IMG/VR virus record: IMGVR_UViG_3300049203_000053 | Coordinates: 1-43,463 of that record | Source of the DNA: a virus | DNA: 43,463 nucleotides | Strand: one strand, 5' to 3' | Part shown: one piece after another, positions 1-43,463 of the stretch | Layout of the letters: the number at the start of each line of letters is the position of its first letter | Position numbering within the stretch: the first letter of the stretch is position 1 | Program-made: the position numbers and the translations under genes | Notes under the pieces: model-generated | The model's input: only the letters and a program-made list of their open reading frames with translations | The model's database searches: none | Told to the model about the DNA's origin: nothing

Positions 1-57
1 AGCTACATCTCGGCCTCTGGCACCACGCTGCACGCCATCCCTGGCGAGGGCTTCTGA
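1..57 (+). CDS. 3' fragment of the 98-aa virion-region protein (duplicate of the end of 43085-43381)
   Basis: The first 57 bases encode the last 18 residues and stop codon of the protein seen in full at 43085-43381. It is present here only because the contig ends overlap, and it should be counted once in the circular genome. Confidence 0.85.
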   Translation, partial: SYISASGTTLHAIPGEGF

Positions 58-126
58 GATGTACGCGAAGCGGCGCCGGCTTTGGCAGCAATTCCTGCTA
101 CTGGCGTCTGAGGCTCCGCCACCACC
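1..126. repeat. Left copy of 126-bp terminal direct repeat
   Basis: Bases 1-126 are identical to 43325-43450. The repeat carries the 3' end of the 98-aa virion gene and the first codons of the 289-aa gene, so it is coding DNA that continues across the junction. This means the sequence closes into a circle of about 43.3 kb. It fits a circular assembly of a headful-packaged (circularly permuted) phage, as expected from a P22/Sf6-type terminase. The length could equally reflect the assembler's overlap size, so it need not be a physical terminal repeat. Confidence 0.9.
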
Positions 127-928
127 ACGATTCGCGGTGGAGTTCCCGAGCAACATCTCGGGCTCGGACACCTCGGCTCCCTACGTGGTTATGGAGTTTG
201 CCGACCCACACCTCGATGGATTGCCGATCTGGGGCGCCTCTGGCGCTGGCGTGACGGTCATCCGCAAGATCAAGGTGGCCCAGCAGACCGGGTACTACGC
301 ACAGTGGTGGTGGTGCCAGGGTGACGGCGCCACATTCGACCCGAGCGCCGGCTATTGGGGCATGCATCCGTATCCGACGACCGGCGACAACAGCGGCACG
401 AGCCACGTATGGGAAGCTGCATGCGCGGGTGGCGACTTCTTCAGCGCGGCCGGCTCCACGGATGTGGGCCAGGGCACGGCGGTCACGAAGGACGTGACCT
501 ACCTGCAAGCTATGACCGTCACGCGCGCAGATGCCAACAGCAAGACGCTGAAGTTCTACTTCGACCTGCCAAGTGTTGATGCGGCGGACTACATCCAGCG
601 GGTGGAGACGACAGCCGGCTACGGAGAGAGCAACCCACCGAGCCCGAAAGTCATCATCGGCGACTCGCCGTGGTATTCGCACTACCAGCATGAGCGCGCG
701 AGTTGCATTCTCGACGCCATCAAGGTGTTCACCCCCGCGCTCAGCGAGGCTGACATGCTGTTGGAGGCGGCCGACTTCTCGCAGATCGTCACCGCGGCCG
801 GTCAAGCGGCCATCTGGTGGGGGAAGAACGGCTTTGCCGACATTGACGACCTCACCTGTGACTTCGGCACTGCGCGCTCATTTGCCTGGGCCAACGAGAA
901 CAAGGGCACCCTGGTGGCGAGGCTGTAG
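59..928 (+). CDS. Putative virion protein with LamG/ConA-like domain, 289 aa
   Basis: The gene follows the 98-aa gene across the circle junction and ends one base before the gp10-like gene, so it belongs to the head-completion/tail block. Residues 1-18 are a basic start, then a short run of prolines (about 20-23) acts as a linker. The rest is rich in aromatic residues and beta-prone segments. Near the C-terminus a stretch with LDAIKVFTPALSEADM resembles the last strand of LamG-like jelly-roll domains, so a carbohydrate- or surface-binding virion protein is possible. P22 has no obvious counterpart at this place. Function is inferred from context only. At the right contig end the same gene begins again but diverges immediately after the proline codons. 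Confidence 0.6.
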   Translation: MYAKRRRLWQQFLLLASEAPPPPRFAVEFPSNISGSDTSAPYVVMEFADPHLDGLPIWGASGAGVTVIRKIKVAQQTGYYAQWWWCQGDGATFDPSAGYWGMHPYPTTGDNSGTSHVWEAACAGGDFFSAAGSTDVGQGTAVTKDVTYLQAMTVTRADANSKTLKFYFDLPSVDAADYIQRVETTAGYGESNPPSPKVIIGDSPWYSHYQHERASCILDAIKVFTPALSEADMLLEAADFSQIVTAAGQAAIWWGKNGFADIDDLTCDFGTARSFAWANENKGTLVARL

Positions 929-2329
929 ATGCAAATTCCGATACTCAGCGGGATATATGCCTCCGACGTTGGTGAGTTCCGCACCCGCTACCCGCGAAAC
1001 TACGTGCCGGTGCCGAAGTCCACTGGCATCTCGGAGGGCTTCCTTCGCCCCGCTGACGGCATCGAGCAGATGGGCGCAGGCCCCGGCGCTGACCGCGGCT
1101 CGATTGAGTGGGATGGCCAGCACTACCGCGTAATGGGGACCAAGCTCGTGCGCGTCTCCGCAGTCGGCACGGTCACTGTGCTCGGCGATGTGGGGCCGGG
1201 CGGCCCAGTGAGCATGGACTACTCGTTCGATCTGCTCGGGATCGCCTCTGGTGGGCGCCTCTACTACTGCGACGGCGGCTCAGTCACGCAGGTGACGGAC
1301 CCGGACCTCGGCACAGTCCTCGATGTGTGGCACATCGCCGGCTACTGGATGACGACCGACGGCGAAAACATCGTCGTCACCGAACTCACCGACCCCTACA
1401 GCGTCAACCCGCTCAAGTACGGCTCATCGGAGGCCGACCCGGACCCGGTGAAGGCCGGGGACAAGCTGCGAAATGAAGCCTATGCCTTCAACCGCCACAC
1501 CATCGAGGTGTTCGAGAACATCGGCGGTTCAGGCTTTCCCTTCCAGCGCATCGACGGCGCCCAGGTCACGCGCGGCATCATCGGCACGCATGCATACGCA
1601 CCCTACCTTGAGACGTTCGCCTTTGTTGGGGGTGGAAGAAACGAAGCGCCGGCCGTGTGGCTGCTGGGCGCCGGCACGACCCGCAAGCTATCGACGCGAG
1701 AGATTGACCAGATCCTGTCAACGTACACCGAGGCCCAGCTATCCGGCGTGGTTCTTGAGGCGCGTGTGGACAAGGGGCACCAGCATCTGCTTATCCACCT
1801 ACCCGATACATGCTGGGTCTACGACGCCGCAGCCTCTGAAGCCGTTGGGGAGCCGGTGTGGTTCGAGCTGACGACCTCCATCGTTGGCCGCGGCCAGTAC
1901 CGGGCGCGCGGGCTGGTGTGGGTGCACGATCACTGGCATGTCGGCGACCCTGTGAACGGCCGCATCGGCCGCATGGTTGACAACGTGTCCACGCACTACG
2001 GCGAGACCATCGGATGGGAGTTCGGCACGCTGATGGTCTACAACGAGGGGCGCGGCGCCATCGTCCATGAGCTGGAGCTTGTCGCCCTCCCGGGCCGCGT
2101 GGCCATCGGCGCAGATCCGGTCATCTGGACCTCGTACTCTCTCGACGGAGAGACGTACAGCCAGGAGCGGCCTCTGTCCATCGGGACGGCCGGTGAGCGC
2201 AACAAGCGGTTGGCATGGCGCAAGCTCGGGAAGATGGACCTATACCGCATTCAGCGGTTCCGAGGCACCAGCGATGCGCGCCTGTCGATTGCACGCCTTG
2301 AGGCACAACTGGAAGCCTTGAATGGCTGA
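929..2329 (+). CDS. P22 gp10-like packaged-DNA stabilisation (tail hub) protein, 466 aa
   Basis: Length (466 aa against about 472 in P22) and several patterns match P22 gp10: an N-terminal MQIPILSGIY opening, the central YAFNRHTIEVFENIG segment (P22 has a related stretch ending in EYFS), IIGTHAYAPYLETFAFV, LLIHLPDTCWVYDA, and a C-terminal KRLAWRKLGKM. In P22, gp10 binds below gp4 and closes the portal channel after DNA packaging, forming part of the tail hub together with the gp26 needle. Start ATG lies directly after the stop of the previous gene, and the end overlaps the tail-needle gene by 8 bases, as expected for co-translated tail genes. Confidence 0.9.
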   Translation: MQIPILSGIYASDVGEFRTRYPRNYVPVPKSTGISEGFLRPADGIEQMGAGPGADRGSIEWDGQHYRVMGTKLVRVSAVGTVTVLGDVGPGGPVSMDYSFDLLGIASGGRLYYCDGGSVTQVTDPDLGTVLDVWHIAGYWMTTDGENIVVTELTDPYSVNPLKYGSSEADPDPVKAGDKLRNEAYAFNRHTIEVFENIGGSGFPFQRIDGAQVTRGIIGTHAYAPYLETFAFVGGGRNEAPAVWLLGAGTTRKLSTREIDQILSTYTEAQLSGVVLEARVDKGHQHLLIHLPDTCWVYDAAASEAVGEPVWFELTTSIVGRGQYRARGLVWVHDHWHVGDPVNGRIGRMVDNVSTHYGETIGWEFGTLMVYNEGRGAIVHELELVALPGRVAIGADPVIWTSYSLDGETYSQERPLSIGTAGERNKRLAWRKLGKMDLYRIQRFRGTSDARLSIARLEAQLEALNG

Positions 2330-3035
2330 TCCCGTCGTCGTCCGCTCGCGCACAGTCTCGCGCGACAAGCTGGCGCAGTTCCTGCCGTCGCCAGAGCTGA
2401 TCCGCGCTTACGAGGCCCTGCATCAGGACGTGGCCGAAACGCTGCCCGCGGCGGCCACGCAGGCGCTCGGCGACGCAGAAGACGCCATGACCCAGGCAAC
2501 CACGGCGCTTGCCAACGCGGCCACGGCCCAGGCGGCAGCCGATGCGGCGCAGGCCACGGCCGACACCGCCATCACCGATGCTGCCGCTGCTCAGGCTACC
2601 GCTGACACAGCCCTGGCGGACGCGGCCACGGCCAACACGGCGGCCGGCAACGCCCAAACGACGATCAACAGCCACATGGCCGACACGACAGTGCACGGCA
2701 CGACTGGCGATGTGGTCGGCACGAGTGATGCACAAGAACTGACGAACAAGACGTTCGGCGACAGCGTGGTGATCGATGCCGTGGGCTCGGGCGTGGACAT
2801 CAAGGAGGGGTCCGATGCACGCATGGGCGCTGCCACCCTTGTCGCGGGCACCGTCACCGTCAACACCGCGGCTGTGACGGCCAACAGCCGCATCATGCTC
2901 ACCGGACAGGACAGCAGCGGCACGCACGGAGAGCTGACCATCTCGGCGCGCACGGGCGGCACGAGCTTCACGATCACGAGCACAAGCGCCACCGATACGC
3001 GCTCTGTTGCGTGGATCATCTTCGAGCCGGCATAA
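2322..3035 (+). CDS. gp26-like tail needle, 237 aa
   Basis: The protein starts MADPVVVRSRTV, close to the N-terminal channel-binding segment of P22 gp26. It then has an Ala/Thr/Asp-rich helical stretch (about residues 40-115) with repeated AAxAQATADTA-type units, typical of a trimeric coiled coil. The C-terminal 100 residues form a beta-rich knob that ends in VAWIIFEPA, a tail shared by many phage needle and fibre proteins. In P22-like phages the needle plugs the portal channel and probes the outer membrane at infection. It sits right after the gp10 gene, as in P22. Needle identity is strong; the knob class is uncertain. Confidence 0.82.
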   Translation: MADPVVVRSRTVSRDKLAQFLPSPELIRAYEALHQDVAETLPAAATQALGDAEDAMTQATTALANAATAQAAADAAQATADTAITDAAAAQATADTALADAATANTAAGNAQTTINSHMADTTVHGTTGDVVGTSDAQELTNKTFGDSVVIDAVGSGVDIKEGSDARMGAATLVAGTVTVNTAAVTANSRIMLTGQDSSGTHGELTISARTGGTSFTITSTSATDTRSVAWIIFEPA

Positions 3036-3121
3036 TCGCGGCAACGACCGGCGCAATGCCGATCCGCTGAGACCGTAGAGCCGCCAGCAGCTCGCCAACC
3101 CCGCAAGGGAGTGTTGCTGCG
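3025..3121 (+). promoter_or_regulatory. Leader element B (copy of the element before the portal gene)
   Basis: This stretch shares a 17-base identity, GAGCCGCCAGCAGCTCG (3078-3094), with the leader of the portal gene (36049-36065 region). Matching flanks are CATAAT and CCGCTGAG upstream, and a CCCG..GGG segment leading to the ribosome-binding site downstream. The core can fold as a small GAGC/GCTC hairpin. CATAAT may be a -10 box with TTGCGT 18 bases upstream. It is a promoter and/or structured leader shared by two late genes; its function is unknown. Confidence 0.5.
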
Positions 3122-3601
3122 ATGGCCGAGGCCCAGCGAGAGCCGATCCGAATTGAGCGTCTACTCGATGCGAGTCTCATCACCGAGACCATTCGGCATC
3201 CCCGCATTTACCCACACGTCAAAGACGACTCGTGCCCTCCGGCAGAGTCATTCGCTGCCGTCCTGACGCCGCAGTGCGTCTATGTCGGCGCCTACCGTGG
3301 CGAGCAGTACCTCGGGCTGTTCATGCTGCACCAGCACACGTGCGTGCTGTGGGAGGTGCACACCTGCCTGTTGCCCGACGCCTGGGGCTTCACCAGCCTG
3401 GACTGCACGCGCGCATGCGCCGCCTGGGCGTGGGCAAACACCACATGCCAACGGCTCATCACCGCCGTACCGGATGGGAACGAGTTGGCGCGCCGGTTGG
3501 CGCTGCGCAGCGGGATGACCGAGTACGGGCACAACCCGCGCAGCCTCCTTCGTGGTGGCGAGCTTGTCGGGCAATCCCTCCTCGGAATGAACAGGGACTG
3601 A
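3122..3601 (+). CDS. gp14-like protein (GNAT-like, DUF2824 type), 159 aa
   Basis: The gene lies between the tail needle and the first ejection protein, exactly where P22 has gene 14. The sequence resembles the acetyltransferase-like DUF2824 family: DDSCPP, then YRGEQYLGLFMLH (strand-turn-strand), a central HTCLLP, and a C-terminal segment with NELARRLALRSGMTEYG, reminiscent of GNAT cofactor-binding ends. In P22, gp14 is needed for, or modulates, virion assembly, but its chemistry is not settled. The ribosome-binding site AAGGGAG sits 11 bases before the ATG inside the repeated leader element. Confidence 0.7.
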   Translation: MAEAQREPIRIERLLDASLITETIRHPRIYPHVKDDSCPPAESFAAVLTPQCVYVGAYRGEQYLGLFMLHQHTCVLWEVHTCLLPDAWGFTSLDCTRACAAWAWANTTCQRLITAVPDGNELARRLALRSGMTEYGHNPRSLLRGGELVGQSLLGMNRD

Positions 3602-3605
3602 TGCG

Positions 3606-4286
3606 ATGCCAGTAGCCGTACCACTTGCAGTAGCTGGCGCGACGCTGGTTAGCGGTGCCATGTCATCGCGTGCGCAGGCGAAGGCCGGGAATAAGGCGGC
3701 GCAGATCCAGGCTGACGCCTCGGCGACGGACATTGCCGAGCGGCGCAGACAGTTTGATCAGATCCAGGAGCTTCTCAGGCCCTACACCGAAGCAGGCCCG
3801 GGCGCGCTCACGGCACAGCAAGACCTGCTCGGCCTCGGCGGCGAGAACGCCCAGCAAGCCGCCATCGCGGCGCTTGAGCAGTCCCCTCAGTTCGCGGCCA
3901 TGCAGCAGCAGGGCGAAAACGCAATCCTGGCCAACGCCTCGGCGACTGGCGGCTTGCGTGGCGGCAACACCCAGGCCGCGCTCGCGCAGTTCCGGCCGCA
4001 GGTGCTCTCGCAACTCATTGGCGACCAGTATTCGCGGCTCGGTGGCCTTGTGAGCATCGGCCAGAACGCAGCGGCCGGCGTGGGCAATGCGGGCATGGCC
4101 ACGGCAGCCGGCATCGGAGGCGCGCTGCAGCAGCAGGGCGCGGCGCTGGCCGGCGGGGCACTGGCACAAGGGCGCGGCCAGGCTGGGATGTGGAATGCAG
4201 CCGGCAATGCCATCGGTGCGTATGGCGGCATGGGCGGCTTCGGGGACCAGTACACCAAGTTCTTCCAGCAGCGGGGGGGGTTCTGA
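3606..4286 (+). CDS. gp7-like ejection (DNA transfer) protein, 226 aa
   Basis: A small, Ala/Gly/Gln-rich protein with a hydrophobic N-terminus (MPVAVPLAVAGATLVSGAM), a helical QxxAxx region and a glycine-rich C-terminus ending QRGGF. This composition is typical of the P22 gp7 family, the smallest of three proteins ejected ahead of the DNA to form a conduit across the cell envelope. It is the first of three ejection genes joined by TGATG start/stop overlaps. Sequence similarity is compositional; gene order gives most of the confidence. Confidence 0.8.
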   Translation: MPVAVPLAVAGATLVSGAMSSRAQAKAGNKAAQIQADASATDIAERRRQFDQIQELLRPYTEAGPGALTAQQDLLGLGGENAQQAAIAALEQSPQFAAMQQQGENAILANASATGGLRGGNTQAALAQFRPQVLSQLIGDQYSRLGGLVSIGQNAAAGVGNAGMATAAGIGGALQQQGAALAGGALAQGRGQAGMWNAAGNAIGAYGGMGGFGDQYTKFFQQRGGF

Positions 4287-5566
4287 TGGCAACCGGCCCC
4301 ATCGACTACAGCATAGACGTACAGACGCCGTTCCAGTCCTTCATGCAGGGCTACCAGGGTGCGTCCGCCATCCGCAACGACATGCAGCAGCAGGAGCAGC
4401 AGCGACAGGCCGCGCTCGCGCAGCAGCAGATGCAGGCGGACCTCAACGCCGCCTCGCAAGACCACCGCCTGTTGCCGGGCGTGATGGTCAAGTATCCACA
4501 GCTTGCTGACAAGCTGAAGCACGGCTGGGATGTCCTGTCCGGTGAGCAGCAGCGCAACACGCTGAACCAGGCGACCGATGTCTATGCCGCCCTGCGGGCT
4601 GGCCGCTCCGATGTGGCGATCACCAGGATGAAGGAGCAGGCCGCAGCCATGCGCAACGGTGGCGATGAGCAGGGCGCAAAGCGGCTCGAAGACATGGCGC
4701 GCATTGGTGAGCTGGACCCCCAGTTCCTGACGGACACCATAGCTACGACGCTTGCCGCGCTCCCAGGCGGCGACAAGGTGATTGAGGGCGTGGCCAAGCT
4801 CGGAGACGAGAGCCGCAAGGCCGAAAAGGCGCCCGCCGAGTTGCGCAAGGCAGAAGCCGAAGCCACGGGTGCGGAGGCAGAGGCCAAGACCAAGCAGACA
4901 ACGGCCAAGTATGCAGAGAAGACGGCGCTAGAAAGCCTCAGGAAGGCGGCGGCCGATATCGGGCTGACCAACGCGCAGACGCAGCAAGCGCTCGCGGCCA
5001 CCAAGAAGTTGTCAGAAGAGACCAAGCAAATCATCGCCGATGCCGCAGCGGGGGGTGACCCCGGCAAGCGCTTCGAGGCTGAGCAGAAGCTGCGCAAGGA
5101 GTATTCGGATCAGACCAAAGGCTACGTCGAAGTCACCGAGTCGCACCGGCGGATGAAGGCGGCAGCCGACGACGGCGCGGGTGACATCGCGTTGATCTAC
5201 TCGTACATGAAGATGCTCGACCCGGGATCCGTTGTCCGTGAGGGCGAGTTCGCCACAGCACAGAACTCGGCAGGCATACCGTCTGCCATCTCCAACCTCT
5301 ACAACAAGGCGATCAGCGGCGAGCGCCTGACCGCGGGACAGCGCAAGACCTTTCTCGGGCAGGCAAACCGCCTAGCTGATGCAGCGTCGAAGCGGGAGGC
5401 CGAGGTGCGCGACGGGCTCACCAATGTGGTGAAGTCGTACCGCCTCAATCCAGATAATGTGTTTGGATCCGGGGCGCGGCGTGACCCTGGCGACGCGTGG
5501 GCGGCGGGCGGGCAGAAGCCAACTCCAACGAAGACAGCAGCCGGCGCCACGGTAAGTGGTTGGTGA
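4286..5566 (+). CDS. gp20-like ejection protein, 426 aa
   Basis: I chose the ATG at 4286, which overlaps the previous stop as TGATG, rather than an upstream in-frame ATG inside the gp7-like gene. The start reads MATGPIDYS. A long helical region rich in Ala, Glu, Lys and Gln (about residues 150-280) contains many AEAEAxxKQ-type heptads. Size is close to P22 gp20 (471 aa), the second ejection protein. The order gp7-gp20-gp16 is preserved. The C-terminus ends PTKTAAGATVSGW and runs into the next gene by another TGATG overlap. Confidence 0.78.
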   Translation: MATGPIDYSIDVQTPFQSFMQGYQGASAIRNDMQQQEQQRQAALAQQQMQADLNAASQDHRLLPGVMVKYPQLADKLKHGWDVLSGEQQRNTLNQATDVYAALRAGRSDVAITRMKEQAAAMRNGGDEQGAKRLEDMARIGELDPQFLTDTIATTLAALPGGDKVIEGVAKLGDESRKAEKAPAELRKAEAEATGAEAEAKTKQTTAKYAEKTALESLRKAAADIGLTNAQTQQALAATKKLSEETKQIIADAAAGGDPGKRFEAEQKLRKEYSDQTKGYVEVTESHRRMKAAADDGAGDIALIYSYMKMLDPGSVVREGEFATAQNSAGIPSAISNLYNKAISGERLTAGQRKTFLGQANRLADAASKREAEVRDGLTNVVKSYRLNPDNVFGSGARRDPGDAWAAGGQKPTPTKTAAGATVSGW

Positions 5567-7656
5567 TGCGTACCGTCACAATCAGGTTTGAGGATGGCGG
5601 CTCGCACGTCTATCAGAACGTGCCGGATGAGGTGACTCCGGACCAAGTCGAGCAGCGTGCGGGCGGCGACTTCTCTGGGCGGCGCGTCGTCGCAATAGAT
5701 GGCGGTCGCGGCCAGCCGCGCAGCGCCGTTGACCTGATCCCAGGTGCCGAGCCCGGAAAGCCTGTGCCAGCCCTGCCGGCGCAGGATGCACCCGGACCAT
5801 CGCTCGCCGACACGGCTATCGGCACTGGCGAGGCGGCGCTCACCACCCTTACCGGCGCCACGGGCGGCGCACTGGGGGTGCTCGGCGGCACACTCAAGGG
5901 CCTTGCTGAGCAAATCCTCTCTGGAAAGTTTGGCACGCCAGAGGCTGCAAGGATGGTGGAGCAGTCGGCCATGCAGGGCGCCCAGGCGCTGACCTACGAG
6001 CCGCGCACCGAGAGCGGCAGGGAGCAGGCCGCCGCCGTTGGCGAGACGCTGCAGAACATCCTCCCGGTGGCGGCTGTGGCCCCGGCGCTCGTACCGGCCG
6101 GCGTGATGCCGCGCGGCACACCGGGGCGTGTTGTTGCTCAGGCGGGCGCCGAGGGTGCTGCCAGGGCCGTGGGTGGCGAGGCCGCAGTCGCAGGCACGGC
6201 AAGCGTCATCAATGCCGCCTCCCGGGTCGCTGACATGGCGACCAAGGGCGCAACCACGCTCCCCCGCCGCGCGCTCGAAGCCCTGCGCCAGGAGCCGCAG
6301 AAGCCAACGCCTGGAACGATGGGCAGTGCTGGCGCCGCGGGCACTGACGTTGCGGCGAGGCGGATCGCTACGGCCGAGAACCTACCGGTGCCGATCCGAC
6401 TGACGAAGGGGCAGGCGACGCGCGATCCAGCACAACTGAAGTTCGAAGTCGAGACATCGAAGCTTCCCGAGGAGGGGGTGCGCCTGCGCGAGCGGCAGGT
6501 TGAAACAAATATCGCCATCCTGCAGAACATCGACCACTGGATTGACCAGACCGGCGCGGAGGCCCCGAACCTGCGCGCAGTGGGGCAGGCGGTGGACCGT
6601 GCCCTCGTGGAGCAGGTGGCCCGCGACAAGACCCAGATCCGCGCCGCCTACAAGGCAGCCGAGCAGGCCGGCGAAATGGAGGCCCCAGTCACGCTGGCCA
6701 ACGTCGTGCAGCACCTCAACGAGAGTGCGCCGGACGCGGCGGTAACCCCCCTCCTGGATGCGGCCCGCCGTCGCGCGATCCAACTTGGCATTGCGGCCGA
6801 ATCGGATGGGCAGCTGGTGCCACAGCCGGTGCCGCTGAAGACGGCCGAACTGTACCGACGCGCCATCGGAAATGCCACCGACTACGAGCCGACCAACGTG
6901 CGGCAGTCCACCATCATCAAGGGGCTCGTAGACGAGGCGACTGATGGCATGGGTGGCGACATGTATCGCCAAGCCCGCAAGCTGCGCGCCCGGTACGCCC
7001 AGAACTACGAGAACCGCGCCACGGTCGCGAAGCTGCTCAACACCAGGAAGGGCACGACCGACCGGCAGGTGGCCTTCGAGGACGTGCTCGATCACGCGGT
7101 GCTCAAGGGCAGCCTGGATGACGTGCGCAACGTGCGCCGCGTGCTCCAGCGCAGCGGAGCCGAAGGGCAGCAGGCATGGCGCGAGCTGCAAGGTGGCACG
7201 CTGAAGTGGATCAAGGACGAGGCGACCAAGAGCGTTGCGACCGACAGCACAGGTAACCGCGTCATCTCCCCGGCCGCACTCGACAAAGCCATCCGCACCC
7301 TGGACCACGACGGCCGCCTTGAATTCGTGTTTGGCAAAAAGGGTGCACAGCAGTTGCGCGACATCAACGAGCTTGCGCAGTTGGCGAGGACCGTGCCGCC
7401 CGAGGCCGGCGTGAACACTTCCAACACCGCGGCGACCCTTCTGGCGGCCTTCGGCGACATCCTGATTTCAGGATCCACCGGCACACCGGCGCCGGTAGCT
7501 ACCGCCTCGCGGCTGGCGTTGAAGCACATCAAGGACGTGAAGCTGCGCCGCCGCATCAGTGATGCGCTCAATGAGGTGCAGAAAAAGCAGGCCCCCGGCA
7601 AGCCCCCGACCCCCGATGAAAGCGCCGAACGGCGACACCGTCCATTGAGGCAGTGA
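5566..7656 (+). CDS. gp16-like ejection protein, 696 aa
   Basis: The start at 5566 overlaps the previous stop (TGATG). The N-terminus (MRTVTIRFEDGGSHVYQNVP) is a short beta-rich domain that recurs at the start of many podovirus internal proteins. It is followed by a low-complexity Ala/Gly/Pro segment with hydrophobic stretches (about residues 80-190), then a long charged helical part. It is the third and largest of the ejection set. P22 gp16 (609 aa) enters the cell first and is needed for DNA transfer. No muraminidase motif is obvious by eye. Confidence 0.75.
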   Translation: MRTVTIRFEDGGSHVYQNVPDEVTPDQVEQRAGGDFSGRRVVAIDGGRGQPRSAVDLIPGAEPGKPVPALPAQDAPGPSLADTAIGTGEAALTTLTGATGGALGVLGGTLKGLAEQILSGKFGTPEAARMVEQSAMQGAQALTYEPRTESGREQAAAVGETLQNILPVAAVAPALVPAGVMPRGTPGRVVAQAGAEGAARAVGGEAAVAGTASVINAASRVADMATKGATTLPRRALEALRQEPQKPTPGTMGSAGAAGTDVAARRIATAENLPVPIRLTKGQATRDPAQLKFEVETSKLPEEGVRLRERQVETNIAILQNIDHWIDQTGAEAPNLRAVGQAVDRALVEQVARDKTQIRAAYKAAEQAGEMEAPVTLANVVQHLNESAPDAAVTPLLDAARRRAIQLGIAAESDGQLVPQPVPLKTAELYRRAIGNATDYEPTNVRQSTIIKGLVDEATDGMGGDMYRQARKLRARYAQNYENRATVAKLLNTRKGTTDRQVAFEDVLDHAVLKGSLDDVRNVRRVLQRSGAEGQQAWRELQGGTLKWIKDEATKSVATDSTGNRVISPAALDKAIRTLDHDGRLEFVFGKKGAQQLRDINELAQLARTVPPEAGVNTSNTAATLLAAFGDILISGSTGTPAPVATASRLALKHIKDVKLRRRISDALNEVQKKQAPGKPPTPDESAERRHRPLRQ

Positions 7657-9518
7657 TGATCGCAACCGACATCCCATTCCCGACCTTCCCCGACCTCGAT
7701 GGCCGACCGCTCGATGCGGGCTACGTGTACTTCGGCGCGCGCGACGAGAACCCAGAGACCGACCCCGTCACGGTGTACTGGGACGCCGACGGAACGCAGC
7801 CGGCCACCCAGCCGATTCGCACCCTGAACGGCTACCTCGTGCGCAATGGCACGCCCGCGCGGGTCTACGTGAACTCGGACTACTCGATGACCGTGCGCAA
7901 CAGTCGCCGGCAGTTCGTGTTCTACGCCCCATCCTCGGTGCGGCACTCCACCAGCATCACCGACGATTTCACCTGCGCTGACGGGCAGACGGCATTCACG
8001 CTTTCGCGTGACCCCGGGAGTGCGGAACTCACCGTCGTGCTCGATGGGCTGGTGCTCAAGTCGTCGGACTACACACTGAGCGGCACCACGCTGACGCTGG
8101 CCACTGCGGCATTCGAAGACCAGGAGCTATCGGTTCGGTATGCCTTGACGCTGCCCATTGGGGCCGTTGATGCCTCGCAGGTGTCGTACATCCCAGCCGG
8201 CACTGGTGCGGTGACAACCAATGTGCAGGCAAAGCTGCGGGAGAGCACGAGTGCCGCCGATCTCGGGGCCGACACCTCCGGAGCGGCCAGCGTGGTGACG
8301 CCGCTCACCAACCTGTTCGCGCAAACCATCGGGCTGCTGACGATCACGGCGGGCACATACAACGTTGCCACCGATGTTACCCCGGCCGCGCGGGACGTCG
8401 CTGTGCGCATTGATCCCACGGCGGCCTTTACCGGGGCGGGCAAGCTTCGGATCGACAACCTCCTCCCGTTCCAGTTCGACCCGCTGTTCTCAAACGATCT
8501 GGAGCAGAAGACCTACGGTCCGGAGTTCGACAGCTACAGCGGGGCGTTCCAGCTCGCGCGCCACGCGAAGGGCACGATCAGTAGCGGGTCGGTGGCGGTC
8601 GTTGCGCTATATGGAACTGGAGAAGCCGCGAGCGCCAACACGCGGGCCTTTGGGGCGAACCTCACTGGCTTCGTGACCGCGGATGGTGGGCGCGCAACCG
8701 GAGTCGAGGTAGATGCGGGCTTTCGCAATGGGGCGACGACGGGCAATGCCTACGGCGTCACCATCGTCTCGGCAGGGGCGGGGGCCTGCACTGCGGCTGT
8801 GCAGATCCAATGCCAGGATTTGACGGCCGAGTGGGGCAACGGCATTAACTTCACGTGGAACACCAACACGGGCAGCGGAAACGTCTCCGGCGCAGCGGTC
8901 CGCTTCGGCTCCAACGGGGGGGCGGCGTCGTGCCAGCGTTTTCTATACGCGACCGGCGACATGAGCGCGACCTCCGCCGAGATTGACTTCCCGAGCTTCC
9001 TGGTGCAGGCCACACCGGCCAATGTCGTCAACCGGATAGCGGTGCAGGGTGCGGCCACAGGAGTCTCCGCGAAAGTCAAGGCCATTGGGTCCGACACCAA
9101 TGTCAACCTCGAAATTCAGTCGCAGGGCACGGGCGTCATAGTGATCAGGACCAACAGCCTGGAGGGGTTCCGTGTTGCGTCTTCGGCGGGCACATCGGAC
9201 AACCTCCAGGTTACGGCTGGCATTGGCAACGCAACTCTGACGGTGCGCGGGTCATCCACGAATGCAGATGTGCGGATCGACGGCAAGGGGTCAGGCGGCG
9301 TGCTGCTGAGAGACGGCGCCGGGACAACGCGCCTCCGAGTAAACACCACGGGCTTGGGCCTTTTCGGAGCTAATCCCGTGGCACAGCCGACGACCGCGGG
9401 CGCTGCGGCTACGTTCGTCGCCAACGCCGGGACGGCCGTGAACGACGCATCGACGTTCGACGGCTACACGCTACCGCAGATCGCAAAGGCCCTGCGCAAC
9501 ATTGGAGCACTCGCGTAA
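7656..9518 (+). CDS. Tailspike/tail fibre with P22-type head-binding domain, 620 aa
   Basis: Residues 1-95 match the P22 gp9 head-binding domain pattern: FPTFPDLDGRPLDAGYVYFG, then a xPVTVYWDADGTQ strand and a QPIRTLNGYLVRNGTPARVY strand, which attach trimers to the virion. The rest is a long beta-structured body rich in Gly, Thr and Val, ending in a conserved fibre tail GYTLPQIAKALRNIGALA. I prefer ATG 7656 (TGATG overlap with the ejection gene) to the GTG one codon upstream. The body shows no obvious catalytic signature, so it may bind receptor or carry the second spike. Confidence 0.82.
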   Translation: MIATDIPFPTFPDLDGRPLDAGYVYFGARDENPETDPVTVYWDADGTQPATQPIRTLNGYLVRNGTPARVYVNSDYSMTVRNSRRQFVFYAPSSVRHSTSITDDFTCADGQTAFTLSRDPGSAELTVVLDGLVLKSSDYTLSGTTLTLATAAFEDQELSVRYALTLPIGAVDASQVSYIPAGTGAVTTNVQAKLRESTSAADLGADTSGAASVVTPLTNLFAQTIGLLTITAGTYNVATDVTPAARDVAVRIDPTAAFTGAGKLRIDNLLPFQFDPLFSNDLEQKTYGPEFDSYSGAFQLARHAKGTISSGSVAVVALYGTGEAASANTRAFGANLTGFVTADGGRATGVEVDAGFRNGATTGNAYGVTIVSAGAGACTAAVQIQCQDLTAEWGNGINFTWNTNTGSGNVSGAAVRFGSNGGAASCQRFLYATGDMSATSAEIDFPSFLVQATPANVVNRIAVQGAATGVSAKVKAIGSDTNVNLEIQSQGTGVIVIRTNSLEGFRVASSAGTSDNLQVTAGIGNATLTVRGSSTNADVRIDGKGSGGVLLRDGAGTTRLRVNTTGLGLFGANPVAQPTTAGAAATFVANAGTAVNDASTFDGYTLPQIAKALRNIGALA

Positions 9519-9703
9519 TGGACGCAAACCAACAAGTCGCACTGCAAATCGGCACGCTGGCGCTGGCGAACATCCAGCTTGCAGCGCAAGCGCAGGAACT
9601 GCAAAAGCAGGTGCAGGAGCTGCAAAGGCAGCTTGACGCACTGAGGCCGAAGGATCCCGAGCAATACCCCGACAAGCGCGAATTCGTCGGGAATTCGGCA
9701 TGA
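9518..9703 (+). CDS. Small coiled-coil protein between two spike genes, 61 aa
   Basis: Start and stop overlap both neighbours (TAATG at 9518, 4 bases at the 3' end), so it is translated within the spike cassette. Residues 23-43 form a clear heptad coiled coil (AQELQKQVQELQRQLDAL). Small coiled-coil proteins between tail-fibre genes can act as assembly chaperones, trimerisation aids or connectors. No family is recognised. Confidence 0.7.
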   Translation: MDANQQVALQIGTLALANIQLAAQAQELQKQVQELQRQLDALRPKDPEQYPDKREFVGNSA

Positions 9704-11169
9704 GCAACGCACAACAAAACGCCGCCCGCCTGCGCCGCTGGGTCGACCCCACGCAGTACGGCGCAGACCCGGATGGGGTTGACTACTCGACCTCGGCATT
9801 CAACACGGCACTGGCGGCCGGCCGGCCGATCAAGCTGCCGCGCGGCACCTTCAAGCTCGCCGCGCTGAGCAAGACGCTTGCAGCCGGCGGCGACCTCGTG
9901 ATTGAGGGCGAAGGCCTAGAAGCCACGCGGCTGCTGTTCGACTCCGGCCACGGGCTGACCATCAGCTATGACGGTGACGGCAACAGCTTCGGCGACGCCA
10001 CATCCATCGTCATCAAAGGCCTGAGCATTGAGACGGCCGGCACTGGCGCTGGCGATGCGCTGCGCATCATCAACACGGAGCAGGCCGTCACCAATGACAC
10101 CGAAGCCGACGTGCGCATCCGCGATGTGGCGATCAACGGCAGCTCGGCGTCAGGCTACTGGACGCACGGCATCTACTGCGAAAACGTCGCGTTCCCGGAC
10201 ATCAGCGGCCTCAAGATCAACGATGGGCAGAGGCGCACCATTGGTGTCTACCTCAACACCGCAGGGACGTACTACGCCGTAGACACCACCATCCGAGACT
10301 ACAAGTGTTGGGAGGTGCTGGCCGGCCTGAAGATCCGTGGGCGCTGCGAGGGCGTGTACCTGTCGCAGTATGTCGTGATCGGCGGGACGACCGGTATCGA
10401 CTGGGTGGCAACGCTGGTGTCCAACGCGAAACGGCCGCTGTTGTCGATCAACGGCAGCCACATGAACGTGGCAGGTACATGCGTGGCGACGACAGACGTC
10501 GCCCAGGTGCTGACCGCGAACACCCTGCTCTACATCCCGAACTCCAGCACGACGGCGAGCTACGGCTTTGACATGCAGGCCACCAGTGCGCTGTCGTCTG
10601 AGCACAGCCGCATCAACGGCGCCACGATCATCGGCATTGGTGACCGCACGTCATCTCTGGCAGTTGGCGTGAGGTGCAGTGCCGATGTGCGCAACGTGTC
10701 CATTGACGCGACCATGGACAACCTCGGCACCTGCGTATCCGCCGCCGACACGAACCGCGTACACATCACTGCGGGGTCGCGCCTGACCAACTACAACACC
10801 CGCAGCGTGGGCTTTTACAACGTCGGCAGCGATGCCGCTGCAGCGGGGGCCGGGGTCAGTGTCGATGGCTCGCTGCAGATGGAGGTAAACGGCACGGACC
10901 GCTACGACCGTGACATGTACCGCGAGCAGCTCCGCGTCGAGTCGTTCACCCACCTAGCCGCAGCCGCCGACGAGGATGTCACGCAAAACCTCACGCGGCC
11001 ATTCCGCACCGATACGTCGTGCCTTGTTGCGTCGTTTGGCGCTCCAGCCTCTGGCGTCTCGATCTACACGGACCTCCCCAACTGCACCGCAAGCGCCATC
11101 CGCATTCGACTGGAAGGCATGACGATTGGTGTGACGTACCGAATCAATTACATCGCATATGGGTACTGA
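9700..11169 (+). CDS. Second tailspike, pectate-lyase-like beta-helix, 489 aa
   Basis: Near the N-terminus the pattern VDPTQYGADPDGVDYSTSAF followed by A-x-G-R-P-I-K-L-P-R-G-T-F is the hallmark start of the Pectate_lyase_3 beta-helix family used by phage depolymerase spikes. Repeated short strands with Ile/Val/Asn ladders follow to about residue 370, then a compact C-terminal jelly-roll-like domain. It lacks the P22 head-binding domain found in the preceding spike, so it probably docks onto that spike or through the 61-aa coiled-coil protein. The likely substrate is a host capsule or O-antigen; catalytic residues cannot be assigned by eye. Confidence 0.8.
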   Translation: MSNAQQNAARLRRWVDPTQYGADPDGVDYSTSAFNTALAAGRPIKLPRGTFKLAALSKTLAAGGDLVIEGEGLEATRLLFDSGHGLTISYDGDGNSFGDATSIVIKGLSIETAGTGAGDALRIINTEQAVTNDTEADVRIRDVAINGSSASGYWTHGIYCENVAFPDISGLKINDGQRRTIGVYLNTAGTYYAVDTTIRDYKCWEVLAGLKIRGRCEGVYLSQYVVIGGTTGIDWVATLVSNAKRPLLSINGSHMNVAGTCVATTDVAQVLTANTLLYIPNSSTTASYGFDMQATSALSSEHSRINGATIIGIGDRTSSLAVGVRCSADVRNVSIDATMDNLGTCVSAADTNRVHITAGSRLTNYNTRSVGFYNVGSDAAAAGAGVSVDGSLQMEVNGTDRYDRDMYREQLRVESFTHLAAAADEDVTQNLTRPFRTDTSCLVASFGAPASGVSIYTDLPNCTASAIRIRLEGMTIGVTYRINYIAYGY

Positions 11170-11188
11170 CCCGACAGGAGACACACAA

Positions 11189-11542
11189 ATGGCAGCCGAG
11201 ACCGGGACATTTGTAGCCGGGCTCGTTGCGAAACTGTGGCCGGCAGCAGTTGGGGCAGCCATCGCGGTAGCAGTGGGGCCCAAGACCATCACACGCCAGG
11301 AGGCGTTCTTGCGCATCTTCGTGGCGCTAGGGTGCTCGTACCTATTCAGCGATGCGCTGCGCGACTACCTCGTGATGTCCGGGCCGGCGTGGTTTGACCC
11401 GGAGCGGCATCACACCGCCCTGGACGGCCTCATCGGCTGCTTCGGCTGGGCCGCCATGGGCGGGCTGTCACTGATCGCCCAGCGGTTCCGCACGCGGCCG
11501 CTGGAGACCGTGCGCGAAGTGCGCGACACCCTGAAGGACTGA
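11189..11542 (+). CDS. Putative holin, 117 aa
   Basis: The ATG at 11189 follows an ACAGGAG ribosome-binding site, preferred over an ATG at 11159 inside the previous gene. Residues 6-30 (TFVAGLVAKLWPAAVGAAIAVAVG) and about 40-60 form hydrophobic segments, with a third weaker segment near 80-100 (LIGCFGWAAMGGLSLIA). The C-terminus is charged. Two to three membrane segments, small size and position just before the endolysin support a holin, which opens the inner membrane at lysis. Confidence 0.7.
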   Translation: MAAETGTFVAGLVAKLWPAAVGAAIAVAVGPKTITRQEAFLRIFVALGCSYLFSDALRDYLVMSGPAWFDPERHHTALDGLIGCFGWAAMGGLSLIAQRFRTRPLETVREVRDTLKD

Positions 11543-11543
11543 C

Positions 11544-11966
11544 ATGCTCAAAGTCTCCGACTATTTGATGGGACATGACCTGACACACGGCCTGGACCTC
11601 AGCACGCAGATTCGTGCCAACGCGGCGCGGACCGTGGAGATCGTGAACAAGCTCCTGGTGCTGGCAAAGACCGCAGGCGTGAGCCTGGAGCAGCACCCGC
11701 GCACTGGAACGGTCCTGAGCAGCGGCTGGCGGCCGCCTGCGGTCAATGCATCCACACCCGGCGCCGCGCCACGGTCGAAACATCTGCTGGGGCTGGCGGC
11801 CGACATCTACGATCCCGACGGCGACCTGGACGAGTGGTGCCTCGCGAACAAAGACACGGTGCTCAAAGACCTCGGCTTGTGGTTGGAACACCCTGCGGCC
11901 ACGAAAACGTGGTGCCACGTTCAAACCGTGCCGCCAGGATCGAAGCGCCGGGTGTTTTTCCCTTAG
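11544..11966 (+). CDS. Endolysin, M15-type peptidase (L-alanyl-D-glutamate peptidase-like), 140 aa
   Basis: The motif SGWRPP, then SKHLLGLAADIYD (His and Asp zinc ligands in the H-x6-D pattern) and WCHVQ near the C-terminus (third ligand) are the zinc-binding signature of peptidase M15 endolysins, which cut the peptide stems of peptidoglycan. No signal peptide is visible, so export through the holin just upstream is expected. Length is normal for the family. The last four bases overlap the antisense HNH gene. Confidence 0.85.
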   Translation: MLKVSDYLMGHDLTHGLDLSTQIRANAARTVEIVNKLLVLAKTAGVSLEQHPRTGTVLSSGWRPPAVNASTPGAAPRSKHLLGLAADIYDPDGDLDEWCLANKDTVLKDLGLWLEHPAATKTWCHVQTVPPGSKRRVFFP

Positions 11967-12472
11967 ATGGTGCAGCCGCCATGGATCGCTCGCTTCATCT
12001 TCAGGTAGGCGGCGTAGGCGGCCTCTGCCGTAGGGAACCGTCCGATGCGGGGGCATTTCCCGTCGGCCGTAATGTCGGCGGCCCACTTTCTTTCGGATGG
12101 TATGTAGTGGACACCAAGGAGGCCGGCTTTGTTGCCCTTCGTTGGGCGGCGGCGGTTCTGCATGTTGATCGCATGCGTGACGGCGCGAAGGTTCGTCATC
12201 GCGTTGTTCGACGGACTGCCGTCAATGTGATCAACGTCCTCGGCCGGCCACTCGCCGGTCACGTGCAGCACCGCCAAGCGGTGTGCCAAGTACACCTTGC
12301 GGTCAATACCGATGTAGACGTAGCCGGCGCGGTTCGTCTTCCCAGCCGTATCGCCTGGCCTGACTCCACCATTCGCACCATTGCGCTTGACACGCCAAGT
12401 GAACATGCCCGTTACCGGGTCGTAGTGAAGAAGTTCGCGCAAACGCTGCGCGGTAAGATCGGCCTTAGCCAT
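11963..12472 (-). CDS. HNH homing endonuclease with AP2 DNA-binding domain, 169 aa
   Basis: The centre holds an HNH motif: LAHRLAVL, then VDHIDGSPSNNAMTNLR (catalytic His and Asn positions). The C-terminus GLLGVHYIPSERKW through AAYAAYLKMKRA is an AP2/ERF-type DNA-binding domain. This combination marks free-standing homing endonucleases in phages. It lies antisense between endolysin and spanin genes and meets the endolysin tail to tail with a 4-base overlap. A GGAG ribosome-binding site is 6 bases before the ATG. It probably inserted into the lysis cassette and must be expressed from its own promoter or in antisense to the late transcript. Confidence 0.88.
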   Translation of the reverse strand: MAKADLTAQRLRELLHYDPVTGMFTWRVKRNGANGGVRPGDTAGKTNRAGYVYIGIDRKVYLAHRLAVLHVTGEWPAEDVDHIDGSPSNNAMTNLRAVTHAINMQNRRRPTKGNKAGLLGVHYIPSERKWAADITADGKCPRIGRFPTAEAAYAAYLKMKRAIHGGCTI

Positions 12473-12498
12473 GAAGCACTCCAGTTGCTGATTGGTCA

Positions 12499-12551
12499 GA
12501 GGCCCGCGGCGATTCGCAGTCGTCTGCGGGCCTCGCTATTTTACGGCGAGG
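12499..12551 (+). terminator. Terminator-like hairpin with an alternative overlapping hairpin before the spanin genes
   Basis: A 9-bp perfect stem (GAGGCCCGC at 12499-12507, GCGGGCCTC at 12526-12534) is followed by TATTTTA, resembling an intrinsic terminator for rightward transcripts. The 3' arm also begins a second stem (CCTCGC 12531-12536 with GCGAGG 12546-12551), so the two hairpins exclude each other. It lies between the HNH start and the Rz-like gene and may control spanin expression. Confidence 0.5.
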
Positions 12552-12558
12552 CGAACCC

Positions 12559-12987
12559 ATGATCTCATTCCCACTCATCGCCTTGGTGGCCGCTGCCGGA
12601 CTGGCACTGTCCGCCGGGGCCTGGATCCATGGCCGCAGCCACGGTATTGAGATCACCGAGGTGCGCTATGCCGCCCAAGCGGCCGAGGCCAACCGGGAAG
12701 CCCGCAGATTCGAACAACAGCGCACGCGCGAGGTACAGGATGCACAGGATGCCAGAGACACGCAGATTCGCAGCATCAACGCTCGCCTTACTGATGCTCT
12801 TGACCGGCTGCGCGAGCGCCCCGGTCGTCTGCCCGAGCCTTCCCGTTCCGCCTGCCAGGGTGCCACTGGGGCCGAGCTTTCAGGAGCAGATGCAGCGTTT
12901 CTTGAACGGTTTTCCGCCAGAGCCGATAGCCTCAGAGCAGAGCTTGCCGCCTGCCAAGACCGCGAACACGCCGCGCTGAAGCGATGA
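12559..12987 (+). CDS. Rz-like inner-membrane spanin, 142 aa
   Basis: One N-terminal transmembrane helix (ISFPLIALVAAAGLALSAGAW) is followed by a long charged coiled-coil region (about residues 35-90) and a soluble C-terminus, the standard architecture of i-spanins that bridge the periplasm and disrupt the outer membrane at the last step of lysis. A second lipoprotein gene is embedded in another frame. The Cys residues and the short C-terminal AACQDRE pattern are also common in this family. Confidence 0.85.
   Translation: MISFPLIALVAAAGLALSAGAWIHGRSHGIEITEVRYAAQAAEANREARRFEQQRTREVQDAQDARDTQIRSINARLTDALDRLRERPGRLPEPSRSACQGATGAELSGADAAFLERFSARADSLRAELAACQDREHAALKR
12740..12979 (+). CDS. Rz1-like outer-membrane lipoprotein spanin nested in Rz, 79 aa
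   Basis: This frame, entirely inside the Rz-like gene, encodes a signal peptide ending in the lipobox LLTGC (STLALLMLLTGC), then a short proline-rich domain (PSLPVPPARVPLGP), the classic o-spanin layout. The start is either 12740 or 12749; both are ATG. Overlapping Rz/Rz1 pairs are well known in lambda and P22-type phages, and the two proteins join across the periplasm. Confidence 0.85.
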   Translation: MHRMPETRRFAASTLALLMLLTGCASAPVVCPSLPVPPARVPLGPSFQEQMQRFLNGFPPEPIASEQSLPPAKTANTPR

Positions 12988-13255
12988 CGCCGTCACCCCT
13001 TAGCGCAGAACGCATCCGTCATGGAAGTTCCTCGTCAACACTCTCTGCGCCCGCACCGATCCCGCACATGCGCTCTAAGTCGTTGTCACCATTGAGCCTC
13101 GGTTTCCGGTCCGAGGCACCACGAGGATAACACTCCGAAGCCGTCCGAACCCGGTTTTCCCCTGTAAACACCAGCCAACCGAACGCCACCGAATCCGGCC
13201 GATTGCTACGGTATCCTGCGCGCCGTTCCCGCACGCATCCCGCACGCAATCCCGC
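12988..13255. other. Non-coding interval before integrase, candidate attP region
   Basis: No convincing gene is present. The motif CCCGCAC occurs at about 13049, 13060, 13228 and 13239, and a variant CCCGCAT contains the integrase start at 13251. The last copies form an 11-base tandem repeat directly before the ATG. Recombinase arm-type sites are often short repeats like these, and integrases usually lie next to attP. The core site cannot be fixed without the bacterial attachment sequence. Confidence 0.35.
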
Positions 13256-14239
13256 ATGGCATACGTCAAGAAGCTCAAGACCGGTCGTTGGCGAGCCCAG
13301 ATCGAGCGCATGGGCGTGCGCAAGTCTGCCGTATTCGATACCAAGGCCGAGGCGGCCGGCTGGGCAACAAAGGAGGAGGCGGCACTCCTGGCGGTCAAGC
13401 ATGGGGCCTACCCGCGCAAGACATTGGCCGACGCTATGGACCGCTACGAGCGGGAGGTGAGTAGCGGCAAGCGCGGCGCTCGAGCGGAGGGCCTGCGCTT
13501 CGCGGCGTTCCTGCGCGACTTCCCGGACATCGCCGGCAAGATCGTCAGCGACATCGACACACCGGATATGGTCAGGTGGCGTGACTCGAGGCTCAAGAAG
13601 GTTTCGGCCGGGTCCGTACAGCGCGACATCAACCTGCTCTCGCACGTCTTCACCGTCGCGCGGGACGAGTGGCGATGGTGCAGAACATCGCCATTCACCG
13701 GCATGCGGCGCCCGGGGGACAACCCGTCCCGCACCCGGCGCGTGCTGCCCAGCGAGGTGAAGCGCCTGTGTCGTTGGCTCGGCTACAGAACGGGGGAGGT
13801 GCGGACCAAGCAGCAGCAGGTCGCACTCGCGTTCCTGCTCGGCCTGCGCACCGGCATGCGAGCTGGCGAGATTCTTTCCCTGTCGCCGGCCAACGTGGAT
13901 CTCGAGCGACGGGTGGCTACGGTGCAGCACAAGATGCAGCACCTCACCGGGAAGCCGCGGACGGTTCCGCTCTCGAGACAGGCGGTCCGACTCCTGCGCG
14001 GTCATCAAGGGTTCACGTTGTCCAGCGACTCCCTGGACGCACTGTTCCGCAAGGCGCGCAACGCGCTGATGATCCCCGACTTGCATTTCCACGACTCGCG
14101 CGCCGAGGCGCTGACGCGGCTTGCCCGCAAGGTCGATGTAATGACCCTGGCCCGGATCAGCGGGCACAAGGACCTGCGGGTGTTGCTCGAGACCTACTAT
14201 CGAGAGTCCGCCTCGGACATTGCTGCCCGCTTGGACTGA
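13256..14239 (+). CDS. int: Tyrosine-recombinase integrase, 327 aa
   Basis: A typical phage integrase: N-terminal arm-binding-like segment (MAYVKKLKTGRWRAQIERMG), SAM-like core-binding domain (about 55-150), and a catalytic domain with the first Arg in LRTGMRAGEI, the H-x-x-R box in LHFHDSRAEAL, the second His in ISGHKD, and the nucleophile Tyr in LLETYYRES. All catalytic residues appear intact. It would insert the phage chromosome at attP/attB. The 3' end overlaps the antisense excisionase gene by 43 bp. No ribosome-binding site is obvious before the chosen ATG. Confidence 0.92.
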   Translation: MAYVKKLKTGRWRAQIERMGVRKSAVFDTKAEAAGWATKEEAALLAVKHGAYPRKTLADAMDRYEREVSSGKRGARAEGLRFAAFLRDFPDIAGKIVSDIDTPDMVRWRDSRLKKVSAGSVQRDINLLSHVFTVARDEWRWCRTSPFTGMRRPGDNPSRTRRVLPSEVKRLCRWLGYRTGEVRTKQQQVALAFLLGLRTGMRAGEILSLSPANVDLERRVATVQHKMQHLTGKPRTVPLSRQAVRLLRGHQGFTLSSDSLDALFRKARNALMIPDLHFHDSRAEALTRLARKVDVMTLARISGHKDLRVLLETYYRESASDIAARLD

Positions 14240-14406
14240 CTCGCGAGCCACGCCCGAACGTCTGCCTCGCTCCACCGGCGCAGGCGCCGACTCAGGTTGA
14301 CGGCGGGGCGCGGGAAGTCCGGCCGCTTGGTCAGCCTGTCGGTGACATGCTCCCTGGTGACGCCCAGCAGTTGGGCGATTTTCGCTGTATCAATCAGTGC
14401 GCTCAT
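14197..14406 (-). CDS. Excisionase-like MerR/AlpA-type winged-helix protein, 69 aa
   Basis: MSALIDTAKIAQLLGVTREHVTDRLTKRPDFPRPAVNLSRRLRRW is a MerR-like HTH with the FPxP..RRW wing typical of AlpA/Xis proteins. It lies next to and convergent with the integrase (43-bp overlap), as the last gene of the leftward operon, so excision factor is the best reading: it would bend attP DNA and direct the integrase towards excision. A TAGGAG ribosome-binding site precedes the ATG. Confidence 0.8.
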   Translation of the reverse strand: MSALIDTAKIAQLLGVTREHVTDRLTKRPDFPRPAVNLSRRLRRWSEADVRAWLASQSKRAAMSEADSR

Positions 14407-14455
14407 CTTCCCGACTCCTACTCTTTCCCGCGGTGCGGGGCTCTATTGGTGGGGG

Positions 14456-14695
14456 TCATGCTTCGGCGGCCAGCCAGTCGCTGTAAGCCGACCGTGTTTC
14501 CGCGCGACTGCTGTGCTGGATGTCGGTCGCCATGACCGCGTACTTGCTGCGGGTCATGTTCAAGCGACATGAAAGGCACAGGCGTTCCCATACGATCACC
14601 GGCCAACCAGGGGCGGTGCCGACCGGCATCAGTGGCCCGGTAAACGTCAGGCAGCCGTCGCACTCACCATGCTTCAGTGGCTCGGGGCGCTTCAT
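14456..14695 (-). CDS. Small zinc-ribbon-like protein, 79 aa
   Basis: The start at 14695 has a GGAGGTGACGGG ribosome-binding site and overlaps the stop of the ASCH gene (ATGA). Two Cys pairs (HGECDGCLTF and RLCLSCRLNM) suggest one zinc site. The rest is helical and charged. Unknown function; small zinc-ribbon proteins of this sort are common in phage early operons. Confidence 0.7.
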   Translation of the reverse strand: MKRPEPLKHGECDGCLTFTGPLMPVGTAPGWPVIVWERLCLSCRLNMTRSKYAVMATDIQHSSRAETRSAYSDWLAAEA

Positions 14696-15858
14696 CCCGT
14701 CACCTCCCCTTGAGGCACCCGTTTGAACTCGATGCACCAGACCCAAGGGTTGGCGTCCCAGGATCCGGGGCCGTTGATCTCGTTCCACAGGCAGGCATAG
14801 GCGTTGCGCGGGCCACCGGCCACCATGTGCCCGCCGTCGATATTGCAGGCTCGACCCTTCAGCGTGGGGTGCTCAACCACGCCTTCGGCCAACGCATCCG
14901 CCTCGCTGATGTCCTGCAGCCTCTCCACCCGCACGCCGGTGATCTCAAGCGTGATGCGGCTGGCGGCCCGCGGCATGTGGATGCTGGGACGACTGCGCAG
15001 GCCGCCGAGGGCCTCTGAAGCGGCGTAGTGGAACCCCGCGTCGGGCGGGATAAGTCGCGGCGGTAGGTGGTCGAAGGCGCGCGGTGCGGCCCAGGCTTCC
15101 CTTACCCAGAGGCGCGACCCGCCGACACGATGCCTTGAATCGACGACTGCGCCACACCCAGAGCAAGGGCCGCCTGGCGCTGGCTGCACAGGCCCTTGCT
15201 GATCGCCCAGCGAATGTGCTCGCGCTCCAGATCGGTGAACTTCGCTGCCGGATGTCTCTCGCCCACTGTTGATGTGCCGTGAATGCGCTTGTCGTGCCAG
15301 TTCTCCGCAGCGGTCCCCCAGCACAGGTTCCCCGGGGTGTTGTTCTCCGGGTTGCCGTCTCGGTGCCTCGTCTCTGCACTCTTGCTGGGCGGCAACCCGT
15401 GGAAGGCCATGCAGACGAGTCGATGCACCGACATCGTGACCTTCTTGTTCTCGTGGCAGAGCGACACCCGCAAGTAGCCCTTGCGCTTGTCCCTGTGGCC
15501 GACCAGCGGGTACCAATCCACCCGCTCCTTCCGGCCGAACCCCGCGTACTTCGTTCGGCTGTAAATCTGGCCGTCCGACCCCGCCATGTAGTCGTCGTTC
15601 GGTGACACCGGGATGGGCTTCAGCACGAGTTGAGAGTTCATGCGCGCAACGGTAACACAACAGCCGGTCGCCGTGCTGGCCGTAGTGGCAACGCTGGCGC
15701 ACGAACGCGGCCAGCGAATCCGGCGTGCTGATCACCGTGGCGATGTCGTGCGGCCCCGATGTGGTCTGCGGCCTCATCGCTCGCCGTGTCTGGGTCTTCG
15801 TGCCGGACAGGATGGCTCTGACCATCGGAGCCGAGAAAAGGATTGGCCGCTCCTTCAC
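14692..15858 (-). CDS. ASCH/PUA-like domain protein interrupted by an inserted HNH gene
   Basis: Two parts of one phage protein family are visible. Codons 1-66 start MKERPILFSAPMVRAILSGT and end HYGQHGDRL; codons 251-388 resume WVREAWAAP and run through SRITLEITGVRVERLQDISE to WDANPWVWCIEFKRV. In uninterrupted relatives these meet as GDRLWVRE. Between them lie 552 bp holding an HNH endonuclease gene in another frame. 552 is a multiple of three and has no stop in this frame, so a 388-residue product with an Arg/Gly/Pro-rich insert could be made. The ASCH fold is linked to RNA binding; the role in phages is unknown. The GTG start has GGAGG 6 bases upstream and overlaps a 32-aa gene (GTGA). Confidence 0.8.
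   Translation of the reverse strand: MKERPILFSAPMVRAILSGTKTQTRRAMRPQTTSGPHDIATVISTPDSLAAFVRQRCHYGQHGDRLLCYRCAHELSTRAEAHPGVTERRLHGGVGRPDLQPNEVRGVRPEGAGGLVPAGRPQGQAQGLLAGVALPREQEGHDVGASTRLHGLPRVAAQQECRDEAPRRQPGEQHPGEPVLGDRCGELARQAHSRHINSGRETSGSEVHRSGARAHSLGDQQGPVQPAPGGPCSGCGAVVDSRHRVGGSRLWVREAWAAPRAFDHLPPRLIPPDAGFHYAASEALGGLRSRPSIHMPRAASRITLEITGVRVERLQDISEADALAEGVVEHPTLKGRACNIDGGHMVAGGPRNAYACLWNEINGPGSWDANPWVWCIEFKRVPQGEVTG
15102..15641 (-). CDS. HNH homing endonuclease (NUMOD4-like + HNH + HTH), 179 aa, inside the ASCH gene
   Basis: The N-terminal part (GSDGQIYSRTKYAG through KGYLRVSLCHE) looks like a NUMOD4 module. It is followed by the HNH core SVHRLVCMAFHG, TRHRDGNPENNTPGNLCWGT, and then a C-terminal HTH (CSQRQAALALGVAQSSIQGI) for target binding. 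It occupies almost the whole 552-bp insertion; only about 19 bases precede its ATG, so no room remains for a group I ribozyme. Its last codons, including the stop, use bases of the second ASCH segment. No ribosome-binding site is obvious before the ATG. Confidence 0.88.
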   Translation of the reverse strand: MNSQLVLKPIPVSPNDDYMAGSDGQIYSRTKYAGFGRKERVDWYPLVGHRDKRKGYLRVSLCHENKKVTMSVHRLVCMAFHGLPPSKSAETRHRDGNPENNTPGNLCWGTAAENWHDKRIHGTSTVGERHPAAKFTDLEREHIRWAISKGLCSQRQAALALGVAQSSIQGIVSAGRASG

Positions 15859-15953
15859 CGTGAGCCTCCGTGTGAATCTGGTTGATCGGATGAGCAGGGC
15901 GGCAGGGCGTTAGCCACTCGCCCCGAGCAAATTTCAAAGAAGGATTTGGTCAT
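15855..15953 (-). CDS. Micro-ORF, 32 aa, coupled to both neighbours
   Basis: ATG at 15953 overlaps the stop of the upstream gene (TGATG), and its own stop overlaps the GTG start of the ASCH gene (GTGA). The peptide begins MTKSFFEICSGRVAN and ends DSHGGSR. The double overlap is the main support; it could be a peptide gene or a translational coupler. No similarity recognised. Confidence 0.5.
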   Translation of the reverse strand: MTKSFFEICSGRVANALPPCSSDQPDSHGGSR

Positions 15954-16480
15954 CAGGTCGTCTCGCTTGGCTGGCTACCTGACGCCACGGTCACCGTTGG
16001 CGACTGCTCAGGCGCCGGGGGCAGCAGGCGTGCGTGGCGCTGGATAAGCTTCGCCAACGCGTCGTCCCATACCCCCTCCCATGCCCCCATGCCGCGGCAT
16101 GGGCTGTACGTGGCAGCGGCTTCGATGTCTCGGAGAGCCGCCTGCAGCTCGATCACACGCGCAGCAAGCTCTCCCCGCTGCCGGGCGAGTTCGTCGCGGT
16201 CTGCACGCAGGGCTCGTACTTCCTCGGCTTGCTGGCTATCCCATTCGCCGGCATAGACTCCGGTGCGTGTGAGGTTCGCGTCCGGATGCGACGCAGCAAT
16301 ACCACACGTGATGACCATGTGCGTCAACAGCTTGCACTCTCGGCGTGCGGCGTCGCGCTGGTGAATCGCAACGATGGCCTTTCGCAGATCTGCGGCCCAC
16401 TGGGTTTGCTCCTCGTCCGGCGGGTAAAACTCATCGTGCCGTTGGGCATGCGCTTCGAGGCGCTCTGTGAGGTTGCTCAC
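15953..16480 (-). CDS. Hypothetical coiled-coil protein, 175 aa
   Basis: Begins MSNLTERLEAHAQRH. Residues about 80-115 form a charged coiled coil (QAEEVRALRADRDELARQRGELAARVIELQ). It ends in TVTVASGSQPSETT; a related VTVASxSQP string can be read in the non-coding gap near 19618-19660, suggesting shared gene-end segments. Start overlaps the previous stop by 4 bases. Function unknown; accessory gene of the leftward operon. Confidence 0.7.
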   Translation of the reverse strand: MSNLTERLEAHAQRHDEFYPPDEEQTQWAADLRKAIVAIHQRDAARRECKLLTHMVITCGIAASHPDANLTRTGVYAGEWDSQQAEEVRALRADRDELARQRGELAARVIELQAALRDIEAAATYSPCRGMGAWEGVWDDALAKLIQRHARLLPPAPEQSPTVTVASGSQPSETT

Positions 16481-16827
16481 CGCTCACCTTCCCCAGGCTC
16501 ATGACCCGCGCCTGCCCTGGAGATGACGCGGCGCAGATGTACGACTAGCGGATGTTTCACGGCCTCAGCCTTGGATTGCTCTATCGTCAGATCCGGGTCT
16601 GACGCATTGACCTGCATCGCAATCAGCGCCCGCTCTGCCGCGCGAACGCACGAGACCAGCTCCAGCGTATGGGCGAACAGTTGCGCATTCGCAAGCGCCT
16701 CAGCATCCGTCCTGCCGTGCGACCACGCGACGATGCACCCGACAGAGTCGGACTTGACTGCCGGCACAAGATCACCGTTTGCGCCGCGGTCGGTGATGAT
16801 CGAAAACGGTCCGGGTGTATGCGACAT
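16477..16827 (-). CDS. Hypothetical protein, 116 aa
   Basis: ATG at 16827 overlaps the upstream stop (TGATG); a GTG one codon earlier is less likely. Starts MSHTPGPFSIITDRGANG; the H-x-P-G-P-F/W opening and the later ALANAQLFAHTLEL helix are common to a large family of uncharacterised phage proteins. Another protein of this kind is at 26151-26393. Function unknown. Confidence 0.72.
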   Translation of the reverse strand: MSHTPGPFSIITDRGANGDLVPAVKSDSVGCIVAWSHGRTDAEALANAQLFAHTLELVSCVRAAERALIAMQVNASDPDLTIEQSKAEAVKHPLVVHLRRVISRAGAGHEPGEGER

Positions 16828-17468
16828 CACAGGAGGCCCTCCCCAGGCTCTACACTCCCGTCATGGGTTGGGGGTTCCTGGCCGGCTTCTGAGGCCTCGG
16901 TATGCGCACCGGGGTCTTTCGCTTTCTGGGGCTCTGAGGGATGCTCTGTTGAGAGGGCGGCGCGGGCTTGCCATGCCTCCCAGGCGGCAGTCAGAACATG
17001 CACATCGGCATGCTCGATGTAGGTCGTGACGCAGCGCCACAGGCTCGGGCGCTCTCTGTTCACCCACCCCTCAAACGCCTTGCGCTCATCATCTGCTGTA
17101 GAAGGTGATGGCACTGCCGAGGGGGTGGCTAGGGCTGCATCGATTCGGTCTTGCACCATCTGCAGGTGCCCGGCAAGGTACTGAGCGATATCGAGCAGCG
17201 CGCGAGCTTGTGGCGCATGGCGCGACACGGCCTCAGGTGCTGCCTGCGCTGGAGTGGCGCGCTTGTTCCATGCGGCGATTGCATCGGCATGCCACTTCCC
17301 ATCGTCAGGGTACGCGCGGCGCGTTTCACCTGCGGTTGCGCCGCACCACTCACAACTGGCGATCCCCCACCGATAAGTGGAGCCTTCCTCGAACGTCAGG
17401 CCAACGCGTCCGCAGAAAGGACAGGGGAGCAGCTCTACTGCATGTGGCAGTGGTGTTTGATTCGTCAT
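16827..17468 (-). CDS. Lar-like zinc-ribbon protein, 213 aa
   Basis: The start at 17468 overlaps the previous stop (ATGA) and gives MTNQTPLPHAVELLPCPFCG. ELLPCPFCG followed by a second CEWCG pair about 27 residues later is the zinc ribbon of the Lar (restriction alleviation) family; the AIAAWNKRA that follows is also typical. The remaining 130 residues are an unrelated helical region with a FEGWV..WRCV..Y..AAWEAWQAR pattern common in phage early proteins. An anti-restriction role is known for Rac-prophage Lar but is not shown for most members. Confidence 0.75.
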   Translation of the reverse strand: MTNQTPLPHAVELLPCPFCGRVGLTFEEGSTYRWGIASCEWCGATAGETRRAYPDDGKWHADAIAAWNKRATPAQAAPEAVSRHAPQARALLDIAQYLAGHLQMVQDRIDAALATPSAVPSPSTADDERKAFEGWVNRERPSLWRCVTTYIEHADVHVLTAAWEAWQARAALSTEHPSEPQKAKDPGAHTEASEAGQEPPTHDGSVEPGEGLL

Positions 17469-17698
17469 GCCTGCCTCGCTTTGAGCATCGCGTCGGCCAG
17501 CTCGTATGCGCGGTCCGCAACTTGGTCCGGGTCGTGCCGGAGATCGAACTCGACATCTGTGCGGATGGCCTGCATCGCCTTGGCTGCGAAGTAGTCGCGC
17601 ACCGTCAAGCCAAAATGCTGCGCACAAATGTCGCCGGTCACGTGGTTCAGCTCGTTCAGCGGAAACGCCGGCCCGCCGTCTTGTGTTTGATTCGTCAT
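17465..17698 (-). CDS. Hypothetical protein, 77 aa
   Basis: Begins MTNQTQDGGPAFPLNE; the GGPAFP motif, followed by GLTVRDYFAAKAMQAI and YELADAMLKAR, is a widespread small phage protein of unknown function. It shares the MTNQT start with the next gene. Overlaps that gene by 4 bases. Confidence 0.78.
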   Translation of the reverse strand: MTNQTQDGGPAFPLNELNHVTGDICAQHFGLTVRDYFAAKAMQAIRTDVEFDLRHDPDQVADRAYELADAMLKARQA

Positions 17699-17701
17699 AG
17701 G

Positions 17702-17941
17702 TCAATCCTCAATTCCATCGAGCACCTCCTGCGAGGGCGTTTCTTTGCTGCGGAAGATCGACCACACGCCGGGCCGCAGCGGGTCGCAGTGCTTGTAGCC
17801 AGCCACACACCCTGAGAAATCACCCGCGCATGGCTGCAAGTCGTCAAGCGCGCAACCGCACGAGTTATCCGGCGCAACGAGGCCGCTGTAGCCGTCAGCT
17901 TTTAGGCCTTCGCGGACGATCTGAATCACGGTCTTGCTCAT
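17702..17941 (-). CDS. Hypothetical Cys-rich protein, 79 aa
   Basis: MSKTVIQIVREGLKADGYSGL is followed by a Cys-rich patch (CGCALDDLQPCAGDFSGCVAGYKHCDP) that could bind a metal. The GLVxPxxxCGCxLxDLxPC pattern is recurrent in phages of Gram-negative hosts. Function unknown. Confidence 0.75.
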   Translation of the reverse strand: MSKTVIQIVREGLKADGYSGLVAPDNSCGCALDDLQPCAGDFSGCVAGYKHCDPLRPGVWSIFRSKETPSQEVLDGIED

Positions 17942-17970
17942 TGGTCTATCCGGTTGTGCCTACGCTGGGG

Positions 17971-18402
17971 CTATCTGACGCCATCGCGCCATGTGCGGGA
18001 TTCAGTCTTTGGAGATTCGGCTGCGGCGTTGTGGCTGCCTGACGCGCCGCTCGCCGGCATGGGCTGCGTGGCGGGCAGGACCGAATCTCCCAAAAGACGC
18101 CGGCCTGCAGCTCGGATGGCCTCCCCAATGTCGATATCTCCACCTGGGCCTTCCCACATGCACCCATCCCACTGCTGGGCGAGTTGCTCGACAAGTAGCT
18201 GCACACGAGAGGGCTGCGTGGCAATTGCAACGAGCCTTGAAAGCGCGTCACACCCCCCCTCTGTGTCGTACATGTACTTCGGTAGCTTGGCCCGCTTCGC
18301 AAGCGCCTTGATGTCAACTTGCGCCGGCTGCTGTGGCACCCGAGCTGCTCTATCTGCGAGTACGCAGGCTCGGGCGTATTCGCGCATGTCATCGTCTGTC
18401 AT
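17971..18402 (-). CDS. Hypothetical protein, 143 aa
   Basis: The start at 18402 has a GGGGAG ribosome-binding site and overlaps the upstream stop by 4 bases. MTDDDMREYARACVLADRA opens a helical protein; a QWDGCMWEGPGGDIDIGEAIR segment follows. It ends TWRDGVR. No family recognised beyond general phage early proteins. Confidence 0.7.
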   Translation of the reverse strand: MTDDDMREYARACVLADRAARVPQQPAQVDIKALAKRAKLPKYMYDTEGGCDALSRLVAIATQPSRVQLLVEQLAQQWDGCMWEGPGGDIDIGEAIRAAGRRLLGDSVLPATQPMPASGASGSHNAAAESPKTESRTWRDGVR

Positions 18403-18764
18403 TGCTGCTCCCCGATAGCTGCTGCGGCGCGGACGATGGCTCGGCGGGTGGCGGCGTTCTCGTCGCCGCCATGGTCGGCCACCCACTCACTCAGGCTGTC
18501 GTAGTCGTCGCCGAGCGCAAACACCACGCTTGCAGCAGGCCCTCGCTCGTCGCTGGTCTTTCCACAAAGCATCAGGTCCATGCGCAGCTTCACAGCCAGC
18601 CGTAATGCATCTCCGTCGTCGGTGAGCGGGTTCCAAAGCTCCCACGTCGAGTACAGCGGGTGATCCTTGACCTGGAACCATCCGCGCTCGTCGGTGCGAT
18701 AGCACGTATAACCCGCCGCCTTCGCAGCCCGCTCCAGCAGCTCTCGATCACTGCGATCTGTCAT
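18399..18764 (-). CDS. Hypothetical protein, 121 aa
   Basis: Start at 18764 (MTDRSDRELLERAAKAAGY) overlaps the HTH gene stop. The RELLERAAKAAGY..LWNPLTDDGDALRLAVKL signature is shared by many phage proteins of unknown function. The acidic C-terminal part ends RAAAAIGEQQ. Confidence 0.75.
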   Translation of the reverse strand: MTDRSDRELLERAAKAAGYTCYRTDERGWFQVKDHPLYSTWELWNPLTDDGDALRLAVKLRMDLMLCGKTSDERGPAASVVFALGDDYDSLSEWVADHGGDENAATRRAIVRAAAAIGEQQ

Positions 18765-18997
18765 TGCTGTGCTCCTGTGGCCTTTGAGAGGGCGGCAGCC
18801 AGCGCGGCCGCTGCCATCGCCTGCACGGGCACGCCAAGCGCAACGGATAGGCGGGCACACAGCACGATGCCGGGCTCGCACTTGTCGCATTCGAGGCCGT
18901 GCAGGTGGCTCTTACTCATGCCCGCAGCCGCGGCAACCTCATCTAATGTCATGCCAAGCGCAGTGCGCTTCGCTTTGAGAATCGTTCCGAGGCTCAT
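18761..18997 (-). CDS. XRE-type HTH regulator, 78 aa
   Basis: MSLGTILKAKRTALGMTLDEVAAAAGMSKSHLHGLE is a clear Cro/C1-type HTH, with a second helix pair LCARLSVALGVPVQAM. It lies in the middle of the leftward operon with 4-base overlaps on both sides. Likely a DNA-binding modulator; target unknown. A separate repressor and Cro-like protein sit in the immunity region, so this is a third regulator. Confidence 0.8.
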   Translation of the reverse strand: MSLGTILKAKRTALGMTLDEVAAAAGMSKSHLHGLECDKCEPGIVLCARLSVALGVPVQAMAAAALAAALSKATGAQQ

Positions 18998-19599
18998 TGC
19001 TTGCTCCCGTACTTGGAGAGGGCGACGTCGGCCTTGGCGAGCAACTCGGCAAGTGCCACCACACGATGTCCGCATGGCGCGTGATACCTGCGCAACCGAT
19101 CAAGCGCCTCCACAAGCTCCCGCACATCTGGCGAGACAGCGGGATCAGGCTGTACAGCGGGTGGTGATGGAGGGGTGGCGAGAGCATCCACGATGCGACG
19201 TGCAACCCACCCCTCCCAATGCTGGTCGCCGGGCGGAACCTCTTGCGAGCACAGGATCTCGTAAACCGTCTGTACTCGCGCGTCGCCCCACTGCGTCTTC
19301 GGCTCGGCCTGCACTCCCTGGGGTGCTGCGAGCCGCGTCCTCAGATTGCCTGCGAACCGCTTGCATGGCTCGATTGCTTCACGACGGAAGTGAGAAACAA
19401 GAGCCATCTCCTCGGCAACTGCAGAATCGAACGCTTGCAGATCAGGCGAGGGCAGGGATGCTGCTAGTTCTTCGATTGCTGCGCGCAGTTCACCGGCAAC
19501 CGCACGTATCGCGGCGTCGCCCATGCGGGCGCTGCACCTGCTGCCGTACTCCGGCATCAGACGCTTGCACTTCTCTACCAGTTGGTCTCGGGTTGTCAT
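18994..19599 (-). CDS. Hypothetical helical protein, 201 aa
   Basis: Start at 19599 has a GAGAGGA ribosome-binding site. MTTRDQLVEKCKRLMPEYG leads into helices; the middle contains PPGDQHWEGWVARRIVDAL and a C-terminal helical part RELVEALDRLRRYHAP. Function unknown. The 57-base gap before the next gene carries a relic-like string resembling the C-terminus of the gene at 15953. Confidence 0.68.
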   Translation of the reverse strand: MTTRDQLVEKCKRLMPEYGSRCSARMGDAAIRAVAGELRAAIEELAASLPSPDLQAFDSAVAEEMALVSHFRREAIEPCKRFAGNLRTRLAAPQGVQAEPKTQWGDARVQTVYEILCSQEVPPGDQHWEGWVARRIVDALATPPSPPAVQPDPAVSPDVRELVEALDRLRRYHAPCGHRVVALAELLAKADVALSKYGSKQ

Positions 19600-19656
19600 T
19601 GAATTCCTCTCTTGTTCATTTGCTCGCGCCATGTGGCTGACTCTCTGACGCGACGG

Positions 19657-20388
19657 TCACGCTACTAGGTCAACCCCGGCGAAGCGCTGCGTGTTGCGGT
19701 CGGCGGCCTTCCTCAGAAAGGCCTGGACGGCTGGAAGATCTGAGCGCTGGATGTGCTTCACTTCGATCCCGCGAGAAGCGCCTTTCCTCGGATGCATCCA
19801 CCACAGGACCAGAGATACATGCGCAGTCGGGGCCGTATAGATGCTCCCGTGTCCTTCGCACTCTGGGCACAATTTCGGAAGCCCAAGCCGGGCGAGACGC
19901 GCCTCAGTGAGGATCATTCGATTGATGGCATCGTGACCCATGCGGCGTGCGCCAGGCGCATTGGCAGCGTTCACGCTCGCCACTGTGTCAGTCGGCTGTA
20001 CGCGCCCAGCTTTGAGGAGCGCATCGAATTCGTCCTGAGTAATCTTGTCGTTCCAGTGCTCGCCGCGCTCGTTCATGTGGCTGTAGAAGCCATTGACGAC
20101 CTCCTGCGCAAGCGGGTGGTAGCCGTTACCGCCACAGGCGCCGCACTCCTGTGATTCGCGGTCGACTTCAAAATAGAAGCCGGCGCACTCGTTCAGATCG
20201 TCAAGTTCCCAGGGTCCGAAGTCGGACCACGAGTCGGAAACGATGGGCGAATTCCACCCATCGCCATGAACGATCATGTAGTCCTCGTGCGGCCCCCAGG
20301 AGCAGTAGCTCGGGTTTGCCTTGAGCAGGTCTAGCTGCCACTGCTCAGCGTTGAGCCGCTTGGCCTCGTCGTCGTCAAAGTAGCGCAT
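19657..20388 (-). CDS. Hypothetical protein with CxxCxGxG zinc motifs, 243 aa
   Basis: Begins MRYFDDDEAKRLNAEQWQL. It holds a CGACGGNGYHP motif and later CPECEGHGSIY, together like one DnaJ-type zinc finger split by about 90 residues. A basic helical tail (HPRKGASRGIEVKHIQRSD..AFLRKAADR) may contact nucleic acid. The gene lies next to ninB in the recombination block. AAGGGA lies a few bases before the ATG. Function unknown. Confidence 0.75.
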   Translation of the reverse strand: MRYFDDDEAKRLNAEQWQLDLLKANPSYCSWGPHEDYMIVHGDGWNSPIVSDSWSDFGPWELDDLNECAGFYFEVDRESQECGACGGNGYHPLAQEVVNGFYSHMNERGEHWNDKITQDEFDALLKAGRVQPTDTVASVNAANAPGARRMGHDAINRMILTEARLARLGLPKLCPECEGHGSIYTAPTAHVSLVLWWMHPRKGASRGIEVKHIQRSDLPAVQAFLRKAADRNTQRFAGVDLVA

Positions 20389-20430
20389 GTGTTGTCCCTT
20401 GTGTGTTTCGCGACGGTCAGCGGTCTGGCA

Positions 20431-20820
20431 TCAGGTGCCTTGCGAGGCGGTGTCGAACACAACACCCTGCTGCGCGCCGAAGGCCTCGATTAGGGTCTGA
20501 AGCTCGTTCATCTCGGCCACACTCATCTGTGAGGTGCTTTGCCCGAGCACAACGAATCCAGTGCCGTCGATGTTTGGCACCACATCTTGCTTCTTCAGCG
20601 CGGCAGAGAAGATGTGCTTCCATTGCTCCGGTGACAGCTTCCGGCCGTGCCACACGACTCGCTCGGCAACCTCTGTGAGAAGTGCCCACATACGAGCGTT
20701 AGCGGCCAATGACCGGGTCGGCGGCTGTACGGTCACGATGAAGCCATCAGGCGCCGAGGCGACACACTCGACGGCATTTGCGCGGGCGGTGCGATGGACG
20801 AGGCGGAAGGTGCGCTTCAT
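20431..20820 (-). CDS. ninB: NinB-type recombination protein, 129 aa
   Basis: Clear match to lambda NinB: RSLAANARMWALLTEVAERVVWHGRKLSPEQWKHIF, then ALKKQDVVPNIDGTGFVVLGQSTSQM. NinB binds single-stranded DNA and can supply RecO/RecR/RecF-like mediator activity in phage recombination. Here it is on the leftward operon with the ERF annealing protein rather than in a rightward nin region as in lambda. The start overlaps the upstream nuclease gene by 4 bases. Confidence 0.92.
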   Translation of the reverse strand: MKRTFRLVHRTARANAVECVASAPDGFIVTVQPPTRSLAANARMWALLTEVAERVVWHGRKLSPEQWKHIFSAALKKQDVVPNIDGTGFVVLGQSTSQMSVAEMNELQTLIEAFGAQQGVVFDTASQGT

Positions 20821-21239
20821 GCAAGCTCTCCCCGACCGACAGCCCGAGCCGTGGCCTGTGTCTTGGCGATGTACTGCTGCTCAAGCTGGCGGCGCTCGGC
20901 CAGCGTCATCTCGATCAGCAGGTCATGCTCGGCGTGGTGGCCCATGTGCCCCGGCCTCGTGCTGCACAGCGGGAAGCATTCCAGGTCGCTCGCTTTCTGG
21001 CCCAGCCCTCGCCCGCAGTTCGGGTGCGCCGCTTGCGAGTAGCCCTCGATGCCGCACACGATGCAGGGTAGTGAGGCAACCCAGCGTCTGTACGACTCCG
21101 AGCGCGCGGGCGACACCTTCGCCACCACCACAGGCTCATTCGCTGCTGGCGCGTACACACCACGGCAGCCAACGAGCGGCTGAATCGGAGCGCGGGGAGG
21201 GCGCTGGTACTCCGGCCGCTTGAACGTGCCGCGCTTCAT
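20817..21239 (-). CDS. DUF968-like HNH-type nuclease, 140 aa
   Basis: Start at 21239 (MKRGTFKRPEYQRP) overlaps the previous stop. The core CIVCGIEGYSQAAHPNCGRG, then CFPLCSTRPGHMGHHAEHD, has the paired Cys and His residues of the DUF968/NinX-type HNH nucleases found near ninB. It is probably a structure-specific nuclease of the recombination module. Assignment is by motif. Confidence 0.8.
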   Translation of the reverse strand: MKRGTFKRPEYQRPPRAPIQPLVGCRGVYAPAANEPVVVAKVSPARSESYRRWVASLPCIVCGIEGYSQAAHPNCGRGLGQKASDLECFPLCSTRPGHMGHHAEHDLLIEMTLAERRQLEQQYIAKTQATARAVGRGELA

Positions 21240-21859
21240 TTCTCGGCGCTCCGCAGATGCTGCCACTCGGTCATGTACTCGCCCCGGAAGAACGGCGGCG
21301 GCGCGAAAGTGCGCGGCACGTAGCCGGGAATCTCCTGCACCCTCACGTGATCCGGCACGACTACCGGCGCGGAATCCCACTTCCTCCGCGGTGCGCTGCT
21401 GATGTGCACCGTAGCTGGCTTCGCCGGCTTTGCTGGCTTCTCGCGCTTGTGCTTTTGAACGGGCTTTGGCTTTGGCGTGGGCGCCGCTGTAGCCTTCGGT
21501 GGCCTGGGCGCCCTCTCCGGCTTCGGAAGCCTTGCCAGCCGCTCGCGAGCCCGCTGCGCATGCTTGCGGTTCATCTCGGCTCGCCTCTGCTTGCGGACCT
21601 CGACAAGACGGGCGGCCACAGCCTCGCGGCAGTCCTCCAGGCGCTCCTGGGTCGCATAGAAAAACCGGTCAGAGTGGTGGATGCCGTTCGAGAAGCAGCG
21701 GCCGCTCTGCTTGAGCAGATACAGCGCTGCCGTGCATTGCTTTGACTCCAGGCCGCACGCTTGCAGAACCTGCTGGGACGTCATCCCGAGCGGGCTCGTA
21801 TCGGCTGCCAGGATGCCGTGCACGAGCGGCAGGATTCCCTGATGGCTTGTCTTCGCCAT
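21236..21859 (-). CDS. Hypothetical winged-helix-like protein with basic Pro/Lys-rich linker, 207 aa
   Basis: Residues 1-75 look like a winged helix (MTSQQVLQACGLESKQCTAALYLLKQSGRCF). Residues 90-155 are a basic Lys/Pro/Ala linker (EREKPAKP-like repeats), and the C-terminus PPPFFRGEYMTEWQHLR may be an interaction tail. A DNA-associated role is likely given its composition and recombination-gene neighbours. Unknown family. Confidence 0.68.
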   Translation of the reverse strand: MAKTSHQGILPLVHGILAADTSPLGMTSQQVLQACGLESKQCTAALYLLKQSGRCFSNGIHHSDRFFYATQERLEDCREAVAARLVEVRKQRRAEMNRKHAQRARERLARLPKPERAPRPPKATAAPTPKPKPVQKHKREKPAKPAKPATVHISSAPRRKWDSAPVVVPDHVRVQEIPGYVPRTFAPPPFFRGEYMTEWQHLRSAEK

Positions 21860-21861
21860 GG

Positions 21862-22359
21862 CTACCTGATCTCCAGCCGGTGGCCGCGCACGAGATGGGC
21901 GCCCGACACATCGCGCCCAGCCTTGATAGCCTCGGCGATGGCCTTCTTGTCGGGCGCCGGTGGTGGCGGCTCAGGCTGCCGCATGAACTCAGCCGGGATG
22001 AGCCCAGGCTCGTGGATGGCCACCGACGGCGGGTTCTGGCGCACGGCCAGAGCGAAGTGTGGACACTCGATCTTCTGGACGCCCGCGAGTTGCATGCAGT
22101 CCAGCAGGTACTTCGTGACGCGCTCGGCGCGAGCCTCCAGGGCCTTGCGGCGCGCAGCCATGGCGGCCTCGGCCTCCTTGATCGATGCCGCCAGGGCCTG
22201 CATGTTTCGGATCACGCATGCTGTGCTCGTGGCCTTGGCCTGCAGATCTCCGACCATGCCATCCAATGTGTCGAACACAACGTCGTCCGGCAGATCCAGG
22301 TCGGCCAGCTTGTCAGCAGCCTCGCGGTACTCGTGAGACAACAAGTAGAGGGCGGTCAC
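21862..22359 (-). CDS. Gp157-like protein, 165 aa
   Basis: MTALYLLSHEYREAADKLADLDLP followed by VVFDTLDGMVGDLQAKA and a long coiled coil, then KIECPHFALAVRQNPPSVAIHE, matches the Siphovirus Gp157 family. These proteins usually sit beside single-strand annealing proteins; the streptococcal founder was linked to phage resistance. Here it overlaps the ERF gene by 4 bases, fitting that pairing. Confidence 0.88.
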   Translation of the reverse strand: MTALYLLSHEYREAADKLADLDLPDDVVFDTLDGMVGDLQAKATSTACVIRNMQALAASIKEAEAAMAARRKALEARAERVTKYLLDCMQLAGVQKIECPHFALAVRQNPPSVAIHEPGLIPAEFMRQPEPPPPAPDKKAIAEAIKAGRDVSGAHLVRGHRLEIR

Positions 22360-22994
22360 TGCACATCCTCCTTGGCGGGTTTCCTGGCCTTGGCGGCCTT
22401 GGTTGCTGCGGCGGCGCGGATCTGCGCCTCGGCGTCGGCGTCGTTCTCGCGCTGGGCCGCCTCGATGGCGGCGGCCACGATGCGCTTCAGTTCGCCGGTA
22501 GTGCCCGCGGCATCGATGGCGGCCTTCTGGTCAGCCAGCCAGTGCTCGCGCTGGGCGTCGCGTGAGCGAACGTCGTGCGTTGTTGCGTCGGCGTCGTTGT
22601 CGCCCTCGGTCGGAATGGCGAATGCCTGCATGACGGCGTACTTATAGGCCGCGCTCATGGCCTTGTTCGTTGCCTTGTCGGCAGAGTCCATCGCCTCGCC
22701 GTAGGTCTTGACGGTGTGCTTGCTGCCGTCCTCGGAGCACACGAAGTCGAATTCGGCCTCGACGGTGACGTAGAACAGCGCGCCGCCCCTTGCGCTCTGG
22801 CGCTCGACGCAATCACGGGACAGGACGCGCGGCAGGATGCACAGGCCATTGCTCGCCAGCAGTGGAGAGACGGCGTTAAACACATCGTCAATCCCCCGGA
22901 AGTTGTACCCCTGTTGAGAATTGCGCCGATCCTTCGTAATGCCGGTTTTCGCCAGTTCACGCTGTACGGCGTTGATAGACTTGTAGACGTTCAT
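22356..22994 (-). CDS. ERF-family single-strand annealing protein, 212 aa
   Basis: MNVYKSINAVQRELAKTGITK, then YNFRGIDDVFNAVSPLLASNGL and ATNKAMSAAYKYAVMQAFAIP are diagnostic of ERF recombinases. These form rings and anneal complementary strands; P22 Erf circularises the permuted genome after infection, which fits the headful packaging inferred here. The C-terminal tail is Ala/Lys-rich and probably flexible. Confidence 0.92.
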   Translation of the reverse strand: MNVYKSINAVQRELAKTGITKDRRNSQQGYNFRGIDDVFNAVSPLLASNGLCILPRVLSRDCVERQSARGGALFYVTVEAEFDFVCSEDGSKHTVKTYGEAMDSADKATNKAMSAAYKYAVMQAFAIPTEGDNDADATTHDVRSRDAQREHWLADQKAAIDAAGTTGELKRIVAAAIEAAQRENDADAEAQIRAAAATKAAKARKPAKEDVQ

Positions 22995-22999
22995 GGTGA

Positions 23000-23485
23000 T
23001 CAGAACAGGAGTTCGTCTAATGGAGTGACAACCTCAAAACGAGGGTCGCAAATGGCCGCGTAGAGCACGGCCTGGAAAAGCGTGATGCGGTCCGATTTCG
23101 CAAGGAGGTTCATCCGTCGCGCCGCCGCAGTGGCCGCCAGGAAGCGGCGGTGAAACTCGTCGCTGCAGGTGGCAATCACGTTGTCGCTGCCCTTGGTGAA
23201 GCTGTTGAACTTCTCGTGCGGGTTGCGGTAGTCGTTGCCTATCGGAATCGCAGAGCCGCCAACCTCCCACCCATCAGCCATGAGCAGCGCCGCGAACTGG
23301 TCGTACTTGTCATATGGGACCAGCACGAGCCAATCCTTATCCGTATCGGTTGGCGGCGGATTGCAGGTGACGCGGCTGCCCACGGCTGTGATCTGCGTGT
23401 GCAGATCGCCGATCTGGGGCATTGCTGGCGCAGCAGGTGCACTCACGTATGCGGCCTCAACGCCGACATCGTCAAAATCGATCAC
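23000..23485 (-). CDS. Hypothetical protein, possible nucleotidyltransferase fold, 161 aa
   Basis: GTG at 23485 overlaps the previous stop as GTGA and gives VIDFDDVGVEAAYV. This is better than a GTG at 23521 inside the upstream gene. The C-terminal half reads EKFNSFTKGSDNVIATCSDEFHRRFLAATAAARRMNLLAKSDRITLFQAVLY, a pattern repeated in many phage proteins that some predictions place in the MNT-like nucleotidyltransferase superfamily. I cannot confirm catalytic residues. Confidence 0.68.
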   Translation of the reverse strand: MIDFDDVGVEAAYVSAPAAPAMPQIGDLHTQITAVGSRVTCNPPPTDTDKDWLVLVPYDKYDQFAALLMADGWEVGGSAIPIGNDYRNPHEKFNSFTKGSDNVIATCSDEFHRRFLAATAAARRMNLLAKSDRITLFQAVLYAAICDPRFEVVTPLDELLF

Positions 23486-23730
23486 GACTCGCTCCCGGGG
23501 TAGAACTGCGCGTGAGTCCACTTGTGGAGCTGCAGCAGCATCCGCTCGAACGATGGGCCATCGTCAAACTCATCCCAGTAGCGACACCAATCGGGATCGC
23601 ATGCGGCCATGGCATCGAGAGCGCGCTTGCCTGTTGCACGAATCTCAAGCATCCGTGCCGTCTGCACGATGTGGATTCGAGCCGCCAGCCCAAAGAGGGT
23701 CAGCGCGAGAACGGAGAACATCGAGAGCAT
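23482..23730 (-). CDS. Small membrane-anchored protein, 82 aa
   Basis: An N-terminal transmembrane helix (MLSMFSVLALTLFGLAARI) is followed by a soluble helical part with CDPDWCRYWDEFDDG. Stop overlaps the next start by 4 bases. Unknown function. Confidence 0.65.
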   Translation of the reverse strand: MLSMFSVLALTLFGLAARIHIVQTARMLEIRATGKRALDAMAACDPDWCRYWDEFDDGPSFERMLLQLHKWTHAQFYPGSES

Positions 23731-23746
23731 TTGGAGCCTCCGGGTG

Positions 23747-23875
23747 TCAGAGCCAGGACTGCAGCTTTGCCTTGCCTGCAGCCAGCATTGCGCCGAGCGT
23801 GCCGAACTTCTTGCCGCACCAAAACCCGCCAGCGAAGGTGCCGATGGCGAAGCACAAGAGGATGAAATCGACCAT
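23747..23875 (-). CDS. Micro membrane protein, 42 aa
   Basis: ATG at 23875 with a GGAGA ribosome-binding site opens MVDFILLCFAIGTFAGGFWC, a single transmembrane helix, then a basic tail ending LQSWL. Fills the gap between two operon genes. Function unknown. Confidence 0.65.
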   Translation of the reverse strand: MVDFILLCFAIGTFAGGFWCGKKFGTLGAMLAAGKAKLQSWL

Positions 23876-23926
23876 GTCTTTCTCCGTCGGGAGCGGCCGG
23901 AGCCGTGAGGCCCCGGCGCGCACCGT

Positions 23927-24529
23927 TTAGTCGTTGATCGCGGCGACCACCAGTTCGGCGGTGGTCGCGAACTTCTCAGCCTCGGCCATCGTCTTGGCGT
24001 CCACGATGTCGAACTTGCAGCCGGTGAGCTGGTCGTCCAGCTTCTTGAGGTACGCAGCGGCGCCCGCGTCGTTGCCGACCTGCACGAAGAGGATCGTCAG
24101 TTCGTCGTCGCTGTTGAGCTTGTTGCTCGCGTCGCGGATGACCTTCGCAGCGGCGGCCTCGTCGTCGGGCACACCATCCGTGAACACCAGGATGAAGTCC
24201 TTCTTGTCGGACTTGCCGGCCAGCTTGAGAGCGGCCTGCAGCGCCTCGGCCAGCGGCGTGGAGCTGCGCGGCGAGCGGTTGCGGAAAATCTCGCTGACCT
24301 TCTCGACGTTCACGCCGTCGTGCGTGTCGATGCCCTGACCGCTGAACACGACAAGGCCGATGCCGTCGCTGTCGATCTTCTGGATGTCGCGGCAGAACTG
24401 CTCTGCAGTCTCCTGCATGGCCTTCCAGCGGGTACGCCCGCCTCCCATGTCTTCCGTGGCCATTGACCCTGAGGCGTCGATGACGGCAATGAAGTCGTAC
24501 TCGGACAGGGTTGCAGTGATGTCACTCAT
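23927..24529 (-). CDS. VWA-domain protein, 200 aa
   Basis: The whole protein is a von Willebrand factor A fold: VIDASGSM (DxSxS of the metal-ion-dependent adhesion site), the Thr of RSSTPLAEAL, and LVFTDGVPDDE (Asp). It has no signal peptide or transmembrane segment, so it acts in the cytoplasm. Bacterial cytoplasmic VWA proteins commonly pair with MoxR ATPases or kinases; none is nearby. Its role in a phage early operon is unclear, perhaps binding a host protein. The ribosome-binding site AAGGAAA is part of a palindrome. Confidence 0.85.
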   Translation of the reverse strand: MSDITATLSEYDFIAVIDASGSMATEDMGGGRTRWKAMQETAEQFCRDIQKIDSDGIGLVVFSGQGIDTHDGVNVEKVSEIFRNRSPRSSTPLAEALQAALKLAGKSDKKDFILVFTDGVPDDEAAAAKVIRDASNKLNSDDELTILFVQVGNDAGAAAYLKKLDDQLTGCKFDIVDAKTMAEAEKFATTAELVVAAIND

Positions 24530-24534
24530 TGATG

Positions 24535-24549
24535 TTTCCTTGAAGGAAA
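24535..24549. promoter_or_regulatory. Palindrome overlapping the VWA-gene ribosome-binding site
   Basis: TTTCCTTGAAGGAAA is a perfect 15-base inverted repeat (7-base arms around one base) just before the VWA start on the minus strand. It contains the AAGGAAA ribosome-binding site. It could be a protein-binding operator or, with arms TTTCC/GGAAA, a small hairpin that masks the site. Confidence 0.45.
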
Positions 24550-24607
24550 GTTGGTTGCTGGCGATTGGCGGCCCGCCAGCTAAGCCGTGAATCAGGGCGC
24601 CAGTGGG

Positions 24608-24757
24608 TCAGCCACGCAGCGCTGAGCGAATGGCCCTAAGCAGCCAGCCGACAGGCCCCACCCTCTCAACCTCAACAGCCGCAGCCATCTCAATCGAGCG
24701 AGGGAAGGCCTCAGCAAAGGTGCGCGGGTAACGACGAGTAGTAGGCCAATCAGTCAT
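24608..24757 (-). CDS. Small hypothetical protein, 49 aa
   Basis: MTDWPTTRRYPRTFAEAFPR is a conserved opening of a small phage protein seen widely in proteobacterial phages. The start overlaps the upstream micro-ORF stop (ATGA). Function unknown. Its 3' edge contains part of a 19-bp sequence repeated at 31645-31663. Confidence 0.78.
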   Translation of the reverse strand: MTDWPTTRRYPRTFAEAFPRSIEMAAAVEVERVGPVGWLLRAIRSALRG

Positions 24758-24852
24758 GGAGCAACCCCCGACCACCACTCAACAGCAGCACCAGCCAGCG
24801 CGGCACCAATCGCAATCGCCACCCACGCACCAGCCCACCAATCGCGGCTCAT
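24754..24852 (-). CDS. Micro membrane protein, 32 aa
   Basis: MSRDWWAGAWVAIAIGAALAG is a single transmembrane helix with an aromatic N-terminus. Both ends overlap the neighbouring genes by 4 bases (ATGA), which strongly supports translation. Function unknown. Confidence 0.68.
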   Translation of the reverse strand: MSRDWWAGAWVAIAIGAALAGAAVEWWSGVAP

Positions 24853-25253
24853 GCCACCACCCGATAGGCCACGATGTCAGCTCCGCAGCCAAGCTGGTAC
24901 CACGCCAGATCCCCGGCCACACAGCCGCCATTGATGCCGCCACGAAGCCTCACCTGCACGCTGACGGCGGCATCAACAGGCCGATCCCCGCCCTCCCACT
25001 TGATCCACCCATCTGCATCCGGGAGCGGAGGCCACTTCAGCGGCTTCTGCGGTGTGCGCATCCACTCGGGTGTGTAGTCACCCTGCTCGAATGCGATGAC
25101 CTGGCGAACCGGGGCGAAGTGGCGTTCAGTCCGCTCGCGAACTTCGTCATAGGCCCGGCTCGGCACGCCCAGGCCGAACTTCGGCGAGCGCGCACCAGAC
25201 TCTTTGAGAGACTGCACAAGAGCAGGAAACCCAAGCATGTGATCGCGTGACAT
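24849..25253 (-). CDS. Hypothetical protein, 134 aa
   Basis: A basic, helical N-terminal half is followed by DGWIKWEGGDRPVDAAVSVQVRLRGG and GADIVAYRVV, a beta-rich module frequent in phage proteins (the WxEWxGGxxPVD family). Overlaps the 32-aa gene by 4 bases. Function unknown. Confidence 0.75.
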   Translation of the reverse strand: MSRDHMLGFPALVQSLKESGARSPKFGLGVPSRAYDEVRERTERHFAPVRQVIAFEQGDYTPEWMRTPQKPLKWPPLPDADGWIKWEGGDRPVDAAVSVQVRLRGGINGGCVAGDLAWYQLGCGADIVAYRVVA

Positions 25254-25262
25254 TGATTTCTC

Positions 25263-25481
25263 CTAGAGAGTGAGTGCCGCAAGCTCATCAAAGTCGCCGG
25301 GCACACTGGGATGAAAGTCGTAGTTGGTCTCCCGGAGCGGACGCAGAGCGCGCTGACTGCCGGGAGGGGCTGGATGGGACAGGGCGGACTGCAGGGCGTC
25401 GGCGGCGTCGACGGCATCGACCTCGATGCGCTCGACCCGGACGAATGGCTCGGGCCATGTGATCGTGAGAACAAACCTCAC
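25263..25481 (-). CDS. Hypothetical protein, 72 aa
   Basis: GTG at 25481 overlaps the upstream stop (GTGA) and gives VRFVLTITWPEPFVRVERIEV; preferred over an ATG 42 bases upstream. Acidic C-terminal tail. Unknown function. Confidence 0.6.
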   Translation of the reverse strand: MRFVLTITWPEPFVRVERIEVDAVDAADALQSALSHPAPPGSQRALRPLRETNYDFHPSVPGDFDELAALTL

Positions 25482-25708
25482 TTGCGGCTCGCCTTCTTGG
25501 GTGGCTCCGCAAGGCCTCGCCATCTGGCCGACTGATCGATACTGTCGCTTTGCTGTTCATCGGCGGCGCCATCGACGGACACATCGCTGACGCACCAGTA
25601 GCTCCCATTCCAATAGCTGAATTTGCTCGTCGCATCGGTGGGCACCCGCTCATACACCCCCTCGCGAACCGGCTTCACATTGCCGCGAAACCACGGTGTC
25701 TTCTTCAC
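25478..25708 (-). CDS. Hypothetical protein, 76 aa
   Basis: MKKTPWFRGNVKPVREGVYER, then FSYWNGSYWCVSD and ARWRGLA, is a recurrent small phage protein with a beta-sheet of aromatic residues. Function unknown; overlaps the upstream gene by 4 bases. Confidence 0.78.
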   Translation of the reverse strand: MKKTPWFRGNVKPVREGVYERVPTDATSKFSYWNGSYWCVSDVSVDGAADEQQSDSIDQSARWRGLAEPPKKASRK

Positions 25709-26154
25709 TTCAGCGCCTCCATCGCCTTGTTCTTGACCCGCTGCAGCGCATCAACGAGGTGCGGCGGCAGGTATGAGTCCACGCTGTACGGCCGCTCACG
25801 TCCCGCTACCTCGATCAATACCGAGTCGATAGCGGAGAGCATCTCGGCGACGAGAACCTTGTCGTCGGCGTGCTGATCGCTGCGGCCTTCGGCGTATGCA
25901 TGCTCAAGCGTGTTCATTGCCGCTCGCGCCACAACGCGCCATTTCATGGACACGCTGGTGCTCGTGGCTGCGTAGCACACGAGTTCCACAGCGTCGCCTG
26001 GCGTTGGCGGCGAGCCGTCGAAGAACAGTTGCAGGTTCTCTGGCGTCGTGCCACTCAGCAGAAACGGCACGAACTTGGTCGGATCGAACACAAGTGCGCC
26101 CTCCGCTGCCGGGATGTCGTCCGCACCCTGGTGCGCTTCGTCACGGTGGCTCAT
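25705..26154 (-). CDS. Hypothetical protein, 149 aa
   Basis: Starts MSHRDEAHQGADDIPAAEGA. No domain recognised. The middle has FVPFLLSGTTPENLQLFFDG, the end is helical (PPHLVDALQRVKNKAMEALK). Four-base overlaps on both sides place it in the operon. Confidence 0.7.
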   Translation of the reverse strand: MSHRDEAHQGADDIPAAEGALVFDPTKFVPFLLSGTTPENLQLFFDGSPPTPGDAVELVCYAATSTSVSMKWRVVARAAMNTLEHAYAEGRSDQHADDKVLVAEMLSAIDSVLIEVAGRERPYSVDSYLPPHLVDALQRVKNKAMEALK

Positions 26155-26393
26155 GCAGCCCTCCTCTCTTCGCCCCAGGCTTCGTCTGCGTCATCACGAG
26201 CCCACTGGCGGCGGTCCTCTGCAGTGATCTGCGGCGCATGCTCCAGCTCGTGCTCGAAGTCGGCCAGCGCGTCCTCGCTCAGACCATCGGTGATGAGCTT
26301 CGCAACGTGCTTGTTGCGCCCAGACCAGACGACTACATACTTCCGCGCCGGCGCAATGTTCCGGTGCCACGGCCCAGGCGAATGTGCACTCAT
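26151..26393 (-). CDS. Hypothetical HSPGPW-type protein, 80 aa
   Basis: MSAHSPGPWHRNIAPARKYVV opens like many phage proteins with an HxPGPW motif; a helical acidic/aromatic tail follows (WARDDADEAWGEERRAA). Unknown function. Confidence 0.72.
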   Translation of the reverse strand: MSAHSPGPWHRNIAPARKYVVVWSGRNKHVAKLITDGLSEDALADFEHELEHAPQITAEDRRQWARDDADEAWGEERRAA

Positions 26394-26509
26394 GGCCGCA
26401 CCTCACCTTCAGTAGCCGCATACACCCTGTCGATAGCCCACTTCGCGAGCCTTGCGCCAGCCAGGATGATTCCCACGACCATCGCAGCGGTGACGATGTG
26501 CGCGCTCAT
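26390..26509 (-). CDS. Micro membrane protein, 39 aa
   Basis: MSAHIVTAAMVVGIILAGARLAK is a transmembrane helix; the rest is a short hydrophilic tail. Start and stop overlap neighbours by 4 bases. It shares the MSAH start with the next gene. Function unknown. Confidence 0.66.
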   Translation of the reverse strand: MSAHIVTAAMVVGIILAGARLAKWAIDRVYAATEGEVRP

Positions 26510-26826
26510 GCGGCCTCCGGCGTGTATGTGATGGCGAGCAGCTTCTGGATCTGCCCCTCAAGCTGCGTTGCCTTGGCCTGGGCCTCAGCCAGGATCTGCT
26601 GCTTCTCGGCGCGAAGGCTCTCGACCTTGTTGCCGATTAGGGTGTCGTGATCCGGGATGTCGACCGTGATCGTTGCTTCGCCAACGTAAGTCCATCCCAC
26701 CGACTTCATGTCCCAAGAGCAGAAGCTCAGTGAGCTGACGGCCGCGCCGTGGTTATCGCCAAGCAACGCATCCGGGCTTCCGCTTTCCGACAGCCACGCC
26801 TTCGTCTTGCCGGTGATCGTCTTCAT
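26506..26826 (-). CDS. Hypothetical protein with C-terminal coiled coil, 106 aa
   Basis: [23 protein letters not shown] precedes a beta-rich part (VGEATITVDIPDHDTLIG) and a C-terminal coiled coil (KVESLRAEKQQILAEAQAKATQ). Unknown; such proteins are common in phage early regions. Confidence 0.72.
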   Translation of the reverse strand: MKTITGKTKAWLSESGSPDALLGDNHGAAVSSLSFCSWDMKSVGWTYVGEATITVDIPDHDTLIGNKVESLRAEKQQILAEAQAKATQLEGQIQKLLAITYTPEAA

Positions 26827-26993
26827 GCCAGCGCCTCCAGAACGTCATCCATCGCCGCGGCCTGCTGGGCCGACACCTCGTCATCCAGCCTCGCCGGCTC
26901 AAGCGCTGGAAGCACTGCTAGGACCGGCGCAGGTGTCAGAAGACCAGGGTGATCCGCAAGGAAGTAGGCGATGTCGCTGTAGTCGCCGCTCAT
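26823..26993 (-). CDS. Small hypothetical protein, 56 aa
   Basis: ATG at 26993 overlaps the pentapeptide gene stop, and the stop at 26823 overlaps the next start. The product begins [17 protein letters not shown] and ends MDDVLEALA; acidic and helical. Double overlap supports it. Function unknown. Confidence 0.68.
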
Positions 26994-27544
26994 GCAGCCT
27001 CCTGCGCGGCTTGCTCAACAGATGGCGTATCGAACGAGCGCCCGGCAGAGCGGGCCAACGACAGCAATGCATCCTTGTGGTCGCGCCAGAACTGCAGGGC
27101 GGTCCGGCCGTCCATCGCGACGATGCGCGCGTCATCGAATGCGGCCCACTCGGCAAGCGAGTGCAACTCACATCCGATCTGCATGTGCGCATCGAGGATC
27201 GTCACCACGTAGTGCAATCCATAGAGTTGGATCGGCCGCTTGTTGATGACGATGCCATCGCGCCACGTGGCGCCCGCGAGGTAGGCGTCCGCGAGGTTGG
27301 CGCCCGCGAGGTAGGCGCCCGCGAGGTTGGCGCCCGCGAGGTTGGCGTCCGCGAGGTTGGCGCCCGCGAGGTTGGCGCCCGCGAGGTTGGCGCCCGCGAG
27401 GTAGGCGCCCGCGAGGTTGGCGCGCGCTCCAGTCGCCTTCTCCAGCGCGAACCGAGTACGCAAGCCAGCCTCTATGTCATCAGGCACATCGCACTCAAAC
27501 AGCGCTGCGCCGGTATAGCGGTTGGTGATCTTGTGCAATGCCAT
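26990..27544 (-). CDS. Pentapeptide-repeat protein, 184 aa
   Basis: ATG at 27544 follows GGAG spaced by 6, better than two upstream in-frame ATGs. Residues 42-94 are a run of A(N/Y/D)LAG pentapeptides, which fold as a right-handed square helix. An N-terminal domain with [14 protein letters not shown] and a C-terminal 90-residue domain flank it. The layout is found in phage proteins; some pentapeptide proteins mimic DNA and block gyrase, but with only about 11 repeats the function is open. First gene of the leftward operon. Confidence 0.85.
27271..27420. repeat. Ten tandem 15-bp units encoding the pentapeptides
   Basis: Exactly ten units of gcgYccgcgaggtWg follow one another (27271-27420). 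They differ at only two positions, C/T and T/A, which change residues between G/D and N/Y. Such near-perfect DNA repetition is more than the protein fold needs, and suggests recent expansion or frequent slippage and recombination. Confidence 0.9.
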
Positions 27545-27593
27545 GCTTTGCTCCATCTGTGACTCCGCGTGTTGTTGCGGTGTCGATGGAGTC

Positions 27594-27622
27594 ATTGGAC
27601 ACCGATGACCTACGCGCGTCAA
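27594..27622 (-). promoter_or_regulatory. Probable leftward early promoter (PL-like)
   Basis: On the minus strand, TTGACG (27622-27617) and TCCAAT (27599-27594) are separated by 17 bases, a good sigma70-type promoter. It points to the pentapeptide gene and the whole leftward operon. The -10 region contains TTGGACA on the plus strand, a motif also present in the rightward operator; GTCAT/ATGAC inverted pairs are nearby (27591-27609 and 27623-27634). Confidence 0.6.
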
Positions 27623-27725
27623 GTCATAAATGACCAATGTTGAGCGTGATGGGTGGTTTTTGTGCGGACTGACGCCCCTCGGCCATGGGATTGCCGCTCA
27701 CGCGCTCGGCATAATTCGCCCGGCC

Positions 27726-27896
27726 ATGAACCCAACAAACGACGAAGTGGGTAGGTGGGCCAGGGAGGCCCATCTCATCATCGGCGAGGGAGACCCGGAC
27801 GAGGGTCTACTCGCATTCGCCCGAGCGGCCTATGCGGCTGGGCGCGAACGAGCGCTAGCGGAGATCGCGGCAGAGCGGGCCGAGGCTGGCGACTGA
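27726..27896 (+). CDS. Small hypothetical protein between repressor and PL, 56 aa
   Basis: MNPTNDEVGRWAREAHLIIG begins a helical acidic protein ending ERALAEIAAERAEAGD. It runs towards the repressor gene and stops 2 bases short of it. I prefer this ATG to one at 27630. The ribosome-binding site is weak. Location next to the repressor may imply expression in the lysogen, like lambda rex genes, but the function is unknown. Confidence 0.55.
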   Translation: MNPTNDEVGRWAREAHLIIGEGDPDEGLLAFARAAYAAGRERALAEIAAERAEAGD

Positions 27897-27898
27897 GC

Positions 27899-28216
27899 CT
27901 AGGACGAGAGTAGTCGCCGCAAGCGAGCGAGGAGTGCGCGCTCCTCCGTGCTGATGGGCGCATCCGGCGGCGTGGCCGGGTCCATGTCTTCCAAGAGCAA
28001 CTGCCAGGGCTTGAGCCCGCAGGCGGCGGCGATCTTGTCCAGGTTATCCAGGGTGACCGCGTGCTCACCTTTGGTGAGTCTGTCTATTAGGCGCACATCC
28101 AGCTCCCGACGAAGCGCCCAGGCCCGAATCGAGGGACGCTCTCCGGGAGCCGTCTCGTGCTCAATCAGTCGCCTGAGGTTCGCCGCAAGGATAGCGCGCA
28201 AGTCTTGAGTGGCCAT
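27899..28216 (-). CDS. CI-like repressor, short XRE-type, 105 aa
   Basis: An HTH of the XRE class is visible: RAWALRRELDVRLIDRLTKGEHAVTLDNLDKIAAACGLKPWQLL. It is divergent from a Cro-like gene, with shared inverted-repeat DNA between, so repressor of the lytic operons is the likely role. It is only 105 aa and lacks the S24 peptidase domain of LexA/CI repressors, so RecA-driven self-cleavage is not expected. A CATATT -10 lies only about 12 bases before the ATG, hinting at a leaderless transcript. Confidence 0.78.
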   Translation of the reverse strand: MATQDLRAILAANLRRLIEHETAPGERPSIRAWALRRELDVRLIDRLTKGEHAVTLDNLDKIAAACGLKPWQLLLEDMDPATPPDAPISTEERALLARLRRLLSS

Positions 28217-28265
28217 TTCGTGAATATGCCCTACTGGACTGGTCGGGTTTGTCTAGCGATGTGGC

Positions 28266-28294
28266 TTGCACGTTGGACAAACGTGACTCACAAT
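28266..28294 (+). promoter_or_regulatory. Rightward early promoter with operator inverted repeat
   Basis: TTGCAC (28266-28271), 17 bases, then CACAAT (28289-28294) form a plausible promoter 6 bases before the Cro-like start codon. The spacer holds a perfect inverted repeat CACGTT-GGACA-AACGTG (28269-28285), ideally placed for repression. A partial copy (TTTGTC) occurs at 28248-28253. The sites likely bind the repressor and/or Cro. Confidence 0.6.
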
Positions 28295-28300
28295 AGAGCC

Positions 28301-28501
28301 ATGGTCACAAGATCCGAGCTTGCCGAGATGCTCAAAGCCGTCCGCGTCGATGACGTGGTGCGCGAATCCGGCGTTTCACAAAAGACGGTGTACAGGCTGC
28401 GGCACGTCAAGCACGCGCCCACGCTCGACACGGTGGAGCGGCTGCTGGGCGCGATTGCGCGAATCAAGTCGCAGTCCAAGCGGGCGCGGAAGTCGCGCTA
28501 G
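28301..28501 (+). CDS. Cro-like HTH regulator, 66 aa
   Basis: MVTRSELAEMLKAVRVDDVVRESGVSQKTVYRLRHVKHAPTL is a compact HTH, followed by a basic tail (KSQSKRARKSR). It is the first gene of the rightward operon, directly behind the operator-bearing promoter and divergent from the repressor, the standard Cro position. Confidence 0.78.
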   Translation: MVTRSELAEMLKAVRVDDVVRESGVSQKTVYRLRHVKHAPTLDTVERLLGAIARIKSQSKRARKSR

Positions 28502-28507
28502 CGCCCC

Positions 28508-28654
28508 ATGCGCTCCATCCTCACCCCCTGCAAGACCGTGCTGTGTGCTGTCGCCTTTGTGGCGTTGCTGCTCATCTGGGCAGTGGTCTACATGGCTGAG
28601 GGAGCGCTGGACAAGCTGCTGGTGTGGATCGTCAACCAGTGGCCGGAGGGCTGA
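28508..28654 (+). CDS. Small membrane protein, 48 aa
   Basis: ATG at 28508, 6 bases after the Cro-like stop. LCAVAFVALLLIWAVVYM is a transmembrane helix; the tail ends VNQWPEG. Early expression suggests a superinfection or membrane-modifying role, but nothing in the sequence shows it. Confidence 0.62.
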   Translation: MRSILTPCKTVLCAVAFVALLLIWAVVYMAEGALDKLLVWIVNQWPEG

Positions 28655-28848
28655 GTGAGCCTCCGCAAAGATCAACGACGAGGCGGCGTGGAAAGCAGAC
28701 ACGCAGTCGAGGGCAAGCGGGGATCGCTCACTGAGCGTGTAACCGTCCTGAGTGGCGAGCAGCGGTCGGCTTCGGCTGATTACAAGGGAACCTGCGCGAT
28801 ACCGATGCACCTGCGGATAGCCGGAGTAGCGCCCGGCCCTCGTCACCA
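28655..28848. other. Interval with no clear gene
   Basis: A GTG-started plus-strand frame is open here and continues to the cII-like gene, but its product is Arg/Ser-rich and lacks the composition of neighbours. A stretch reading INDEAAWKADTQSRASGD in another frame looks protein-like but has no usable start. I see no confident feature. Confidence 0.5.
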
Positions 28849-29034
28849 TCACTCTGACATCTCAAGCGAGAGCACCCACTCTCGGTGCAGAGCATCAATC
28901 GCGCGTCGGAACACTAGCCGAGCGAAAGTCCCCGCCGCCATTTCATCCCCTCCTCCCGGGCGGCGGGATTCAACGTCCCCGGCCGGCGTCACTGTCGGTC
29001 GGGGCGTCTTTTCTTTCTTGCGTTCGTCAGACAT
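28849..29034 (-). CDS. Small antisense gene before cII, 61 aa
   Basis: ATG at 29034 preceded by GGAGATTACCC encodes MSDERKKEKTPRPTVTPAGD and a C-terminal part with AAGTFARLVFRRAIDALHREW. The good ribosome-binding site supports it. It is antisense to the rightward early transcript, in the cro-cII interval. Its leader is a strongly folded region (29053-29142). Function unknown. Confidence 0.55.
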   Translation of the reverse strand: MSDERKKEKTPRPTVTPAGDVESRRPGGGDEMAAGTFARLVFRRAIDALHREWVLSLEMSE

Positions 29035-29052
29035 GGGTAATCTCCGTGTTCG

Positions 29053-29151
29053 ACGCCTCTGTGCTGCATCCAGTCCCAAAGCCCCAACCGAGGGGGCCTC
29101 CAACGTTGGAGGTTGCGGGATTCGGGTGCAGCCCAGAGGCGTTTGGTTTTT
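29053..29151 (+). terminator. Large branched stem-loop with T-tract between cro-like and cII-like genes
   Basis: Nineteen-base arms at 29053-29071 and 29124-29142 pair with one mismatch and one G-U. Inside are TCCC/GGGA, a GCCCC/GGGGC hairpin (29081-29097) and the perfect palindrome CCTCCAACGTTGGAGG (29097-29112). The outer stem is followed by TTTGGTTTTT. This looks like an intrinsic terminator at the place of lambda tR1, but the inner branches suggest a structured RNA. Read on the minus strand it would be the leader of the 61-aa gene. Confidence 0.6.
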
Positions 29152-29187
29152 GAGCACATCGCATGTGTTCACTTTCGTCCTCTTGCG

Positions 29188-29208
29188 ACCGGTGCATCAA
29201 CCGGTGCA
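29188..29208 (+). promoter_or_regulatory. Direct repeat ACCGGTGCA before the cII-like gene
   Basis: ACCGGTGCA occurs at 29188-29196 and 29200-29208, with a 12-base period, close to one helical turn. It may be a binding site for the CII-like protein or a part of its promoter. No clear -35/-10 pair is visible. Confidence 0.35.
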
Positions 29209-29236
29209 CCGATTTCATTTCTCTATGGAGGCCCCC

Positions 29237-29587
29237 ATGGAACAAATTGAGATCCCGATGTACCGCCGAGTAGACGGCCCCTGCATCGTCCCGACACGCC
29301 ACCTTCGCCTAGTGCGCACCTATCGAGAGGTTGTGCGTCTGTGCTGGGTTCTGCGCAAAGCAAAGGGCTTGAGGCCCACCGACTTGGCCCGTGACTTCGG
29401 GTTTACGCGCCAGCACGTGTCCGACTACCTGAACCAGGACGACCTCCCTCATCGGCGGAATTTGCCGCCTGAGGAGATCAAGCTGTTCGAGGACGTGTGC
29501 GGCAACACGGCAATCACGCAATGGCTTGCGACCCGGCAGAGCTTCACGCTGCTTGAGGAGCTGCAGGCCGAAAGGATGGCGGCATGA
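29237..29587 (+). CDS. CII-like HTH regulator, 116 aa
   Basis: ATG at 29237 with GGAGG 5 bases before it. RTYREVVRLCWVLRKAKGLRPTDLARDFGFTRQHVSDYLN is an HTH; the C-terminal part (PPEEIKLFEDVCGNTAITQWLATR) resembles the CII/Phage_CII-like family. The position after a tR1-like terminator and before replication genes is that of lambda cII. The long open frame upstream is not part of it. Confidence 0.7.
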   Translation: MEQIEIPMYRRVDGPCIVPTRHLRLVRTYREVVRLCWVLRKAKGLRPTDLARDFGFTRQHVSDYLNQDDLPHRRNLPPEEIKLFEDVCGNTAITQWLATRQSFTLLEELQAERMAA

Positions 29588-29841
29588 GCTGGACCACCGA
29601 CAGCGCCGAGTGGCTTGCAGAGCAGGTCAAGGCCCATCCCGAGATGACGAAGCCGGAACTGCGCCGCTGGTGCTCGAAGAACTACCCCTACGCCCAGCGC
29701 TCAGGCTGGGCCTACAAGGCGTGGACGAAGGCATTGCGCGCGTACTTCGACCCGCAGGCCGTCCGGCCGGTACGCGCAGGCAAGACCCAGCCATCGGCGG
29801 GCGAGTTGGAGCGTGCTGGCCAGCAGAGGTTGTTCCCATGA
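29584..29841 (+). CDS. Hypothetical protein, 85 aa
   Basis: Starts MSWTTDSAEWLAEQVKAHPEM and overlaps the cII-like stop by 4 bases. A helical basic protein with TKPELRRWCSKNYPYAQRSGW, possibly nucleic-acid binding, ending QQRLFP. Function unknown. Confidence 0.72.
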   Translation: MSWTTDSAEWLAEQVKAHPEMTKPELRRWCSKNYPYAQRSGWAYKAWTKALRAYFDPQAVRPVRAGKTQPSAGELERAGQQRLFP

Positions 29842-30071
29842 CCTTCAAACGCCCCTCCGACTTCCTGCGCAGCAAGGCAACAGGCACCAAGGGCCTGCGC
29901 CAAAAGCTTCGCGCAGCAGAGCGACACATCCGTGATGCCGAGACCATTGGATGGCCAGCACTGGCCGAGAGCTGGCGGCGTGATGCGGACGCCATAAAGC
30001 GGCGCCTTGATGAGCTTGGGGCGGCGCATGCGCTTGCGCGCCGTCGCGTGGCCGAGCTTCAGCGCGCGTAA
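29838..30071 (+). CDS. Hypothetical basic coiled-coil protein, 77 aa
   Basis: ATG at 29838 overlaps the previous stop (ATGA). MTFKRPSDFLRSKATGTKG precedes a helix with LRQKLRAAERHIRDAE and LARRRVAELQRA. Unknown; likely co-translated with its neighbours. Confidence 0.66.
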   Translation: MTFKRPSDFLRSKATGTKGLRQKLRAAERHIRDAETIGWPALAESWRRDADAIKRRLDELGAAHALARRRVAELQRA

Positions 30072-30096
30072 CCCAAACATAACCCACGGGTTTCCA

Positions 30097-30858
30097 GTGA
30101 TCGTAGACCCTGACTTCTTGGACCACTGGCGCACCGGCATGGTGGTCGATGCGCTGGGCGATCCCATGGCGCCCATGTACATCCTGCGCTTGTGGGCCCA
30201 CTGCCAGGAGCGTAAGTCGGACATGTTCACCATGCCGACCCGCGGCCTAAAGGCGCAGTGCAAATTTCCTGGCGATGCGGATGCATTCGAGCAGGCACTG
30301 CGGGAGGCCGGCTTCATCGAGCGCCAGGGCGCAGCGATCCATGTATGCGGCTGGGCAGAGAAGAACGCCTCACTGCTGGCTGCCTGGGAGAACGGAGCCA
30401 AGGGTGGAAGGCCGAAGAAGAAACCCAGTGAAAACCCACAGGTAACCCAAGGCGAACCCAGTGCTAACCCAAATGAAACCCAGACGAAACCGATAAGAGA
30501 AGAGAAGAGTAGAGAAGAGCAGAGGCAACCTTCGGTTGCTATAGCGCGTGGAACGCGCCTCGCCAGCGACTGGCACCCAGGGGAGGCGGGCCTTGCGTTC
30601 GCTGCAAAGCAGGGGCTCGTCAACGGAGTTGCCCAGGCCGAGCTGGAGAAGTTCCGGGACCACTGGGCGGCAAAGCCCGGCAAGGACGGGACGGCGCTCG
30701 ACTGGCAGGCGAAGTGGCGCACATGGTGTCGCAACGCAATCGAGTGGCGCGGTGGGCGCGGTCCCCCAGCAGTTGGCGGCAGCAAGCAGACAGCCCTGGA
30801 GGCCAGAAACCGCGCGGTGATTGACGAGTTCATGCGAGAGACCAATGAGCCCATCTGA
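30097..30858 (+). CDS. Replication initiator-like protein (O-type), 253 aa
   Basis: I chose GTG at 30097 (VIVDPDFLDHWRTG), although the frame is open to 30007. The N-terminal part (LYILRLWAHCQER through LKAQCKFPGDADAFEQAL) looks like a winged helix of phage replication proteins. A linker with NPNETQTKPIREEKSREE is typical of that family, and a C-terminal part (WHPGEAGLAF..KFRDHWAAKPG..WQAKWRTWCRNAIEW) matches the domain that recruits partners. Likely binds the origin; no iteron array was seen within the gene. Confidence 0.75.
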   Translation: MIVDPDFLDHWRTGMVVDALGDPMAPMYILRLWAHCQERKSDMFTMPTRGLKAQCKFPGDADAFEQALREAGFIERQGAAIHVCGWAEKNASLLAAWENGAKGGRPKKKPSENPQVTQGEPSANPNETQTKPIREEKSREEQRQPSVAIARGTRLASDWHPGEAGLAFAAKQGLVNGVAQAELEKFRDHWAAKPGKDGTALDWQAKWRTWCRNAIEWRGGRGPPAVGGSKQTALEARNRAVIDEFMRETNEPI

Positions 30859-31483
30859 CAAAGCCAAGTTCATGGATGTCCTGAGCGGCGTTCACGACTT
30901 CTATGGCCGTGACCTGTCGAAGTTCGCTGTGGCCGTTTGGCTTCAGGCATGCGAAACGTTCGATGTCGAGCAGGTGACCAAGGCTTTGTCGGCTCACCTC
31001 ATGGACGCCGAGCGCGGCCAGTTCATGCCCAAGCCTGCGGACATCGTTCGGCAGCTGCAAGGCACGAACACCGATCGCAGCCTGATCGCATGGGGCAAGG
31101 TCATGGATGCCTGCCAGCGGGTGGGGGCCTACACCTCGGTCTGCTTCGATGACGGGATCATTCACGCGGCAATCGAGGATATGGGCGGGTGGGTGAAGCT
31201 CTGCCGCAGCAACACCGATGAGCTTGGCTACCTGCAAAAGCGGTTCTGCGATGCGTACAAGGCTTATGCAGGCCGCAGCGACGTGACGTTTCCGGCGCTG
31301 CTGGCCGGCGAGCATGACATCGGAAACGCTGCGCGCGGCTACCGCGCCAAGCCGCCGGTACTGATTGGCAATCCAGAGCGTGCAAAGCGGGTGCTTCTGG
31401 CTGGCACCAACGAGCAGAAAACGCAGATCACGCATGTGTCCGCCGGGCTGCTTGGCATGCGGCGAGAGGGGGATGCGGCATGA
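30845..31483 (+). CDS. Replication accessory protein (P-type/DUF6475-like), 212 aa
   Basis: The ATG at 30845 overlaps the O-like gene by 14 bases. The opening KAKFMDVLSGVHDFYGRDLSKFAVAVWLQACETFD is the typical N-terminus of phage proteins that sit after O-like initiators and are thought to load the host helicase. A FMPKPADIVRQLQG motif follows. The role as helicase loader is an inference from position. Confidence 0.72.
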   Translation: MSPSDKAKFMDVLSGVHDFYGRDLSKFAVAVWLQACETFDVEQVTKALSAHLMDAERGQFMPKPADIVRQLQGTNTDRSLIAWGKVMDACQRVGAYTSVCFDDGIIHAAIEDMGGWVKLCRSNTDELGYLQKRFCDAYKAYAGRSDVTFPALLAGEHDIGNAARGYRAKPPVLIGNPERAKRVLLAGTNEQKTQITHVSAGLLGMRREGDAA

Positions 31484-31680
31484 CCCCGGCATGTATGGGT
31501 GGCATGTGTGCCCAGCGCGACCACTGCGCTCGGTATCACCAGCTTGACCGCTGGGGTCGGCCGGCAGAGCGCTTGTGCGAGCGCGGCGGGAACGAGATGT
31601 ACCTGCCGCTCAAGCCGGTGAGGGTGGTTCGGCCCTCAACCGTCGCGCCAGTGGGTCAGCCACCGGCGCGGAGCGAATGA
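31480..31680 (+). CDS. Small Cys-rich protein, 66 aa
   Basis: MTPACMGGMCAQRDHCARYHQ has three Cys and two His that could form a metal site. Start overlaps the previous stop (ATGA). Its C-terminus is encoded by a 19-bp sequence, GCGCCAGTGGGTCAGCCAC, also found at 24597-24615. Function unknown. Confidence 0.7.
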   Translation: MTPACMGGMCAQRDHCARYHQLDRWGRPAERLCERGGNEMYLPLKPVRVVRPSTVAPVGQPPARSE

Positions 31681-31872
31681 CTATGGCTTCAGCAGCCCTT
31701 CGCGAATCAGCCGCTCCCGCTCTGCATCAAGGATCGGAGCAAGCCAAGAGGCAACACCGAGGACTCGGAGTGTTTCCTGGCGCACGGGAGAGAGCCGGAT
31801 GGGCATCACCTCGCCGCGCTGCTCGGGGGCAAGGCGAGGCTTCGGGCCGGGCTTTGCGCGTGGGGTGCTCAT
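31681..31872 (-). CDS. Possible ribbon-helix-helix protein, 63 aa
   Basis: After a basic N-terminus (STPRAKPGPKPRLAPEQRG), the string VMPIRLSPVRQETLRVLG resembles an RHH strand-helix. It is the second gene of a two-gene minus-strand unit inside the rightward region and abuts the Cys-rich gene tail to tail. Might be a regulator. Modest support. Confidence 0.6.
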   Translation of the reverse strand: MSTPRAKPGPKPRLAPEQRGEVMPIRLSPVRQETLRVLGVASWLAPILDAERERLIREGLLKP

Positions 31873-32168
31873 CAGATCGAGGTGATCGCAACAGGGTTCG
31901 CCCAGTCGCAGGCTTCCGACTCGTCCCCTTGATGGGCGACGCAGTCAGGGTCGGCGCGATACGCGGCCTGGGCTGCATCCCACTCTGGCGTGGTTGCCCA
32001 CTCGACGCGGTACTCGTTGCTGTCGTCGTCCATGGCCGTTGCACGGTAGCGCACGCCGCCGTCGGTTCCGTAGTTGTCGGCGTAGGCCTGTTGCGTCAAC
32101 GCCAGGGTGCGGCCCTCGTGGCTGACCGTGCCGAACTTCGATGCTGCTGCTTGGTAGGTTGTGCTCAT
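31872..32168 (-). CDS. Hypothetical protein, 98 aa
   Basis: ATG at 32168 with GGGAG upstream gives STTYQAAASKFGTVSHEGRT. The C-terminal half is acidic and aromatic (EYRVEWATTPEWDAAQAAY). It overlaps the RHH-like gene by one base (TGATG). Function unknown; this minus-strand pair may be expressed in the lysogen. Confidence 0.66.
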   Translation of the reverse strand: MSTTYQAAASKFGTVSHEGRTLALTQQAYADNYGTDGGVRYRATAMDDDSNEYRVEWATTPEWDAAQAAYRADPDCVAHQGDESEACDWANPVAITSI

Positions 32169-32217
32169 CGTCATCTCCCAGTTGCTGGACCGCACTGCGC
32201 TGTCCATGGGTATTAAT

Positions 32218-32266
32218 GTAATACACAGATAGAGGAGACGCAAGTGGAATCGCGTAATACACAGAT
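32218..32266. promoter_or_regulatory. Direct repeat GTAATACACAGAT in a divergent promoter region
   Basis: GTAATACACAGAT occurs at 32218-32230 and 32254-32266, 36 bases apart. The first is between divergent genes, next to TATTAAT; the second lies within the first codons of the 46-aa gene. It is a candidate operator pair bound by the nearby RHH-like protein or by another regulator. Confidence 0.45.
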
Positions 32267-32384
32267 CGGGACAAACCCGGACATCGACCGGGACAACGAG
32301 CGCCGGGCAGTGCAGGTCATCGCGGGGCTGCTACTGGGGCTGGCCGTGATCTTTGCGGCAGTGATCGTGGTAGCCAGGGCATGA
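32244..32384 (+). CDS. Micro membrane protein, 46 aa
   Basis: GTG at 32244 with AGAGGAGA upstream. A hydrophilic N-terminus (ESRNTQIGTNPDIDRD) leads to one transmembrane helix (VIAGLLLGLAVIFAAVIVVA). Stop overlaps the RusA-like start. Function unknown. Confidence 0.66.
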   Translation: MESRNTQIGTNPDIDRDNERRAVQVIAGLLLGLAVIFAAVIVVARA

Positions 32385-32785
32385 GCCGCGCAATCCACAT
32401 CGAGGTGCCTCTGCGCATCGAGAGCACGCCGAACAAGCGCGAGCACTGGGCCAAGCGCGCAGCAAGGGCCAAGCTGCACCGCACAACGGTGTGGGCGGGC
32501 CTGCGGCAGGCGGACGTGTTCCCGCGGCTCATGGGGCCTGTGGTCGTCACGATCACCCGAGTGGCCCCGCGAGAGCTGGACGACGACAACCTGGCAGCAG
32601 GCGCGAAATCGGTGCGTGACGGTGTGGCCGACTGGCTTGGCGTGGACGACAGAGACCCGCGAATCACATGGCGCTACGCCCAGGAGAGAGGAAAGCCCAG
32701 GGAGTACGCGTGCCATGTGATGGCGGAAAGCGTCGACGTGCCCAAGGATGAGTTCGTAAGGGCGCAGGAGGCCACAGATGTGTGA
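32381..32785 (+). CDS. RusA-like Holliday-junction resolvase, 134 aa
   Basis: The core VTITRVAPRELDDDNLAAGAKSVRDGVADWLGVDD contains the D-x-D-N...K...D-G pattern of RusA resolvases (acidic metal ligands and Lys). RusA-type enzymes resolve branched DNA before packaging. The C-terminal part (ITWRYAQERGKPREYACHV) fits the family too. Length is normal. Confidence 0.82.
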   Translation: MSRAIHIEVPLRIESTPNKREHWAKRAARAKLHRTTVWAGLRQADVFPRLMGPVVVTITRVAPRELDDDNLAAGAKSVRDGVADWLGVDDRDPRITWRYAQERGKPREYACHVMAESVDVPKDEFVRAQEATDV

Positions 32786-33014
32786 CGCATGCGAACACGC
32801 CGAACACCGGCCAGCGCACAGCATGTTCCGAGCGAGCTGCAAGCAGTGCCAAGCCCGACAACTAGCCCACGGGCAGGACTACTGGCAAAGCGAGAGAGCG
32901 AAAGAGCTGACACCGCAGTACCGCCAGGCGCTCAAGAGCACCTTTGGCGACCAGTGGCCGCAGTGGCACGAGGCAGTCAAGGTATGGGCAAAGCGGATCA
33001 AGGAGACGAGATGA
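32778..33014 (+). CDS. Small zinc-finger-like protein, 78 aa
   Basis: MCDACEHAEHRPAH and RASCKQCQAR provide two CxxC pairs with His residues. The helical tail (WQSERAKELTPQYRQALKS..FGDQWPQWHEAV) matches phage proteins between RusA and terminase genes. Function unknown. Overlaps RusA-like gene by 8 bases. Confidence 0.72.
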   Translation: MCDACEHAEHRPAHSMFRASCKQCQARQLAHGQDYWQSERAKELTPQYRQALKSTFGDQWPQWHEAVKVWAKRIKETR

Positions 33015-33106
33015 TTGCGCTACTGATCACTGGTGCCTTGCTGCTGGCTGGCATCGCAATCTGGGCAGCAAGGGGTGACTACTACGACGAGCAGGAGCCG
33101 AGGTGA
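33011..33106 (+). CDS. Micro membrane protein, 31 aa
   Basis: ATG at 33011 overlaps the previous stop by 4 bases and follows AAGGAGACG. MIALLITGALLLAGIAIWAARG is a transmembrane helix; tail DYYDEQEPR. Function unknown. Confidence 0.68.
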   Translation: MIALLITGALLLAGIAIWAARGDYYDEQEPR

Positions 33107-33336
33107 GACCAATCCAGATCATCCGCTCAAGGCTCGGCGTATCCCAGCAGGTGCTGGCCACAGAGTTGGGATGCAGTCAAGCGAACATCAGCTACTACGA
33201 GCGAGGGCAGCCGATGCCACCAGACACCGCCAAGAAGCTGATCGCATTCGCCCGCACGAAGGGCTTGGCGCTCAGCTACGACCATGTGTATGGAGCAGCA
33301 GAGGTGCCGAGGATGACGGAGGTTAGCGATGGCTAG
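33103..33336 (+). CDS. XRE-type HTH regulator before terminase, 77 aa
   Basis: GTG at 33103 (GTGA overlap with the previous stop). RSRLGVSQQVLATELGCSQANISYYERG is a canonical HTH. Its place just before the terminase genes makes a late-gene control role possible; a lambda Q-like protein is not otherwise visible in this region. Confidence 0.78.
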   Translation: MRPIQIIRSRLGVSQQVLATELGCSQANISYYERGQPMPPDTAKKLIAFARTKGLALSYDHVYGAAEVPRMTEVSDG

Positions 33337-33673
33337 CAAAGTGCAGGACGGTGCTGCCAAGAGACTGCCGCCGAACGCCGGCAAGGGCCGCGTGAAGGGC
33401 GTGCCGAACAAGGTCACCCGAGAGTTCCGCGAGACCGTCAGGAGGGTGCTGGAGGATAACGCCGAGAACGTCGGGCGCTGGCTCACGGTGGTGGCCGAAG
33501 GCGATGGGACGGACGACAACAAGCCGGACCCCGCGAAGGCCTTGGATCTGCTGGCCAAGCTGGCTGAGTTCGCCGCGCCAAAGCTCGCGCGTACCGAGCA
33601 TGTGGGCGAAGGCGGCGGCCCAGTGAGGGTGGCGCGGGTTGAACTGGTGCCGATGGAGAGCGAGACGAAGTGA
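33329..33673 (+). CDS. Probable terminase small subunit, 114 aa
   Basis: A basic start (KVQDGAAKRLPPNAGKGRVKGVPNKVTREFRETVRR) is followed by a helical part and ends in a mixed tail. It lies directly before TerL with a 4-base overlap, and the GRVKGVPNKVTREFR type of opening is common in small terminase candidates. In P22-like phages this protein recognises pac. Homology is not certain. Confidence 0.65.
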   Translation: MASKVQDGAAKRLPPNAGKGRVKGVPNKVTREFRETVRRVLEDNAENVGRWLTVVAEGDGTDDNKPDPAKALDLLAKLAEFAAPKLARTEHVGEGGGPVRVARVELVPMESETK

Positions 33674-35043
33674 CGGTCGGCCGGATTGAGCTGCCGAAGA
33701 AGCTGATTCCGGTATTCGCCGGGGAGGCTGACGTGCGCGGCGCGTATGGTGGCCGCGGTTCGGCGAAGACGCGCAGCTTCGCGAAGATGATCGCCGTGCG
33801 TGGCTACATCTACGGCGCGGCTGGTGTGCGCGGGCAGCTACTGTGCGCCCGGCAGTACATGAACAGCCTGGAAGACTCGTCGCTCGAAGAGTGCAAGCGC
33901 GCGATCCAGGACGAGCCCTGGCTGGCCGAGTATTACGACGTAGGCGACAAGTACATCCGAAGCCGGGATGGGCTGATTTCGTTCTCGTTCGCCGGGCTGG
34001 ACCGGAACATCGCCAGCATCAAGTCCAAGGGCCGCATCCTCATTTGCTGGGTGGATGAGGCCGAGCCGGTCACAGATGATGCGTGGACTACCCTGATCCC
34101 GACCTTGCGCGAAGAGGGCGAGGACTGGAACGCCGAGTTGTGGGTGACCTGGAACTCGAAGCGCAAGACCGCGCCGGTGGAGAAGCGGTTCCGCAACTCG
34201 ACCGACCCGCGCGTGAAGGTTGTCGAAATCAACTGGCGCGACAACCCCAGGTTCCCTGCCAAACTGGAGCGCGAACGCCTGCGCGACCTTAGAGACCGGC
34301 CGGACCAGTACGGGCACATCTGGGAGGGCGAGTACGCCACGGTGGTGGAGGGCGCCTACTATGCGCTGCACCTGACCAAGGCGAAGCAGGAAGGTCGCAT
34401 CTGCCGCCTCGTACCTGACCCGCTCATGGTGATCCGACTGATCGCGGACATCGGCGGCACTGGTGCGCGTGCCGACGCCTTTGCGGCGTGGGCGGTTCAG
34501 TTCATCGGCCGGGAAATACGGGTGCTCGATCACTATGAGGCGGTGGGACAGCCTGCATCGACCCACCTGAAGTGGTGTCGGGACCGTGGCTACACGCCAG
34601 GACGGGCGCAATGGTGGCTCCCGCATGATGGTGACAGCCACGACAAGGTGTTCGACGTGTCGTATGCCTCAGCGCTCAAGCAGGCCGACTACGAGGTGAC
34701 AGTGGTGCCGAACCAGGGCAAGGGCGCTGCCAAGTCCAGGATTGAGGCGGCCCGCCGCGTGTGCCCATACGTGTGGTTCAACAATGGCCCAAGCACGGAC
34801 GCATCCGGCAATCCTGTGGATGACGCCACTGGAGCCGGGCGTGCGGCGCTGGGCTGGTATCACGAGAAGCGCGACCAGGAGCGCGGCATCGGCCTCGGGC
34901 CGGAACACGACTGGTCCAGCCATAGCTCAGACGCTTATGGGCTCATGGCCATCGTCTACGAGGGCATGCGTAAGCTGCAGAACCGTCCGGCGCCGCCCCC
35001 TGTTGAGCCGATCCCCATGGTCAGCCCGTTCTCCCGCCGTTAG
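33670..35043 (+). CDS. terL: Terminase large subunit (Sf6/P22-type), 457 aa
   Basis: Walker A is GGRGSAKTRS (about residues 27-36). The Walker B region is RILICWVDEAEPVTDDAWTTLIPTLR, close to Sf6 gp2. The coupling motif VTWNSKRK follows, and the RNase-H-like nuclease has IADIGGTGARADA with an acidic ligand and a final SSHSSDAYGLM. It packages DNA into the prohead and cuts at headful. GTG start overlaps the small subunit by 4 bases. Sf6 gp2 is the closest in pattern among those I recall. Confidence 0.93.
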   Translation: MTVGRIELPKKLIPVFAGEADVRGAYGGRGSAKTRSFAKMIAVRGYIYGAAGVRGQLLCARQYMNSLEDSSLEECKRAIQDEPWLAEYYDVGDKYIRSRDGLISFSFAGLDRNIASIKSKGRILICWVDEAEPVTDDAWTTLIPTLREEGEDWNAELWVTWNSKRKTAPVEKRFRNSTDPRVKVVEINWRDNPRFPAKLERERLRDLRDRPDQYGHIWEGEYATVVEGAYYALHLTKAKQEGRICRLVPDPLMVIRLIADIGGTGARADAFAAWAVQFIGREIRVLDHYEAVGQPASTHLKWCRDRGYTPGRAQWWLPHDGDSHDKVFDVSYASALKQADYEVTVVPNQGKGAAKSRIEAARRVCPYVWFNNGPSTDASGNPVDDATGAGRAALGWYHEKRDQERGIGLGPEHDWSSHSSDAYGLMAIVYEGMRKLQNRPAPPPVEPIPMVSPFSRR

Positions 35044-35080
35044 ACTCGTGGGTTGTATGAGCAGTCGCGGAGTCTCCGGA

Positions 35081-35870
35081 ATGGATTTTGTAGTACGCCA
35101 TCCTCGGGGATCTGCGGAGTTCATGGCCGCAGCCCTGCGCGGCGCAATCCCAGGCGTGCGCCGGGTGATCTTTGGCGGCACAAACGCCGACGTTGATACG
35201 GCCAGCATCCCCGAGGACATCTGGGGCGGCAGAAGGAATCATCCCGCGCCCGACAGCGGCAGAGTCGTGGGAGATCGTCAGCAGCAGCGCAAGCGATGCA
35301 ACAGGGCGCGCGGGCGCTCGCACGGTGGTGTTGACGACGCTGAACTCCAGCTATGCAGAGGTGACGCAGACCGTCACGCTCAACGGTCTAACCGCTGTTG
35401 CGCTGACCGGCACGCATTTGCGCATCAATGCTGGACGGGTCGCGACGGCGGGCAGTAATGGCGGTGGGGTTGGCACGCTCACGATCCGAGTCGCTGGCGG
35501 CGGGGCTACACGGGGATACATCGGCACCGAGGGCCTGTTGAATCAGGCCAAGTACACCGTACCTGTTGGGCACCATCTCGACCTGCATTCGCTCGTCATT
35601 GGTGTGCGGGCGTCAGGCGGGACGGAATCCGGCGTCTTCACGATCATCAACCACAACGCGGCGGGACTTCGCACCGCAGCCGTTCGTTTTCCGTTGTTTG
35701 TGGCTGGTACGAATCTCTATCGACACGAGATCGCCGGAGGTTTGGTGCCGTTCAACACCCTGGCCGAGCGCAATGAAACGCAGGTTAGAGGCACCATCGT
35801 GACCCAGAACAACACGCAGATGGACGCGAACGTCATCGGCTTGCTCTACGACACCACGCTGTGGCCTTAA
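35081..35870 (+). CDS. Probable virion structural protein with apparent frameshift, about 262 aa if joined
   Basis: Frame one, from ATG 35081 (MDFVVRHPRGSAEFMAAALR), runs to PEDIWGG near 35228. A second frame then continues as AEGIIPRPTAAESWEIVSSS to the stop at 35870. In many phage proteins these two motifs form one chain (xDVD..SxPEDIW.GGxxxPxPTAAE). The frame change at the GGGGCGG run (35223-35229) needs a +1 step. A one-base insertion, an assembly error or programmed frameshifting are all possible. The second frame has only a TTG near 35172 as start. Its C-terminal half is beta-rich and repetitive. Confidence 0.6.
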
Positions 35871-35896
35871 TGCGACCAGCCCGATAAACTGCAGGG

Positions 35897-35997
35897 TGTC
35901 GCGCGGCCATACGTGATGCGACCCCAGAGAATCGGCGCAGAGCCGGTGCTGTGAAGGGGGACGGTGCGAGCCCAGCGCAGACCGGAGACGCGCGACA
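35897..35997 (+). ncRNA. Candidate structured RNA closed by a 9-bp stem
   Basis: TGTCGCGCG (35897-35905) pairs perfectly with CGCGCGACA (35989-35997). Inside the 83-base interval are CGGC/GCCG, CCCC/GGGG and GGTGCG/CGCagACC pairings, giving a possible multi-branch structure like a riboswitch or small RNA. There is no convincing open frame across it. It lies between the frameshifted gene and the portal leader. I do not recognise a known class. Confidence 0.45.
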
Positions 35998-36092
35998 TAA
36001 TTAGCTTAAGACGACCCGGCCCCGCAGCCGGGCCCGCTGAGTAGACCCGAGCCGCCAGCAGCTCGTCCGATCCCGACACCGGGGGATGACAG
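35998..36092 (+). promoter_or_regulatory. Leader element A before the portal gene
   Basis: After CATAAT (35996-36001) comes a hairpin CCCGGC-CCCGCA-GCCGGG (36015-36032), then CCGCTGAG, then a 17-base identity with the leader of the gp14-like gene, then CCCG..GGGGGA as the ribosome-binding site. The hairpin has no T-tract, so it is not a normal terminator. Likely a promoter-linked or translational control element used at two late genes. Confidence 0.5.
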
Positions 36093-38171
36093 ATGGCCCG
36101 CCAGTCCAAGCAAGAGCGCCTGCACGAGATCCACCAGGAGGCTCTCTCCGAGTTCGACGACATTCAGACCGCCTACCGCGACGAACGCCTGCAATCACTC
36201 CAAGATAGGCGTTTCTACAGCCTGGCGGGGGCGCAGTGGGAAGGCCCACTCGGGGACCAGTTCGAGAACAAGCCGAGGTTCGAGTTCAACCGCGTCCATC
36301 TGGCGGTTATCCGGGTCGTCAACGAGTACCGGAACAACCGCGTCACCGTCGATTTCACGCCCAAGGACGGCTCACCGGACGACGACCTGGCCGACACCTG
36401 CGATGGGCTGTATCGCGCCGACGAGAAGGCGTGCACAGCGGACGAGGCATACGACAACGCGTTCGAGGAGGCGGCAAGCGGTGGGATGGGGGCATGGCGC
36501 CTGCGGGCCTGCTACGAAGACGAAGACGACGACGAGAACACGCACCAGCGCGTGATGATCGAGCCGATCTACGACGCCGAATCCTGCGTGTTCTTCGACC
36601 TCGGCGCCAAGCGGCAGGACAAGGCCGACGCCAAGCGCTGCTATGTGCTCACGCCGTATCCGATCAAGGCCTACAAGGATGAGTTCGGGGACGACCCGGC
36701 CAGTTGGCCCAAGGCGATTCACCAGCACGAATTCGACTGGTGCACGCCTGATCTCGTGTGGGTCTGCGAGCTGTACCGCGTCGAGGAGATGACCGAGACG
36801 ATCCACGTCTTCCGGGGCCTGGACGAGGACGCCGAGGATATGCGCGTCACCGAGTCCGAGCTGGAAGGCGATCCAGACATGCTCGATGAGCTGACGGCAA
36901 CCGGCTTCCGCAAGGTGCGCGAGAAGAAGGTCAGGCGCCGCAAGATCGTCAAGTACGTAATGAGCGGCGGGAAGATGCTCACTGACGGCGAGACGATACC
37001 GGGCCGGTGCATACCGATCATCGTCACATACGGCAAACGCTGGGTCGTGGATGGCGTCGAGCGATGCATGGGCCATGTGCGGTTGGCCAAGGATGCCCAG
37101 CGCCTGGAGAACATGCTGATGTCGTGGCTGGCCGAGATGGCTGCACGCTTCGACATCGAGAAACCGATCCTCACGCCCGAGCAGATCGCCGGCCACGCGG
37201 CCATGTGGGCCGAGGACAACATCAAGAAGTATCCGTACCTGCTGGCTAACGCCCTGCTGGACACGGCCGGCAACCCGATCCCGGGCAGCAACGCCCCGGC
37301 CGCCTACACCAAGGCCCCGAACATCCCGCCCGCCATGGCCGCGCTCGCGCAGATGGCGACGCAGGCGCTGCAAGACCTGCTCGGCAACCAGCAAGCCGGC
37401 GAGGAACTGCAGCCGAATCAAAGCGGTAAAGCCGTGGAGCTGATCCAGCAGCGCCTGGACATGCAGGTGTTCATCTACATGAGCAACTTCGCGAAGGCCG
37501 TGAAGCGCGGAGGCGAGGTGTGGCTGTCGATGAAGCGAGACATCGTGGTCGAGGATGAGCGGCCCATGAAGGTGATCGACGCCAAGGGGCAGACCTCGCA
37601 GGTCATCATGAACCAGCCCATCTACGACAGGGAGACGGGCGAGACCACACTGAAGAACGACCTTACGAAGGCGGCCCTAGAAGTCGACGTGGATGTCGGC
37701 CCGAGCAGCAGCAGCCGCCGCGCCGCCACGGTGCGCGCGCTCACCGGGATGATGTCGATCACCCAAGACCCGGAGACGCTGCAGGTGCTCAACGGGCTCG
37801 TGATGATGAACCTCGAAGGCGAGGGCATCAGCGAGGCGCGCGAGTTCTTCCGCCGCAAGCTGGTGCGCATGGGCGTGGTGAAGCCGACCGAGGAAGAGCA
37901 GGCCGAACTGGCGCAAGAGCAGGCCAACGCGCAGCCGGATCCGCAGTCACAGGCGCTCATGGCCATGGCCGAGGAAGCCGTCGCCAACGCCGCCCAGGCC
38001 CGCGCAAAGACCGTGCAGACCATCGCCGATGCCGACCTCAAGCGAGCCCAGACCGCGAAGACGATGGCCGAGACGATGGCATCGCACAACCAACAGCAGA
38101 TCGCGTCCGCCGATGCGCTCCAACGCATGCTGAACCCGCCGCAGCAGACCGCGAAACCATCGATGCAATAA
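36093..38171 (+). CDS. P22-type portal protein, 692 aa
   Basis: Length is close to P22 gp1 (725 aa). The N-terminus (QDERLQ.. RRFYSLAGAQWEGPLGDQF) and the EFNRVHLAVIRVVNEYRNNRVTVDFTPKDG motif match that family. A long C-terminal helical barrel-like section (Gln/Ala-rich, MAEEAVANAAQARAKTVQT) is also typical. The dodecamer forms the DNA-entry channel and binds terminase and gp4. It is followed by the scaffold gene as in P22. Confidence 0.9.
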   Translation: MARQSKQERLHEIHQEALSEFDDIQTAYRDERLQSLQDRRFYSLAGAQWEGPLGDQFENKPRFEFNRVHLAVIRVVNEYRNNRVTVDFTPKDGSPDDDLADTCDGLYRADEKACTADEAYDNAFEEAASGGMGAWRLRACYEDEDDDENTHQRVMIEPIYDAESCVFFDLGAKRQDKADAKRCYVLTPYPIKAYKDEFGDDPASWPKAIHQHEFDWCTPDLVWVCELYRVEEMTETIHVFRGLDEDAEDMRVTESELEGDPDMLDELTATGFRKVREKKVRRRKIVKYVMSGGKMLTDGETIPGRCIPIIVTYGKRWVVDGVERCMGHVRLAKDAQRLENMLMSWLAEMAARFDIEKPILTPEQIAGHAAMWAEDNIKKYPYLLANALLDTAGNPIPGSNAPAAYTKAPNIPPAMAALAQMATQALQDLLGNQQAGEELQPNQSGKAVELIQQRLDMQVFIYMSNFAKAVKRGGEVWLSMKRDIVVEDERPMKVIDAKGQTSQVIMNQPIYDRETGETTLKNDLTKAALEVDVDVGPSSSSRRAATVRALTGMMSITQDPETLQVLNGLVMMNLEGEGISEAREFFRRKLVRMGVVKPTEEEQAELAQEQANAQPDPQSQALMAMAEEAVANAAQARAKTVQTIADADLKRAQTAKTMAETMASHNQQQIASADALQRMLNPPQQTAKPSMQ

Positions 38172-38267
38172 GGCCGATTTATAGCCGATGCATCCCGAGA
38201 TAAGGGGCGCTGATAGTCGCGCAGTCCGAGCGTTGCCCTGGCGTTGCGTGGCTTTGACAATTTCGGC

Positions 38268-39188
38268 ATGAGCGATCCCACCGAGCAGACCGAAGACGAC
38301 GTGAGCGTGATCGAGGGCGAAGACGAGCAATCGTTGGGTGCCGAGGATCAAGCCGACGAACAGACGGAATCGGAGAGCGGGCAAGACGCAGGCAGCGAGC
38401 AGGAGTCGGGCGACACGGAGCCTGATGAGGTCGTCATCACCCTGGGTGACGAGCCCACGCCCGAGGAAGACGACAAGCGCGCCCCCGAGTGGGTTCGCGA
38501 TCTGCGCAAGAGCAACCGTGAGCTGGTGCGCCGGCAGCGCGAGCTTGAAGCCGAGAACGCCCGGCTGAAGGGCGCGCCGAGCGGACAGTCGGCCGCGGTG
38601 ACCGTTGGCGAAAAGCCAAAGCTCAAGGAGTTCGCCGACGCCGACGAGATCGCCGAGTACGAGCGCGATCTGGAGGCGTGGCACACCCGCAAGCGCGAGG
38701 CCGACGAACAGCAGCGCACGCGCCAGCAGGCCGAAGAGCAGCAGCAAGCCCAGTGGCAAGGCCGCATCGACGCCGTGAAGAAGGCTGCGACCACGCTCAA
38801 GGTCAAGGACTACGACGACGCATCACTGTCGTTCGAGGACACGTTTGCGCCCATTCAGCAGGCCATCGTTTTGGATGGCCCGGAAGACCCAAAGACATCC
38901 GCCCTGTTGCGCTATGCGCTGGGCAAGAACCCCAAGAAGGCGAAGGAGCTGGCCGGGATTCAGAACCCCGTGAAGTTCGCCTTCGCGGTTGCCAAGCTGG
39001 AGGCGCAATTGAAGGTCACCCCACGCAAGCAAGCCCCGGCGCCAGACCGAGTTGTGCGCTCCTCTGTCGCTGGTGCGGCTGCAGTGGACAACGAACTGGA
39101 GCGGCTGCGCAAAGACGCGGAGAAGACGGGCGATCTGTCCAAGGTCTTCGCCTACCGCCAGCAGCAACGAGCGAAGCAGCGCGCGTAA
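38268..39188 (+). CDS. Scaffolding protein, 306 aa
   Basis: I use ATG 38268 (MSDPTEQTEDDVS); the frame is open to a TTG at 38244. The N-terminal 80 residues are very acidic, the middle is a coiled coil (SNRELVRRQRELEAENARLK, READEQQRTRQQAEEQQQ) and the C-terminus is basic with a helix-turn-helix-like end (RQQQRAKQRA) that would bind coat protein, as in P22 gp8 (303 aa). It directs prohead assembly and leaves before DNA packaging. Confidence 0.85.
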   Translation: MSDPTEQTEDDVSVIEGEDEQSLGAEDQADEQTESESGQDAGSEQESGDTEPDEVVITLGDEPTPEEDDKRAPEWVRDLRKSNRELVRRQRELEAENARLKGAPSGQSAAVTVGEKPKLKEFADADEIAEYERDLEAWHTRKREADEQQRTRQQAEEQQQAQWQGRIDAVKKAATTLKVKDYDDASLSFEDTFAPIQQAIVLDGPEDPKTSALLRYALGKNPKKAKELAGIQNPVKFAFAVAKLEAQLKVTPRKQAPAPDRVVRSSVAGAAAVDNELERLRKDAEKTGDLSKVFAYRQQQRAKQRA

Positions 39189-39189
39189 T

Positions 39190-39320
39190 CGCTGACGTTC
39201 CGGCGCCACGTCAGCGCGCCAGGTCTCGCCCACCTCAACGGGCAGTGCAGAGAGGCCTCCATCCGGCCCTGAGCGGATGAGTCAAGCAAGCGCGGCATTG
39301 CCGCACCTGTCTCACTCATC
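39190..39320 (+). promoter_or_regulatory. Structured leader before the major capsid gene
   Basis: CGCTGACGT/ACGTCAGCG (39190-39216) is a perfect 9-bp stem right after the scaffold stop. Closer to the coat gene, GATGAGT (39276-39282) pairs with ACTCATC (39314-39320) around an inner GCGGC-ATT-GCCGC hairpin (39292-39304). The second structure ends about 8 bases before the AGGAG ribosome-binding site. It may set the ratio of scaffold to coat or protect the coat mRNA. Confidence 0.5.
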
Positions 39321-39337
39321 ACGCATAGGAGCCATAC

Positions 39338-40606
39338 GTGGCCAATAGCTTCAACAAAGAGGAGCGCGTCGCTTTCGAGGACATGCTCGAAGGGTTCAAC
39401 GACGCGCTGATTCTCAGCAAGAACGTTTCCATTTACCGGCCCGCTGATTCGGCCACGATGGAGCGCACTGGCGATGTGTTTTGGCGCCCACAGCCGTACA
39501 TCGCGCAGTCGTTCGACGGTCAAGACCAGACATCGAACTTCCAGAACATGACGCAACTCTCGGTGCCGGCGACCATCGGCTTCGAGAAGTCGTCCCCCTG
39601 GATCATGACGGCGACCGAACTGCGTGACGCCCTGCAGGAAAAGCGCCTGGGCGCCGCTGCCAAGCAGAAGCTCGCCAGCGACATCAACGTCGCGATCATG
39701 AACGTGGCCTCGAACTACGGCTCGCTGGTGGTCAAGCGCACCGCTGCCGCGTCGGGCTTCGATGACGTGGCCCAGTGCGAGGCCATCTTCAACGAGCAGG
39801 GCGTGCAGTCGGACAGCCGCTACCTTGCCCTGTCCACTCGCGACTACAACGGCATGGCCAGCAACCTCGCGAGCCGCTCGACGATGACCGGCAAGCCCAC
39901 AACCGCCTACGAAAAGGCCTATGTGGGCACCGTGGCCAGCTTCGAGACCTACAAGCTCGACTATGCGAACCGCATCGCCGCGGCTGCCGGCTCTGGCATC
40001 ACGATGGACACGCGCACCAGCGCCGCTACCTATTACACGCCCGTTGCGACGCGCGTGGCGGCCACTGGTGAGCGCAGCAACGTGGACAACCGCTTCCAGA
40101 CCATCACGGTTTCGAGCACGACCAGTGTTGCGGCCGGCGATTGCTTCACCGTGGCGGCCGTGAATGCCGTGCACCACATCACCAAGGGCGACACAGGCCA
40201 GCTCAAGACCTTCCGCGTCATCTCGGTGGATTCGTCAACCACGATGACCATCACGCCTCCCATGATCACTGCACAGGGTGGCACCGACGCGGAGTTGCAG
40301 TACCAGAACTGCGTCGTCAACACGGAGGCATCCAATTCGGCACTCGTGTTCCTCAACACCGCCGCCGCGTCCATCAATCCGTTCTGGCACAAGGACGCCA
40401 TCGAGCTGATTCCCAGCGGCTACGTGATCCCTGAAAACGCGGGTGCCGCAGTGATGCGCGCGACCACCGATCAAGGCATCGAGGTGGTTCTGCAGAAGTG
40501 GTACGTCGGCGACACGATGAAGATCAAGTTCCGGATTGACGTGCGCTTCGGCACCGTGAACAAGCAGCCGGAAATGTCCGGAATCATGCTGTTCTCGCAG
40601 TCCTGA
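39338..40606 (+). CDS. P22-fold major coat protein, 422 aa
   Basis: Strong pattern match to P22 gp5 (430 aa): the N-terminal RPADSATMERTGDVFWRPQPY (P22 has YTPPAASMQRSSNTIWMP), the NVDNRFQTITVSSTTSVAAGDCFTVAAV segment (inserted I-domain boundary region), and FLNTAAASINPFWHKDAIELI near the C-terminus. It uses the HK97 fold with the P22 insertion domain. AGGAG lies 7 bases before the start (GTG at 39338). Confidence 0.93.
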   Translation: MANSFNKEERVAFEDMLEGFNDALILSKNVSIYRPADSATMERTGDVFWRPQPYIAQSFDGQDQTSNFQNMTQLSVPATIGFEKSSPWIMTATELRDALQEKRLGAAAKQKLASDINVAIMNVASNYGSLVVKRTAAASGFDDVAQCEAIFNEQGVQSDSRYLALSTRDYNGMASNLASRSTMTGKPTTAYEKAYVGTVASFETYKLDYANRIAAAAGSGITMDTRTSAATYYTPVATRVAATGERSNVDNRFQTITVSSTTSVAAGDCFTVAAVNAVHHITKGDTGQLKTFRVISVDSSTTMTITPPMITAQGGTDAELQYQNCVVNTEASNSALVFLNTAAASINPFWHKDAIELIPSGYVIPENAGAAVMRATTDQGIEVVLQKWYVGDTMKIKFRIDVRFGTVNKQPEMSGIMLFSQS

Positions 40607-40638
40607 GTCTCGCCTAGCAATCAAAGAGGACACGAATC

Positions 40639-41742
40639 ATGGTGTACCAAATCTCTCCCTACGGCGAGGCCACTGTCGCGGTTCCGGCCAGCGAGAAGAT
40701 CGCCGTTTTCTCCTACGACGCGGTGGATGTGTACAAGCAGGTGGGCTATCCCAACCTGCCGAACACGCTGGATCTCGACTTCACCTCGACCGCTGGTTCG
40801 CAGACCGTTTCGAGCGCCTACTCGACGGCCACTACGCTGATCGTGCGCGCTGGCGCGTCTCCGGTGTACTACGAGGTGGGCTCTGATCCGAGCATCACCG
40901 AGCCCACGGCCGACATCTCCGCGGCTGATGCGACGTTTGCCATTGATGGCCTCGCGGCTGCTCAGGGCGGTTACGTGTACGTGACGGGCGGCACGTCCAA
41001 CACCTCCGGCAACGCCGGGGGCGCAGCCAAGCTGCAAGGCGGCCAGCCAGGCGCCACGGGCGTGGGCGGCGCGGCCAGTGTTGTGGGTGCCGCTGGTGGC
41101 GCCACATCGGGCACCGGTGGTGCCGCATCGCTGACCGCTGGCGCGGGCACGGCGGGCAATGCTGCCGGCGGTGCTGCTGCAGTGACTGGTGGCGCAGGCC
41201 AGGGCACGGGCGCAGGCGGCGCCGTCACGGTGACTGCTGGCGCATCTGGTGCTGGCGCAACGGGCAATGGTGGTTCGGTGACGGTCACGGGTGGCGCGGC
41301 CGCCTCGACCAACGGCAATGGTGGCAATGTCGTCCTGGCCCCCGGCCTGCTGGCAGGCACTGGCGCGACCGGGATGGTGCGCGTGGGCGGCACTGCTGGC
41401 AGTGCGCCGTTTGCGCTCAATGTCACGCGCTCGACCATCGCCGATGCCGGCACGATCACCGATGCCCAAACGGCCGGGCAGGTGCTGTACCAGGACGCAT
41501 CGGGCGGCAACGTGACGATGACGACCCGCACGGGCACGCAACTCGCGGCGTACCTCGTCGGCATGGCAACGGGAAATGCATTGCCGATCTACTGCGCGAG
41601 CAACCACGCGACCAATACCTCCACCATCGCAGGCGGCACGGACGTGACGCTGGTGGGCTCTGGCGCGGTCACACAGACGGGCGGCCAATTCCTGCTCATC
41701 AAGACGGCCAGCACAACGTTTGATTTGGTCCGCGTCGGCTGA
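40639..41742 (+). CDS. Glycine-rich head-region protein, possible decoration or fibre, 367 aa
   Basis: Residues 1-120 are a beta-rich domain (MVYQISPYGEATVAV...). Residues about 120-250 consist of GGA(A/V)xVTGGAG-type repeats, with 3-residue Gly spacing, which may form a polyglycine-II or beta-helix-like rod. The C-terminal 110 residues form a compact domain found in other phage surface proteins (DAQTAGQVLYQDASGGNVTM...TTFDLVRVG). Its place between coat and gp4-like genes suggests a virion exterior protein. Function is inferred. Confidence 0.7.
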   Translation: MVYQISPYGEATVAVPASEKIAVFSYDAVDVYKQVGYPNLPNTLDLDFTSTAGSQTVSSAYSTATTLIVRAGASPVYYEVGSDPSITEPTADISAADATFAIDGLAAAQGGYVYVTGGTSNTSGNAGGAAKLQGGQPGATGVGGAASVVGAAGGATSGTGGAASLTAGAGTAGNAAGGAAAVTGGAGQGTGAGGAVTVTAGASGAGATGNGGSVTVTGGAAASTNGNGGNVVLAPGLLAGTGATGMVRVGGTAGSAPFALNVTRSTIADAGTITDAQTAGQVLYQDASGGNVTMTTRTGTQLAAYLVGMATGNALPIYCASNHATNTSTIAGGTDVTLVGSGAVTQTGGQFLLIKTASTTFDLVRVG

Positions 41743-41751
41743 CGCAGCACG

Positions 41752-41776
41752 GGGGCTCGGTTCACCGCCGAGCCCC
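41752..41776 (+). terminator. Perfect 9-bp stem-loop after the glycine-rich gene
   Basis: GGGGCTCGG (41752-41760) and CCGAGCCCC (41768-41776) pair around a 7-base loop. No T-tract follows, so it is not a complete intrinsic terminator; it may reduce read-through or protect mRNA of the abundant coat and glycine-rich proteins. Confidence 0.5.
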
Positions 41777-41794
41777 TCCCTACGAAAGGCCCAC

Positions 41795-42118
41795 ATGGAA
41801 TTCCCAAGGCTCGTCTACAAGGACGGCGGCCCACACCAGCGCAAGGGCGGCACCTTCGACTACAGGCCGGTGCACAACGAATCCGAGTTCGATGCAGCGC
41901 TCGATCAAGGCTGGCATGAGTCCGTCCTGGCCGCCATCGAGCCACCGCAGCCGGCCCCGGTGCCTCAAGTGCCTCAGGCGCCGCAGTCCACCGACAACAC
42001 CCGCAAGCCCACGCGCGAAGAGTTGGAGCAGAAGGCCACAGAGTTGGGCATCCCCTTCAGCCCCCGCGTGAGCGACCGCAAGTTGGGCGAGGCCATCGCC
42101 GCCAAGCTGGCGCAGTGA
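41795..42118 (+). CDS. Small protein with C-terminal HeH/LEM-like motif, 107 aa
   Basis: ATG at 41795 with AAAGG upstream. Residues 1-45 are beta-rich (EFPRLVYKDGGPHQRKGG), 50-70 are a proline-rich linker, and the last 35 (TREELEQKATELGIPFSPRVSDRKLGEAIAAKL) resemble HeH/LEM-type helix-extended-helix modules seen in phage head proteins. Probable head-completion or assembly factor. Moderate support. Confidence 0.7.
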   Translation: MEFPRLVYKDGGPHQRKGGTFDYRPVHNESEFDAALDQGWHESVLAAIEPPQPAPVPQVPQAPQSTDNTRKPTREELEQKATELGIPFSPRVSDRKLGEAIAAKLAQ

Positions 42119-42119
42119 T

Positions 42120-42614
42120 ATGGCCTGGACCAAGCGCGACATCGTTCAGGAGGCCTACGCCGAGCTTGCGCTCGCCGGCTACGAGTTCGATCTGAGCCCG
42201 GAAGAGCAGCAAACGGGCGTGCGCCGGCTCGACCTGATGATGGCGCAATGGGCCGGCCCTGGCAAAGGGCTGCACCTCGGATACAGCGTCGGAGTCAGCC
42301 CCAGCGGAAGCGACCTCGACACCGACAGCGGCCTCCCGATCTACGCGATACGCACCGTCGTGTGCGGCCTCGCGCTGGAGCTCGGGGCCGGACTCGGCAA
42401 GACACCGCACCCGAGCACCATCACCGCCTACCGCGACGGCATGCAGCAGCTTCTGGCGCAAGCGGCATTCCCCGCCGAGCAGCAGCTACCCAACACCCTC
42501 CCGCGTGGCGCCGGCTCCAAGCCCTGGCGCACGACCAATCAACCCTTCATGCCGACGCCTGACACCGGACCGCTGCAGGTCGGCGAAGACGGCGGCCTCC
42601 AGTTTGGGGACTGA
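42120..42614 (+). CDS. P22 gp4-like head-closure protein, 164 aa
   Basis: Close in length and pattern to P22 gp4 (166 aa): DIVQEAYAELALAGYEFDLSPEEQQTGVRRLDLMMAQWAG, then YAIRTVVCGLALELGAGLG and the LPRGAGSKPWRT-type C-terminal tail (P22 has RMPTGSGNSF). In P22 it binds below the portal and stabilises packaged DNA; P22 gp4 also has muramidase activity. Start follows the previous stop by one base. Confidence 0.9.
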   Translation: MAWTKRDIVQEAYAELALAGYEFDLSPEEQQTGVRRLDLMMAQWAGPGKGLHLGYSVGVSPSGSDLDTDSGLPIYAIRTVVCGLALELGAGLGKTPHPSTITAYRDGMQQLLAQAAFPAEQQLPNTLPRGAGSKPWRTTNQPFMPTPDTGPLQVGEDGGLQFGD

Positions 42615-42616
42615 CC

Positions 42617-43072
42617 ATGCCCGCCATCGACCGGCTCACCGCCGTCTCCGACCTCACCTCAAGCGACAAGCTGGCGCTCTACTCGGCCTCGCTCGGCAGT
42701 GATGCCGCCGCTACGCTCGCCACGCTGCTGTCCTGGCTGCAGGAGCAACTCACCTCCGAGGGCGGATTCATCACGCAATACGCCTCGCCGGGCGCCTCCG
42801 GGTTCAGCATCACCGTTGCCCCCGAGACCACGGGCGGAAGCGTCTTCCTGCTGATCTCCCCGGGCGGCACGTATGCGGCCGGGACCATCGTGCTTCCCGA
42901 TGGCACAGACGGCCAAGAGGTGGTTGTGCACTGCCGGCAGGCCGTCACCACGCTGACCATCACCGCCGATTCAAGCGACAGCACCAGCGGCGCACCGAGC
43001 ACGCTGGCCGCCAACAGCTACTTTCGCCTGCGTTTCGATGGCGTGAATTCGCTGTGGTGCCGCGTCGGCTAA
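42617..43072 (+). CDS. Hypothetical virion-region protein, 151 aa
   Basis: Starts MPAIDRLTAVSDLTSSDKLALYSASLGSDAAATLATLLSWLQ, a pattern found at the beginning of several phage head-fibre or adaptor proteins, then a beta-rich domain ending FDGVNSLWCRVG. It is located between gp4- and gp10-type genes. Function unknown. Confidence 0.68.
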   Translation: MPAIDRLTAVSDLTSSDKLALYSASLGSDAAATLATLLSWLQEQLTSEGGFITQYASPGASGFSITVAPETTGGSVFLLISPGGTYAAGTIVLPDGTDGQEVVVHCRQAVTTLTITADSSDSTSGAPSTLAANSYFRLRFDGVNSLWCRVG

Positions 43073-43084
43073 AGGACCAATGCC

Positions 43085-43381
43085 ATGACCATCAAAACAC
43101 CGCTCGCCCCGTCGTACACCCAGGGTCAGACCGTCACACCAGCCGCTGCCGCAGCCTCCATCACCATCGGCAAGGGCTCAAAAAGCCTCTGCCTGACAAA
43201 CACCGGCAGCAACGTCTGCTATGTGCGCGTCGGCCCGTCAGGCATCGAGGCGACCACGGCGGATTACCCGGTGATTGCCGGTATTCAGACGGTCATTTCG
43301 AAAGACCAGGACCACGACACGCTGAGCTACATCTCGGCCTCTGGCACCACGCTGCACGCCATCCCTGGCGAGGGCTTCTGA
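43085..43381 (+). CDS. Small beta-rich virion-region protein, 98 aa
   Basis: MTIKTPLAPSYTQGQTVTPAAA precedes KGSKSLCLTNTGSNVCYVRVG and ends LHAIPGEGF. Such compact beta proteins occur as head-tail or decoration proteins in podoviruses. Its 3' end lies in the terminal repeat and recurs at 1-57. Confidence 0.7.
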   Translation: MTIKTPLAPSYTQGQTVTPAAAAASITIGKGSKSLCLTNTGSNVCYVRVGPSGIEATTADYPVIAGIQTVISKDQDHDTLSYISASGTTLHAIPGEGF

Positions 43382-43450
43382 GATGTACGCGAAGCGGCGC
43401 CGGCTTTGGCAGCAATTCCTGCTACTGGCGTCTGAGGCTCCGCCACCACC
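43325..43450. repeat. Right copy of 126-bp terminal direct repeat
   Basis: Identical to 1-126. After 43450 the last 13 bases (TCCCCCTCCGCCC) differ from bases 127-139, inside codons that follow a proline run in the 289-aa gene. The break in identity shows that two sequence variants contributed, or that the end is an assembly error. Confidence 0.9.
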
Positions 43451-43463
43451 TCCCCCTCCGCCC
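43383..43463 (+). CDS. 5' fragment of the 289-aa virion protein gene (variant copy)
   Basis: The first 22 codons equal those at 59-126; the following codons would extend the proline run (CCT CCC CCT CCG CCC type) instead of continuing to the ARG-PHE of the other copy. It is the same gene reached again across the circle junction. The changed part may be a longer linker leading to a different C-terminal domain. Confidence 0.7.
   Translation, partial: MYAKRRRLWQQFLLLASEAPPPPPPPP

Follow-up and report, generated by a model that had tools for sequence, protein, structure and literature searches.

A covariation-supported leader element at the start of virion gene modules in P22-like phages

A short leader element occurs twice in the window analysed here (the whole 43,463-nt stretch, positions 1–43,463 of IMG/VR virus record IMGVR_UViG_3300049203_000053), with the same anatomy in both copies (3031–3121 and 35996–36092). 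Judged by sequence comparison across relatives, the element is real and under selection as RNA, and it has the look of an RNA family not described before, carried by P22-like phages of a widespread group. In its 28-nt core, two helices of 4 bp each, GCUG/CAGC and GAGC/GCUC, interleave, and a 17-mer repeated in the window belongs to this core. Most probably, the leader works in cis where translation of the portal/head and ejection-protein modules begins.

Both copies share the order -10-like CATAAT, P1 hairpin, GCUGAG-N6/7-GAGC-CGC-CAGC-A-GCUC, SD hairpin and ATG. The parts that the preliminary description had listed as shared (CATAAT, a 17-base identity and a CCCG..GGG segment running to the ribosome-binding site) were all found in both: the exact 17-mer GAGCCGCCAGCAGCTCG is located at 3078–3094 and 36049–36065, CCGCTGAG at 3064–3071 and 36034–36041, and the CCC..GGG segment, with the RBS at its end, at 3100–3109 and 36072–36085. 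The second leader had been placed at 35998–36092; its parts are present, but its CATAAT starts at 35996, two bases earlier. The gene names portal and gp14-like were likewise borne out. The features, partly predicted, are as follows.

3031–3036, + strand: copy 1, -10-like box CATAAT (from sequence; -10 position conserved across relatives)
3046–3064, + strand: copy 1, P1 hairpin GACCGGCG-CAA-TGCCGATC, one mismatch
3066–3093, + strand: copy 1, core RNA (covariation; model R1, E 3.6e-10)
3066–3069 with 3085–3088, + strand: copy 1, helix S1
3078–3081 with 3090–3093, + strand: copy 1, helix S2
3070–3077, 3082–3084 and 3089, + strand: copy 1, loops L1, L2 and L3
3100–3111, + strand: copy 1, SD hairpin CCC-GCAA-GGG, with SD GGGAG at 3107–3111
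3122–3601, + strand: gp14-like gene (DUF2824/phrog_651), first after copy 1
35996–36001, + strand: copy 2, -10-like box CATAAT (from sequence)
36013–36034, + strand: copy 2, P1 hairpin GACCCGGC-CCCGCA-GCCGGGCC, one mismatch
36036–36064, + strand: copy 2, core RNA (covariation; model R1, E 3.9e-8)
36036–36039 with 36056–36059, + strand: copy 2, helix S1
36049–36052 with 36061–36064, + strand: copy 2, helix S2
36040–36048, 36053–36055 and 36060, + strand: copy 2, loops L1, L2 and L3
36070–36087, + strand: copy 2, SD hairpin CCCG-ACAC-CGGG / ATCCC..GGGAT, with SD GGGGGA at 36081–36086
36093–38171, + strand: P22-type portal gene (match 5e-147), first after copy 2

The CATAAT of copy 1 overlaps the TAA stop of the upstream ORF. 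A gp7-like ejection gene comes after the gp14-like gene, and the scaffold and coat genes come after the portal gene.

The 17-mer repeat alone is weak evidence, since further 17-mers also occur repeatedly in the window and as many near matches to it are found in 5 of 100 shuffles. A near-copy with one mismatch at 16135–16151 was rejected as a chance third copy, having neither the upstream GCTGAG nor pairing partners. The full two-helix topology with the consensus is found at only two places in the window (19/19, against 11/19 for the next best), and the element recurs at gene starts in approximately 170 distinct viral leaders; because of these two results, the element is considered real. The earlier proposals of a shared late-gene element and of more than chance identity are thereby upheld, the latter not through the 17-base identity alone.

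Other repeats were also observed in the window. The 19-nt GCGCCAGTGGGTCAGCCAC is present at 24597–24615 and 31645–31663, 7 kb apart, each copy with GAGCGAATG within ~15 nt after it, and this pair is possibly another repeated leader or a recombination relic. Positions 27268–27432 contain 15-nt tandem repeats of the kind encoding pentapeptide-repeat proteins. An identical direct repeat of 126 nt lies near both window ends (1–126 and 43325–43450), as would be expected if the phage assembly is terminally redundant or closed into a circle.

Relatives were gathered as 80 viral loci via the portal protein and as 43 stretches via the 17-mer, and a degenerate pattern scan yielded at least 119 stretches; approximately 170 distinct elements were kept from the gathered relatives. 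Many of the loci and stretches show the same gene-start architecture, consisting of a -10 box, a hairpin, CGCTGAG, six variable bases, GAGCCGCCAGCAGCTCA, a CCC-loop-GGG/SD segment and ATG. From 5' to 3', the core reads GCUG (S1), AG-N6 (L1), GAGC (S2), NGC (L2), CAGC (S1'), A (L3) and GCUC (S2'), and among elements there is hardly any variation in the AG, the GC and most letters of the helices.

Circularity was avoided by scanning viral contigs with S2 left free and then with S1 left free, with every distinct match tallied. In the S2-free scan, the pairs were GAGC/GCTC (42), GCGC/GCGC (4), GGGC/GCTC (4) and GAGT/GCTC (2), while AAGC/GCTT, GAGT/ACTC, GGGT/GCCC and GGGC/GCCC were found once each; the S1-free scan gave GCTG/CAGC (38), ACTG/CAGT (21), GCTG/CGGC (2) and GCCG/CGGC (1). 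Unpaired matches numbered 18 and 7, respectively; one of them, L272, is a real element with an L2 shorter by one base, and the others stand without promoter or SD context and look like chance by eye. A GCCC/GGGC pair was found in two loci fetched by protein (L067 and L076), and GTTG/CAAC was read by eye in a weak model match (L028). Where real elements change on one side only, the outcome is a G-U pair, a pattern that speaks for RNA over DNA. Over 101 representatives, both-sided changes occur in five of the eight pairs; the double-changed cells, which overcount events because the ACTG/CAGT copies come mostly from close relatives, number 19 versus 1.0 in shuffles, with none of 500 shuffles reaching 19 and slid partners far lower. 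This set was picked for complementarity; that all of its cells (100%) are paired is therefore no independent evidence, which comes instead from the free-helix scans. The compensatory changes in matches from these unbiased scans argue for a structured RNA supported by covariation.

Substitutions in relatives thus keep the GAGC/GCTC pairing that had been proposed earlier. This pairing is real and is half of the structure, as the second helix, GCTG/CAGC, interleaves with it; a plain GAGC/GCTC hairpin was rejected as insufficient because the second helix covaries as well. The interleaved helices could form an H-type pseudoknot or a switch between two hairpins. Judged from known geometry, an L3 of one base beside a 4-bp S1 looks tight for the classical coaxial H-type fold, and the helices may therefore alternate instead of coexisting; covariation backs each helix, and a differently stacked pseudoknot and a two-hairpin switch would be equally compatible with it. 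Nested RNA folding of the two copies gave no unusual stability (z 0.07 and -0.79), nested folding being no test of a pseudoknot. The stretch GCCAGCAGC, which we take to resemble the 16S 530 loop, was dismissed as a clue, as those bases vary in the element while the pairing is kept.

The flanks of the core come in two forms. P1 is present in copies with the -10 about 28–34 nt from S1, begins 7–11 nt past the -10 box, and has a stem kept by 33 different arm pairs, with the score threshold reached in 49% of P1-type leaders against 4.5% of shuffles. P1-less leaders most often have their -10 (GAAAAT, TATAAT and similar) 6–7 nt from S1 (18 and 7 copies), which puts the predicted start of the transcript on the first base of S1 or on the one next to it. 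The promoter-to-core distance therefore differs by ~25 nt between the two forms, whereas the distance to the start codon is kept: from the core end, its median is 24 nt (5–95% range 19–34, n = 163), and all measured leaders except one fall within 14–38 nt. SD hairpins are individually weak, and in aggregate their stem strength is 9.1 versus 7.3 in shuffles (sd 0.39). No convincing -10 was found in a few portal-site leaders (e.g., L010, L011 and L286). Portal-site and GDSL-lipase copies in six loci (L025, L270, L326, L358, L324 and L006) carry a promoter-like TGGTCA-17-TAGACT/TAAACT or TAGAAT, unlike the TACAAT/CATAAT of ejection-site copies, with the same RNA core. A Comamonadaceae prophage-like copy with P1 and core (L243:661–830) has the terminator-like palindrome AGAGGCCTAGGCCTCTTT between the element and the gene, and ~138 nt separate it from the next clear SD and ATG, the start of an ejection-type gene. 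Of the functions suggested in the preliminary description, a promoter is present in predicted, sigma-70-like form, the element being in addition a structured 5' leader; an RNA processing signal found no support, and a shared regulator acting on both copies is possible.

With the model built from the element alignment, every one of 46 records of at least 30 kb yields one copy or two; the records were picked for carrying the element or for closeness to loci carrying it, and a P22-type portal is encoded by 45 of these 46. In the examples read off, single copies are found ~9–10 kb beyond the portal start, at the start of the ejection module, and most two-copy phages have the extra copy near the portal. 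The gene families downstream are unrelated and include cupin/SET-type (phrog_34170 and phrog_12032, the label "cupin" being a reading from sequence), phrog_21390, portal, gp14-like, Asp/Asn hydroxylase, gp7-like ejection, GDSL lipase and 2OG-Fe oxygenase genes. The exception among the records, G023 (L188), has a terminase of the phrog_38 type and matches neither the P22 portal nor the P22 coat; its element precedes a cupin-type and gp7-like ejection module, consistent with module and leader having spread together by mosaic exchange. In several phages, the first gene after the element encodes a short-tail-fibre-like domain fused to a SET-like domain (PF00856, 7e-5; L218:4776–5645 and homologues). 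Bacterial contigs with a convincing copy belong to Roseateles, Aquabacterium, a Comamonadaceae strain and a Burkholderiales MAG, and 399 sampled genomes of one order returned only the known Roseateles copy. Matches in Nocardia, Archangium, Elusimicrobia and Micrarchaeota contigs were rejected as chance, being without promoter or SD context.

A role in translation initiation is favoured because the distance to the start codon is kept while that to the promoter is variable, and because the SD lies in a hairpin; that each genome has one copy or two, placed before late genes of unrelated kinds, was also counted in its favour. Each copy would be a late-gene start cassette, in which a host sigma-70-type promoter would give a transcript opening with the conserved structured leader: an optional 5' hairpin P1, the helices of an H-type pseudoknot, a short SD-holding hairpin and the start codon. 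The pseudoknot may recruit the 30S subunit or ribosomal protein S1 beside the partly sequestered SD; alternatively, a phage or host factor may bind the leader, timing or balancing virion protein synthesis. The analysis shows the sequence, the covariation of the helices, the placement at gene starts and the conservation; the transcription start, the simultaneous formation of both helices and the translational role are what we infer here. Compactness of the leaders would by itself hold the core close to the start codon, which speaks against the translational reading, as do the individually weak SD hairpins, the ordinary nested folding energies and the ~138-nt gap in L243. More tentatively, the element might be a riboregulator that governs virion assembly phage-wide: a leader, bistable or bound by a phage factor, whose head and ejection copies jointly set the timing or ratio of virion proteins.

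The main rival to translation initiation would be, in our analysis, an antiterminator like HK022 put, in which nascent promoter-proximal RNA binds RNA polymerase and gives late readthrough, replacing a Q-type protein. The element is indeed promoter-proximal at predicted late promoters, putL is likewise a structured RNA just past a promoter (PMC9378689), and a terminator-like hairpin separates element and gene in prophage L243. However, put is ~70 nt with two stem-loops, putR is ~270 nt from its start site (PMC9378689), and put has no tie to start codons, whereas the core here has 28 nt and is held close to start codons in all but one of the measured leaders; as the late regions of the window also hold no more terminator-like sites than shuffles do, such a function seems unlikely. 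It is likewise improbable that the structure is a stabiliser at the 5' end of late mRNA, blocking pyrophosphate removal and 5'-end-dependent decay. The predicted 5' end would be paired in P1-less leaders, where S1 starts 6–7 nt past the -10, and P1 copies have their hairpin 7–11 nt past it, yet a plain hairpin would suffice for this purpose and little sequence conservation would be needed, against the nearly fixed AG, GC and helix letters. A protein-binding DNA site common to two late promoters is very improbable: the element adjoins promoters and its arms resemble inverted repeats, but G-U pairs are tolerated, other one-sided changes occur only in matches judged chance, and its position is past the predicted start and tied to the start codon. 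A chance repeat or recent functionless duplication, which the unexceptional 17-mer repeat by itself would allow, is practically untenable given ~170 distinct copies at gene starts, and covariation in both helices has already refuted it.

By searches for known relatives, the element appears to be undescribed. Rfam 15 contains no family matching either window copy at E ≤ 1 or the element loci at E ≤ 2, blastn of three leader queries against cultured phages gave only short irrelevant matches, and no description of the element was found in the open-access literature searched. The model was run on 18 named phage records and gave a recognisable, divergent copy in only one, the virome assembly MW202867.1 (E 0.017), where a GGC/GCC version is located 6 nt past a -10-like box; MW202744.1 (E 0.09) and VPMS1 (E 0.73) are weak matches. 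The cultured phages scanned contain no convincing copy, and the cultured Rhodoferax phage P26218 has no model match. A 28-nt core before unrelated virion genes offers a compact system for studying how virion proteins are switched on and balanced, and the element can serve as a marker for internal late operons. A riboregulator, if true, would be spread over a large set of P22-like phages, most of them uncultivated.

Among known systems, the tisB mRNA of Escherichia coli has a pseudoknot near its 5' end, upstream of a structured RBS, and this pseudoknot binds S1/30S at the sequestered RBS (PMC7708055); the present element would share this arrangement if its two helices coexist. In tisB, the standby site is ~100 nt upstream with a 9-bp S1 and a 5-bp S2 in one toxin mRNA (PMC7708055), whereas the present element has 4 + 4 bp at ~24 nt from the start codon before many virion genes, and its binding of ribosomal protein S1 would be hypothetical; its helices covary, and the predicted transcript start falls on S1 or directly ahead of P1. 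The T4 gene 32 leader is a phage mRNA leader pseudoknot upstream of the RBS, as the present element may be, and is a translational operator, which a 2010 review considered might be the only viral RNA pseudoknot in translational autoregulation (PMC3014915). That operator serves one ssDNA-binding protein gene, 67 nt upstream and with A+U-rich repeats (PMC3014915), in contrast to the present element, which is near the SD and precedes several unrelated gene families (portal, gp14-like, gp7-like, cupin-type, hydroxylase and GDSL lipase). HK022 put is also a structured phage RNA just past a promoter; it is ~70 nt with two stem-loops, belongs to early genes and acts on RNA polymerase, giving terminator readthrough through the beta' zinc-binding domain, with no pseudoknot reported in the portion of the source drawn on (PMC9378689); the element differs from it in size and fold, with its 28-nt core and two interleaved 4-bp helices. 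The late operon of P22 has portal, scaffold, coat and ejection genes of the same families and is reported to have a single late promoter (PMC8022706), and the predicted internal late promoter, with the element before the ejection module, is therefore a departure from it.
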